This document shows positions 1-64,000 of a stretch of 64,000 bases of DNA, one piece after another. The stretch's first letter is position 1; each line of letters opens with the position of its first letter. Source of the stretch: Dugong dugon (Eukaryota > Chordata > Mammalia > Sirenia > Dugongidae); assembly GCA_030035585.1 (NCBI GenBank), contig CM057474.1, forward strand, positions 2,536,501-2,600,500, in the 5' to 3' direction. A program made the position numbers and the translations under genes. The notes under the pieces are model-generated. The model worked only from the letters and a program-made list of their open reading frames with translations. It ran no database searches and was not told the origin of the DNA.

Positions 1-80
1 TGGAGCACAGTTCTACCTTAAGCGCACGGGGTCGCCATGAGTTGGAATCAACTCGATGGCAATAAGTTTGGTTTTTTTGG
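1..80 (+). mobile_element. AfroSINE 3' part, cut by window start
   Basis: The text runs from the 'tggagcacagttctac' block through 'gtcgccatgagttggaatc' and 'actcgatggcaata' into a T-rich tail. This is the order seen in the AfroSINE tails elsewhere in the window. The tRNA-like head lies outside the window. Confidence 0.85.
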
Positions 81-84
81 GTTT

Positions 85-830
85 TGCACACCCACCTATT
101 AAAATAGCTGAATTGAAAAGACGAGCCATACCAACTGTTGTTGAGGATACAGAACAACTGGAATGCTCGGAGATTACAGGTAGGAATATAAAATGGTACA
201 ACTATTTTAAACAGTGTTTGGCAATTTTTTAGTAAGATGAATATATCCTTACCATATGACCCAGACATCCCACTCTTAGTTGTTTACCAAGACAAATAAA
301 AGCTTATGTACATACCAAGACTTGAGCATCAATGTTCACAGCAGCTTTATCTGTAACAGTTAAAAACCGAAAACAACCCAAATTTTCATCACAGATGAAC
401 GATAAACAAATCCTGGTATAATCCATACAATGGAATGCAATGAAATACTACTCAGCAATAAAAGGGATGACCTATTGTTATATGCAGAAGCATAAGTGAA
501 TCTCAAAATAATTTGCTGAGTGAAATAGCTAGGAAAAATGCATCCTGTATGTTTCCATTTATAGAAAATTCCAGAAAATTCAAACAAATAGCTAGTAACA
601 GAAGTCAGATCGGTGTTTGCCTTGGGGTGGTGGATAGGGGCAGTAGAGGGAGAAGTGGAAGGGTAGGATTACAAAGGGCACAAGAAAACATTTATGAGTA
701 ATAATGTTCATTATCTTCATTGTGGTGATGGTTTCATGGGTGTATATGGATGTCAAAATATATCAAATTGTACACCTTAAAATTGTGCAGTTTACAGTAT
801 GTCAACTATACCTCAATAAAGCACTTCTCA
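85..830 (+). mobile_element. Old L1 3' end (ORF2 tail plus 3' UTR)
   Basis: Decayed L1 ORF2 end: the 'catatgacccagacatcccactc' and 'tggaatgcaatgaaatactact' blocks correspond to those at 40100-40290 in the better L1 copy. A typical mammalian L1 3' UTR follows and ends in 'tatacctcaataaagc'. It is much more diverged than the L1 copies at 37.7 kb and 60.7 kb, so it is an older subfamily. Confidence 0.75.
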
Positions 831-974
831 AAAGAAATTGGGAAATGTAGGGCACACATCCAACAATTTACGGTGTTTTGGATGGGTATAACCACGTGTA
901 GAGATAGCAAATCTTGAAGTGGGAGGAGCAAGGAACTAACTTTCAACTAGCTGGCAACTGCAGAATCAGGAAAA

Positions 975-1768
975 AACAACTCTGGTGAAGTGGATAGGGG
1001 TTGCATTAGAAATGGGGACACCAGTGAAGTAAGATAGTGCTTAGGCATCTAGCTCAGTTGGTGTAACATAGTTTATAAAGAAAACGTTTTACATCCTCCT
1101 GTGGGTCTTAAAAGTTTGTGAGTGGCCATCTAAGATACATCTTCTAGTCCTATCCCGTCTGGAGCAAGGGATAATGAAGAAAATCTAAGACACAAGGGAA
1201 AGTTTAGTCCAAAGGACCAATGAACCACGACTACCACAGCCTCCTCCAAACTGAGTCCAGCACAACCAGGTGGTGCCCAGCTACCACCACTGACTGCTCT
1301 GACAGGGATCACAATACAGGGTCCAGGACAGAATGGAAGAAAAATGTAGAACAAAATTCAAACTCACAAAGAAAAGATCAGACTTACTGGTCTGACAGAG
1401 ACTGGAGAAACCTTGAGAGTATGGCCCCCCGAGACCCTTTTAACTCAGTACTGAAGTCACTCCTGAAGTTCACCCTTTAGCCAAAGGTTAGACAGGCCTA
1501 TGAAACAAACTATAACGCAGGTAGTTCAACTGTGTACATGAGACTAAATGGGCACATCAGCCCCAAAGCAAAGACAAAAAGGCAAGAAGGGACAGGAAAA
1601 CTGGATGAATGGAAACAGGGAACCCAAGGTCGAGAAGGCGGCAGTGTTGACACATCGCAGGATTGGCAACCAATGTCACAAAACAATTTGTGTATTAATT
1701 GTTTAATGAGAAACTAATTTGCTCTGTAAGCTTTCACCTAAAGCACAATAAAATAAATAAAAGATAAT
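975..1768 (+). mobile_element. L1 3' UTR fragment (lineage-specific type)
   Basis: Matches the 3' UTR of the L1 at 40418-41617 and the element at 49575-50510 over landmarks such as 'catctagctca', 'gtggccatctaagatac', 'gtctggagcaaggg', 'tccaaaggac' and 'tgactgctctgac'. It ends in 'acaataaaataaataaaag', a polyadenylation signal plus A-rich tail. Copies of this size are 5'-truncated insertions. A stop-free stretch at 1220-1480 is shared with the other copies and is probably fortuitous. Confidence 0.85.
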
Positions 1769-3440
1769 ACCCAGGTTTGTGGGCTACACTGAAAAACTAG
1801 ATAGATAATGTATATCTAAGATACCATTAAGCTCTAATATTCTGTCCAAACAGTAGTACTTATTGTGGTAGTTTTCAAGCCCTAGGTAATTTTTAAGTCC
1901 TAGGAAAGGGATGAAATTTAAGAATGGATATAGGTGTACTCCAAATGTACAGAGACAAAATGACAGCATCTTGAAGTGTTCAGATAAAATGTTCAGCGGA
2001 AGTTAAGCCAAAAATTATAATAAAATGTAGAACTCAGAGAAAGTGCCACACAAATGAAGGTAGAATATCTATGGATGATGGAATTAAAATGATGTCCATG
2101 AATCATTTCTCTGAAGATCAGTGCAAGGAGTTTTAACTTCTGGTTCTACGTGACATAAATGCTCAAATACAGTTCACCCTATCTTATCATAGGAACATAT
2201 TGAAATATGAAAAATACCAGAAAAGTAATTGGAATTAATCCATTGTATTAGTGTTAAGATCATTTCGGAGCAATATCTAGTCGTCAATTAAATATCTCAT
2301 TAAATCTTTTTCTTATTAAATCTCTGTTTCCCTGTCTTTCTCACACGCACACATGCACACACAACATATATCTGAACACCTACCATCGGAAACTCAATGA
2401 ATTGGTATCTGGCTATACAAAGAATATCGGCACAGTTACTACTGTTAGGAAATTCATGTTCTAATGAGGAAATAGACTTTCAAAACAAACTATGACCTGA
2501 ACCATAAATTTTATAAACAAATTTGTTGTTGCATATTATAAAAATTGAAAAATGTGAAGATCAGGTATGAAAAAGTATTGAATGTTACTTTGCATTGTGC
2601 CTGAGGGGATGTATAAAATCAGACTGTCAACTTAAGAATCATATTTGGAGAAGGAAAAATAAACCAAGAAGAAAATGAAGAAGAAAAAGGAGATAGAAGC
2701 AGAAGGAAATGGAGAAGAGCAATAGAAAGATGAGTTATAACTTTGTGCAGCACATTACGATTTTGTTGGATACTTGGTATCTCGGCTTTAAAATCTATTC
2801 AAAAATAGTTGGCTTTCTTTTTTGAAAATCACTGTAATTCTGCAATAAATTGGTACTAAATGCATACAAAACACTTTAAGCTGGGTTACAGGACTCGGTG
2901 AAATTTTCCAAAATGAATTAAAATCCATATGATATATTATTTTACAGATTATTAGTAATCAGCTTTGGACATTTTTAGGCATTTTCTTCCAGTTTAGAGC
3001 ATGATTGTATAGTTTTCAGTTTCATGGCATTCAACAAGCAAGCAAGGCAGTAACATAAGGGCTATACAGTATAAGAACATAAATAACACCAGTTAAATTA
3101 CCATCACTGTGTATTTTTTTAAAATTTACTAGAAATATACTCATTTCATTCTGTACTTACATTTGATGCTATATCTTATCGTTTTCATTGGAATCACTTT
3201 AAAAATTTACGGTTTATCAGCAAATTTTATTTTTAAATAATTAAAAATTAAAAGGAGCAGCAACATAAATGATACATTAATATTGAGTTTTAAAAGCAAT
3301 ATTTTTTTACCTGTGCTTAAGAAATCTAGGCACAGGAAAAAAAGTGAGTTTTTTCCTTCTTACATGTCACATAACACATTTAAAATCTAAATTTAGAATA
3401 ATAAATATTTTAATAAATATCTTCAGAAATAAGTATATTT
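1769..3440. other. A+T-rich unique DNA
   Basis: No gene or clear repeat. It holds a short interrupted CA tract near 2341-2364 and a purine-rich GAA/GGA stretch at about 2645-2730. All reading frames are short. Confidence 0.5.
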
Positions 3441-3489
3441 TGTGATAACCATTAGAGGTCATACTTATATAACACACATTTAACAGTAC

Positions 3490-3880
3490 ATACTATGATT
3501 TATGAACACCTGTTATGTGTTATGTTGCTTTCTTAGGAATATCCCAAACTGTACTAACCACAACTATGTAATGTAGGTATTTCTATATGAAGCTGAATCC
3601 AGGTACCCTTACCACACACACCACTGGCTGCCATTGAGTTGATTCCAACTCACAGAAACCCCATATGCGTCAGAGTAGAACTGTGCTCCATAGGGTTTTC
3701 AGTGGCTAATTTTTCAGAAGTAGATAACCAGGACTTTCTTCTGAGGTGCCTCTGGGTGGACTGGAACTTCCAACCTTTTGGTTAGCAGCTGAGAACATTA
3801 ACTATTTGCACCAACCTGTGGCCTTCAGGTATCCTACTTCCCCAATTTTAATGCTTCTTCCACTCTACGACCTCAGTTAA
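3490..3880 (-). repeat. MIR-like fragment split by an AfroSINE
   Basis: 'tttatgaacacctgttatgtg' and 'atgtaatgtaggtattt' on the left, and the text after 3823 on the right, resemble the antisense of a MIR SINE. The AfroSINE at 3622-3822 sits inside it. The match is by eye and weak. Confidence 0.4.
3622..3822 (-). mobile_element. AfroSINE, antisense
   Basis: Reading the minus strand gives the tRNA-like head ('gctaaccaaaaggttgg' with a degenerate box B), the middle block that includes 'gccactgaaaaccctatgg', and the RTE-like tail ending in the 'gttggaatcaactcaatggc' type of block. It belongs to the longer AfroSINE type that carries the middle block. Confidence 0.85.
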
Positions 3881-4530
3881 TTAGCTGTCCGGAGCTCTCC
3901 ATTCTGGTGTTCAGTGCAGGCCAACCTGTGTTACTCCTCTACTTGCTTTGAGATTTTTTCCTACATCTAATAAAACTAATTGGTCCTGTACCCCATTTCT
4001 AATTCCTCCTAAGCTAGTCATATAAACAAATTTATTATAAAGTTTAATTGTCGATAATGACTTATAATGTTATATCTCCAAGAAAAAAATAGCATTTTAA
4101 TAAACGTGCAAGATTTGTTCAACAATGTAGTGACTAAAAATAGAAAATGTAGTTCATGATAAATAGCTACTTTGGAATAGGAGAGACTTCCATAACACTT
4201 ATGTCGCATATGCCAAATTTGCCCCCAGAAAAACTCCTGCATTAGTTAGGACGTAGATACAGCTGTGTGTACAGAAAGCCAAAGCATCACTGACTTACCA
4301 GAGACAGGTGTTTACTATCTCTTACAGCTCCAAGCTAGTGGGCAGTTCTGTTCCCCAAGATCATCCTTGGTCGCAAGTTTCTCCCAAGTACTTGCTTTCA
4401 CCAATTTGGGGCTTGCTTTCATCTTCATGGTTCAAAACGATTTTCACCAAGCCTGTGGTCCAAAGAGCATGATTAAAAAAGGAAGAAGAGATAAGCATAC
4501 TCACTCTCTTTAGGTATATACATGATATAT

Positions 4531-4567
<37 letters not shown>

Positions 4568-5100
4568 AATACGACTTCTCTTCATATTTCTAATTCAGAA
4601 ACGAAACCACATGAATATATCCAACTGTATTCAGAATACAGGCAGGGCTAAAAAATACCTTCATCTGTGTGGTTTGGTCTCTGATAAAAATAAGATGTGC
4701 CATTACTACTATGAGAACAAATGGAGGAATGAATTTGAGAGTCTAATAGTTTGCCGCCATACCCTACTTTCTGGTTCAACGTATCCCATTCCCAGTTAAT
4801 CCTAAAGCTTCTTTTAAAGTATGCCCACATTGACATACATAGAACCAGTGCATCTTTGTACACTGCGTAATATATAATATGAATAACGTACACTCATTTT
4901 CCATTTCCTATTGAGTAAAATACTGGTGGTTTATAATTTCTTGAAAAAAAAAAAAAGCTGCAGTAAACATTCTTGTTTAGGTTTCTTTGAGAATTTAGAA
5001 ATTCTCTTAAGTATCGATATATCTTCATAGAGCATATGAAAATTATACTGTATACTGCCAAATTTTTCTCCTACCTGCAATGTTTGAAAGTTTTTAATGT
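3829..5100. other. Unique DNA with a GT microsatellite
   Basis: No gene seen. A (GT)n run lies at about 4529-4566. Reading frames across the repeat give meaningless His/Thr repeats. Confidence 0.5.
4529..4566. repeat. (GT)n microsatellite
   Basis: A nearly pure GT dinucleotide run of about 17 units, interrupted at its ends by 'tatgt' and 'tatga'. Confidence 0.97.
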
Positions 5101-6720
5101 CTAATATTTCACAGCTAAGATTCTTCCTTTATTTTCATTAATCAATTATTTTTATTCCCTTTGTGCCCTCTTTAACAAATTAGGCAGAAATTATTTCCTT
5201 AATACTTATTAATAATATTAGAGATAACAACATACATCCTTAATTTATTAAAATCTATTGTAAATTAGTAACTTTGCTAATTCTAAGACAAAACAAAGGC
5301 CTTCAATACTTTATTCTTCTATTTTTTATACTGTTATGGTTGTATTTTAATTCTACATATATTTTAATCCCACAGATGGTAATATTTTGTTTTATACAGT
5401 CCATATTCATTTACATGTATTCATCTATTTATCTTTAGTATTGTTCTTCACTTCTTCCTCAATTCTGTGTTCTCATCTGGGATTATTTCCTCCTGTCTGT
5501 AAAATTCCTTTAGTATTTCATATAATACATGTCAGCTGACTCTGAAATTTCTATTTTTGTTTGTCTGACAATATTTTTATTTCACCTTCATTTTTTAAAG
5601 AATATTCTCTTCTGGATATTTATTTATCTGGGGCCAAACCAAAAATCCATTGCCATCGAGTCGGTTCCGACTCCTAGCAACCCCATCTGGGGCCAATCCA
5701 ACCCAAATTTTATACCCATAAATGCCAGCCGTTGTTTCTATTCTGCACATTGAGTGTTGACACGATTGTCTTCCGGCTGGAAACCTTACTGTGAGAAAGT
5801 CAGTTCTCGGTCTTAGTGTTAATCATTTGAAGACAATGAACCTTTTTCCTCTCAGCTGCTTTTAGTACGATTTCGTTATCTCTGATTTTTAGCAGTTTTA
5901 TTAAGATATGCTCAGATGTGACTGCATTCCTGGACTTTCTTAAACGTGTGTTTTTTAAGTCTCTTGTCAGTTTTAGAGAATTATAAACTAGAACCACTTC
6001 AGATATTGCTTGTGGCCATTTTCTCTCTCTTCTTCTGGGATTCAAATTACATGCATATGAATGCTTTTCACCACGCCTCATACATCTCTTAGCATCTCTT
6101 TTATATTTTCCGTCCTTCTATTTCTCTCCATGCTTCAGTAAAGATACCTTCTACTTTCTTTTCTTCAAGCTCATGTATTCTTTCTTTTGTTGTGTTTAAT
6201 CTATATTTAAATTTATGTACTGAGTTCTTAATGTTAGCTATTGTATTTTTCATTTGATTATTTTGTAGAGATTTCATTTCTGATAAAATTTTCTATGGTG
6301 TCAATTTTTTTTTGAACATATTAATCACAAATGTTTTTAATTATGAGTAGTATACTAAAATATCTGCCTCTAGGTCTCTGTCTATTATTCTATCTACCCC
6401 CACCCTTTCCCCCCATGGTTTATGGTATTTGGTCCTTGATTCTAGCATGCCTGGTAATTTTTTATTTCATTCCAGACACTGTGCATAAAAAATTAGAAAG
6501 ACTCTGCTCTAATGATTTTATCTTCTTTCGGGGAGTTTTTCTTTTTCCTTTTTTCCTCCAAGCTGATAGTTGAAATAAGGATAGATCATTTTGATCTAAC
6601 CAGGGATTTAAGATAATAGGAAGCTAGGTTTAATTTCTGTAAGGTATGGTCTATTTATTCCTAAAACATAACTTTTCAACGGTCCCAAATTAAAAACTGG
6701 GAAAATTACTTCTGCCCTTC
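5100..6720 (-). mobile_element. Probable old LINE-1-type block, antisense
   Basis: T-rich text with landmarks I associate with an abundant mammalian L1 segment read in reverse: 'tttgtttgtctgacaatattt', 'atttcaccttcattttt', 'gctgcttttagtacgat', 'tctgggattcaaattacatgcat' and 'tttcatttgattattttgtag'. An AfroSINE tail (5632-5692) is inserted. No open frame of useful length remains. Subfamily and borders are uncertain. Confidence 0.5.
5632..5692 (-). mobile_element. AfroSINE/RTE tail fragment, antisense
   Basis: 'attgccatcgagtcggttcc' and 'cgactcctagcaacccc' are the antisense of the shared RTE/AfroSINE 3' block. Only about 60 bp is present, ending at the A-rich tail ('aaaccaaaaat'). Confidence 0.8.
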
Positions 6721-7184
6721 CTCCTCGGTGTGCCTTAAACTCCCATTTTTTTTCTTAGTATCTTAACCTGGCAAAATACCTTCTTTTTAGCCTCTTTATT
6801 TCAGCCTTCTTGGTTCCTTAGTCTCTCGTTCCACAACAGCTTAGAAATCAGCAAGTGTTTTACAGTGAAAATCAGGCTCACTTCTCTGTGTTTCCCATTT
6901 TCTTGGCCATCTTGGGCCTCCCAGTACTGGCTGGGTTAGTAGCCCTGAAATTTGTGTGTGCGTATATTTGTGCTCTCTAACTCTCTGAAACAACCAAGAG
7001 TCCTGAGTTTTTGTTTTCTGCTTGTCCTATGTGCACTCAGCCACTTAGTAAATGTCAAATATATCAGGAGAAAAGCTGATAGAATGTTGGGCTCACCTTG
7101 TGTTTTTCTTTTATTGAGAATAAAATCTGGAACAAGGGGCAATGATAACCTCACGGTCTACTTTGCATGTCAGACTACATATCA
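6720..7184. other. Unique DNA
   Basis: No gene or repeat recognised. Two opposing 72- and 88-codon frames overlap here and extend into RTE sequence, which argues that both are fortuitous. Confidence 0.45.
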
Positions 7185-7612
7185 GGAGTCTCACATACAT
7201 CTGAAAGCTGGACAATGAATAGGGAAGAGAGAAGAAAAATTAAGGCATTGGAATTGTGGTGTTGGCAAAGAATATTGAATACACCATGGACTACCAGGCG
7301 AGAAAACAGATCAGTGTTAGAAGATAACCAGAATGCTCCTTAGAAGCAAGGATGGCGAGACTTTGGCTTGCTTACTTCGGACAAATAATCAGGGAAGATA
7401 AATTGCTAGAAAAGGACATCATGTTTGGTAAAGGGCCAGTGAAAATGAGGGAAACTCTCAAAGAGATGGATTGACACCATCGCCACAAAAATGGACCCAA
7501 ACATACCATTGAGGAAGAAGATGACACAGCACTGGGGAACATTTCGTTCTGTTATACATGAGGTCTCCATAAGTCAGAGCTGATTGGATGGCAACTGACA
7601 GCAACCACAAGA
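7185..7612 (+). mobile_element. RTE LINE 3' fragment
   Basis: Carries the C-terminal coding region of the RTE protein ('tgaaagctggacaatgaat', 'gaatgctccttagaagc', 'caaagagatggattgac') and ends in the RTE tail 'ggatggcaactgacagcaac'. It has many indels, so no frame is kept. It points toward the larger antisense RTE at 8006 and forms an inverted pair with it. Confidence 0.88.
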
Positions 7613-8005
7613 AACAGAACTTGGGTCTAATCTGTATTAAAGATGGTATGAAAGTAATTCCTGTTTTAAATAAATGAACTTCAAAACAGAACGAGTAATT
7701 TTCTTTTTGTATTTGTAAAACATTAAAAGTCGTGTAATAGTCATGTAGCTGAAAGATTGCCAGATTGGGAATCAGAAGACCTGTGCTTTTATTCCAATTC
7801 TATTACTTAATAAATATATGAACATCATTTACTCATCATCTACCTAATGAGAATAGAATGAGAAAAAGAAAATAGTGGGGAAGTCATAAGCTGCTAATAA
7901 AACAATTCATGGAATTAAAAAATTGTATTAGCAATAATGGTTAATTTGAAATCAATAATGTCAATGTGATTCTTTGTAAATCATATGAATGTATAAAGTA
8001 TATAC
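7613..8005. other. Unique A+T-rich spacer between inverted RTE copies
   Basis: No gene or repeat seen. Confidence 0.45.
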
Positions 8006-8018
8006 GTTGTTGTTGTTG

Positions 8019-8351
8019 TTAGGTGCCGTCGAGTTGGTTCCGACTCATAGCGACCCTATGCACAACAGAACAAAACACTGCCCAGTCCTGCGTCATCCTC
8101 ATAATTGCAGCTGTGCTTGAGCCTGCTGTTGCAGCCACTGTGTCAGTCCATCTCATTGAGGGTCTTCCTCTTTTTTGCTGACCCTCTACTTTACCAAGCA
8201 TGATGTCCTTCTCCAGGGACTGATCCCTCCTGATAACACGTCCAAAGTATGTGAGACATAGTCTCGCCAACCTTGCTTCTAAGGAGCATTCTAGTTGTAC
8301 TTCTTCCAAGACAGATTTGTTCATTCTCTTGGCAGTCCATGGTATATTCAA
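8019..8351 (-). pseudogene. RTE C-terminal region, open 110-codon remnant
   Basis: The frame contains SLEKDIMLGKVEGQQKRGRP and SMRWTDTVAA, the conserved C-terminal signature of RTE proteins, and runs to within a few bases of the 3' tail. RTE elements often have almost no 3' UTR, and this fits. The same block recurs, variably damaged, at 19573, 22000, 30600, 41900 and 44500. Confidence 0.85.
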
Positions 8352-8461
8352 TATTCTTGGCCAACATCACAATTCAAAGGCATCAATTCTTCTTCCATCT
8401 TCCTTAATCATTGTCCAGCTTTCGCATGTCTATAAGGTGATTGAAAACACCATGGCTTGAG

Positions 8462-9411
8462 TCAGGAACACTTAGTCCACAAGGTGACATCTTTGCTTTT
8501 CAACACTTTAAAGAAGTCTTTTGCAGCAGATTTGCCCAGTGCAATGTGTCTTTTGATTTCTTGACTGCTGCTTCCACGGGCGTTGATTGTGGATCCAAGT
8601 AAGATGAAATCCTCGACAACCTCAATCTTTTCTCCGTTTATCATGATGTTGCTTATTGGTCCAGTTGCGAGGATTTTTGTTTCTTTATGTTGAGGTGTAA
8701 TCCATACTGAAGGCTGTGGTCTTTCATCTTCATCAGTAAGTGCTTCAAGTCCTCTTCACTTTCAGCAAGCAAGCTTGTGTCATTTGCATAATGCAGGATG
8801 TTAATGAGTCTTCCTCCAATTCTGAGGCCCCGTTATTCTTAATATAGTTCAGCTTCTCAGATTATTTTCTCAGCATACAGACTGAATAGGTATGATGAAA
8901 GGATACAACCCTGACATGCACCTTTCCTGACTTTAAACCATGCAGTGTCCCCTTGCTCTGTTTGAACGACTTCCTCTAGATCCATGTACAGATTCCTCAT
9001 GAGCACAACTAAGTGTTCCAGAATTCCCATTCTCTGCAATGTTATCCATAATTTGTTATGATCCACACAGTCAAATGCCTTTGCATAGTCAGTAAAACAC
9101 AGGTAAACATCTTTCTGGTATTGTCTGCTTTCAGCCAGGATCCATCTGACAACAGCAATGATATCCCTCGTTCTGCATCCTCTCCTAAAGCCGGCTTGAA
9201 TTTCTGGCAATTCCCTGTCGATACACTGCTGCAGCCACTTTTGAATTATCTTCAGCAAAATTTTACTTTTTTGTGACATTAATGATATTGTTTGATAATT
9301 TCTGGATTCAGTTGGATCACCTTTCTTGGGAATAGGCATAAATATCAAGCTCTTCCAGGCGGTTGGCCATGTAGCTATCTTCCAAATTTCTTGGCATAGA
9401 AGAGTGAGCAC
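8462..9411 (-). pseudogene. RTE reverse transcriptase domain, catalytic site mutated
   Basis: The 184-codon frame at 9411-8857 shows RT blocks in order: FMPIPKKGDPTESRNYQTIS, QAGFRRGCRTRDI, YLCFTDYAKAFDCVDHNKLW and KGACQGCILSSYLFSLYAE. The active-site box lies further downstream in another frame (8795-8760) and reads LHYANDTSLLAES, where RTE elements have YADD. The change comes from one codon, seen as ATT at 8782-8784 on the plus strand. Another frame at 8644-8462 carries MINGEKIEVVEDFILLGSTI and continues RTE homology. The loss of a catalytic Asp plus frameshifts makes this a dead enzyme. Confidence 0.88.
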
Positions 9412-10147
9412 TTACAGCTCTGTGTCCACTTGCTGAAACATCTCAGTTGGTATTCCTTCAATTCCTGAAGACTTGCAGCTTGGACTTCTTCCTTCAGTAC
9501 CATCGGTTCCTCATCATATGTTACCTCCTGAAATGGTTGAACATCAACCAATTTTTTTGGTATACTGACTCTGTATTCTTTCCATCTTCTTTTGATGCTT
9601 CCTGCATCATTTAATATTTTCCCCCATAGAATTCTTCACTATTGCAACTCAAGGCTTGAATTTTTTCTTCAGTTCTTTCAGCTTGAGAAATGCCAAGTGT
9701 GTTCTTCCCTTTTGGTTTTCTATCTCCAGCTCTTTGCACATGTCATCATAATACTTTTCTTTGTCTTCTCAAGCCACCCTTGGAAATCTTCTGTTTAGCT
9801 CTTTTACGTCATCATTTCTTCCTTTCACTTTAGCTTCTCGATGGTCAACAGCAAGTTTCAGAGTCTCTTCTGACATCCATTTTGGTCTTTTTTTCTTTCC
9901 TGTCTTTTTAATGACCTCTTGCTTTCTTCATGTATGATATCTTTGATGTCATTCCACAACTCGTCTGGTCTTTGGTCATTAGTGTTCAATGCATCAAGTC
10001 TATTCTTGAGATGGTCTCTAAATTCAGGTGGGATATACTCAAGGTCCTACTTTGGCTCTTGTGGACCTGTTCTAATTTTCTTCAGTTTCAACTTGAACTT
10101 GTATATAAGTCTGATCTGCAGTCGGCCCCTAGCCTTGTTCTGACTGA

Positions 10148-10740
10148 CTATATTGAGCTTTTCCCTTGTCTCTCTTCACAGATGTAGTCAATCTGATTCC
10201 TGTGTATTTCATCCAGCGAGGTCCACGTGTACGGTTGCTGTTCATGTTGTTGAAAAAATGTGTTTGCAATGAAGAAGTCGTTGGTCTTGCAAAATTCTAT
10301 CATGCGATCTCCAGCATCATTTCTATCACCAAGACCATATTTTCCAACTACCAATCCTTCTTCTTTATTTCCAACTTTCACATTCCAACCATCAGAAATT
10401 ATCAGTGCATCCTGATTGCATGTTCGATTAATTTCAGACCACAGAAGTTGGTAAAAATCTTCAATTTCTTCATCTTTGGCCTTAGTGGTTTGTGCATAAA
10501 TCTGAATAATAGTCACATTAACTGGTCTTCCTTGTAGGCATATGATATTATTCTATCACCGATAGCATTGTACTTCAGGATAGATCTTGAAAGGTTCTTT
10601 TTGACGATGAATGCAATGCCATTCCTCTTCAAGTTGTCATTCCCAGCATAGTAGACCATATGGTTCTCTGATTCATAATGGTCAATACCAGTCCATTTCA
10701 GCTCACTAACATCTTGGATATCGATCTTTATGTGGTCCAT
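10148..10740 (-). pseudogene. RTE apurinic endonuclease domain, broken
   Basis: Two overlapping minus-strand frames (10740-10513 and 10516-10148) together cover an APE-like endonuclease, the enzyme that nicks the target DNA before target-primed reverse transcription. Recognisable pieces are MVYYAGNDNLKRNGIAFIV, a degraded GDWN-type active-site block (here IISDGWNVKVG, with the Asp shifted relative to its partners), YTWTSLDEIHRNQIDYI and RNDAGDRMIEF. The frame change between the two pieces and the disturbed active-site block argue against activity. The N-terminal catalytic Asn and Glu region is not clearly readable. Confidence 0.85.
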
Positions 10741-11000
10741 TTCATTTTTGATGGTTTCTAATTTTCCTCATACTTCATACATTACACGTTCCAGATATTA
10801 ATGGATGTCTGCAGCTGTTTCTTCTCAATTTGAGTCGTGCCACATTAGCAAATGAAGGTCCTGAAAATTTGACTCCATCCACATCATTAAGGTCAACTCA
10901 GCTTTAAGGAGGCAGCTCTTCTGTAGTCATATTTTGAGTGCCTTCCAACCTGAGGGGCTCATCTTCCAGCAGTATATCAGACAATGTTCTGCTGCTATTT

Positions 11001-12925
11001 ATATAGAGAGTATACAAAAGCATACAGTAAAAATTCATCTCCTCCTTCTATCTCCAGTCTAACCCTCTGCCTCATCATGATGCTCCTTACCCCACTCACT
11101 ACTTAATGGAGATAACCAACATAGGAAAGGAGGTGGGGGTTATTTCCTTACAAGTAACATGCGTTCAGTATTCTCCAAGATATAGTAATTTTATATTAAT
11201 ACAATTTTTCTTTTCAAGATAAGTCACATATCCTATTAATCAGTTAGATTAATGAAAATGATTCACATTTGATGATGTGTAGTAGATATTTAGAAGTATG
11301 ATGCACTTCTTGAACTATATAGTCTGTCACTGACCAAAATCCCCAAATCATACAAGAATGATTTCTGTAATACTTCAATGTTATGTTTAGTAAGCTAGAA
11401 CTAGAGGGGAAATATTCAGAAGCTTGAGAATAATTTTAAAAAAAAACTTCAAAGTGAAAAGGTAATCATCTGAAAAAGTGTGATAAAGTATGCTCATTGG
11501 AGTTGAAATGTTCCTTGGTTAAAAAGTTTAAGAAAGCAAATTAAAATGCCAAGCACAACAGATAACTTTAGCAATGAAGAATATGTCTGTCTCTCACACT
11601 GTAAAAGGAAGAGTTCAGTGCAATTAAATATTCATGAAACAGAAGATCAAGGCTTTAAGTCTTAGATAAAGTCCAAGACCGGGCATGAACTAATGATCCA
11701 ATAGTTTATATGAATATTAAACATTTAATAGAGGAATAAGTCAGAACTACACTTCGGAATCAATTCCTTTTTAATTTAATTGACTGATGGTTAATTTACC
11801 ATTTCTGGGCAAGAAATTGATTGACATTATGTCCAAGATCACATATTGAGGGGTAGTCAATTGACAAGTTCCTTCAGAAATTAATGTATCCATTTAGTAG
11901 ATGCACTGTGGAATTGTTTTGATTATGTTGTAGCAATATTTGTTGTTCTTTCTCCAAAATCATTTAACTTCTCATACACACGAATATTACATATGAGCTG
12001 ATGAGCAAATCTGATTACTTTTCCTTGCCCTGAACTTGTTTCAAACTTGGTTCAAAGGAGGTGTTTCTGTGTATTATTTTTCGTTTTAGTTATTAGTCAG
12101 GAAGACACTGCTTATATTAATCATTTGAAATGAAAATTCCCTCCTGCAATGTCCCTGGAAATAGGTGAAAACTGTTTCATTTCTAAACATTGATGGAATA
12201 GAAATATGACCAAAGACATTTTGACCAATTTAACATCCTCTTTTTAAAAATCCAGGAAAAAGTGAGGTTAATCCAGCCACAGGCAGAATGGCTCCCCTGA
12301 GTGTGCATAAACCGTTGAAATGTGCAGGAGGCCTGACATCCAGCGAAAATAATCATCTGCTCTTCACACTGACAGGTACAAGCACTGCAGGTAAGATAAA
12401 GTTCCAGACTTTAAATCCATCCTCAGTGCAGCAGGCCCAGGGCCATACATCCCTCGAGAAGGTGTCTTGTTCATCACTACAATCAGTTCAACCACAGCAT
12501 TTTATCCGTTTGTTTATTTTCAAGTTGTCAACGACATTTTAGAAAGCAAAGGCAGATAAAGCTTCTTCTAAAAGGCCTAAGGACCTGTTATTCCTTTTGA
12601 GCATAATGACCTGCAGACATTTTTGCAAAACCACTCATAAATAAGCTCTGAGTATCATTATGTTGACTGAACTAAAATATTTTTAAGTACCCACCACAGT
12701 AATATGATGACATATGATAAAACTCAGAAAAAAAGAACTAACGAAAGTAGAGAAGCTAGATGGAATATAATAACTTATTATTAGATGAGGTCATTTCCAT
12801 TTGGCTAGTTTATTCATGGTATCTGGAACTTTTACACAACCACAAAATGGAATGTGAAACTAGACCAAAAGTTTTTACTAAAACATGGAAAGATGTCACT
12901 GAGTTAAGAGTTTTTGTATCCTCCT
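11001..12925. other. Unique DNA; one exon-like segment
   Basis: Mostly A+T-rich single-copy sequence. The stretch at 12265-12395 is less A+T-rich and ends in a strong-looking splice donor (see findings). Nothing else is recognised. Confidence 0.45.
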
Positions 12926-12949
12926 CAATTTTCCCATGGTAATTTACCC

Positions 12950-13130
12950 GTACATCTGCATTAGTTTATGTTTTATACTAGGAGCATCTAGAGTACAAGG
13001 ATTCAACAAGTTCTTTTCTGTAAACTCAGTGAATTTTACAGTTATTGGCATACAATGGGTATTCGATAAATGTTTGTATAATATTTTGATGAATAAAAGT
13101 CTTTTAGATCAAGAAGTTTTAATTTTGAAC
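12950..13130 (+). repeat. L2-like 3' end, diverged
   Basis: 'actaggagcatctagagtac', 'ttattggcatacaatgggta' and 'ttcgataaatgtttg' resemble the end of L2 ('...cataataggtgctcaataaatgtttg'). Short and weak. Confidence 0.4.
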
Positions 13131-13354
13131 CAATAAAGGGCATTTAGCAGATCCATGGGCCCCTACAATTATATTTAAAAAATGCTTCTGTGGTTGTACA
13201 AAAGGCCATTTTATTCCTGTGGAGAAAATCTATATATGTCATTAAATTTCCAAAGGGCACCGTGACCTTTCTCCCATAAAATGTTAAGTATCTTTTCTTT
13301 AAAAAAGTATAAAGATATAATCTTTCAAGGCATTATGGTAAAATAGAAAGGACT

Positions 13355-13690
13355 TGGACTAAATGCTGGTGGGGATGTGGGGAGATTGGCATCCTTATCC
13401 ACTGCTGGTGGGATTATAAAGTGCTACAATCACTATGGAAAATGGTATGACAATTCCTCAGAAAGCTAGAAATAGAAATACCTTATGATGCCAGCAATCC
13501 CACTCCTAGGTATATACCCTAGAGATCTAATAGCAGTGTCATGAATAGACATATGCACACCTATGTTCATTGCAGCATAATTCACAATAGCAAAAAGATG
13601 GAAACAACCTGAGAGCCTATCAATAGATGAATGGATAAATAAAATGTGGTCTATACATACAATGGAATACTATGCAGCTATAAAGAATAA
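13355..13690 (+). mobile_element. L1 ORF2 3' fragment
   Basis: Contains the end-of-ORF2 blocks 'gggattataaagtgctac', 'cagcaatcccactcctagg', 'atatgcacacctatgttcat', 'caatagatgaatggataaat' and 'caatggaatactatgcagc'. Many substitutions and no open frame. It stops where an AfroSINE begins. Confidence 0.85.
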
Positions 13691-13785
13691 TGGAGCCCTG
13701 GTGGTACAATGGTTAAGAGCTCTGTTGCTAACCAAAAGGTTGGCAATTTGAATACAGCAGCCACACCTTGGAAATGTCTGGAATG
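13690..13785 (+). mobile_element. AfroSINE head, truncated
   Basis: Starts 'ggagccctggtggtacaatg' and 'gttaagagctctgttgctaac', continues with 'ccaaaaggttggcaatttg' and 'cagccacaccttggaaatg', then loses similarity. The RTE-like tail is missing. Confidence 0.85.
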
Positions 13786-13789
13786 CAGG

Positions 13790-14040
13790 AGATCCCTTAG
13801 GGCGTCTCTTAGTACTACCATGCCCTGTAATTAAAGTCAACGGAAAGCTAAAGCAACCCAATTCCAACATGACTGCTAATGGGCCAGGCCCGTCAGAAAT
13901 AAACGTTTGGGTCACCCCACCAGGCAAAGAATCATGACCCCCTGAGGTGCTTTCTCAGGGCAAAAGGAATACAGAATGGGTGGTAGAAGAAGGTAGTTCT
14001 AAATACCAGTTATGACCACATGACCAGTTGCAGAAACAAG
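13790..14040 (+). repeat. Possible ERV-derived sequence
   Basis: 'ggcaaagaatcatgacccc' and 'gaccacatgaccagttgcag' recall LTR/ERV text that I cannot assign. It lies directly before an LTR 3' fragment. Confidence 0.3.
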
Positions 14041-14117
14041 GTTTTATATATATATATATCTATATATATACACACATTTCACTGGTTTTGCTCCTCTAAA
14101 GAATCCAGCCTAAGACA
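14040..14117 (+). mobile_element. LTR 3' fragment (same family as 17676-18136)
   Basis: A (TA)n-rich run is followed by 'cactggttttgctcctct' and 'cagcctaagaca'. This is the reverse complement of the left end of the LTR at 17676 and ends at the expected CA terminus. Confidence 0.7.
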
Positions 14118-14309
14118 ATGTCAAAGATCATTTACTAGGTTCCTACATTGTGCTAGATTCTGGTGATAAAATAATGGGAAAGTAATTTACATTAAAAATC
14201 AAAATTAAAAAAAAACTTGATATAGATTGGGAGTTGGGTTGCAACTGTCAGGGAATACTTCTCTGGGGAAGGGGTCTTCTGCTGAGAGCTGCAGGCTAAG
14301 TACAAAGTA

Positions 14310-14784
14310 CAGTCGACCCTCCATATTCATGGGGCATTGGTTCTAGGACCCCCCCAGATACCAAAATCCACAGATGTTCAAGTACCTCGTATAAAATGGT
14401 GTAGTATTTGCATAAACCTACTTACATCCTCCTGTGTACTTTAAATCATCTCTACAATACGTATAATACCTAATATAATGTAAATGGTATGTAAATAGTT
14501 GTTATACAGTGCTGTATCGTTTAGGGAATGATGACAAGATGCGAAGCAAACAAGACTCAAATAATGAATGCTAAAGAGAGACTGAGAATCTGTGAAATGG
14601 CAGGAGGCTACAGCAGGGGATGCCTACACATCATTTCATTCATGTGGATTGAGTGTAGTGTTTGGCATGCAGGCAAATTCAAGTTTTGCTTTTTGGAACT
14701 TTTTTTTTTTTTTCCCTGAATATTTTTGATCCACAGTTGGTTGAATCTGTGGATGCAGAATCCATGGATATGGAGGGCTGACTG
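14310..14784. mobile_element. Tigger/MER2-like non-autonomous DNA transposon
   Basis: A 475-bp element with terminal inverted repeats: left 'cagtcgaccctccatattc', right 'gatatggagggctgactg' (inverse complement of the left with few changes). It is flanked by TA on both sides (14308-14309 and 14785-14786), the target duplication of the Tc1/mariner-pogo group. Internal text such as 'taaatcatctctacaatacg' and 'gtttggcatgcaggcaaatt' agrees with the MER2/Tigger type of repeat. It encodes no transposase and must have been mobilised in trans. Confidence 0.85.
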
Positions 14785-14786
14785 TA

Positions 14787-15450
14787 AATGGCTTTCTTTC
14801 CTGAAAGTTTCAAACTGGGAATTATGACAGTTTTTGTAACATATCTTGATTTGGAGGGAAGTGATATTTTGCTCATTTAGAATCTTGTCCAATGACACCA
14901 TTGAACTGGGTTCTTTACACATAGTCATCCTGGATAATTCACACATTTGCAGGGAGATCGGGTTGCTTTGAGTGGCATCTTCCCTTCAGAACAATGTATA
15001 GTACCCATACGTAGCCTTTGATGTTATGATCTATTCTCTAAGGCTGAGTCTCAGTTGATTGACTCTGATTTAATCAATGGTTTTACAATTAAAAGAATCA
15101 ACATATTGTGGTGATTTAACAGAAAAAATAACTTACGTGTGTCTTATGTGTAAAAAGCAAGGTGAAGTAATGATCAAACACTGCAGACATGTTCTGTATG
15201 TGTCTAAAAGGAACAATATAAATGCCACAGTGCTTGAAAAATCTTTAGGCATGCCATGAAAGTAAATCTGGGGGGGTGGGGTGTGTTCTAAAAGAAATAA
15301 AATGTACTGTGGTGACTGTATTTTTTTTTTTATTGGCATATTTGTTTCTTTAAAAAAAAAAAAACTATTTGGCTAACTCAATCAAATTAGGTTAAAGTAA
15401 AGAATGAACGACCTCAAAATCTTAAAAATATATCCTTCAAATAATTTAAA
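14787..15450. other. Unique DNA
   Basis: No gene or repeat recognised. Contains short A and T homopolymers near 15322 and 15352. Confidence 0.4.
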
Positions 15451-15451
15451 G

Positions 15452-15602
15452 ATGTCTTGCGCAGTGGTTAAGCCCTTGTCTGCAAACCAAAAGGTTGGTG
15501 GTTCAAACCCAACAGCTGCACCATGGCAATTCTACACCATCCTACAGGGTCACTGGGAGTCAGAATCAACTCAGCAGCAGTTGGTTTGGTTGGTTTGTTT
15601 GT
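15452..15602 (+). mobile_element. AfroSINE, short type
   Basis: Box A region 'cgcagtggttaagccc', box B region 'ggtggttcaaacccaac', then 'acagggtcactgggagtcag', 'aatcaactcagcagcag' and a GT-rich tail. Confidence 0.85.
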
Positions 15603-16705
15603 ACAGAGAAATATAATGGAAGGATTTTCAGTACGCCAAAAAATAATTAATTCACATTTACCTAGATAATTAAAGAAGTTTGTGTGTATACATGTACGTG
15701 TATTTGATTTTAAAGTTTTAATAATTACCCATTTTAAACCTTCATGATATCTATGTCCCTAATATCTGTATGATTTCAGAATACTGATTCCAGGTCTCTG
15801 TGTAGACAGTTAGAAGTCTAACAGACTAGGACAATCGTTTTGATTTGCTGTACTGGAACGATGGCGCCGCCCCGGATTTTTTCTCTTTTGCTACTCACTA
15901 AAATTGGGATGTGTTACATAATTTTTGGTGTCTTCACGGCCGTGGCATGTCATGAATCCATGGAGAGGCTTGACAGATTTTGTGGACATCACCCTGCAAC
16001 AATTCTCCAGGCCGTACTTTCTTCTTTCTATTCCAAAGAGGAAAAGGAATCAGGGATCAGTGCTATACCTTTGTTCTTCTTAAACTAATGTCAAAACAAG
16101 CATGCAGTTAAATTAATGGTTATGCAGAGGAATATAGTGAGAGTTGGAGAATGCACCTCTGCCCCATAATTTAGTATCACATAAGAAGGACATCCTGATA
16201 CTTGTCTCACCTTACCACACTTCAATCACTGCACTTACTTCCACTCACGTTTTATACTTTGCCATGTACTTGTAAGGCTCAGACTGGCTTTCGAAGATAT
16301 AAGTAGTATACAATATAAAATACTTGAAATTTTGAAGCACATATATATATATGGCTGTACAAGTAAGATTGAAAAAATGTTTACTATGAGATATCACAGA
16401 GAGGATTCTGTATTATATAATGAATGATATCACCAAACGCCTCAAAGTAAGGGCAGCAATGACTTTCACAGAAAAGTTTCTTATAATATCTCTTGGTATA
16501 ATATGATGACAAATCACCAAACAATTCAATAACAGGCAGTTGTATGGGAAGCCAGCCAATGTGATCTAGGTACATACAACTCTCTGAAGCTCATGATACC
16601 CAGAAAAATGGGTGAAGCAGCCATCCTTAAGCAAATAAAGTTGTTTTCTACATAATTTTCATAATTATTGAACAGTTCTCAGGCCTGGATTTTACTCCCT
16701 GATAA
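15603..16705. other. Unique DNA with one CpG-bearing short frame
   Basis: Contains an 82-codon frame at 15840-16088 (internal ATG in 'acgatggcgccgcccc' at 15859) with a hydrophobic stretch. I do not recognise a protein family. It may be a processed-gene remnant or chance. Confidence 0.35.
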
Positions 16706-16888
16706 GCTCTGCTGCTAACCAAAATGTTGGCGGTTCGAACCCACCAGCCACTCCACGTAAGAAAGATGTGGCAATCGGCTTCCATAAAGATTACAGCTTT
16801 GGAAGCCCTAGGGTGCAGTTCTACTTTGTCCTACAGGGTCACTATGAGTCGAAATCAACTAGACATTGGTGGGTTTTTTTGGTTTCTA
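16706..16888 (+). mobile_element. AfroSINE with middle block
   Basis: 'tgctaaccaaaatgttggcg' and 'gttcgaacccaccagcc' (box B), then 'gcttccataaagattacag', 'acagggtcactatgagtcg' and 'aatcaactagacattgg' followed by a T/G tail. The first few bases of the head are missing. Confidence 0.88.
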
Positions 16889-17675
16889 AGCATCTGAAAC
16901 ACAGCTGTACCTCCTACTATGTACACTGCCACGTGCATTAACAATCTCGGAGGGTAGATATTTTCTTGTGGAAAGTGGGACGTTTAACAAGAGTATCTCA
17001 TCTCCACAAAGAGAAGATCCAGATTATCATCAGGAAATATATTTTTTCAAGTTATACCCCCCCCCAAAAAAAAAATCTGTCAATAATTTTTTTTAGAATG
17101 TAAGCTTTTGGTTCCACTGCTTAGAGTCCTAAAGCTCCATACAACGTGCAGGTGCCCAGAGGGCTTCTTATTCAAAGAGTTTTTCAGAAGATATAGGCCT
17201 AGAACGCTACCAGATGAAAAGGTAAAGAGAGCACTCAGCGCAGACAGAACTCTCTTACTCGAGGCAGTAGACTTTCTTATCTCAAGTTTTGTGCTTCCAT
17301 AAAAATAAGAACCCAGATCTACGATTTAGACACAGAAATCTAATTAACAAGTAGAGTAAGAATAAATAATTAGGATTCATGTTTTCTGGATAGTTTCTTA
17401 ATTTGGTATATTTCCAAATGCAGAAATTATAAATGCAGACACAAATGACTTATGCTTTATTTTTTTAATTAAATATTAAAAATCAGTAAAGAATAAACAT
17501 ATTTTTTAAAAAAGAAAGCAGTAAGATAATAACTGGGTAGATGGAGGTTATATAATAAATAAAACTAAAAATAATCCCAGATGAATTAAAACAAGAAATG
17601 TAAATAAAGAAAAAATTTCAGAAGAAAGCATGCCAATTTTTCAATAATCAAGAAAAATGGAATATTATTGTAAGT
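16889..17675. other. Unique A+T-rich DNA
   Basis: No gene or repeat recognised. C and A homopolymers near 17057-17074. Confidence 0.4.
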
Positions 17676-18136
17676 TGTCTTAGGCTGGGTTCTCTAGAGG
17701 AGCAAAATCAGTAAAGCATATACATACATATATATACAGAGAGAGAGATTTATAACAAGGAAATGGCTCATGCAATTATAGAGGCTGGCAAGTCCAAAAT
17801 CTGTGAGTCAGATATTAGGCTGGAGGCTTTTCCTAACTCATGTGGTTGCAAGAGCTGATGAAACCAAAATCAGCAGGTCAGACAACAGGCTGCTGGCTCA
17901 CATCCCAAAAACCGGAGGTCAGAGGATGATGAGTCTGATGTAGGATCAAGGGAGCACAAGCTTTGCCAGAACATCTATATGTATTTGATGTAGGCCACAC
18001 CCCCAAGAAACTCCCCTTTCAACTGATTAGCTGCTCATATCAGATCACAAAATGGAGGATGATTACATAATATCTGCCAAACCACTGAGAATCATGGCCT
18101 AGCCAAGTTGACGCATAACCTTCCTTAACCATCACG
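17676..18136 (-). mobile_element. Solo LTR, ERVL/MaLR-like
   Basis: Begins TGTCTTAGGCTGGG and ends near CCATCAC, so it has near-canonical TG...CA-type termini. Internal marks: 'gtaaagcatatacatac', 'gagagagatttataacaag', 'cttttcctaactcatgtgg' and 'gcctagccaagttgacgcat'. A shorter copy of its 3' end lies at 14040-14117. No internal retroviral genes are present. Orientation is inferred from the partial copy and from analogy with other mammalian LTRs. I could not find a clean target duplication. Confidence 0.65.
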
Positions 18137-18369
18137 AGTAAATTAAAAAAACATAGAAACCATAAAAACAAATAATGATGCATGTAATTATGTAAGAAAT
18201 AAAGTTTCTGCACAGAAAAATAACATCATGAAATAATTAAAAGAGGAAGAAATTGGATAGTTGTAAATTAATTGATGAAATATTCAAAATTATTTAATAT
18301 ATGAAGAGTTCTTTTATGTGAAAATACCTACTTTCCCAACAATTATAGTCTGAGGAGTACACCCTTCAG

Positions 18370-18850
18370 ATAGACACACATGTTGTAGCTATTGCTACAA
18401 AAATACTCTGTAAGATTTCATTTCAAAACTCAGTTACTTGGAACAACAATCATTTACTTTTATGCATCTATGAGTTGGTTAAGGGTAGGTTGATCTAGGC
18501 TGAGCTTGTTAGTGTAACTATGCTGGTCTAGACTGGACTTAACTCATGCATATGAAGGTCTACTTGTCTAATCTAGGTTGGACTTGGCTGGGATGGTTTA
18601 GGTCAGCTCTCATGTCTCTCATCTATATCCTGGATCCAGTGTACCAGTTTAGGCATGTACCTCTCATGTTGATGGCAGAGGCTCTAAAGAGGAAGCAGAA
18701 ACATGCAAAGCTTCTTATGGCCCAGGCTTGGAAGTGAAACACAGTCATTTCTGACCATTCTCTTGGCCAAAGCAAGTCATGTGTTTGAACCTAAAATCAA
18801 AGAGGGAAGAAATATGCTGTACTCATGAAGATGGGATAAGAAAGTAAATA
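18370..18850. repeat. Probable ancient LTR (MLT-like)
   Basis: 'gggtaggttgatctaggctg', 'ggtctagactggacttaac', 'ggacttggctgggatggt' and 'ttggccaaagcaagtcatg' recall an old ERVL/MaLR-type LTR. Strongly decayed. Borders and orientation are uncertain. Confidence 0.45.
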
Positions 18851-18990
18851 TTTTTAATAATGAGCTAATCAAACACTATTAAATATACAAATACATTAAG
18901 GCATTTTCTATAACAGCAAATACTTGAGATGTCCATCGATGGGGTGGACATTGAATGAAATTGAGCATTTTCATATAATGGACAAATTGT

Positions 18991-21262
18991 TATTGTTGTT
19001 AGGTGCTGTCTTAGTCATCTAGTGCTGCTATAACAGAAATACCACAAATGATGGCTTCAACAAATGCAAGTTTTTTTTCTCACAGTCTCACAGGCTCGAA
19101 GTCCAAATTCAGGGCATCAGCTCCAGGGGAAGGCTTTTTTCTCTGTTGGCTCTGGAGGAAGGTCCTTCTCATCAATCTTCCCCTAGACTAGGAGCTTCTC
19201 TACACAGCAACTCTGGGTCCAAAGGCCACGCTCTGCTCCCAGCACTATTTTCTTCGTGGTATGATGTTCCCAACTCTCTGCTCACTTCTCTTTCCTTTTG
19301 TCTCTTGTAAGATAAAAAGTGGTGCAGGCCACACCCCAGGGAAACTTCCTTTACATTATATCAGGGATGTGACCTTAGTAAAGGTGTTACAATCCCACTC
19401 TAATCCTCTTTAACATAATCTACTCTTGCCTAATTAACCACAGGCAGAGACCAGGACTTAAAACACATAGGAAAATTACAATCACAAAATGGAGGACAAC
19501 CACACGATACTGGGAATAATGGCCTAACCAAGTTGACACATTTTTTGGAGGAACACAATTCAATCCATGGCAAATACCATTGAGTTGGTGCCGACTCATT
19601 GCAACCCCATTTACAACAGAATAAAACACTGCCAAATCCTGCCCCATCCTCACAATGTTTGAGCCCATTGTTGTAGCCACGGTGTCAATCCACCTTGCTG
19701 AGGGTCTTCCTCTTTTTTACTGACCCTCTACTTTACCAAGCATGATATCCTTCTCCAGGGAATGGTCCCTTCTGATAACATGTTCAAAGTATGCGAGATG
19801 AAGTCTGGCCATCCTCGCTTCAGAGGAGCATTCTGGTTGTACTTCTTCCAAGACAGATTTGATCCTTCTTCTGGCAGTCCGTGGCATATTTAATATTCTT
19901 CACCAACACAATAATTCACAGGCATCAATTCTTCTTCGGTCTTCCATATTCATTGTCCAGCTTTTGCACACATATGAGGCGACTGAAAATACCATGGCTT
20001 GGGTTAGGCGCACCTTAGTTCTCAAAGTGCCATCTTTGGTTTTTAACACTTTAAAGAGGTCTGTTGCAGCAGATCTGCCGAATGTAATTAAAAAAAAAAA
20101 AAGTCAAATCAATTGCCATCGAGTAGAGTCCTGCTGACTGATGTTTCTATGGGTGTTGATTGTACATCCAGGTAAAATGAAATCCTTGAAAACTTCAATA
20201 TCTTCTCTGTTTATCATGATGTTGCTTATTGGTCCAGTTGTGAAGATTATTGTTTTCTTTATGTTGAGGTGTAACCCATTCTGAAGGCTCTAGTCTTTTA
20301 TCTTCATCAATAAGTGCTTCAAGTACTCTTCACCTTCAGCAAGTAAGGTTGTGTCATCTGCGTATTGCAGGTTGTTCATGAGGATTCCACCAATCCTCAT
20401 GCCATGTTCTTCATACAGTCCAGGTTCTCAGATTATTTGCTCAGCACACAGATTGGTGAAAGGATACAATCCTGACACACACCTTTCCTGACTTTAAACC
20501 ATGCAGTATCCCCTTGTTCTATTCAAACAACTGCCTCTTGGTCTATGCACAGGTTCCTCATAAGTAAAATTAAGTGTTCTGGAATTCCCATTCTTGGCAA
20601 TGTTATCCATAATTTGTTATGATCCACACAGTCGAATACCTTTGCATAGTCAATAAAACACAGGTAAACATCTTTTTGGTATTCTCTGCTTTCCGCCAAG
20701 ATCCATTTGACATCAGGAACTGGTTCCACGTCTTCTTCTGCATCTGACTTGAATTTCTGGCAGTTCCCTGTCAATATAGTGCTGCAACCGTTTTTGAATT
20801 CTCTTCAGCAAAATTTTACTTGTGTGATATTAATGATATTGTTCAATAATTTCCACCTTCTGTTGGATCACCTTTCTTTGGAATCTCTTCCAGTCTGTTA
20901 GCCAGGTAGTTCTCTTCCAAATTTGCAGAGACGAGTGAGTACCTCCAATGCTGCATCCATTTGTTGAAACATCTCAGTTGGTATTCCATCAATTCCTGGA
21001 GCCTTGATTTTCGCCAATTCCTTCAGCGCAGCTCGGACATCTTCCTTCAGTACCATCAGTTCTTGCTCATATGCTACCGCCTGAAATGGTTGAACATTGA
21101 CCAATTCTTTTTGGCACAGTGACTCTGTGTATCCTTCCATCTTCTGTTAATGCTTCCTGGGTCGTTCAATATTTTGCCTATACCCGTTGCTGTTAGTTGA
21201 TTCTGATTCATAGTGACCCTATAGAATCATCTGGAACTACAACTCGAGACTTGAATTTTTTC
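18991..21262 (-). mobile_element. RTE LINE copy interrupted by an LTR
   Basis: Minus-strand RTE. Its 3' tip (18991-19006, 'ttgttgttaggtgc') is separated from the rest (19573-21262) by an inserted LTR. It covers the C-terminal region, RT and part of the linker, and is 5'-truncated. The RT active-site box at 20347-20370 still reads QYADDTT. The frame is broken (for example an A-run with foreign bases near 20090-20130). A short extra RTE/AfroSINE tail piece (21184-21224, antisense) has been inserted near its 5' end. Confidence 0.88.
19007..19572 (-). mobile_element. Solo LTR, lineage-specific MaLR-like
   Basis: 566 bp from TGTCTTAGTCATC to the CCATGGCA end. Read on the minus strand it starts TGCCATGGATTGAATTG and ends GATGACTAAGACA, the terminal pattern of mammalian MLT/MaLR LTRs. 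It is the antisense counterpart of the LTRs at 29088, 52161 and 58691. It sits inside the RTE tail: flanks GGTGC (19002-19006) and AATAC (19573-19577) would be a 5-bp target duplication with three G-to-A changes. Confidence 0.82.
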
Positions 21263-21589
21263 TTCATAAAAGGAATGTTACTCCTTAATGTTATGACACC
21301 AAAATCAGTCTCAGCATATTTTAAATTAAATAAAAAGTAAGTGTGAACACTGCTGTGAAATAAATCATTATAGCAGCAAGTCTTCAATCCACTTATCTTT
21401 ATACCTGGGGAGGGATTGTAGCGGGAACCACTCCTGAAAAAGAAAGAAGGCAGGTTCCCTAGTCTAATCTCCTTGTAAACATGCTAAGTAGTTTTAACAG
21501 AAGATTCTTCCCCACTCCCCCAGAATGCTTTTAGCAAAATGTACCTGGTTTTCAAGGGTTGCTTGTGGTAAACAAACCTGGAATGTATG

Positions 21590-22238
21590 AATTTATTGGA
21601 CCAATAAGCAACATCATGATAAATGGAGAAAAGATTGAAGTTGTGAAGGATTTCATTTTACTTGGATCCACAATCTACGCCCATGGAAGCAGCAATAAAA
21701 AAATCAAAAGACGCATTGCATTGGGCAAATCTGCTGCAAAAGAACTCTTTAAAGTGTTAAAAAGCAAAGATGTCACTTAAGGACTAAGATGCACCTGACC
21801 CAAGCTATGTTTTCAATCACCTCACATGCATATGAAAGCTGGACAATGAATAAGGAAGACCCAAGAAGAATTGATGCATTTGAATTATGGTGTTGGCGAA
21901 CAATAGTGAATATATCGTGGACTGCCAGAAGAATGAACAAATCTGTCTTGGGAGAAGTACAGCCAGAATGCTCCCTAAAAGAGAGGATGGCGAGACTTCA
22001 TCTCATGTACTTTGGACATGTCATCAGAAAGAACCAGTCCCTGGAGAACAACCTCATGTTTGGTAAAGTAGGGCATCAGCAAAGAAGTGGAAGACCCTCA
22101 ACGAGATGGACTGACATACTGTCTGCAACAATGGGCTCAAGGATAAGAACAATTGTGACCATGGTACAGGACTCGGCCTTGTTTCATTCTGCTGTACATA
22201 GGATCACTATGAGTCAGAACTGACAGCCCCTAACAACA
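21590..22238 (+). mobile_element. RTE LINE 3' fragment
   Basis: Plus-strand RTE running to the 3' tail 'ctgacagcccctaacaacaac'. Two adjacent frames (21559-21780 and 21789-22223) cover the C-terminal half: MINGEKIEVVKDFILLGSTI, then ARMAR-like and RSGRPSTRWTDIL blocks. One small indel near 21780 separates them, so this is among the less decayed RTE 3' ends here. It is inverted relative to the copy at 19573-21262. Confidence 0.9.
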
Positions 22239-22694
22239 ACAATGTAAGAATTAATATTATTCATCTTAAGTCGATAAAGTTAAATTAATCGCTTAAAAGA
22301 AAATATAGTGACTAACACAATGGCAAATTTAAAAATAAATAAATAAAATTAGAACAGATGCAATGGAGAAAATGGAAAATAAAATCAGACTAAATGAGAA
22401 AGAAAAATAATCATAATGCTAATCTTATTTTTTTTTTTTAGATTGTACAATGAACAGCTGATGTAAGGCAAACAGTGACAGGATTTGAATAGTGTTTGTT
22501 ATATTTATTCTCACCTACTGTGATATACTGGCAAATGCTAATATCATAACCAAGTGTTAATTAATAAATCATAATTCCCACTGTGGGATGCATTTCTTAG
22601 CATGTGTACTAATTCCCAAGAAAAATAAAGAAAACATAAAATATTTTAAATTCTGTAAGCTGAAACTTCTAATTAAAAGTCCCACTGTATGCTC
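22239..22694. other. Unique A+T-rich DNA
   Basis: No gene or repeat recognised. Confidence 0.4.
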
Positions 22695-22870
22695 CACGGA
22701 AATCCTGGTGGCGTAGTGGTTAAGAGTTCAGCTGCTAACCAAAAGGTCGGCAGTTTGAATCCACCAGGTGCTCCTTGGAAACCCTGTGGGGCAGTTCTAC
22801 TCTGTCCTGTAGGGTCACTGTGGGTTGGAATCTACTCGGCGGCAATGAGTTTGGTTTGGTTTTTTGGTTA
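22695..22870 (+). mobile_element. AfroSINE, short type
   Basis: Head 'cctggtggcgtagtggttaa' (box A), 'ggtcggcagtttgaatccac' (box B), then 'accctgtggggcagttctac' and 'gggtcactgtgggttgg', and a tail of GGTTT repeats. Close to the family pattern, so among the younger SINE copies here. Confidence 0.92.
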
Positions 22871-24168
22871 TATATTCCACTACTGAAGGTCTCCAAAAAT
22901 CTCTGTACATAGGCTAGAAAGATGCAAAGTTCTTCTTGGTGGAAAATTCTTGTCTTTCCCACATGTGGTGTTGATATAGGTCAACGTAGCAAACTGAGAA
23001 TAGAAGCTTGCCGTTTCCACTGTGAAAACAGGCAGACAATTGAACCCCTTTCCTTATTTCTGATAACTTAAGCATACGACCCTTACTGAGTGCAACAATG
23101 ATGTTTTTCTACATTTTAAAATTTACTGGAGGAGTCAGTCCTGGGATGTTTGCAGTCTAGCTTCTGCCAAGGCCTTAGTAAATCACGTCATACATTAATT
23201 ATTCTTTCTTCATTTCATTCCTATAATCTCATTATCTTTTCTATAAAATACGTTCTCAAAGTATCATTTACTGTGTTATGCAATGTGCGTAATATAAAAC
23301 TGTTATCAATTTCTTGAATTGAGAGTTCCTTGAATGTCATCCACATCCTTTGTTAGAACATAAGCTCTCTGAACCAATAGAAAAATCTAGCAAAAATGAG
23401 TAACATTTTTTGCCTTAGGTCCAAAAACTAACTAATTGGGTGATTAATTAGCTCATTTTGCAGGCCTGTTAAGTAATCCAGAAATCATTTCGCTTATTTT
23501 TCCAAAGTTAGGCTGCATAAATGCTACTTCAGATCTTTTATAAATGAGTTGAAAATCAACATATATACATAATTTTGCTTTGATTTGCTTTGGGGTACAA
23601 AATAAAATGTTCTCTGATACCCAAGGAGACTACTTGGCTCAATGAATGTGACCAGAACTGCACCTCTGCTCTGTGAATACCAGTGGGAAAATAAAGAAGG
23701 CTGTTGGGGGAGGATTTTTAGCCCATCCCGAAGTCTCTATTACTCTCCAATAAGTCAAAATAAACCTATAATTAATTTATAAAAAAGAATGGGTGGGATG
23801 CAAAGACAGCTTTAAATCACAGAAAATAATTACACAACACATTTCGAGTATTTGCTAGTCCCAGTTAGCATCAAGAAACGGCTCCATTTCCAGGACATAA
23901 GCGCCTCTTATACAGCAATCTTGAAGATGCCACTGAAGGGTGGTTCTCCAAGTGGTTCTCTCTGTAACATCGAGGAAATAATTTAATCTCAGCCCTTTCA
24001 GTCTAACTTGAAAACAATAACACTCAATTTATTGGCATACCTTTGCTTTTCTTAAACTCTTATTTCATGGATTTTAAAAATTCCAGGTAGTCTTCAGTTG
24101 GGGGTACAAAATAAAATGTTCTCTGATACACGGGGAGGCTATCTGAAGTGATGAGCGAAGTGAAGAGG
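22871..24168. other. Unique DNA with a 44-bp direct repeat
   Basis: No gene. A segment at 23589-23632 recurs at 24099-24142, 510 bp apart (see findings). Confidence 0.5.
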
Positions 24169-24490
24169 ACGGTGGTGGTTCAGTGGCAGAATTCCACCTT
24201 CCATGTGGGAGGCCTGGTCTCTGTTCCCAGCCACTGCTCTTCATGCGCAGGCTGTCAGTGGAGTCTCCCGTGTTGCTAATGACACTGAACAGGATTCAGT
24301 GGCGCTTCCAGACTAAGATGGACTAGGAAGAAAGGCCTGTTGATCTACTTCAAAAATCACTCAATGAAAACCCTATAGATCACAATGGCTCAATCCACAG
24401 CCAATCATAGGGACACGCAGCATCTTCCATTGTGTACGGGGTCACCATGAGTCAGGGGCTGACTTGATGGCAGTTGACATCAACAACAAG
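24169..24490 (+). mobile_element. SINE with a tRNA-Gly-like head and RTE/AfroSINE tail
   Basis: The head (24169-24236) follows tRNA-Gly closely: box A 'tggttcagtgg' (24176-24186), then 'cagaattccaccttcc', 'atgtgggaggcctgg' and a damaged box B ('ggtctctgttcc'). Ordinary AfroSINE heads elsewhere here instead read 'cctggtggcgcagtggttaa'. After a linker, the body has 'ggaagaaaggcctg', 'cactcaatgaaaaccctat' and the RTE-type tail 'gacttgatggcagttgacat' followed by 'caacaacaag'. It is therefore a separate SINE head joined to the same body and tail, or a tRNA-Gly pseudogene SINE fused to an AfroSINE. Confidence 0.75.
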
Positions 24491-26405
24491 TGAGGTGAAG
24501 TTTCTAAATGAAAAATATTGCCAGTTCATTGAAACTTTAATCTAGCCATTTAAATCAGGTGATCATATGACAGATTTTCGATGAAGGAGCGTTTTATATT
24601 TTAATGTCAATCTGTGGAATCTGAGTACAACTGCTGCCGAGTCACTTTGGAACAAAGTTATTCGGAAGTATGAGAAGTTAAAACCAAGTGAACACAAAAC
24701 TGAAGAGAAAACTAGGATCAGTTTTCATTGCTTCATGGTTGTTTTTGATATTTCATGGGAAGATTATTAGTCATAAATTCTCAGTGAAGGAAAATATTTT
24801 AACAAATTGTTCGAGAATCCCCTCCCTCTTGCTTTTGATGCCCCTCATAAGGAATTCTTTTTTAGCCACAGAGCAGGGGGCCAAAAAAACTAAATTAAAA
24901 AGGCAGCAGAGATGAGGAGGAGAATAAAATAAATGGAGTAAAAATACCCAATGAATTGAGAAAACATTTTACATTTGAGGAAGGGAAATAGTAACTTATA
25001 TAGTGGCTTGCAATTAATTTCTTATAGAAGTAAAGCATTTGTAAGCAGAGATACTGTTTATTTTGGTGATTGCATTTAACTTTATCTATTTTCCAAAATT
25101 TTAATATGAAACCAAATGAAAGAAAAAAATATTATGGGTTAGCTTTATATGTCTACTCAAGATAAATTATCTGTCACCTACATATTCCTAATCAACAAGA
25201 CTTGGTTTTGACAAATGATATATGACCATCATTAAGTTATATATATATCTCCAAAAGAAAAATTGAAAAAGAATACTTCCAACTCAGAGAAACATGAGGG
25301 GAAAGATGATTTTTAAGGATCACAAGAATATGCCAAAATGAAAAGCATTTATGACCCTGACAAAGGAATACCTAAATTTCACTTGAAATAAGCCATCTAA
25401 AATCATAAAATATTTTGCTAGCTCCAGAGAAAGGAAAATTCCAGGGGAATCTCATCAATCTTTATACTTGTTTGCATGTAGTATTTAAAAAAACTTCATC
25501 AAAATCATTTTTCTTAGTTTATTATTTCAATAAGAAAGAATGCTTCCACAAGGCTGTTTTGTGAAAGAATGTGCTTATAGTATGATACTTTATGTCTAGT
25601 TCATTAAGCAGGTGTTTTGGGCAAGATGATATAGGGGAAATGGCAAATAGGACACAGTGTTTTCTCGTAACCCCTCTGGCACTGACAGCCTGAAGCTCCC
25701 CTTTCTGAAGGCTAGTCCATTTTGCTTAACACCTAGCATTTTCAGATCCTAGCTCTGGGTGCCACGGAGGTTTTATCTTTGAAGTACAAGAAGAGTAGGT
25801 GGCAATTCTGAGCACCTAATTAGTTATCCCTTATGAAAATCAGCTGATAAAAACCAGAAAGTATCAAAAGCAGAAAGCTTTGTAGAGTCAGTATCCACCA
25901 AACCAGAAGGCTTTATTCCTATCATCTGAGCAGATAGTATAAATTTCTTTTCGTCAAATTGAAGGAAAGCTTTTTTTTTAAAAAAAAAAAAAAATGACTG
26001 CTATATGAACCTTTTAGAAGGTTCTCTGAATCCCCACTTTTATTTATTTCAAAGACTTTTATGAAAGGTGGGATAAAAAAAAAGAAAGATAACAAATATG
26101 ATTCTTCACAAGATCTAAACCAAGGGTCGGAGAGTCACCAGCTGCCTCCCCTCCCTGCTCAAATTCAGCTCACAGATTAGCTTTATCAGTTTGGATTTAA
26201 ATGATTTGCATCTCATATGTGAACTCGCTTGTCACTTCCCACCAATCCCCCATAATCACCCCTAATCTGCTCTACTCATTTATTTGGTCTACTTGATCCC
26301 CACAGGCATTTGCATTTAGAATCCTATCTAAACATTTATCTCCCCAAATTAGAGTCTACTAACTTTCTCTTTTGGTTTTATTTTTTCCAGGGCACAATAT
26401 TGCAG
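24491..26405. other. Unique A+T-rich DNA
   Basis: No gene or repeat recognised. A T9/A15 junction at about 25971-25994 forms a short palindromic homopolymer. Confidence 0.45.
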
Positions 26406-26606
26406 GATTTAGTATTGAACGGTTAATGACTTTGACTATTAACCGAAAGGTTAGAGGTTCAAGTCTGCCTCAGAAGAAAGACCTGATGATCTTCTTCTGA
26501 AAAATCAGCCACTGAAAACCCTATGGAGCACAGTTCTACTCTGACACACACAAGGTTGCCATGAGCCAGAATGGACTGGACAGCAACTGTTTTTTCTGGT
26601 TGGATT
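26406..26606 (+). mobile_element. AfroSINE with middle block
   Basis: Degenerate head ('aaccgaaaggttagaggttc' around box B), middle 'cagaagaaagacctgatgat', then 'gccactgaaaaccctatgg', 'agttctactctgacacac' and tail 'tgccatgagccagaatggac'. Confidence 0.85.
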
Positions 26607-27179
26607 TCAGATGACGTGGGTTTAAATTTGACTCAAAAGTATTTTTAGGTGAGTGACTCTGGGCTAGGTATTTAACCTCTAAAAACCTCACATTTTTTTT
26701 TTATTTGTACGACACGGTAATAGCAATAATACGTAAAGCACTATCTACCTCCCATGTACCAGATTCATCTAACCATAGGAGCCGGCCACGTGGGCAGACA
26801 ATCTGAGCAGTCAGTCACCCAGGGCCCTGTGCTCAGAAAGGGCCCACACTTGGTTACATGTTCTATTGTCTCTGATTTAAATTCTTAATGATATTTGAAC
26901 AAGGAACCCAGCATTTTCATTTGGCATTAGTCCCCAAAAATGATATAGCTGGACGGAACTCTTGGCAACTCACTTATCTAGCTTTCTCCATATTACATCT
27001 TAAAACAGATCAATAGAATGTCAAAATAAGAGGATTTACAATTGTGTGTGAAGTTCTGCATCCCATTTGCCTGATTGGTTTGTGTTCTTTTCCTCAGATA
27101 TATTTTTTCATATGTATATATTCACTCAAAATTATTGACCTTTTTATTTAATTACATTTGAAAAGATTTAACAAACTCC
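26607..27179. other. Mostly unique DNA; possible old DNA-transposon piece
   Basis: The text near 26805-26870 ('cagggccctgtgctcagaa', 'gggcccacacttggttac') looks like part of a mammalian DNA-transposon repeat, but I cannot name it. No gene seen. Confidence 0.3.
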
Positions 27180-27295
27180 CTAGGGCTGCCAGATTTAGAA
27201 AATAAAAATACAGGACCCCCAGTTAAATTTGAACTTTAGTAAACAATGAATTTTTTTTTTTTGTATAAGTGTGTCCCATGCAATATTTGAGGAAA
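27180..27295. mobile_element. MER53-like half palindrome
   Basis: 'tagggctgccagatttag', 'acaggacccccagttaaat', 'gtataagtgtgtcccatgc' and 'aatatttgagga' follow one arm of the MER53-type palindromic DNA element. The second arm is missing or too decayed to see. Confidence 0.6.
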
Positions 27296-27968
27296 TCTTA
27301 TTAAAAAAAAATTAATCTGCATGAAAAGCAATTTTTAAAAAAGAAATGATACTGTATTACATTTAATCAATGATATCAGAAAAGTTCTGGATGATGTCTT
27401 CAGAAGGCACAGGAAAAGAAAACAGAGACGAAAATTAGGGCTTGTGAGAAGTTACACGGTGGTCAAAGAAAAGCCATAAAAATCTATGGCTGTGCGTTCT
27501 TGATGAGGCTGGCCTGCTCCTTATGCTGTATAAAATATTCAAATATATTATGAAGCAATGTTCTTTTCAAAATAGAGGGTGTACTTTTAGTTTCTGGGCT
27601 GCACATCATTGGTTGGGTTATTACTGTCCTATGCATTAGGCAAAAGAAATAGGCATTAGCTCTTGCTCTGTGCTGGGGGCTTAAGAGTTTCCAGTCCTAC
27701 CACAGATAGTATCTCTCAGGTATGGAGAACGCAGCTTTCCTGACATATTTTCCAATCAGTCATCTTTTCTTTTGCAATGAGCAAGACATGTGCTTATTAC
27801 CTGTATCAATTTCTCCATTAAACAGGAAATGTCATATACTCTTATTTTTAACAACTAGTTAAAATTAGACGACAAATCTCCAAGCTGTATGAGACTGAAA
27901 AAATATCAAGAAAGTCTTAATAGCTTTTCCCTGATTGCAAGCGGCTCTGATTTCACAATGCCTCGTGA
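27296..27968. other. Unique DNA
   Basis: No gene or repeat recognised. Confidence 0.4.
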
Positions 27969-28106
27969 AGACCAAACCCAAACCAGACCCGTTGGACAGA
28001 GCAGAACTGCCCTACAGGGCTTCCAAGGAGCGGCTGGTGGATTCAAGCTACTGACCTTTTGGTTAGCAGCCGAGCTCTTAACCAGTGCACCACCGGGGCA
28101 AAGACA
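27969..28106 (-). mobile_element. AfroSINE, antisense
   Basis: Antisense of the family: 'cagaactgccctacagggc' then 'aaggagcggctggtggattc', 'gaccttttggttagcagcc' and 'ttaaccagtgcaccaccggg' (heads toward the right). The tail is shortened. Confidence 0.88.
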
Positions 28107-28590
28107 GCCAGGATGAAATGGCAAGTTTCTTCTCTACCAATCTGTTGCTACAAAAGTAAAATGAAGTTAATAATGGCTGCAATGACTCAAATTATTCAGG
28201 CAAATATCTCCAAATAATCTGAAATTATCAACGGAAATGTTTGTGTATGCTTGTTGTTTGCTAATCTTTGTAAAAATTACATTGTATTACCTTAATTTGC
28301 ATGGATCTTAAGCCAGTGACTAGACATGAGATTTTTTCACCTGCAATTAAAAATAAGTTATCTCAAACCCATGTTATAATTTGATTGAGTAGATTGTCAT
28401 TACATGAATTTTCAAAACCACCGAAAATAGAAAAAACAAAACAAAACTTAAGAAGTCATTTGGAAAATTCCATGAATTTCAAAGTACTCCTTTTCTGTTT
28501 TCCCAAATAGCATGATGCGAATAGGGTATGCTGGTAGAGGTTTAATTAAATTTATCTAATTTATCTAATCATTAAAAAAAAACTCACTCA
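28107..28590. other. Unique A+T-rich DNA
   Basis: No gene or repeat recognised. Confidence 0.4.
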
Positions 28591-29087
28591 AGGAAATGGT
28601 GATAAGATGGATAGTCAGTTTTAAGCAGGGCAGTCATTAATGCTCTCACTGAGAAGTAAAACCCTGAAAGAGGTGAGGGGGGCTAACCCTGAGGACAACT
28701 GAGGAAGGGAATTCCACGTGGAGGGAATGATAAGCACTAAGCCGTGGGGCAGCAGTGTGCTTGCATTTGCCAAGAACAGCCAGAAATCAGTGTAGCTGCA
28801 GTGGAGTAAGAGGGTAGTCATGGACGAAGTCAGGACGGGGAGAATGTCACGACAACAACATAGAAGGGCTAGGAGGATTGGGAGGCAATTTGAGTGGGGT
28901 CTTACAGTCCTCTGAAGGACTCTGAGTGAGTTGATCAGCTCTTCACAGGTTTAGAGAAGAGAAATGAGATGCTTCTGACCTAAGTTTTAAGGTCTTCCTG
29001 ATTGCTGAGTAGACAATAGACTGGGTGCTAAAGATAGAAGCAAGAAGGCCAGTTAAGAGCTTATCCCAAAAATCCAAGTAAGAAGTG

Positions 29088-29653
29088 TGTCATGGATTGA
29101 ATTGTCTCCCCCCAGAATATGTGTCAATTTGGTAAGGCCATGATTCCCAGTATTGTGTGGTTGTCCTCCATTTTGTGATTGTAATTTTCCTATGTGTTGT
29201 AAATCCTAATCTCTATCTGTGGTTACTGAGGCAAGATTAGATTATGTTAAAGGAGATTAGGGTGAGATTGTAACATCCTTACTAACATCACACCCCTGAT
29301 CCAATGTAAAGGGAGTTTCCTGGGCTGTGGCCTGCACCACCTTTTATCTTACAAGAGATACAAGGAAAGGGAAGTGAGCAGAAAGGGGGAACCTCATACC
29401 ACCAAGAAAGCAGCTGCAGGAACAGAGTGCATCCTTTAGACCCAGGGTTCCCACACAGAGAAGCTCTTAGTCCACTGGAAGATTGATGACAAGGACCTTC
29501 CTCCAGAGTCGACAGAGAAAGAAAGACTTCCCCTGGAGGTGATGCCCTAAATTTGGGCTTGTAGCCTACTAGACTGTGAGAAAATAAATTTCTCTCTGTT
29601 AAAGCCATCCACTTGTGGTATTTCTGATACAGCAGCACTAGATGACTAAGACA
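29088..29653 (+). mobile_element. Solo LTR, lineage-specific MaLR-like
   Basis: 566 bp, TGTCATGGATTGAATTG to GATGACTAAGACA, flanked by AAGTG (29083-29087) and AGGTG (29654-29658), a 5-bp target duplication with one change. It carries AATAAA just before its 3' end ('gagaaaataaatttctc'), the usual LTR polyadenylation site. It lies inside L2. No internal genes. Confidence 0.88.
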
Positions 29654-29755
29654 AGGTGATAAAGGCTTGGACTCAAATAACACTAGCAGAGATGCTGAGA
29701 AGTGGTTTTATTTTTGGATATATTTTGATGGTACCTGACAGGATTTGATGATGGA

Positions 29756-30225
29756 TTAGTTGTGGGAGTTAAGGCCAATGGTTTTGGGTTGAGGAACTGG
29801 AAGAATGGAGCAGTCATAAACTGAGATGGGTAAACTGAGGGAGGAGTAGGTTTTTATGGGGGGAAGGATGAGGAGTTTGTTTTGGAACATGTTAGGATGG
29901 CATTTAAGGGTATTCAAGAGATCAGTTCCATGTTCAATTCTGGAGTTCAAGGAAGAAGTCTGGGCTGTAGAAATAAATAATAGTCACCAGTATATAGATG
30001 GCATTTAGTGCCATGAAATTGGATGTGGTCACAAAGGGGATACATGTAGACGGAAAGGAATGAGGTCCAAGGATTGAGCCCTGGAGTTACAACGAGAAGG
30101 TGAAGAAATGAGGAGGAATGGCAAAGAAGGAGGAAGGACGGCCAATTCAGTAAGAGGAAGACTAGTGTTCTTGAAGCCAAATAAATAATGTGCTTCAAAG
30201 AGGAAGGTGGTACCAGGCGTGTCAA
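29756..30225 (-). pseudogene. L2 reverse transcriptase remnant
   Basis: The minus-strand frame 30225-29947 includes GLNPWTSFLSVYMYPLCDHI and FHGTKCHLYTGDYYLFLQP. These align with the L2 RT blocks for the template grip and the active-site YADDSQ box, here changed to YTGDYY, so the catalytic Asp pair is lost. The next frame (29950-29756) continues with LNTLKCHPNMFQNKLLILPP, a typical L2 segment after the active site. The two pieces lie in different frames. Confidence 0.75.
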
Positions 30226-30240
30226 ATGTGACTGAGAGAT

Positions 30241-30550
30241 TGTAGTGTATTCAAGGGAATTCAGGGCTGATCAAGAAAAAAAAATATGACCACAAGATAG
30301 CAGCGTTGCACAGCAAGGTTATGTATTAGGGCCAAAGCATTGACAGCTGCATGCAGGGGGCTGTCCTCCACCTTAGAAGGTCTTCCAGAAGCAAGCATTC
30401 AGGGAGCCACCAGAAGGAGAAGATGGTGTGAAAACCCCCTGGTAAGAGGAGAAGGGAGGAGAGGAACATTTATGGATCCCTAGGCTATCCTCTCCTGCAG
30501 CAAGATGGGGAACCTCTGGGACAGAGAACACCCAAGGCAGCAGCACCATG
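30241..30550. other. Unclassified, moderately G+C-rich DNA
   Basis: No gene found. Includes 'agaaggagaagatggtgtg' and 'ctcctgcagcaagatgggg'. Possibly an old LTR, but I cannot support that. Confidence 0.3.
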
Positions 30551-30922
30551 TTGTTGCTGTTGTCAGGTGCCGTCGAGTCAGTTCCAACTCACAGTGACCC
30601 TACGAACAACAGAACGAGCCACTGCCCAGTCCTGCTCCATCCTCACAATCGCTGCTATGTTTGAGCCCATTGTTGCAGCCACCGTGTCAATCCATCTTGT
30701 TGAGGGTCTTCCTCTTTTTCGCTGACCCTCTACTTTACCAAGCATGGTATCCTTCTCCAGGGACTGATCCTTCCTGATAACATGTCCAAAGTACATGAGA
30801 TGAAGTCTTGCCATCCTTGCTTTTAAGGAGCATTTTGGCTGCACTTCTTCCAAGACAGATTTGTTTGTTCTTCTGGCAGTCTGTGGTATATTCAATATTC
30901 TTCACCAACACCATAATTCAAA
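30551..30922 (-). mobile_element. RTE LINE 3' end, antisense
   Basis: Starts at the tail 'gttgttgctgttgtcaggtg' then 'ccgtcgagtcagttccaac' and covers the C-terminal coding block. A 105-codon frame (30895-30578) is still open and contains SLEKDTMLGKVEGQRKRGRP and STRWIDTVAATMG. It is 5'-truncated and one of the better preserved RTE ends in the window. Confidence 0.9.
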
Positions 30923-31670
30923 GGGAGCACCTTAGGGTCCTCATAACTATAGAATTTTATCTTATCTAGGGCTAGCAGATGCAGGGTCCATTTTCCCACG
31001 ATGTATATAAAGCAGGCAGGCTCTAGGTTTATTTGGGTTATTTTTAAAACAATCGCAATGTACAGATTTGAATTTGGCTTTGAAGGGATTTTGGAGCTAA
31101 CAGACCTCAGCTTGCTATGAAGAAGTACAAAACATGGGGTCAATACACAGAGGCCATTCTTGACTTCATTTATATAACAGAAGTCAAATAAGACAAAGCT
31201 GAGAACTGACCAGAGAAAGTCATTGGTAGTTAGAAAATTTAAATTAAATAGATTAAAGTACTTACAACTGTCTATTTCATAGCAAGTCGATCAAAGTGAG
31301 CAATCTTTATTCATAAGGCTTCATATTTATGTTTGAACCACAGGTGGGCTTTAAATTATGAACAGAAAGTTCTTGAAAATGGTAGTAACATTCTCTGCAC
31401 TTCTCTCACCATATAGTCCTTGATTCAAAGATCATCTACACACAAGAAAACAGAGTTGCTCACTTTCTAAATCTCTCAAAAACCTTGTGGTTATGACAGA
31501 GGATTATTTCTGATCTTTATTCCAACAAGACAACCTAACCTTCTGATCTCTCTAATAATTTTTACCAGCAACATTTTCTATTTAAAACTATAAAATACAG
31601 AAACACCTAGACAGATATTAGGGGAAAATTCTCTGTAGCCTAATACATATTGAAAGGAATATTCTAGGAG
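30923..31670. other. Unique DNA
   Basis: No gene or repeat recognised. Confidence 0.4.
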
Positions 31671-31675
31671 GTAGA

Positions 31676-31870
31676 GGGCATAGTGGCTAAAAGCCTACAT
31701 TCCAGAATCAGCCTGCTTGACTGTGAAACCCAGCTCTACTACTTCACAGCTATGAGAAATTAGCACCTCAGTTTTCTCTACAATATGTAGTAATAGTTCT
31801 TATCTCATAGGATTGTGAGGATTAAATGAGTTAAAACATTTGAAGTGTTTAAGATAATGCTGAATACATC
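31676..31870 (+). mobile_element. MIR SINE
   Basis: 'gcatagtggctaaaagcc' (box A region), 'ctgtgaaacccagctctac' (box B region), the core 'cagttttctctacaat' and the end 'aggattgtgaggattaaatg' follow MIR from head to tail. Confidence 0.85.
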
Positions 31871-31937
31871 AAAAATAAATCTAATGTGTGTGTAAGTGAA
31901 TTTGGGCTTGAAAATCATCTGCAAAGACTGTTAAAAA

Positions 31938-31969
<32 letters not shown>

Positions 31970-32884
31970 TGTGTACAGGGTTCGTCCTGACCTACAAAAT
32001 TAGAATCAACTAAGCATGGCCCAGAATTATCTGTTAGTAAATCAAGTGTGTTGGTGGCCAGTCCTGCTCTGGAACAGCTTGTATTCTGTACACAAGATGC
32101 TTATTGCAGGTGCTTAGAGATAGCCCCTGTTGTGGTTATTACAGGTTTTTATTTACTACTTAAGGTTGGCTGGAGGAGGTATACAGACACTCAGCTGCAT
32201 TAGACTAGAGATGAAACTGCTAGAAACTGGATTTTGGACCAAAATCTGTGTATCTGCACCTTCCGTTCAGTTGTGCATCTGAGATGTGTGTTTGCCCTCT
32301 ATATCATGGGGCAGAGAACAGAACCAGTCCCATAAAAAAAATAAAATAAAAATTCATAGTATAAGTAACTATAGCCTTATTCAAGTAGAGTCAAGGGAAA
32401 AAATGTAACTTGGAAAAGACTATGGGAGAACAAGAGCATTTAAAAAGAGCATTTAAAATTCTAAGAAGCAGAGAGACCAAACTTATGAAAAAATCAGAAA
32501 TGATAGGATTGGGGTATCTTCAAACAAAAGCATGTGAATATAGTTTAAATAAGTTATTGTACATCTAATAGAAGAACTCTACATAGTTGTCAAAAACTAT
32601 CTAAGATTATTATACTTACTAACAAAATGCAAAATAAAGTGCAAAGTAATACTTTATGTAAAGATATAAAAAGTTATATTATTTATATAACTTTAAAGTT
32701 ACATTATTTATAAACAAATTAGTAAAATCCAGAATACAAAGATAAATAAGAGAAAGTAAATCTCCTATTATAGCAGCACTCACTCAGTGAGAAGCAATTG
32801 AAGTTATTTAAGATATGTTATGCTTATATTCATATGTATGTGAGCATATATGCATACATTTATACATGTGGGTATAGACCTACA
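31871..32884. other. Unique DNA with a TG microsatellite
   Basis: A (TG)n run lies at 31938-31975. The rest is A+T-rich and unassigned. Confidence 0.5.
31938..31975. repeat. (TG)n microsatellite
   Basis: About 18 TG units with one TT interruption near the end. Confidence 0.97.
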
Positions 32885-33260
32885 GAATCTCCTGAACTAG
32901 TACTGTGGTATCTTCACTGATCTCCCTATTGTCACGCTTATTTCCCACCTTTGCTCCACTTCATAACTAAAGATATTACTGAAAACATAAATATGATTGT
33001 TACCCTAAAGCTTAAAATACTTCAATACCTTCTCATATCCCCAAGATCAAGTCTGGAACTCTTAACACATTTGGAAAGGCCATCTGTGGTAAGTTTTGCC
33101 TGCTTTTGTACTTTCTTCTTCCTTCTCTAACCACTCTGGTCATACTTAGTCTACTTGATTAAATGTCCCTTGAGGACTGGAGACCTATCTTCAAGGACCT
33201 TTCCTATTCTTCCTTCTTTTTCCTGGATAACGCTTACTTATTCTTCAACTCTGTTATATT
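32885..33260 (+). repeat. L2-like 3' region, diverged
   Basis: 'cccaagatcaagtctggaac', 'aacacatttggaaaggccat', 'cttctctaaccactctggtc' and 'gtctacttgattaaatgtcc' follow the order of the L2 3' region. No frame is kept. Confidence 0.55.
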
Positions 33261-33464
33261 TGCACTAAATATTTGTCGGACAAGGAGCACTGATAATAAT
33301 GAAAATAACTCTTCCAATACTTTGAAAGAGGCAGCAAAATTTAAATTCTGCTTTTTCTAGAAACCCAAAATAATAAATTAGGCGTTCTGGGAGATTAATA
33401 GGTAAATAAAATATTATCCCTAGCCCCAGGCAAGAGGGGAAGTAAAAGGACAAAACAGTTATAG

Positions 33465-33585
33465 AATACTGAATATGCTCCACATGCTTTACAGACAAAA
33501 TCTCATTTAATTACCAAACAAGCCACAAAATACACATTGACCGTATTTTACAAATGAGGATCAGAGAGATCACTAACCATTCCTG
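33465..33585 (-). repeat. MIR fragment, antisense
   Basis: 'gctttacagacaaaatctca' and 'tttaattaccaaacaagcc', then 'tattttacaaatgaggatca' and 'gagagatcactaacc', are the antisense of the MIR core. Confidence 0.65.
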
Positions 33586-33739
33586 AAGTCCAGTTAGATT
33601 CCAGTAAAGAGCTGTCTGAACACAAGACATGTACATTTTCCACTATTTTCACCACCCAGAAGCTCAGCAGTTTATGGTCCACAAATAACTCTGACACAAA
33701 GCAGAATGTGATTGGCATGACAATAAAGCAAACGCAAAG

Positions 33740-33900
33740 TGTCGTGGGAGTGCTTTGAAAGAGGCATCTTTCAGTAGAAGTCTATGTGGCTGTTTAAAGC
33801 AATATAAGGGCTGCATAAAAGAGGATTCAGAAAGCGTACCCAGGGGAGGTGGTATTTGAGCTGGACCTCATATACCGGGATTTTGAAATGATTCAAAAAA
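33740..33900 (-). repeat. L2-like fragment, antisense
   Basis: 'ggtggtatttgagctggacc' followed by 'tcatataccgggattt' is the antisense of the L2 3' region. Confidence 0.55.
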
Positions 33901-36830
33901 CACTTAGAAATGAACCATAAGTAGCAACCCAGAAAGGACTAGGTGTGATCCAAGTGCTTCTGTGGGACTACCAGATCCTTTTGGGGGATTGCAGTTCAAA
34001 ACTATTTTCATAATAATACTAAGACATTTGCCATTTCTCTCTGGTTCCTCATGAGTTTGCGAAGTATGAAAGTTCATCGATACGGATTCAGAGTCCACAT
34101 TGCAACAGAGCTTTAAGTCAAAAGTTTTTTTTTTAAGTTATAAAAACCACTTTTGTGTATTAGCAATATGCTATCTACGTACTCTAAAAAATTTAAACAT
34201 TACTATATAACATATATGTGTGTGAGATGTATGTATGCAACTTTTAAGGTTCTATAGAGTATGTAGATAGCGTATTGTGATTATTGAATGAATTCTGATA
34301 ATAGTAGACTGAACCATGTGAAATTGCTAATATCGGATGGTTTTACCTACAAAAACTGCTATTTGTTATGCTCCAATAATAGCATAAAGGAGAAAAAGAC
34401 AAAAACTAATATGAAGAAAAAGTTAATGAGAAAAGTCTGCTTTTCAAAGAAATGAGTATATCCATTATAATCAACAGCACGGTTCATGTCTATTTTCCCC
34501 AAGAATTTAACCTTGGGCAGGTAGTGCCAACAAGCATCTGCCACAAGACTCTAGAATGGATGCCGATGGCAAATCTTTTCAGTCAATGAAACATAGATGT
34601 ACCTAGAAAAGCATGCTAGTTAGTTTCATCAGCTCAGGAAATGGATTGATCCCAAAGGCAATGAATGAGAGACTTGACCATCTGCAGTTCCCGAGAAGAT
34701 AAATAAATCAGAATCAGACGTCTGCTGTAACTCTCGATACGATCAGAATGTCCCCTAATTCTTCATATCATGGAACAAGGACATGTAAGATATTGTTGCC
34801 AACTGGCCCAAAATCGTCTCCCTGGCAAGCAGGCAAGGAAAAGAAAGTGCACTTTTTGTTTTGTTTTGTTTTCTCTCAAACGTCTCGTATCCTGCTTTTA
34901 TTTAAGCTAAATAAAGAAGGTGGGTGGTTATGCATTAGCCACATATTAAATTAATTTATAACACACAAATATTGTCGGATAAAATGGGAAAGTGTTTTTA
35001 AACAGCATATATAATTTTCTGACAGTTTCAACATGTGTGCTGATGTGGGAAATACCCCATTTCTAAGGCCTCGCTCAACTCCCTCCCTTACTTTTCATCT
35101 AACTACGAGTTTGAATGGAGAACTGCACACCAGTAGAACAGAGCTTCCTACTGGCCTTCTTAGAAGTGAACTGCCCTCAGGAAACACGAGTCCTGACCTG
35201 TTCCTGCAGGCCCCCAGAGGGGAGGGCTAGAGGCCTGCCCCCGTGCATCTCTGCTGGATGGTTAAGACTACCACTTCCAGGGTTTCGTATTAGGAAACAC
35301 AATTGCCCATGAGCACCAACCACACAATCATTACTCTCCTTTAGCAATGTTTTATCCTCCGTGTGCTAACTTTTTCATCTTTTTTCTCAATTAGTTAAAG
35401 ATCCCAGTATAGAAGAAAAAGACTATTTATTGGGGATCCTCAAATGCATCATACTTTGGCATATCTAACTTCATTGAAAACATATTTACAAATCAATTCT
35501 GTGAACACTGGCACTCTCTCATACCTGGAGGCTGGGCGCTAAAGCAGCTGCTGGCCATCGCTTCACGGTGTAGTCCACTGAGCCTCGGAAGAGAGAGCGT
35601 GAGGGAAACACTGACTTGAACACTTAAAATAGTGTCTAGCTTCCTTTTTCTTTCTGATGGATAAACTCAGGAAATAGCTTCTGCCATTTGAGGTGGAAAA
35701 AAAGAAAACAATATACAGCAATATACAGTTATCCCAAGTTTCTTTAACACCAGGTGGATTCATACAAATGACGCTTGGAAAACCACGTGTCTACACTCTG
35801 TGGAACAGGCAGACTTTACAGTGAGAGAATAAAGTGCAGGTGATAAAGGCTGCAGCCAGGACTGTAGTTACAAGAATACAAACCTTCTTTGTACTTCATT
35901 TTGCAACTGTAAGAAGACACTGATGAAGAGTGACGTTGTTCAGATTAAATAGCACTCTATTTTTACATAAGATAAATGATTCTAATAGTCGATGGCACTT
36001 TTTAAGGGTAATGCGGCTGGAAGAATTACACGACGAAGCAGGGCCTCAACGGCTGCATCCGTTGGACTGGGTCTTTGCAGCTGCACAGAACTCAGGATAA
36101 ATGACAAGCAATTCTTCTCCCTCATTCTTCTGTTACTTCTAAATCTTGAGACTCATATTTCATACTTCAGATCTATTTTTTTTTCTTGTTGAGCTTCCAG
36201 AAACAAAAGATAATTTTACAAAAGCTAATAAAGTGGACAGACCCTTTTTCACAGGTATGAATGAAGGGGAAAAAAAAAAACCCATTTGATTTGAATCCTT
36301 GACTAAAGAAGTGCTTTCAAGTGTTTTACCTGGGTCAGCATCTGACCTCTGGAAGGATCAGTAACAGAACCACAGTTTCATAACCAAAAAATGAATTGAG
36401 ACGTCACACTAACACTGTTAAAGCAGTAATGTCATGTTACAAAAAGAGAACTGCGGCATCCAGAGCTCCTGGTGTCCAAGGATGAGGCAATGAAACCTGT
36501 AATTGTCAAGTGAACCTGTTTACAAATCAGGAGACGACCCTGTCACTACAGCACACCATCATCTCTAAAAGAAAGCTGTGAGAATTGCTGCAATTTAAGG
36601 TTTCTTTTAACTGTAAGATGTTTTTCTGGGTCTATTATCTATGTTTATGTAGGGGAAACAGATGGCACTTCTGCTGAGGGAAATGGGAAAGAAAACAAAA
36701 AATCAGTGCTAATGATATCTAAACATTTTATGGAAGAAGGAAACCTAGTTATTCTGCTTTTTATTCCATGCTACCTCTTTTAAGTAATTATATTATCAGC
36801 TCCTGACCCTAAAATCTTAATTTTCATTCG
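33901..36830. other. Long unique block
   Basis: About 2.9 kb without a recognisable repeat apart from a 22-bp inverted repeat (34164-34185 and 34256-34277). This is the largest repeat-poor block in the first half. Reading frames are short and overlapping, and I see no gene. Confidence 0.45.
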
Positions 36831-36831
36831 T

Positions 36832-37022
36832 CGTTGTTGTTAAGTGACTTTGAGTCAATTTCAACTCAGCGACTCCACGTGACAGAGTAGAACTGTCCTA
36901 TCAGGTTTTCTAGGCTATAATCTTTATGGGAGCAGATCACCAGGTCTTTCTCCCACAGAGCCACTGGTGGGTTCAAACAACCAACCCTTAGGTTAGCAGC
37001 GGAGGGCTTAGCCATTATGCCA
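36832..37022 (-). mobile_element. AfroSINE, antisense
   Basis: Tail 'cgttgttgttaagtgacttt' (an AAC-type end), then 'cagagtagaactgtcctatc', 'agatcaccaggtctttctcc', 'gttcaaacaaccaaccc' and 'ggttagcagcggagggctta'. The (GTT)n end resembles the RTE tail rather than the T-rich tail of most AfroSINEs here. Confidence 0.87.
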
Positions 37023-37152
37023 ATTAAAGAAGATACACTTTTAAAAAATCATATTTATTAGTTTCTTTTCCTTAATAGGAAAGTATTACATGTTTATCTT
37101 TTAAAATACAAGGGGACACACAAGAAAAATAAAACTTTCCTATAACCCTATA

Positions 37153-37308
37153 CTGGAGCCCTGGTGCACAGTGGTTAAGAGCTCAGCTGCTAACCAAAAT
37201 GTTGGCAGTTCGAATCCACCAGCCACTCCTTGGAAACCCTGTGAGACGATTCTACTCTGTCCTACAGGGTCACTATAAATCGACTCAATGGCAATGGGTT
37301 TTTTGGTA
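37153..37308 (+). mobile_element. AfroSINE, short type
   Basis: 'ggagccctggtgcacagtgg', 'gttaagagctcagctgctaa', 'tggcagttcgaatccaccag', 'acagggtcactataaatcg' and 'actcaatggcaatggg' with a T-rich tail. Almost complete. Confidence 0.92.
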
Positions 37309-37315
37309 TAAACTT

Positions 37316-37747
37316 CTACCAGGAAAGGCGTGCTTCAGGGTTGTATCCTTTGACCATACCTAATTCAATCTGTATGCTGAGCAAATAGTCCGAGAAGCTG
37401 GACTGTATGAAGAAGAACATTGCATCAGGATTGGTGGAATTCGTATTTAACAACCTGTGATATGCAGATGACACAACCTTCCCTGCTAAAAGTGAAGAAG
37501 ACTTCAAGCACTTACTGATGAAGATCAAAGACCACAGCCTTCATTATGGATTACACTTCAACATAAAGAAAACAAAAATCCTCACAAATGGACCAATAAG
37601 CAACATCATGATAAATGGAGAAACGATCAAAATTGTCAAGGATTTCATTTGACTTGGATCCACAATCAACACCCATGGAAGCAGCAGTCAAGAATTCAAA
37701 TGACATATTGCATTGGGTAAATCTGCTGCAAAAAGTGTTAAAAAGCA
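37316..37747 (+). mobile_element. RTE LINE fragment, left of the nested L1
   Basis: Covers the RT active-site region ('tatgcagatgacacaacc' gives YADDTT at 37461-37478, preceded by an in-frame TGA) through 'gtcaaggatttcatttgac'. It continues at 41636, so the L1 at 37748-41617 was inserted into it. Ends in the first copy of the L1 target duplication (37730-37747). Confidence 0.9.
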
Positions 37748-40417
37748 GGGCACAAATAACCCAAATAAGAAATGAAATGGGGGACATTACAACAGACCCA
37801 ACCGAAATAAAAAGGATTATAACAGAATATTATGAAAAACTATATTCCAACAAATTTGAAAACCTAGAGGAAATGGATAAATTTCTAGAAACACACGGCC
37901 TACCCAAACTTCAACAAAAGTGATATTGAAAATCTGAACAGACCCATAACAGGAGAAGAGATTGAAAAGGTAATAAACTCCCAACCGAAAAAAGCCCTGG
38001 CCCGGATGGCTTCACTGGAGAATTCTACAAAACATTTACAGAAGAGCTTGTACCAGTTCTACACAAGCTATTTCAGAGCACAGAAGAGGAAGCAACACTT
38101 CCAAATTCGTTCTATGAAGCCAGCATAATGCTGATACCAAAACCAGGCAAAGACATCACAAAAAAAAGAAAATTACACACCAATATCTCTCATGAATATA
38201 GATGCAAAAATTCTGAACAAAATTCTAGCCAATAGAATTCAGTATCATATCAAAAAAATAATATACCACAACCAAGTAGGATTCATACCAGGTATGCAAG
38301 GATGGTTTAACATTAGAAAATCCATCAACGTAATTCACCACATAAATAAAAGGAAAGAAAAAAATCACATGATCATCTCAATTGACGCAGAAAAGGCATT
38401 TGACAAAGTCCAACACCCATTCCTGATAAAAGCTCTCAATAAAATAGGTATAGAAGGGAAATTTCTAAACATAATAAAGGGCATTTATGCAAAACCAACA
38501 GCCAACATCATTCTTAATGGAGAGAGGCTGAAAACATTCCCCTTGAAAACAGGAACAAGACAAGGATGCCCTTTATCACCACTCCTATCTAACATTGTGC
38601 TGGAAGTTCTAGCTAGATCAGTAAGGCAAGAGAAAGAAATAAAGGGCATCCAAATTGGTAATGAAGAAGTTAAACTGTCCCTGTTTGCAGATGATATGAT
38701 ACTATACATAGAAAACCCTAAAGACTCCACGAGAAATCTACTGGAACTAATAGAAAGATTCAGCGGAGTAGCAGGATACAAGATAAACATTCAAAAATCA
38801 GTTGGATTCCTATACACCAGTAAAGAGAACAATGAAAAGGAGATCAGGAAATCAATACCATTTTCAATAACCCCTAAAAAGATAAAATACTTAGGAATAA
38901 ATCTGACCAGGAATGTAAAAGACCTATACAAAGAAAACTACAAAACACTGCTGCATGAAACCCAAAGGGATCTACATAAATGGAAAAACATACCATGCTC
39001 ATGGATAGGCAGACTCAACATTGTGAAAATGGCAATTCTACCTAAAGCAATTTACAAATACAATGCAATCCCGATCCAAATATCAACAACATTCTTCAAA
39101 GAGATGGAAAAACGAATTATTCACTTTATATGGAAAGGGAAGAAGCCTCGAATAAGTAAAGCACTACTGAAGAAGAAGAATAAAGTTGGAGGACTCACAC
39201 TACCTGACTTGAGAACCTACTATACAGCTACAGTAGTCAAAACAGCCTGGTACCGGTACAACAACAGAGACATTGACCAATGGAACAGAATTGAGAACCC
39301 AGATGTAAATCCATCCACCTACAGTCACCTGATTTTCGACAAGGGCCCAAAGTCCATCAAATGGGGAAAAGACAGTCTTTTTAACAAATGGTGCTGGCCA
39401 AACTGGATATCCATTTGCACAAAAATGAAACAGGACCCATACCTCACACCATATACAAAAACTACTTCAAAATGGATCAAAGACCTGAATATAAAGCCTA
39501 AAACTATAAAGTTCATAGAAGAAAAAATAGGACCAACACTTCAGGCCTTAATACATGGCATTAACAGGATACAAACCATAAACATCAACACACAAAACCC
39601 AACAGATAAACTAGATAATTGGGATCTTCTAAAAATCAAACACCTATGCTCTTCAAAAGACTTCACCAAAAGAGTAAAAAGAGAACCTACAGACTGGGAA
39701 AAAATTTTTGGACAGTACAAGTCAGACAAAGGTCTAATCTCCATAATCTACAAGAAAATCCAACACCTCTACAACAAAAAGACAAACAATCCTATCAAAA
39801 AATGGGCCAAGGAAATGAACAGACACTTCACCAAAGAAGACATTCAAATGGCCAACAGACACATGAGGAAATGCTCGCGTTCACGTTCACTAGCCATTAG
39901 ACAAATGCAAATTAAAACCACAATGAGATACCATCTCACCCCGGCATTACTGGCACGAATCAAAAACCCTGGAAATAACAAATGTTGGAGGGGCTGCGGG
40001 GAGATCGGAATGGTTATGCACTGCTGGTGGGAATGCAAAATGATACAACCATTTTGGAAATTGATATGGCGCTTCCTCAGAAAGCCAGAAATAGACATAC
40101 CATTCGATCCAGCAATCCCACTCCTAGGAATATATCCTAGAGAAATAAGAGTTGTCACTCGAATAGACATATGCACACCTATGTTCATGGCAGCATTGTT
40201 CACAATAGCAAAACGATGGAAACAACGTAGGTGCCCATCAACAGATGAATGGATAAACAAACTATGGTACATACACACAATGGAGTACTATGCAACGAGA
40301 AAGAAAAACAATGAATCTGTGAACCATCTCATAACATGGATGAAACTGGAGGACATTATGCTGAGTGAAATAAGTCAATCACAAAAGGACAAATATCGTA
40401 TGAGACCTCTATTTTAA
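37748..40417 (+). pseudogene. L1 ORF2 fragment; last 741 codons open
   Basis: Encodes the RT and C-terminal part of ORF2p, the enzyme that copies L1 RNA at the nicked target. The frame 38192-40417 (741 codons) keeps motif A with its Asp ([13 protein letters not shown], Asp65), the RQGCPLSP block, the FADDM box (165-169) and a C-terminal CX3CX7HX4C cysteine motif (Cys598, Cys602, His610, Cys615). The ATG at 38192 is internal to ORF2 and not a true start. Upstream, three indels break the frame: a TGA near 37921, a lost A near 37990, and an extra A in the run at 38160-38167. Human ORF2p is 1275 residues, so roughly the N-terminal third, including the endonuclease, is absent. Not autonomous. Confidence 0.93.
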
Positions 40418-41617
40418 AAACCCATGAAAAAATTCACATGCAAAATGTAACAATCCTTGTTGGTTACCAGGGATGGGGGGGGGGGGATACTAAATAGGCA
40501 ATAGATAAGTGGTATCTTGGGTGAGAGGTGAGACAGTACACAGTACAAGGGAAACTAACACAACCTGCACAAGGAAAGGTCATGGAGGCCCCATGGACAC
40601 ATCCAAACTCCCCAAGGGACTGAGTTGTTGGACAGAGGGCTATGCAGACCATGGTCTCGGGGAACATCTAGCTCAATTCGCATGACACTACTTATAAAGA
40701 TAATGCTCTACATTCTACCTTGGTGAGTAGTGTCTGGGGTCTTAAAAGCCTGTGAGCGGCCATCTAGGATACTACACTGGTCTCATCCCTTCCGGAGCAA
40801 GGGAGAATGAAGAGAACAGGATACAACGAAAAGATTAGTCCAAAGGACTAACTGACCACAGCTACCAAGACCTCCACCGGACTGAGTCCAGTACAGCTAG
40901 ATGGTGCCTGGCTACCACCGCTGACTGCTCTGACCAGGATAACAACAGAGGGTTCTGGACAGAGCTGGAGAAGGATGTAGAGCATAATTCTAACTCCCAA
41001 AAAAAAAAAAAAAAAAAAAAAAAAGACCAGATTTACTGGCCTAAAGGAGACTGGAGAAACCTCAAGAGTGTGGCCCCCAGACACCCCTTCAGCTCAGAGG
41101 TGAAGTTACCTTCGAGGTTCACTGTTCAGCCTGGGAGTGGACAGCCCAGTAAAACTAAATGAGACTAACGAGGTACAGGAGTCCAGTGACAAGGGCCAGA
41201 AGGCAGAGGGGGAGTAGGAAGCTGATGATAAGGAACACAAGTTGAGTAAGGATATTGTTGATGTGTTGTGAGATTGTTAACCACTGTTATAGGGCAACAT
41301 TTGTAGTAACTGTTAAATGGAAGGCTATTTTGTCCTGTAAGCCTTCATCTTGGGCGAGAATGGCAGCACAATTGGAAGAGCATAGTCAATGTCACTTAAA
41401 TGTGTACATAAAAAGTTTTGAAATGGTGTATCTTTGGCTATGTGTATTTTCACCAAAAAAAAAAAAAAAAAAGCTGAGAATTCAGAGGGTTAAAATGTTG
41501 TGGGGATGTTAACCAAAGTCATAAAACAGCATGTGTACTACCGTTACATGAGAAACTGTTTGTTCTGTAAGCCTTCACCTGAAGTACAATAAAATACTTA
41601 AGAAAAAAAAGAAAAAA
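40418..41617 (+). other. L1 3' UTR, 1.2 kb, with G-run and tandem 3' ends
   Basis: Starts after the ORF2 stop, has a G13 run (40474-40486), the landmarks shared with 975-1768 and 49575-50510, and an internal A run (about 40999-41024). The last 380 bp hold two similar 3'-end modules (41265-41352 and 41500-41581) separated by text like an older L1 3' end and an A run at 41455-41473. The final end is 'acaataaaatacttaag' plus A-rich tail. This is longer than human (about 0.2 kb) or mouse L1 3' UTRs. Confidence 0.85.
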
Positions 41618-41635
41618 AAAAAGTGTTAAAAAGCA

Positions 41636-42090
41636 AGGACGTCACCTTGAGGACTAAGGTGCACCTGACCCAAGCCATAGTATTTTCAATTGCCTTGTAT
41701 GCATGCAAAGGTTGGACAATGAATAAGGAAAAAGAATTGATGCCTTTGAATCATAGTGTTGGCAAAGATATTGAATATCCCATGGACTGCCAGAAGAAGG
41801 AATATGTCTGTCTTGGAAGAACTACAGCCAGAATGCTCCTGAGAAGCGAAGATGGTGAGTCTTTGTCTCACATACCATTATCAGGAGGGACCAGTTCTTG
41901 GATAAGGACATCATGCTTGGTAAAGTAGAGGGTCAGTGAAAAAAAGACACTCAATCAGATGTATTGACAGAGTGGTTGCGATAATGGGCTCAAACATAGC
42001 AACGATTGTGAGGATGGTGCAGGACTGGGCAGTGTTGTGTTCTATGAGTCATAACTGACTTGAGGGCACCTAATAACATAACAACGGCAT
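41636..42090 (+). mobile_element. RTE LINE fragment, right of the nested L1
   Basis: Continues the RTE from 37747: 'gtgcacctgacccaagcca', 'tggacaatgaataagg' and 'ttggtaaagtagagggtcag', then the tail 'cttgagggcacctaataac'. Several indels. Together with 37316-37747 it forms one RTE 3' fragment of about 0.9 kb. Confidence 0.9.
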
Positions 42091-43170
42091 AACCCTAATA
42101 GCCAGGTATAACCATAGTTAACATTTTCTATACAGGTGTTTGTGCATGAAATTTGAAATAAGCCTCCATATGTTGGCTTATCAAGTCATACTGAAGAGTT
42201 TGACAACAGGTCCCTGTTTAGAACTGTTCAGCTACATATTCTCAGTGGTCAAATGGAAATTGGCACCATGGGGATAAAGAAATAACTTTTAAACAACTGA
42301 TTATCAAGGTCTAAGAATCCATACAGGGGAAACTGGTATAGTGAGGGAAAGAAAAAATAAACTTTTACGCAACAATTTCCTGAGCAGAATGGACTAAGAA
42401 ACTGAGTGCCCCAATTAAGAGAATTGCACTTATTCATTACCCTGTTAAATGGCATGCCTGCTTAATTGGAATAATCAGCAAGGCAGAGACTTAGTTCAGT
42501 GCATTCGAATGACTCCTATTAATAGTTAATGGGCATGCTCATCTCATTTAAATGGAGCACCTGGTGTTACCTCTCAGCCTTGTTTCCAGGATTTGGCTCT
42601 ATGATATTTACTCACACAAATGTCCACAGGGCAAGGTTTTCATTGTTTCTTCACAGCTACACCATGGAGATTTCTAAGAAAGTTTTATCAGGGTTTTACC
42701 TTTATCAAGTAATTACACATTTAACACTAGGAAACCAGAGTGGAAGACTGAGGTTAATGGCACACTGAGAGCTTTACTAAACAGCATATTCTTAAAGAGA
42801 GTTCCTTTCATTTTATGAATTTCCTATTTTTCAGCCTTACAATTATACATTTGTTGTCACATTCAGCTATTATGGCAAACTTCCATTGATAAGAATGACA
42901 GAAAAATGAAATGTCAACCTCAAGTGAGTTTAGTTCAAATCATCTAATTAAATTTTAACTGCTAGAAAACAGATCCTATACTGAACCTGCTTCTTCAGGC
43001 AAATAACCGTTAAGACTACTGTTCTCGTGGGGATAAATAGTGTAGAACTTTTATTCAATTCAAATCTTATAAAGTAAAATTAATTTAAAAAAAAAGATCT
43101 CAGTATAACCTGCAAAGTCCTTAGTATCTTCAAGACTGAAGAGTGCAAACCATATGCAGCACTCTATCAT
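42091..43170. other. Unique DNA
   Basis: No gene or repeat recognised. Confidence 0.4.
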
Positions 43171-43458
43171 TTTATTTTTATTTTTTTAATGATTATATAT
43201 ACATACATAATTAAAATTTATATATTTTATATATCATAAAATTTATATGATTATATATAAATATATAACGTAAAATTTGCCATTTTAAGTATATAATTTA
43301 GCAGCAATAATTAGATTCACAATGTTATGCAACTTTCACCACTATTTGAAAGCAGGGACTCCAACAGATACTTGTACACCGCTGTTCATTGTGGCACTGT
43401 TCACAAAAGCCAAAAGGTGGAAACAACCTAAATGTCCACCAACAGATGAATGGATAAG
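43170..43458 (+). repeat. AT-rich tract and old L1 pieces
   Basis: A TATA-rich stretch (43190-43290) precedes 'gtaaaatttgccattttaag' and 'agattcacaatgttatgcaa', text of old L1 3' regions. Then comes an ORF2-end block ('ttgtacaccgctgttcattg', 'ccaacagatgaatggataag'). Confidence 0.6.
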
Positions 43459-43865
43459 CGCTACCATTTTTAATATCCTGCTAATATTTTCTTGGCAAGG
43501 TGGTGAACTAATGCAGACTATTGATACTGTTGGCTCCCTTAAATTCAACCTTAGGGGAGTGACAAAATCAACAAGCAGATTGTTGGATCTGAAAAACTAA
43601 TACATAATTTTTAAGAAATGTAGTATTTATTTCCCTTTGTTGGAGGGAAATGGCAGTCCAGAATTGGAAGGAAAGATCTAAGGAGAGCTTTTAATTATGA
43701 TATTTTCTCTCCTCCACATTACACTGGGCTGCTCATTGCTGTGTGCATTAACACTATGTAGATGAACAAATGGCCACATTAATCAAGCACAGACAGGTAA
43801 ACAGAGTGAAATCAGGTCATCATCACAGGTTGGGTTCTTCTGAGGCAGAGGCTGAGACAGTGTTT
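43459..43865. other. Unique DNA
   Basis: No gene or repeat recognised. Confidence 0.4.
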
Positions 43866-44660
43866 GGGGTACAATATGTAGATGATACAACCTTGCTTGC
43901 TGAAAGCAAAGAGGAATTGAAGCACTTACTGATGAAGATCGAAGACTACAGCCTTCAGTATGGATTACACCTCAACATAAAGAAAACAAAATTCCTCACA
44001 ACTAGACCAATAAGCAACATTATGATAAACAAAGAAAACACTGAAATTGACAAGGATTTCATTTTACTTGGATCCATAATCAATGCCCTTGGAAGCAGCA
44101 GCCAAGAAATCAAACGACACATTGCACTGGGCAAATATGCTGCAAAAGACCTCTTAAAAGTGTTGAGAAGCAAAGATGTCACTTTGAGGACTAAGGCGAG
44201 CCTGACTAAAGTCATGATATTTTCAATCACCTCAGACGCATGCAAAAGCTGGACAATGAGTAAGGAAGACCGAAGAAGAATTTATGCCTTTTAATTAGAG
44301 TGCTGGCAGAGGATACTGAATATACTACGGACTGCCAGAAGAACGAAGAAGTTTGTCTTGGAAGAAGTACACCCAGAGTGCTCCTTAGAAGCCAGGACGG
44401 TAAGACTTTGTCTCATGTATTTTGGACATGTTATCAGGAGGGACCAGTCCCTGGAGAAGGACATCATGCTTGATAAAGTAGAGGGTCAGCAAAAAAGAGG
44501 AAGACCCTCGAAGAGATGATTGACACAGTGGCTGCAGCAATGGGCTCAAACATAGCAATGATTGTGAGGATGGCGCAGGACTGGGCAGTGCTTCATTCTG
44601 TTGCATATAGGGTCGCTGTGAGTCGGAACTGACTCAAGAGCACCTAACAATGACACCAAG
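43866..44660 (+). mobile_element. RTE LINE 3' fragment
   Basis: From the RT active site (43872-43892, QYVDDTT, with Ala changed to Val beside an intact Asp pair) through 'tgatgaagatcgaagactac', 'gaagaagtacacccagagtg' and 'agagggtcagcaaaaaagag' to the tail 'actcaagagcacctaacaat'. Codons stay open from 43770 to 44294, then a stop interrupts. 5'-truncated. Confidence 0.9.
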
Positions 44661-44703
44661 ATCATAATAATCAAAAAGATAGCTAGGAAAAATGTTTCAC
44701 TAA

Positions 44704-44920
44704 GGCAGAGTTTCTCAAGCTTGGCACTAGTGATGTATTAGACTGGATAATTCTCTGTTGTAAGAGGCTTTCCTGTGCACTGTAGCATATATAGTAGTAT
44801 TCCTGGGGTCTACCCACAAACTATGAATAACACCCAAGTCGTGACATTCCAAAAATGTCTCCAGATGTTGCCAAATGTTCCTTGAGGGTCAAAATTGTGC
44901 CTGGTAAGAGCCAATATACT
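44704..44920 (-). mobile_element. MER20-like hAT element
   Basis: 'gcagagtttctcaagcttgg', 'ggataattctctgttgtaag', 'ctgtgcactgtagcatata', 'aaaatgtctccagatgttgc' and 'aaaattgtgcctggtaag' follow MER20 over its usual length of about 219 bp, here in reverse. Confidence 0.8.
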
Positions 44921-45249
44921 AGGGGTGGAGCCTCTTATATAGGGATGACAAATGGGAAATTTATAAGGCTAGATGATAAGATGTGAGGCATTTTCTCCTC
45001 ACCATGACACACAGTCTACCAACCCTTCACTGCTTCCAGACACATAGCCACACAAAAAATTCTATAACGGCACTAACCCCTTTAAAATTTATAGGCACTA
45101 ATCCAGTAATGCATACAAAAGCTTAAACAAAGATAAAAACTATTAAAAGACATACAGAAAGGCCTGAATAAAAGGAAAGGTGTTCATCATAAAGACAGTG
45201 TATCAGTTAACCACTGCTGTGTAACAAACCATGTCAAAACACAGTGGCA
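44921..45249. other. Mostly unique; LTR-like start at 45199-45249
   Basis: 'tgtatcagttaaccactgct' and 'gtgtaacaaaccatgtcaaa' resemble the first 50 bp of an ERVL/MLT-type LTR that is cut off by the L1 at 45250. Confidence 0.4.
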
Positions 45250-47106
45250 CATTCCCCTTGAGAACAGGAACAAGATAAAGATGCCCTTTATCACCACTCC
45301 TATTTAACGTTATGCTGGAAGTCCTAGCTAGAGCAATAGGGCAATAAAAAGAAATAAAGGGCATCCAAATTGGTAACGAAAAAATAAAACTGCCCCTATT
45401 TGCAAATGATATGATACTATACATAGAAAACCCAAAAGACTCCACCAAAAAAACTACTGGAACTGACAGAAAGATTCAGCAGAGGAGCAGGATATAAGAT
45501 AAACATACAAAAATCAGTTGGATTCCTATACACCAATAAAGAGAATAATGAAAAGGAAATCAGGACAACAATACCATTCATAATAGCCCCTAAAAAAATA
45601 AAATACTTAGGAATAAATCTAACCAGGGATGTAATGGATCTATACAAAGAAAACTACAAAACACTACTGCATGAAACCCAAAGGGATCTACATAAATGGA
45701 AAAACATACCAGGCTCATGGATAGGTAGATTCAACCTTGTGAAAATGGCAATTCTACCCAAAGCAATTTACAAATACAATGCAATCCCGATCTAAATACC
45801 AACATTCTTTAAAGAGATGGAAAAACTAATCATTAACTTTATATGGAAACAGAAGTCCCGGATAAGTAAAACACTACTGAAGAAGAAGAATAAAGTAGGA
45901 GGCTTTCCACAATCTGACCTCAGAACCTACTATACAGCTACAGTAGGCAAAACAGCCTGGTACTGGTACAATGACAAATACTTTGACCAATGGAAGAGGA
46001 ATTAGAACCCAGATGTAAATCCATCCACCTATGGTCACCTGATCTTTGACAAAGGCCCAAAGTCCATCAAATGGGGAACAGTCTTTTTAACAATTGTTGC
46101 TGGCAAAACTGGATGTCCACCTGCAAAAAAATGAAACAGGACCCATACCTCACAGCATATACAAGAACTAATTCAAAATGGATCAAAGACCTAAATATAA
46201 AGCCAAAAACTATACAGTTCATAGAAGAAAAAATCAGATCAACATTAGAGACTCTAATACATGGCATGAACAGGATACAAACCATAACCAACAAATCCAG
46301 AAGATAAGCTAGGTAACTGAGATCTTCTAAAAATTAAACACTTTGCTCATTGAAAGACTTCACCAAAAGACTAAAAAGAGAACCTACAGACTGGGAAAAA
46401 AATTTTTGGACATTACAAATCAGATGAAGTTCTAATCTCTAAAATCTACAAGAAAATCCAATGCCTCTATAACAAAAAGACAAATAATCCAATTGAAAAT
46501 GGGCCAAGGAAATGAACAGACACTTCACCAGAGAAGACATTCAAGCAGCCAACAGACACATGAGAAAATGCTCACGATCACCAGCCATTAGAAAAATGCA
46601 AATCAAAACCACAGTGAGATACCATCTCACCCTGCATTACTGGCATGAATCAAAAAAACTGGAAATAACCAATGTTGGAGAGGCTGCAGGGAGATTGGAA
46701 CTTTTATGCACTGCTGGTGGGAACCAAAATGATACAACCATTTTGGAAAATGATATGGTGCTTCCTTAGAGAGGTAGAAATAGAAAAATCATATGATCCA
46801 GCAATCTCACTCCTAGGAATATATCCTAGAGAAATAAGAGCTGTCACACAAATAGACATATGCACACCCACATTCATTGCAGCATTGTTCACAATAGCAA
46901 AAAGATGGAAACCACCTAGATGCCCATCAACAGATGAATGGATAAACAAACTATGGTACCTACACACAATGCAGTATTACATAATGATAAAGAACAATGA
47001 TGAATCTGTGAAGCATGTCACAACATGGATGAATCTGGAGGGCATTATACTGAGTGAAATAAGTCAATCACAAAAGGACAAATATCGTATGAGACCACTA
47101 CTATAA
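45250..47106 (+). pseudogene. L1 ORF2 remnant, catalytic box mutated
   Basis: Frames are split (45817-46005, 46071-46307, 46672-47106 and others). The active-site box at about 45399-45416 reads FANDM instead of FADDM, removing a catalytic Asp. The last frame still matches the end of ORF2p ([38 protein letters not shown]) and stops with RMRPLL. Dead copy. Confidence 0.88.
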
Positions 47107-47517
47107 AAACTCTTGAAAAGGTTTACACACAAAAAGAAACAATCTTTGATGGTTATGAAGGAAGGGAGGGGTGGGGGGAAACTCTAACTAGACAATAGAT
47201 AAGTGGTAACTTTGTGAAGGGTAAGACGGTACACAATACTGGGGAAGCCAGCACATCTTGTCCAAGTCAAGGCCATAGAAGCTCCATAGGTACATCCAAA
47301 CTCCCTGAGGGACCAAACTGCTGGGCTGAAGGCTGTGGGGACCATGGTCTTGGGGAACATCTAGCTCAATTGGCATAACACAGTTTATAAAGAAAATGTT
47401 CTACATTCTACCTTGGTGAGTAGCATCTGGGGTCTTCAAAGCCTGTGAGCAGCCATCTAAGATACTCCACTGGTCTCACCCCTTCGAGGGCAAGGGAGAA
47501 TGAAGAAAACAAGATAC
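45250..47517 (+). mobile_element. 5'-truncated L1, second copy
   Basis: Starts in the ORF2 RT domain ('cattccccttgagaacagg') and continues through ORF2 and part of the lineage-specific 3' UTR, which breaks off at 'aaaacaagatacaag'. It is more diverged than the copy at 37.7 kb and lacks the end of the 3' UTR and an A tail. It abuts an antisense LTR fragment at 47518, so the 3' end was lost by deletion or replacement. Confidence 0.9.
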
Positions 47518-47580
47518 AAGGTCTCTTAGTCATCTAGTGCTGCTGTAACAGAAATACCACAAGCGGATGGCTTTAACAGA
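47518..47580 (-). mobile_element. MaLR-like LTR fragment, antisense
   Basis: 'tcttagtcatctagtgctgc', 'tgtaacagaaataccacaag' and 'cggatggctttaacag' match the 19007 LTR end. Only about 60 bp remains. Confidence 0.8.
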
Positions 47581-47592
47581 GATGTTAAGTTT

Positions 47593-47896
47593 CTGTCATT
47601 GCATAATTCATATTGTCAGTGAGTTTTCCTCCAATCCTGATGCTCCATTCTTCATATAATCCAGCTTCTCAGATTATCTGCTCAGCACACAGATCAAATA
47701 AGTATGGTAAAAAGATACAACCTGACGTATACCTTCCTGAATTTAAACCATGCTGTATCCCCTTCTTCTGTTCCAATGACTTTCCTCTTGATCTATATAT
47801 AGGTTCTTCATGATCACAATTAAGTGTTCTGGAATGTCCACTCTTCACAATGTTATCCATAATTTGTTATGATCCATACAGTTGAATACCTTTGCA
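47593..47896 (-). mobile_element. RTE LINE RT fragment, antisense
   Basis: 'cctccaatcctgatgctcc', 'tcagattatctgctcagcac', 'aatttaaaccatgctgtatc' and 'ataatttgttatgatccat' are the antisense of the RTE RT region. Internal fragment truncated at both ends. A short frame (47860-47669) covers part of it. Confidence 0.87.
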
Positions 47897-47929
47897 TGCT
47901 TTGCTTGCTCCCTTCTAGCAAAAATGGTT

Positions 47930-48325
47930 TTCTTCTAACCATGGAAATTCCTACCACAGGGCCTTTGCTCTTGCTGTTTGCTCTGCCTTCAGTACTCTTC
48001 CCCTATACATCTGCATTTTGCTTCCACCCTTCCCCCAGGTCTCCTCTCAAATTTTATAGTCTTAGGAGTCCATTTTTCTTGATAATCCTATCTAAAATGA
48101 CATCCCTTATGCCCCTTATATTTTTGTTTTTCTTTTTAGCCCTCACAGGCACCTAGTATGTTATGTAGTTGTTAATTTGATTGCTTTCTGCCTTTCACCT
48201 CTAGAATACAAGCTCAATGAAAGAAGGAAATGTAACTGCTAAGTTTACAACTATATACCCAACATCTAAAACAGTGTTTGCCATAGATCAGCAATAATAA
48301 ATATTTGTTAAATCAATGAAAAGAT
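47930..48325 (+). mobile_element. L2 3' end
   Basis: 'ccacagggcctttgctcttg', 'ctgtttgctctgccttcag', 'tagaatacaagctcaatgaa' and 'aacagtgtttgccatagatc' followed by 'ataaatatttgttaaatc' are the L2 3' end in order. Confidence 0.85.
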
Positions 48326-48399
48326 CCATAAGTGAATAAGTTCATAGTTGTTTAATTCACATTATTTCAGTAGCAACAAGCTTGAGGTACATAGATGTT

Positions 48400-48600
48400 C
48401 ATTGCCAGTGGAAATAAGAACTAAAATGTGGTGTACGTATTTTGAAATATTGAAAGCAATGAATTATATGTTTATGTAGCAAAATGAATAGATTTTAAAT
48501 ATAAGGTATTAAATAAAAAAGAAAAGCATCCATAGAATAGTTGCATAAATTGTAACATTCGAAGCAATATTTTATAAAATAGATTTATATAAATTTATTT
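48400..48600 (+). repeat. Old L1 ORF2-end fragment
   Basis: 'aaaatgtggtgtacgtattt', 'gcaaaatgaatagatttta' and 'gtattaaataaaaaagaaaa' resemble the end of an old L1M. Weak. Confidence 0.4.
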
Positions 48601-49122
48601 TACATAAACAGCCCATATATAAATACTATATCATATATATGTGTCTATATGTAGGGGAAGAACCACTCACAGAGAAAGGAGGGAATAGGAGAACTGGGAA
48701 AAAAATAAAATAGAGCCACGGACTGACCAGATATGAATATGTGATTGCAGTCCTGTGACCTCCCAGTGTGATCATCTCAAATCTACGTCTAAGTCCACCC
48801 ACCACCACAAGAAAATATCAAGTTGTTCTTACTGAATTTTGTTAGAGTTTAACCTTACATAGCACTGTTATACACATTTGTTCATACTTCCTGTCCTGAG
48901 ATAGGTTAAGTGGTCATCTAGTAGGCCTGCTCTAGGGGGGAAACTATGCAAAAAAAAAAAAAAAAAAATGAAATGCTCTCATTGTTTATGAGATTAGACT
49001 CCAACTCCTCCTAAAATGCACATTGAAGCCAAGATTTGAGAGATTTTAAAAAAATGAACAAAACTTTGTTTATATCACAATCCACCACAAGTCATCCAAG
49101 TCATCCAATTCATTAAGATAAA
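48601..49122. other. Unique A+T-rich DNA
   Basis: No gene. A 19-A run at about 48950-48968. Confidence 0.4.
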
Positions 49123-49132
49123 ATAAAATCTG

Positions 49133-50544
49133 GACCATGGTGCTGTAAACAGAAGTACCATGCCATTCTTCTGCAGAAAAGACCCAAAAATCTAAGTAAA
49201 ACAGATACAAATGCCAATCCTGGAACTCTAAGCATCAAAGGAAGGGACAAAGAACTTGATCAAGTTCCCAATGGAAGAAGGAACTGACAGAGAACAGAAA
49301 ATTAGGAGAACTACAGAGTGGAGGCCCCCTGCCAGCTAACATGGCACAGATTTACTATCTTGGACCACAGCCACCAAGGACCCCAGACAGGGAGTATAGG
49401 AAGGCAACTTCCCAGAGCTCCAAACAAGAGACAGAGCACCTGGTAACCAGGGGTAGACACTTTCCCACCCCTCACCCTTCTGTCCTGTACGCTGCCTCTG
49501 CCGCTTTCCAATAGGCCACAGTCGCTCAGCTAGAGACACGTCAGCTCACAGTCACCCCGGGTCCACCCCACTCCCAATCAATCTTTGATGGTTACTAGGG
49601 AAGGGAGGGGTGAGGAGGGAAAAACACTAACTAGACAATAGATAAATGGTAACTTTGGTGAAGTGTAAGACAGTACACAATACTGGGGAGGCCAGCACAG
49701 CTTGACCAAGGAAAAGCCATAGAACCTTCATAGACACATCCAAACTCCCATAGGGATCGAGTTACTGGACTGAGAGCTGGGGACCACGGTCTTGGGAGAC
49801 ATCTAGCTCAACTGGCATAGCATAGTTTATAAAGAAAATGTTCTACATCCTACTTTGGTGAGTAGCATCTGGGGTCTTAGCTTGTGAGCAGCCATCTAAG
49901 ATACATCTACTAGTCCCACCCTGTCTGGAGCAAGGGAGAATGAATGAAACCAAAGACACAAGGGAAAGATTAGTCCAAAGGACTAATGGACACAACTACC
50001 ACAGCCTCCACCAGACTGAGTCCAGCACAACTAGATGGTGCCCGGCTACCACCACTGACTGCTCTGACAGGGAGCACAATAGAGAGCCCTGCACAGAGCT
50101 GGAGACAAATGTAGAAGAAAATTCTAACTCAGAAGAAAAGACCAGACTTACTGCTCTGACAGAAACTGGAGAAACTCTTAGAGTATGGCCCCTAGACACC
50201 CTTTTTACTCAGTACTGAAGGCACTCCTGAGATTCATACTTCAGCCAAAGATTAGACAGGCCCATAAAACAAACAGTAATATACACAGCTCCACCGTGCA
50301 TGTGAGGCTAAATGGGCACACCAACCCAGGAGCAAGGACGGGAAGGCAGGAGGGGACAGGAAAGCTGGATGAATGGAAATGGAGAACCCAAAGTTGAGAA
50401 GGGGAGAGGGTTACACGTCATGGGGTTGGCAACGAAAGTCACAAAACAATGTGTATTAATTGTTTAATGAGAAACTAATTTGCTCTGTAAATCTTCACCT
50501 AAAACACAATAAAAAAAAAAAAGAAAGAATAAAAGGAAAAAAAG
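49133..50544 (+). mobile_element. ORF-less L1 derivative: 5' UTR joined to 3' UTR
   Basis: Left part (49133-about 49574) matches the 5' UTR of the full-length L1 at 60691: 'agacccaaaaatctaagta', 'gccagctaacatggcacag' and 'actatcttggacc' against 'agatccgaaaaactaagcc', 'accagctaacgcagcgcgg' and 'ccatcttggattcc'. The right part (49575-50510) is the L1 3' UTR from its first bases ('aatctttgatggttactagg') to the polyadenylation region and A-rich tail. The whole is flanked by ATAAAATCTG at 49123-49132 and 50545-50554, a target duplication. So it was inserted as one unit lacking both ORFs, with an almost complete 5' end. Confidence 0.85.
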
Positions 50545-50554
50545 ATAAAATCTG

Positions 50555-52012
50555 AATCCGAAATCAAAAAAGGATTTTATTATTTGTGACTAAATCTACC
50601 TAACTCCAAAATGTATTTGATTGAGCTGTAATAAAACTCCTTTAAAATACAAAAACATACATTAGGTAAAGGGGAAAACTTACTACATACTGAGCATCAA
50701 AAATAGACTGGAGACTTCTGGCAGTCAAGGGAGTTAAAAAAGATTTATAATGAACTCCATAAATGTGTGTGTCCTGATAAATACAAGCATTTATCAAGGA
50801 AAATACTCAAAAGATTTTTATGAAACAATCCTAAGGGAAATGAAAAAAATTAAAATAACTTAGCGGAACCTCATTTTAAATTATTAGGTATCCTATAAGA
50901 CAGCTCAGCGAGAATCAGAACAATGCTATGTGGGAAAGCCTTCTGAGTTAGTAATGTTCAAGCCTCCCATATAGAACACTTTTGTTTATGAAAGCTCTAA
51001 CATCCATCTAATCCAATGATCCCAAATGTAACTGCAGGTGTGACTGTGTCAGCTAACGGGGCACATAACCACTGCAGTGAGAATTCTTAAAAAATGATTA
51101 AAGTATTTATTAAAAAGTCAGTCCTTTGCCTTAGAAAATAATAATTATGGCAGATGCTAGTTTTATATTTATTTTAAAATATTTATTTTAAATGTTTAAA
51201 ATAAAATTTAGCAACCCTATATCAGACTTAAGCACACAAATACTCGTAAACACATGCACACACTCCACGCACATGTGTATATGTATGAACATGTATTCAC
51301 ATGTGTGTGTATTTTTTGCTTGTATATGAAATTCGAGAGTTGGAACTATTGGTGCCCATTGCCCAAATGACTTCTACACCATTCCTCCCACATGGCTATC
51401 TAGGCCCCCAGTGATGAGGAATTCATGTAGCAACCATTTTTGTTATTGGGAAATTCTTCAAAGAATTAGATTAACAGTAAGGCTTAAAAACCTAAGCAAA
51501 TAAACAAAAACCGAAACATAAATAACTCTAGTAGAAGCTGGCAGCAGTATACTCTATCTTTATAGTTTCTTACTTAGAGGATTTGAATGTCTATGACATG
51601 TAGCTACTTGCAGCTTTGCTGTGCATACGCTGTGAATAATATGTATGGCAGGCTAGTGCTTGAGATAAGCTGATTGTCAAAAACCACCACTCAATAAGGT
51701 TGTGTCAGTGGTCAGTATTTCAAATTGTTTTTATTTCTTTATTCATGTAGAAAACTCGCTTACAGAATGTAAAGCCTTATTTGTTTACGTAAAATGATTT
51801 AGAAATGAAAACTCGCTGAGACGGCTGGTTATAGCAAAGGAAAATATTGGAGAAGTCCAAAGAGAACAATGATTCTAAGCCATTAAATAGAAGTTCCATG
51901 GACAAATTACACAGTGTATTAGTGTTTACATACTTAGGTCTTTGAGAAGTCCTCAAGATACATTCCTTTGTGTTCAAATCTATTTCATTACTGACCTACT
52001 TGGCAAGGGAGG
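50555..52012. other. Unique DNA
   Basis: No gene or repeat recognised. A short CA/TG-rich stretch at 51236-51314. Confidence 0.4.
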
Positions 52013-52690
52013 CCACATGTTCTGAGGCACAGGTTTTGGAAATTTAGGTTTCTTCTACCACTCATCAATTGTATGACCTTGTTCAAATTACTTAACTTCT
52101 TTTCAGTCTCAACTTCCCTATTTGTAAAATAGTTCTGGAGTACATTTTTTAAAATGTTATTGTCTTGGACTGAATTATGTCCCCCCAAAAATGTGTGTAT
52201 CAATTTGGCTAAGCCATGATTCCCAGTATTATGTGGTTGTCCTCCATTTTGTGACTGCAATTTTATGTTAAAGAGGATTAGGGTGGGATTGTAACACTAC
52301 TTTTACCCAGGTCACACCCCTGATCCAACATAAAGGCAGTTTCCCTGGGGTGTGGCCTGCACCACCTTTCATCTCTCAAGAGATGAAAAGGAAAGGGAAG
52401 CAAGCAGAGAGGGGGACCTCAGTGCCAGGAGCAGAGCACGTCCTTTGGACCTGGGGTTCCTGCGCAGAGAAGCTCCTAGTCTGGGGGAATATAGATGAGA
52501 AGGTCAAGAGAGAGAGAAAGCCTTCCCCTAGAGCTGACGCCCTGAATTTGGACTTTTAGCCTACTTTACTGTGAAGAAATAAATTTCTCTTTGTTAAAGC
52601 CATCCACTTGTGGTATTTCTGTTATAGCAGCACTAGATGACTAAGACAGGTATGATAATTAAATGAGATAATCGTTATAATCAACAGTGT
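52013..52690 (+). repeat. MIR SINE split by an LTR
   Basis: 'tctgaggcacaggttttgg', 'ttgtatgaccttgttcaaat' and 'tacttaacttcttttcagtc' with 'cctatttgtaaaatag' are MIR. After the LTR at 52161-52648, 'ataattaaatgagataatc' is the expected MIR continuation. Confidence 0.8.
52161..52648 (+). mobile_element. Solo LTR, lineage-specific MaLR-like
   Basis: 488 bp, TGTCTTGGACTGAATTATG to GATGACTAAGACA, inside a MIR. Flanks GTTAT (52156-52160) and GGTAT (52649-52653) form a near-perfect 5-bp target duplication. Contains 'gaagaaataaatttctc' (AATAAA). Confidence 0.88.
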
Positions 52691-55329
52691 TACTGAGTAA
52701 CCAACAATGTTACTCCACAGATCCCTGTCTATATCACTCCCTCTCGTTTCCCTGATCTCTTGCAAAATGTCGTTCTTTACTTGATTATACTGCAATTATA
52801 AATCGCAAACCATGAAAAATAAGTCAGGTATATAGTAGCAGCTCTTACTTTAGTCATCTATGTGTGTTATTTCAAATATCTACCTAGATACAAATTAGCC
52901 ATATCTGGATTAATTTTTCAAGCTATTAGATTACCACTTAATGGAAAAAAAGAATTACAGACAGAAAAGAATCTTAGGGAAAATCAGTAGTATATTATTT
53001 AAGAAAAAGAAGTGTATAAAATTCCGCATCCCAATCAGCAGAGTTAAACATATATGTGGAAAGTGTAAGTAATGAGAGCTTTTTGGTAAAGTATAGCAAA
53101 TTAACTATAGACTGAGAATATTAATATTTTGGATAACTCCGTTAGGTTCACAAAACGCACGCTTGCATTCTTTTATAATTTTAGATTAGGAGAGTGGAAT
53201 TGAATAATCCACAGTAAAAAAAAATTGAAATTCACTTGCATGTGTAAAATAAGCCCAAAGACAGAACACAATTCAGGTTTATTTACCTCAAAGGATAAGA
53301 AAATTTACTCAGATGTATCTAAGTTTAGGCACTGAGTGTAAACATAGTATGGTTTCTATAAGAGAAGAAGAATCAAATTTTATTTTTTTCACAAAAGGTT
53401 AGTTTGGAAGGTTCATCACTAATACAAAAAATAAAATTTTTCTTTGTACTTATATGTCAGTTTATTTCTCCTTTTCCTTTGAATAACCTGAAAATTTTCC
53501 AAAATAAATAACAATGGACTTCCAATAGTAAAATAACGAGATAGCAAGCAGTCCGGCCTTCTAGGCAGATACATAATACCATTTTCCAATAACAGGAGAG
53601 CGCTAAACGGCAATGGAACTGGATTTCTCTGGCAATATGTGTCACTCAAATATATTATTAATTTTGTGCCTTCCCTAGCACATAGGGGTGTCGTTAAGAT
53701 TAGAGCCCATTGGATAATTTAAAATTCATAAAGTTTCTTGAGCTTCTCCAAGTAGAGGTGCTGTATAAATATTAAATAGCAATAATAATGATAGTGACGA
53801 AATTATTCTAATCTTCAACTTGCACATGCTGTAAGTAATTCTCGGCCACTTTATGATTTGGCTTTGTGCACATACACACAGCTACCGAGACGTATGGGTA
53901 TCGAATTCCCTTTGAAATCAACAGGAGCTCTGCAATCAGCTCAGTTCAGCAGGAGACCGGGGAGGAGCAGACAAAGAGAGAAATCGCCCCATACTACTGA
54001 ATGGAATCAAACCAAACAGAAAAAAAAAACAAAAAAACCCACAGTTCAACGATTTCAAAATTCAGAAAAAAATAAAGCAAGGCTACTATTGTTTATTAAA
54101 AGGAATTAAATTCTAAATATTTACTTTTAACGGGAAAATATAAGCTTAAAAATATTTTTTAAAACAGCCTCATACTTTCTTGTTTAAGAAAAACTCTCCG
54201 TTCTTTTAAATAAGACCCAAATATGTTCATTTATGCTTCTTGCAAGTTCCTAAACTTTATTTCATATTTGAAAACGTCTCTTCTGTATCGTATTTTAAAC
54301 TCCTTTTTGTGTCTGCTAAGGTTAGTTTCTGTAATAATGCTGAAAAGATGGTCATACATTGCATTAAAAAAGACAGCCTTCTGCGTTACTGAGAACTATC
54401 TCAGCCACTGTGGCCACCGAACTCATAAAAATGGATGCCTCGGAAAAGACGTGATAAAGTACACTTTCTTATAATTAGAGTAGTGAAAACCACAATAACG
54501 TCATGTTTAATAATAAAAACATGGTGCCAGATTCAGGAACAGGTATCTTTATGAACTGCTATTTTTACAGCTTAAAAGCTTTCTCTTCCCTAAATTTATC
54601 ATCAGACCCTGTTCTCAGCCCAGAGATGGAAACCATATTTATAGAAACAATCTTCTTCAGATTCTTTAAGAGGGCACAATACAACACCTACAAATTTATA
54701 GTTTACTCAGCCAGCCTGTAACCATGGAAACAGATTGACCATTTACACAGAAGTAGCCCTTTTGAATTTAACCCTGACTCCCTGCCTTGAAAACTGCCAA
54801 CAATATAATCTGATTACTTTGTCTAAGAATGCATTATCATTCAAGCAACCAGCCAACCAATCAAGAATGTATATTAAAAAGTTCTGGCTACATTATTGTA
54901 TAAAAAGGCATAAAACGTGTCTAACACAAAAGTTTAACAAAATCTCCACAGAATCTTCTTTCACTAGAAAAAGATAGAGATGCTGCATCAATAAGGCTCT
55001 TGATTATGGGCCATCTGCCCATATTGTTTTCCCCTTATTTCATCCCACACTCTATTGTCCTCTGTAGCCTGAAACCTACAAACTCTGAATGCCACACGTA
55101 CGTCCTTATAATACTGACTTCAGATCATCTTCAGCTTCCCTGCAAACATGTGAAGGACAGTGACTGCTGACAGATGAGATACAACTTGAGTCTTCGGTCT
55201 TAAACAGTAAAAATGACCTATTTTTATTATTTATTATAATTATAAATAAATATAAGCATGTATGACTTTCTTTTTAAATATATTTTACAGCTTAAAATGC
55301 AATTTCACATATATTATTGATATTGAATC
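52691..55329. other. Long unique block
   Basis: No gene and no clear repeat. The region around 53680-53800 ends in 'aggtgctgtataaatattaa', which faintly recalls the end of an L3/CR1- or DeuSINE-type repeat. Confidence 0.4.
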
Positions 55330-55520
55330 TCTGGGCAGCTGACAAGGAGGCATCATCATTGCCATTTGAACAGAGCTGAGGCCAAGGAAGTTCCAATACC
55401 TTGCCAAAGGTAAAGGTAAATAAATAAATACATAAATAAAGTTATTTTTGGCAGAGTCAGGATTCACAGTGCGATCTTTTGATTCCAAGCCCGGTTCTTC
55501 AGTCTCTACCAACCATTACT
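55330..55520 (-). repeat. MIR fragment, antisense
   Basis: 'caataccttgccaaaggtaa', 'ggcagagtcaggattcacag' and 'gattccaagcccggttcttc' are the antisense of MIR, with a TAAA-repeat expansion in between (55418-55440). Confidence 0.65.
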
Positions 55521-56079
55521 TAATTTCCAGGTAACTCCTGAGTCTAACTGAAATTTCTGATTAATCGCACTTATCAAAAATCAAAGATTCTTCCCACATA
55601 CCCCTCTCATCACACATCATTTATTCCTTCCATATGGCCCCTTAGTGATAACAAAATGTTTAATTATAGCCTAGGCTATATAATCAAGTAGCAAAGATTT
55701 TTTTAATTTCAATAACAAATATTATCAAATTAATGACTCTGCCCTTTTGTTGTTATAAACCTCATATTGAGAAAAATATCTACATTTTTTTAAACAGCCT
55801 TGGCACTTTTTGATTATGGTAATGAAGATAACTTGGCATTTTGGAAAAATGAATATTCCTTAATATTTCTACAATACTGTAAGTTGAACGGTATTATTTT
55901 AAAAGTAGTACTATTTTAAAAGTGGCATTATTTTAAGAGTGACAAAACATAGAAAGAGAAATGAAGAATAATATACTTGTTTCTGTTTTTATTGGACGAG
56001 ATTAAAAATTAAATTATATCCTATTCATACTTTGTTATTCAAGACAGTATTGCCTGAGGCATTTAAACAAATAGAGTAA
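55521..56079. other. Unique A+T-rich DNA
   Basis: No gene or repeat recognised. Confidence 0.4.
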
Positions 56080-56305
56080 AAATAAAGTCCCCTCAGTATC
56101 CCCTCTTTGACTATAAATCCCTACCTGCAGTGAAGCAAAATTCTGTACTGGCATATTTCTTATAAAATTTATCACATTTTGTGCTTCTTGCCTATTTCTA
56201 TGTTACTCCTGATAAGTAGGGATCTTGACTTATTCCATACGTGTCTCCAGTCTCAGCATAGGGCCTGGCACTTATTTAACATTCAGTGAATAAATTTATG
56301 AACAT
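56080..56305 (+). mobile_element. L2 3' end
   Basis: 'gtagggatcttgacttattc', 'cagcatagggcctggcactt' and 'cattcagtgaataaattta' are the L2 3' end. Confidence 0.75.
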
Positions 56306-57176
56306 TGTAACTTTGTAACATATCATAGATATGAGCCAACGCCAAAAATACTCATGAAGTAGAGATTACCTTGAAGTCTGTAATAGATTACCTAGACACA
56401 CACGTGCACACTCTTAAATAATGTGAGGAAAGATGTCTCCTTGGTATTTAAACGAATGAAATTTTACTGGATAGTGTTTTCAGACACCCTTTTTAATAAA
56501 GAAAAAGAAAGTTGAAAAATGTGAAGAATTGCAGAAGCCTGAAGGAAGAACAGTGCACGTTCCCTGCAACAACTGATTTATATTCAGCCAGTGGTAAACT
56601 GATCCCACACAGTGAAATGAGTCAAAACTCTTTCAAAACATTAAAAGTGCATTAAAAGAAAGTGGAACTTTACTAAATAGTCCATGTTGCTCTACAAAAT
56701 TTAATTTTTCACCCTGGGGAAAAGAATGTATTTTCTCCAAGAGAGTGACTTATTTGTCAGAGCTCGGTATATGACCAGATGTATTTGGGTTAGACCTAAG
56801 CCTAGAAATACGGTTTAAGAGCTTAAGTTTACAGAAACTTCATTGCATGCCTCTTTGTATTTCCAGGCCCTTTTTACAGAGGTTCCTAAAAGAAAAAATC
56901 TATTCCTACTACCTGTGATATATAAAATTAAATACATCTTTAAAAAAGATATTAAATAAATTGAAATATTTTCATTGGTTAAAATCATTGAAGGTCTTCC
57001 TCTTTTTTGCTGACCCGGTACTTTACAAACAGATTAACTTAGAGATTAATAAAAGAAAAACACATATACATAATAATTGTAATAACAACAGTGAAATAGA
57101 CAATGTAGAAGAAAATGATGGGATCCTTAAAATGAAAATACAACATAAAAATAAATGACAGTAATAAGAATATAAA
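56306..57176. other. Unique DNA with an RTE scrap
   Basis: No gene. At 56986-57029 about 40 bp ('aggtcttcctcttttttgc', 'tgacccggtactttac') is an antisense RTE C-terminal fragment. Confidence 0.5.
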
Positions 57177-57383
57177 GGAAACCTGGTAGCCTAACGGTTA
57201 AGCATTCAGCTGCTAACTGAAAGGTTAGTGTTTTGAATCTACCCAGCAGCTCTTTGGGAGAAAGATTTGGTGATCTGCTCCTGTAGAGATTACAGCCAAG
57301 AAAACCCTGTGGGATAATTCTACTCTGTCACATGGAGTCTCTATGAGTCAAACATCGACTTGACAGCACCTACCAACAACAGT
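57177..57383 (+). mobile_element. AfroSINE with RTE-like (AAC) end
   Basis: 'aaacctggtagcctaacggt', 'gctgctaactgaaaggttag', 'ggtgatctgctcctgtagag', 'attacagccaagaaaaccct' and tail 'gacttgacagcacctaccaa' then 'caacag'. The end is the RTE type, supporting mobilisation by RTE. Confidence 0.9.
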
Positions 57384-57392
57384 ATATAATAT

Positions 57393-57552
57393 GGAGTCCC
57401 TGTGTGGTGCTCGGCTACCAACCCAATGTTGGCGGTTCCAGTCCAACCAGAGATGCTTCAGAAAAAAAGCCTAGAAATCGACTTCCAAAAATCAGCCACA
57501 GACAACCCTATGGAGCAGAGTTCTACTCTGACACACATGGAGTCTCCATGAG
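57393..57552 (+). mobile_element. AfroSINE, internally shortened
   Basis: 'tggagtccctgtgtggtgct', 'caatgttggcggttccagtc', 'gccacagacaaccctatgg' and 'agttctactctgacacacat', then 'gagtctccatgag'. The last part of the tail is missing. Confidence 0.85.
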
Positions 57553-57567
57553 TTCTGGTTTAGTCTA

Positions 57568-57702
57568 CCATATTTTTACTCAAATAATGCACACCTTCTA
57601 CATTTGTTTGTCAACCATGCCGTCCCCCCACGAGGTATTTTCATAAGCTCCACTATTGGCAAACAAACGTAGAAGGTATGCATTATTTGTGTAAAAATAC
57701 GG
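57568..57702. mobile_element. Palindromic MITE with TA target site
   Basis: 135 bp. The left arm 'ccatatttttactcaaata', 'atgcacaccttctacatttg', 'tttgtcaa' is mirrored by the right arm 'ttggcaaacaaacgtagaa', 'ggtatgcattatttgtgt', 'aaaaatacgg', giving inverted repeats of about 49 bp around a 37-bp centre. TA occurs on both sides (57566-57567 and 57703-57704). This is the structure of a non-autonomous Tc1/mariner-type element. I cannot name the family. It lies at the tail/duplication junction of the next SINE. Confidence 0.85.
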
Positions 57703-57704
57703 TA

Positions 57705-57906
57705 AACCCATTAAATCAAACCAGGTGCCGTCAAGTCAATTCAGCTCATAGCGACCCTATAGGACAGAATAGAACGGCCGCATAGGGTAGATATGGCATA
57801 GGGTAGATTGCCATATCTTTCTCCCAAGAAGCCACTGGTGGGTTTGAACCACCTACCTTTCAGTTAGTAGCCAAGCACTTTAACCATTGTGCCACCCAGG
57901 CTCCTT
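57705..57906 (-). mobile_element. AfroSINE, antisense
   Basis: 'ccaggtgccgtcaagtcaat', 'acagaatagaacggccgc', 'gccactggtgggtttgaacc' and 'ttaaccattgtgccaccc', then 'aggctcc'. A 16-bp internal duplication 'gcatagggtagatatg' (57780-57812 region) is unique to this copy. Its target duplication is TTCTGGTTTAG(T/C)CTA, at 57553-57567 and 57909-57923. Confidence 0.9.
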
Positions 57907-57923
57907 TTTCTGGTTTAGCCTAT

Positions 57924-58419
57924 AATACAAAATAACTTGTTTTAGGGTTAGTGAGAGTATATGCTGCTGATTTTTAAATCCCCTACTAAACTAAACAAAG
58001 ATAATTTCTATGACAATAAAACTGTATAATAATAAAATATTAATTAAATAGATCATGTGTTCTAGTAAAAATTAGAAGGCAAGATTTTTCAAGTATCATT
58101 TAGAATTAATTTAAATTGGCCAATTATTCAATTCACTTAAAAATCCAAATGAATTAAATATCTTGAGATAAAAAGCTCATCCATAGGAAAAAAATTACCT
58201 CATACTGATTTTTATACTTTGCCATGACCCACGCATTCAGCTATTAGCAAATTGTCTGTCATATATTAAAACAAGATTTAATCTCAAATTTTGCTGATCT
58301 GGATGGGCATATAGTTTAGATTCTTAGTGTGAAACTATTTATATTATTTCCGAAAACATTGAAATTAGAGTCTGAAATACTAATCATGCTAATCCCTTTT
58401 TATGCGCTAACTATGGATA
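57924..58419. other. Unique A+T-rich DNA
   Basis: No gene or repeat recognised. Confidence 0.4.
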
Positions 58420-58670
58420 AGAATAGTATCTTTCTCTCCCCGTCTACATTCACATAGTACATTGTGATTTTCCTTCAGAGCACTTATCAGTATTTCTGAT
58501 TAATTTATGTTTCATGATGATTTGATTGATACCAGGCTTTTTCACTAATGGGTCAGTTACCTGAATTCAAGGACTGTATCTGTTTTTCTCACCTGTGTGC
58601 CCCTAGACATAGAACAGTGCCAGGCTCACAGTAAGAAATTAATCCCTATTGTTGAATAAATGAATCATTA
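58420..58670 (+). mobile_element. L2 3' end
   Basis: 'gaattcaaggactgtatctg', 'gacatagaacagtgccaggc' and 'tgttgaataaatgaatca' are the L2 3' end. Confidence 0.8.
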
Positions 58671-58690
58671 CACGTAGAACTTTCAATGGT

Positions 58691-59174
58691 TGTCATGGTT
58701 TGAATTATGTCCCCCAAAAAATGTGTCTATCAGTTTGTCTGGGCCATGATTCCTGCTACTGTGTGATTTTCCTACCTATATGTTGTAAATCCTGCCTCTA
58801 TGATGTTAATGAGGGAGGATGGGAGGCAGTTGTGTTAGTGAGGCAGGACTGGATGTACAAGACTGGATTGTGTCCTGAGGCAATCTCTTGAGATATAAAA
58901 GACAGAAGTGAGCAGTGTGACAGGAGGACCTCATACCATCAAGAAAGCAGTGCCAGGAGCAGAGTGCATCCTGTGGACCAGGGTCCCTGAGCCGAGAAGC
59001 TCCTAGTCTGGGGGAACACTGATGAGAAGGCCAAGAGAGAGAAAGCCTTCCCCTGGAGCTGACACCTTGAATTTGGACTCTTAGCCTACTGTGACTGTGA
59101 GGAAATAAACTTCTCTTTGTTAAAACCATCCACTTGTGGTGTTTCTGTTATAGCAGCACTGGATGACTAAGACA
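58691..59174 (+). mobile_element. Solo LTR, lineage-specific MaLR-like
   Basis: 484 bp, TGTCATGGTTTGAATTATG to GATGACTAAGACA, flanked by a perfect 5-bp duplication ATGGT (58686-58690 and 59175-59179). It carries AATAAA ('gaggaaataaacttctc'). Direct evidence that this LTR family integrates like an endogenous retrovirus and left a solo LTR. Confidence 0.92.
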
Positions 59175-59179
59175 ATGGT

Positions 59180-59550
59180 GTATTTCAAAGCTGTTTTGTT
59201 GGGAGAAAATGTAGCAGCTAAACAACGTGCCTTTAGCCTCCTTATAGAACAATTAATTTAGATGAATCCCAAAATAAAGCACAACAAGCAAACATCAGAT
59301 TCACAATCATGTGTAATTCCTGATGTGCTGACACAATACTAAAACAACCCAGTAAAAATGAAAACGTGGATGTATTTATCTGGTTGCATAAACAATCAAT
59401 CCAGTCTTCAGTAACGGGATTCAATAAATCACTAAAATGGCTGAACCAGTCAGTCATTTTGACATGATATCATCTCAGCCATAAAAAGTCATCTTGAACA
59501 GAACCTCTTAACTTATTGCTGGCCCCTGACTAAAGCTGGTGATTTGTACT
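59180..59550. other. Unique DNA
   Basis: No gene or repeat recognised. Confidence 0.4.
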
Positions 59551-59554
59551 CCAA

Positions 59555-60500
59555 ACTAAATTAAACATCTTCCCTTCTTCCCGTCTAAACCTGCTCCTTC
59601 TTCTCTTCTCTGGCTCAGTCAAAACTTCCTCCTCCTTTCAATCATTCAAACTGAAATCCAGAAATATTTCCCTCCATTCCTGAAATTTAGTTAGTTATCA
59701 AATCGTCCTAGTCACACCTCTTCAAAGTCCCTCTAATATGTCAACTTATTCTTATTTCTCCTGCCCCAGATCTTGCCACCATCTCCACTAATGTAGACTA
59801 TTCTATAGTTTGCTACCTGTTCTGCTTACTTCTGGTTTTAGAGAAATGATCCTTTGGCTAAACATTAGAAGATGCACTCTGTAATTTACTGTGCTATCAA
59901 CTGACATGAGCCTCTTCTATTACCTATTAAAGGACTGACTTCTCTCAAAATTTCCCTAAAGTCATATTATTTCCCTCAATTTAATTCTCCCTTCAGTTTC
60001 CCTCCAATTACATTCCCAAAACATGGATCAAATGTCAATTTCCCACTTAAATCCATCCACAGGAAGTCAGAGTCGTCAGAAAAAAAGTCTAAGTTACTTA
60101 GGACAGAATTCTGAACCCAACCTCTGTTTTCGAATTTTCTTCTACTCTTTTCTTCTAAGCATGTGCAGTCCAGCAATGTCTGACTTGTTGATTTCCCAAA
60201 TTAGTCCTACACTTTCCTACTTACATATATAGGCGAACCCATGTTCTTCCCTCTGAGAAGTTATCACTCATCCCTCTCACAGAATACCATGTCAGTGTCC
60301 TACGAATCCATCGCAAATGTCATTTTCTCTAGGATTCTTGATTCCTGGCTATAGACAAGCTCTTCTTCCTCCTTGGCCTATCATGAGTTGTTCAAACTTT
60401 TGCTTAGTTTTCTTTCATTTTATTTAGTCTTATATTAACCCACCATGTCAAGTGATTTTTTATCTCAGCAGGGACTAGGTATTATTTATTTTCTATTTCT
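59555..60500 (+). mobile_element. L2, decayed, RT end to 3' end
   Basis: 'aaacctgctccttcttctc', 'caatcattcaaactgaaatc', 'gatcttgccaccatctccac', 'cagtgtcctacgaatccatc' and 'cagcagggactaggtatta' occur in the L2 order on the plus strand. No open frame. Confidence 0.6.
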
Positions 60501-60680
60501 CACAACACTTAGTACTTTACAATGAAAATAATAGCTACATGAAGAATACTCATGGAAATGAATATTGCAACTGCTGATTTATTTTCCTCCTCCTCTTCCT
60601 CTTTTCTTTTCTTTATATTTTTTTCCATTCCCTATTACCTCTAACTTAAAACATTTTTTCAAGAATTAAAGTTACTTTCG
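60501..60680. other. Unique A+T-rich flank of the L1
   Basis: Pyrimidine-rich run (60580-60640), then the likely L1 target-site copy. No gene. Confidence 0.4.
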
Positions 60681-61527
60681 AGGGAGGGGCAAGATGGCGC
60701 TCTAGGCAGAAACACCACGCCGTCCCTCCACAGCAAAGATCCGAAAAACTAAGCCTAACAGAGAATCAACAATCCTGAAACCCTAGAACACCAAATGAAG
60801 AGATAAAGAACTCAACCAAACACCAAACGGAGTGAGAATACTAAAAGAGAACGGAGAACGAGGAGAGACTCAGGCAGAGATTCCTTACCAGCTAACGCAG
60901 CGCGGATCCACCATCTTGGATTCCTATCGGAGACCAGCAAACGGGAAAGCAGCCTTGCAGAGCATCTGGTCGGAGACAGAACGACCGGCGATGTATGCCT
61001 CTGTACCTTCTGGCCAGGCTGAGCTGTGAAAATTGAGACCGACTCCCCCAGACCTCATAGCTGCATCGGTGCGATCCCTGGGAACTTTGCAGTTCTTTAA
61101 CTTTTCTGATTTTTATTTGGTCATTCTTTCCTTTTCTTTCTCTTCCCCCTTCTGGTTTCCTCTATCCCATAGTCTCTCATCTGTACATTCCAACGACAAG
61201 CTCCCCTAGCATTCTTTTATGTTTGTACGCTTTTTGCTCCTCCTCCTCTCTCCTCTCTCCCATATCCAGCTTAGCTTCACACATAACCATCTTCCCGCTG
61301 CACCCTACCTAACTGCACCGTGCACTAGACATCACATCACCAAGAGGTGCAGGCACGCCCTATTGGAACCTGCCCAGCACTGACTACCGACCGTCCTGGT
61401 GGCTGCGGTGAGTGCCACAAGCAACCCATCCCAGTGGCTCCTCCTCAACTAGATCTGCCCAGCTGTACCACAAGAACGAAAAAAAAAAAAAAATCTACAA
61501 TCAATAAACGAGAGAAATATCTACTGA
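60681..61527 (+). promoter_or_regulatory. L1 5' UTR with internal promoter
   Basis: The L1 5' UTR drives its own RNA polymerase II transcription. A YY1-type site CAAGATGGCG lies at 60690-60699, about 10 bases from the 5' end, where human L1 has its YY1 site that sets the start point. A second, inverted YY1-like core CCATCTTGG is at 60911-60919. The region is richer in G+C than its surroundings. Homologous text forms the left half of the element at 49133. Confidence 0.8.
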
Positions 61528-62577
61528 ATGCCCCGAAAACAGCAAACAATATCAAAACATTTACAAAAACAAGACAAGATGGCTCCAATAGGCGTCCAAA
61601 TTAAAACACCAGATAACTCTCCTGTGGAAGAAAATGCACTAGAAGTACCTGATACGGAACTCAAATCACTAATACTCGGAATTTTCCAAGAACTGAGGCA
61701 AAAAGCTGACAAACATGAGGAAAAAATAGACAAATTTATGGAAAATACAGACAAAAAATTGGAAGAATTCAGGAAGATGATGCAAGAACAAAATGCCAAA
61801 ATAAATTCACAACTCGAAATTATACAAAAACAACAATTAGAAATCCAAAAGATAAACAACAAGATTTCAGAAATGGACAGTGTCATAGAAGGGCTGAGAA
61901 GTAGATTTCAAACCATGGAAGACAGGATCAGTGGAACTGAAGACAAACACTTGGATACAACTCTGTTTCAGGAAAACTCAGAAAAAAGAACAAAGAAAAA
62001 TGAAGAGACCCTGAGAGTTATGTGGGACACAATTAAAAGCAAAAACTTACGAGTGATTGGCATACCAGAACAGGGGGAGAAAACAGAAAACACAGAGAGG
62101 ATCATTGAGGAACTGCTGACAGAAAACTTTCCCAATATCATGAAAGATGAAAAGCTGGTCATCCAAGATGCTCAACGAACCCCATATAGAAGAGACCCCA
62201 AAAGAAAATCACCAAGACATATCATATTCACACTCGCTAAAACTAAAGACAAACAAAGAATCCTGAGAGCAGCTCATGAAAAACAAGAAGTCACATACAG
62301 AGGAGAAACAATAAGACTAAGCTCAGATTATTCAGCAGAAACCATGCAGGCAAGAAGGCAATGGGATGACATATATAAAATCTTGAAAGAAAAAAATTGT
62401 CAGCCAAGAATAATATATCCTGCAAAACTTTCATTCAGATTTGATGGTGAAATTAGGTCATTTCCAGATAAACAGAAACTAAAGGAATATGCAAAAGTCA
62501 AACCAAACTTACAAGAATTATTAAAGGGAGTTCTTCGATCTGAGGACAAACAGCTTAAGCCCTCAGGCAGGACCTAG
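61528..62577 (+). CDS. L1 ORF1 protein, intact
   Basis: 349 codons, close to the human ORF1p length of 338. ORF1p is an RNA-binding, nucleic-acid-chaperone protein that trimerises and coats L1 RNA in cytoplasmic particles. Visible order: a basic N-terminus (1-40), a long coiled coil rich in Lys/Glu/Gln with heptads (about 45-160, the trimer stalk), an RRM-type domain starting at NLRVIGIPE (173-181) and including a basic stretch ending PRHIIF (229-234), and a C-terminal domain (about 258-338) with RIIYPAKLSFRFDGE (294-308) and ARRQWDDIYKIL (275-286). The first ATG of the frame is used and follows an in-frame-free upstream leader. The stop is TAG at 62575-62577. No damage seen. Confidence 0.96.
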   Translation: MPRKQQTISKHLQKQDKMAPIGVQIKTPDNSPVEENALEVPDTELKSLILGIFQELRQKADKHEEKIDKFMENTDKKLEEFRKMMQEQNAKINSQLEIIQKQQLEIQKINNKISEMDSVIEGLRSRFQTMEDRISGTEDKHLDTTLFQENSEKRTKKNEETLRVMWDTIKSKNLRVIGIPEQGEKTENTERIIEELLTENFPNIMKDEKLVIQDAQRTPYRRDPKRKSPRHIIFTLAKTKDKQRILRAAHEKQEVTYRGETIRLSSDYSAETMQARRQWDDIYKILKEKNCQPRIIYPAKLSFRFDGEIRSFPDKQKLKEYAKVKPNLQELLKGVLRSEDKQLKPSGRT

Positions 62578-63008
62578 GACCTAGGACGCAGGTTAACATG
62601 AACCAGATACCATTCTAGGAACTGAACTACAGACGACTTTCCAAAAACAAAAGATATACAACAGGGAATCAGAGAAATCAATCAAAGGATGACAACAACA
62701 TCAAAACAATGAAAGAGGGAACAAACGGCATAGGTATAGAACCTTCTAAAGGAGAAGAAGGCAAGGCGATACCAAGTAACGGTAGACTGCTTCAAAATTA
62801 TAAAGATAAGGGTAAAATTCATGGTAACCACAAAAAAAGTTAACAAACCAACTCATAAAAATAAAGACGAAAAACATAAAGTCTCAACAAAACCAAAACC
62901 TACAAAAACAAAAGAAATGAACACAAAATCCACAAACAAAAGAAACTCAGCACAAGAGAGTAAGAAGAACAAAGAAAACTTCAGCATCACAAAAAAAAGC
63001 ACTACAAA
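62578..63008 (+). other. L1 inter-ORF segment, 431 bp
   Basis: Separates ORF1 and ORF2. It is much longer than the 63 bp of human L1 but like the longer spacers of older mammalian L1s. It contains a 63-codon Lys/Thr/Asn-rich open frame (62821-63012) whose TGA overlaps the ORF2 ATG as ATGA. I do not recognise a protein in it. Its composition follows the A-rich DNA. Confidence 0.8.
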
Positions 63009-64000
63009 ATGACAGCAACAAATTCACATCTATCAATAATTACACTGAACATAAATGGACTCAATGCACCCATAAAGCGACGGAGAGTGGCAGAATGGAT
63101 AAGAAAACAGGATCCATCTATTTGCTGTCTACAAGAGACACATCTTAGAAACAAAGATGTGAATTTATTAAAAATCAAAGGTTGGAAAAAAATATATCAA
63201 GCTAACAACTATCAAAAAAGAGCAGGAGTGGCAATTCTAATCTCAGATAAAATAGACTTTAAAACAAAATCTACCATAAAAGACAAAGAAGGACACTATA
63301 TAATGATTAAGGGGATGATCCATCATGAAGACATAACCATAATAAATATCTATGCACCCAATGACAGGGCTCCAAAATACATAAAAAAAACTCTAACAGC
63401 ACTGAAAAGAGAAATTGACAGTTCCACAATAATAGTAGGAGACTTCAACACACCAGTCTCAGTAAAGGACAGAACAACTAAAAAGAAACTCAGCAAAGAT
63501 ACAGAAGACCTAAAGGACACAATCAGCCAACTGGACCTCATAGACATATATAGAACAATCCATCCAACCGCTGCAAAGTACACATTCTTTTCCAATGCAC
63601 ATGGAACGTTCTCCAGAATAGACCACATCTTAGGCCACAGAGCAATCCTCAACAAGATCCAAAATGCTGAGATAATTCACAGTATCTTCTCTGACCACAG
63701 TGCCATCAAGGTAGAAATTAATACTAGAAAGAGCAAGGAAAAAAAATCAAACACATGGAAACTGAATAATAATCTGCTTACACATCAATGGGTAATAGAA
63801 GAAATCAGAGATGGAATCAAAAAATTCCTAGAATCAAATGAAAATGAAAACACATCATACCAAAACCTTTGGGACACAGCAAAGGCAGTCCTCAGAGGAC
63901 AATTTATAGCAATAGATGCACATATCAAAAAAGAAGAAAGGGACAAAATCAAAACATTAACTACAGAACTCAAACAAATAGAAAGAGAACAACAAAAAAA
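63009..64000 (+). CDS. L1 ORF2 protein, N-terminal 330 codons (continues past window)
   Basis: ORF2p is the L1 endonuclease/reverse transcriptase. The frame from ATG at 63009 is open to base 64000 (330 complete codons, no stop). The APE-type endonuclease domain is complete and every key residue falls at the position known from human ORF2p: Asn14 (in LNINGLN), Glu43 (LQETH), Asp145 and Asn147 (VGDFN), Asp205 (RIDHIL), Asp229 and His230 (FSDHS). After about residue 240 the linker toward the RT domain begins. The start overlaps the stop of a small upstream frame (ATGA), so translation probably relies on reinitiation or a similar mechanism, as proposed for other L1s. RT, cysteine motif and stop lie outside the window. 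Confidence 0.95.
   Translation, partial: MTATNSHLSIITLNINGLNAPIKRRRVAEWIRKQDPSICCLQETHLRNKDVNLLKIKGWKKIYQANNYQKRAGVAILISDKIDFKTKSTIKDKEGHYIMIKGMIHHEDITIINIYAPNDRAPKYIKKTLTALKREIDSSTIIVGDFNTPVSVKDRTTKKKLSKDTEDLKDTISQLDLIDIYRTIHPTAAKYTFFSNAHGTFSRIDHILGHRAILNKIQNAEIIHSIFSDHSAIKVEINTRKSKEKKSNTWKLNNNLLTHQWVIEEIRDGIKKFLESNENENTSYQNLWDTAKAVLRGQFIAIDAHIKKEERDKIKTLTTELKQIEREQQK

Follow-up and report, generated by a model that had tools for sequence, protein, structure and literature searches.

The 5′ portion of a LINE-1 element, most likely of afrotherian lineage, with open visible reading frames and a 431-bp ORF1–ORF2 spacer

Results

Structure of the L1 element at the right edge of the window

The 64-kb stretch of DNA analysed here (the window) carries in its last 3.3 kb the 5′ portion of an L1 element on the forward strand (approximately 60681–64000). 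The window ends at 64000, and approximately 2.8 kb of ORF2 (reverse transcriptase and Cys domain), the 3′ UTR, the tail and the right repeat lie beyond it. The element starts near 60681 with a G-rich stretch, followed near its position +10 by CAAGATGGC (60690–60698, forward strand), which was located by motif search and which we take to be the YY1-type motif whose presence and role are known from human L1. The same 9-mer recurs within ORF1 (61575) and in reversed form at 6906, and is therefore weak evidence by itself. An A-rich stretch behind a T run (approximately 60661–60680, forward strand) was read from the sequence as a possible left target-site duplication, the partner of which would lie beyond the window. 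The 5′ UTR, the presumed internal promoter region, covers 847 bp (60681–61527, forward strand), with a 5′ boundary accurate to within a few bases. It holds 29 CpG dinucleotides at an observed/expected ratio of 0.60, compared with 0.25 in the left 1-kb flank, 0.26 in ORF1 and 0.14 in ORF2; taken alone, this CpG retention settles nothing. Antisense ATG ORFs of 44, 37, 30 and 121 codons touch the 5′ UTR.

ORF1 (61528–62577, forward strand) is unbroken over 349 codons and was identified by ORF scan, Pfam and structure matches. Two Pfam domains were above cut-off, namely, Transposase_22/RRM (PF02994, residues 173–267, E 5.6e-21) and the L1 dsRBD-like C-terminal domain (PF17490, residues 270–333, E 9.6e-25). 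The protein matches human ORF1p (2ykp) across residues 122–339, and its residues 65–167 match human ORF1p chain 6fia (E 1.8e-5), presumably the coiled coil. ORF2 (63009–63998, forward strand) begins with an APE-type endonuclease, as determined by ORF scan, Pfam and alignment to 8sxt, and runs off the window after its first 330 codons; its extension upstream is blocked by a TAA at 62961. Residues 1–329 were aligned to residues 1–329 of human L1 ORF2p (8sxt) without gaps (E 1.9e-131), and all ten of the endonuclease residues that we presumed from general knowledge to be the ones to check (N14, E43, Y115, D145, N147, T192, S202, D205, D229 and H230) are present. The chance of these frames being open by base composition alone is approximately 2e-11 for ORF1 and 9e-11 for the visible ORF2, and both are thus considered real coding sequence.

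The element resembles human LINE-1 (ORF2p 8sxt, 8uw3 and 9hdo; ORF1p 2ykp) in its ORF1 RRM and C-terminal domain, in the gap-free ORF2 1–329 and in its active-site residues. An earlier note on this DNA had described a full-length-type L1 with a complete 5′ start and a YY1-type site, an undamaged 349-codon ORF1, an ORF2 lacking stops in its 330 visible codons, and Asn14, Glu43, Asp145, Asn147, Asp205, Asp229 and His230 at the human positions. This description is borne out by the 5′ end near 60681, with a motif that is non-unique in the window, by the two L1 domains in ORF1, by the lack of a stop in ORF2 up to the window edge, and by the colinearity with human ORF2p, the seven residues falling at the human positions because the alignment has no gaps. 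Across ORF1, spacer and visible ORF2 (61528–63998), A content is 46.7%; the value given in PMC4072516 is 39–44.5% for whole L1 coding regions, and the two are not like for like, most of ORF2 being unseen here.

The ORF1–ORF2 spacer and its small ORFs

The intergenic region between ORF1 and ORF2 (62578–63008, forward strand) was passed over by the earlier note and is the most interesting detail of the element. This spacer has a length of 431 bp and is 52% A. Two small ORFs are present on the forward strand: one of 44 codons (62709–62843, ORF scan), which overlaps the next by 23 nt, and one of 63 codons (62821–63012), the TGA of which overlaps the ORF2 start as ATGA (63009–63012). The ATGA overlap itself follows from the second ORF2 codon beginning with A, and the start context of the 63-codon ORF (TTC ATG G) was judged weak. 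In a post hoc test with dinucleotide shuffles, picked after the feature had been seen, an ATG ORF of at least 62 codons ended exactly at the ORF2 start in 25 of 5000 shuffles and, in a second run, in 20 of 5000; 46 of 5000 had such an ORF ending no more than approximately 20 nt from the ORF2 start, and 272 of 5000 had a closed one at any place in the spacer. Neither small ORF had a Pfam match (up to E 1), and the predicted RNA fold of the spacer was not more stable than that of shuffles (z −0.81; a fold as good was reached by 25 of 100). No Rfam match was obtained anywhere in the window at gathering scores.

Other repeats in the window

Searches with the element DNA, the window ORFs and a full-length rabbit ORF2 detected five other L1 places in the window, all of which match only the second part of ORF2; for the 5′ UTR, ORF1, the spacer and the start of ORF2, the same queries turned up nothing in the 64 kb beyond the focal element. 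One is a 5′-truncated copy at 37.7–41.6 kb (the 38-kb copy), in which stops and frame changes precede 38192 and 741 codons are open thereafter, and the rest are broken pieces at 45.1–47.1, 13.3–13.7, 43.4 and 0.2–0.4 kb. These five 3′ pieces bear out the contrast drawn in the earlier note, which had called the remaining copies of the window 5′-truncated or broken. The 38-kb copy is flanked by exact 18-bp repeats (37730–37747 and 41618–41635); apparently, the L1 (37730–41635) was inserted into an RTE/BovB-like element, and the 18-bp repeat is its target-site repeat. Over 2,300 aligned columns, the 38-kb copy shares 86% identity with the one at 45 kb. The 3′ UTR of the 38-kb copy (40418–41617) measures approximately 1.2 kb, contains internal A runs at 40999–41024 and near 41455, and looks by eye to hold a diverged internal duplication.

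Two reverse transcriptase ORFs, with 184 open codons on the reverse strand (8857–9411) and 174 on the forward strand (43770–44294), are presumably of the RTE/BovB type. In addition, a SINE stretch that we take to be of the AfroSINE type has four matches in the window, including the stretch from which the pattern was copied, where zero are expected.

Relatives and lineage of the element

The closest protein to ORF1 is P0001, which is filed under Pseudomonas sp. MOB-449 and shares 89% identity over 63% of ORF1. The best mammal-named ORF1 matches are copies annotated in Elephas, Loxodonta and Trichechus, at only 54–57% identity, which implies another subfamily or another afrotherian order. For ORF2, the closest protein is P0022 (95% over 74% of the ORF2 piece), which is apparently frameshifted; the best named match among the 120 matches listed is from pangolin (63%), and no afrotherian-named protein is among these 120. 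Judged from sequence, P0001 and P0022 are copies of the focal element's own family. The ORF2 of the 38-kb copy has its best mammal-named match in Loxodonta, and in a tree of 17 ORF2 proteins this copy joins the Loxodonta protein (100/100) and is closer still to P0155, also filed under Pseudomonas sp. MOB-449. The tree places the 38-kb copy; the focal copy shares no overlap with the region compared, and its own lineage is judged by the ranking of matches. P0001 and P0155 are L1 ORF1/ORF2 pieces, 89% and 93% identical to L1s of the window, and are apparent mammalian contamination of a bacterial assembly. Four scans of viral contigs and two of genome contigs, from which the window's own or near genomes may be excluded, returned no L1 relatives. 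Three bacterial MAG loci in the genome contigs (L001–L003), with 22–24% identity to the endonuclease, were set aside as distant.

Sequence wear of the focal copy

Differences from the two closest relatives, P0001 and P0022, were polarised against other mammals, for ORF1 by the simple majority of up to five relatives. Over 221 ORF1 codons compared with P0001, 25 differences were observed, including 10 in the focal copy, 9 in P0001 and 6 that were unclear. Over approximately 245 ORF2 codons compared with P0022, 12 of 14 differences were kept, the other two (246 and 247) being located at the P0022 frameshift; 5 were focal, 3 belonged to P0022 and 4 were unclear. Derived residues in the focal copy thus total 15 across the 466 codons that could be compared. 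With roughly three in four random changes altering the amino acid, the focal copy would be about 1.4% from its source if all 15 changes were post-insertion, an upper estimate because some derived residues may be inherited from the subfamily. Unless the source subfamily had them, these 15 residues speak against the copy having inserted very recently. The Leu150Val change, which lies three positions from the catalytic Asn147, was seen in none of the 120 relatives listed and Gln127Lys in one of the 120; Ile15 is found also in human ORF2p structures. The focal copy departs at 2 of 55 highly conserved endonuclease columns (one departure being common to P0022), which equals the median of the 120 relatives listed.

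Discussion

In this study, the right edge of the window was analysed, and it holds, with very high confidence, the 5′ 3.3 kb of an L1 of most likely afrotherian lineage, with a complete 5′ end and all visible parts open. The afrotherian setting assumed by the earlier note is graded here as likely: the ORF1 matches, the tree of the 38-kb copy and the AfroSINE- and BovB-like repeats speak for it, and the 120 listed ORF2 matches, without a named afrotherian, speak against it. The AfroSINE-like and RTE/BovB-like matches fit Afrotheria, in which full-length BovBs number thousands according to PMC6036668; the same source names ruminants as the sole mammals in which BovB and L1 are both currently active. 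The element is also like afrotherian L1 (AfroLINE; PMC1764860) in its best named ORF1 matches and in the long spacers that PMC4072516 reports for Afrotheria.

Following established L1 biology, the internal promoter would give rise to L1 RNA and, from it, to ORF1p and ORF2p; the ORF2p endonuclease would nick a T-rich site, where the reverse transcriptase would copy the RNA by target-primed reverse transcription. Across the 431-bp spacer, ORF2 might, less surely, be reached by reinitiating ribosomes, aided by the spacer small ORFs, of which the 63-codon one stops at the ORF2 AUG.

Whether the copy can still follow this course depends on how the visible and the unseen parts are weighed. We judge it unlikely, at a real but minor chance, that the remaining ORF2 is open. 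The copy is on balance probably a dead full-length L1, in which the 5′ end is complete and the visible frames are open, and ORF2 is interrupted, 3′-rearranged or spoiled beyond the window, leaving at most an endonuclease-bearing fragment. The 15 derived residues in 466 codons and Leu150Val, absent from the 120 relatives listed, favour this reading. Under a model with 0.1 frame-breaking indel per substitution, in which the values of the two ORFs are multiplied, both visible ORFs survive in approximately 5.6% of copies at 1% divergence or 0.3% at 2%. Most full-length human L1 loci are incompetent according to PMC4176336, which adds that certain truncated ORF2 proteins remain able to damage DNA. 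However, approximately 2 kb of coding sequence is open here without a stop or frameshift, and with 2 departures at 55 highly conserved endonuclease columns the copy is no different from the median listed relative.

A currently competent source element, as the earlier note had proposed, appears improbable. The intact visible parts and the CpG-richer 5′ UTR are in line with it, but 2.8 kb lies beyond the window, the copy carries derived residues, and its spacer is of the long kind that was inhibitory by approximately 26-fold in a megabat construct (PMC4072516). We give next to no credence to the reading as an ORF1-derived host gene, exapted in the manner of L1TD1 and not a mobile element: ORF1 matches the solved L1TD1 domain 2lr6 (E 1.8e-15), as any ORF1 would, and such a gene is contradicted by the colinear ORF2 endonuclease after ORF1 and the 5′ UTR-like stretch before it.

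The spacer arrangement is the one part of this L1 that deserves further attention. In the L1s of 31 mammals, spacers range from 18 to 580 bp with a median of 63 bp, against 431 bp here, and long ones are reported from marsupials, Laurasiatheria and Afrotheria (PMC4072516). The megabat L1 lineage 1 of the same source, another lineage and a reconstructed extinct L1 that is likened to ours by spacer length and small AUG ORFs, has a spacer of 445 bp with small AUG ORFs. Placed in human L1, this megabat spacer was the one that reduced retrotransposition approximately 26-fold, and a version without AUGs brought a further drop of approximately 3.3-fold, which in the authors' view fits reinitiation after small ORFs; the survival of long spacers is termed "difficult to reconcile" there.

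The 63-codon ORF with its ATGA overlap suggests, from sequence, a possible termination–reinitiation bridge. This is a testable hint, and the small ORF is treated only as a lead, because the shuffle test was post hoc and the start context is weak. In a more general form, ORF2 of long-spacer L1s would be translated by relay: ribosomes translating a spacer small ORF (here 62821–63012) would terminate at a codon overlapping the ORF2 AUG, and a spacer length above 400 bp would thereby be tolerated; we regard this as a long shot. If it were true, long-spacer L1s would have in this small ORF a third coding unit, with a regulatory role, and the persistence of costly long spacers would be explained. 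Should the spacer small ORF prove to be kept across copies, it would give a handle on the translation of ORF2 at a distance of hundreds of bases from the end of ORF1, and on the survival of long spacers, both being questions left by PMC4072516. Among the titles and abstract openings listed for L1 spacers and reinitiation, no description of a small ORF ending at the ORF2 AUG was found.

As a single L1 copy, the element matters little, given that full-length, little-diverged L1s number thousands in the Asian elephant. A 2025 preprint (PMC12424770) counts 4,143 potentially active L1s there, judged by a length within 10% of 6.1 kb and a divergence of at most 5% and not by open frames. PMC1764860 describes clones from Afrotheria that contain an open reading frame, as well as L1s that have close copies in their genomes, and recent L1 activity in Afrotheria is thereby already long known. 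In view of these two sources, a copy in which ORF1 is open and ORF2 is seen in part is expected and not surprising. A minor observation concerns annotation: the elephant and manatee proteins P0003, P0004, P0006 and P0142 carry L1 ORF1 or ORF2 sequence under the names of gene isoforms (GNB1-like, NUP42 and ZYG11B), and both Loxodonta and Trichechus have a named NUP42 isoform that contains ORF1.
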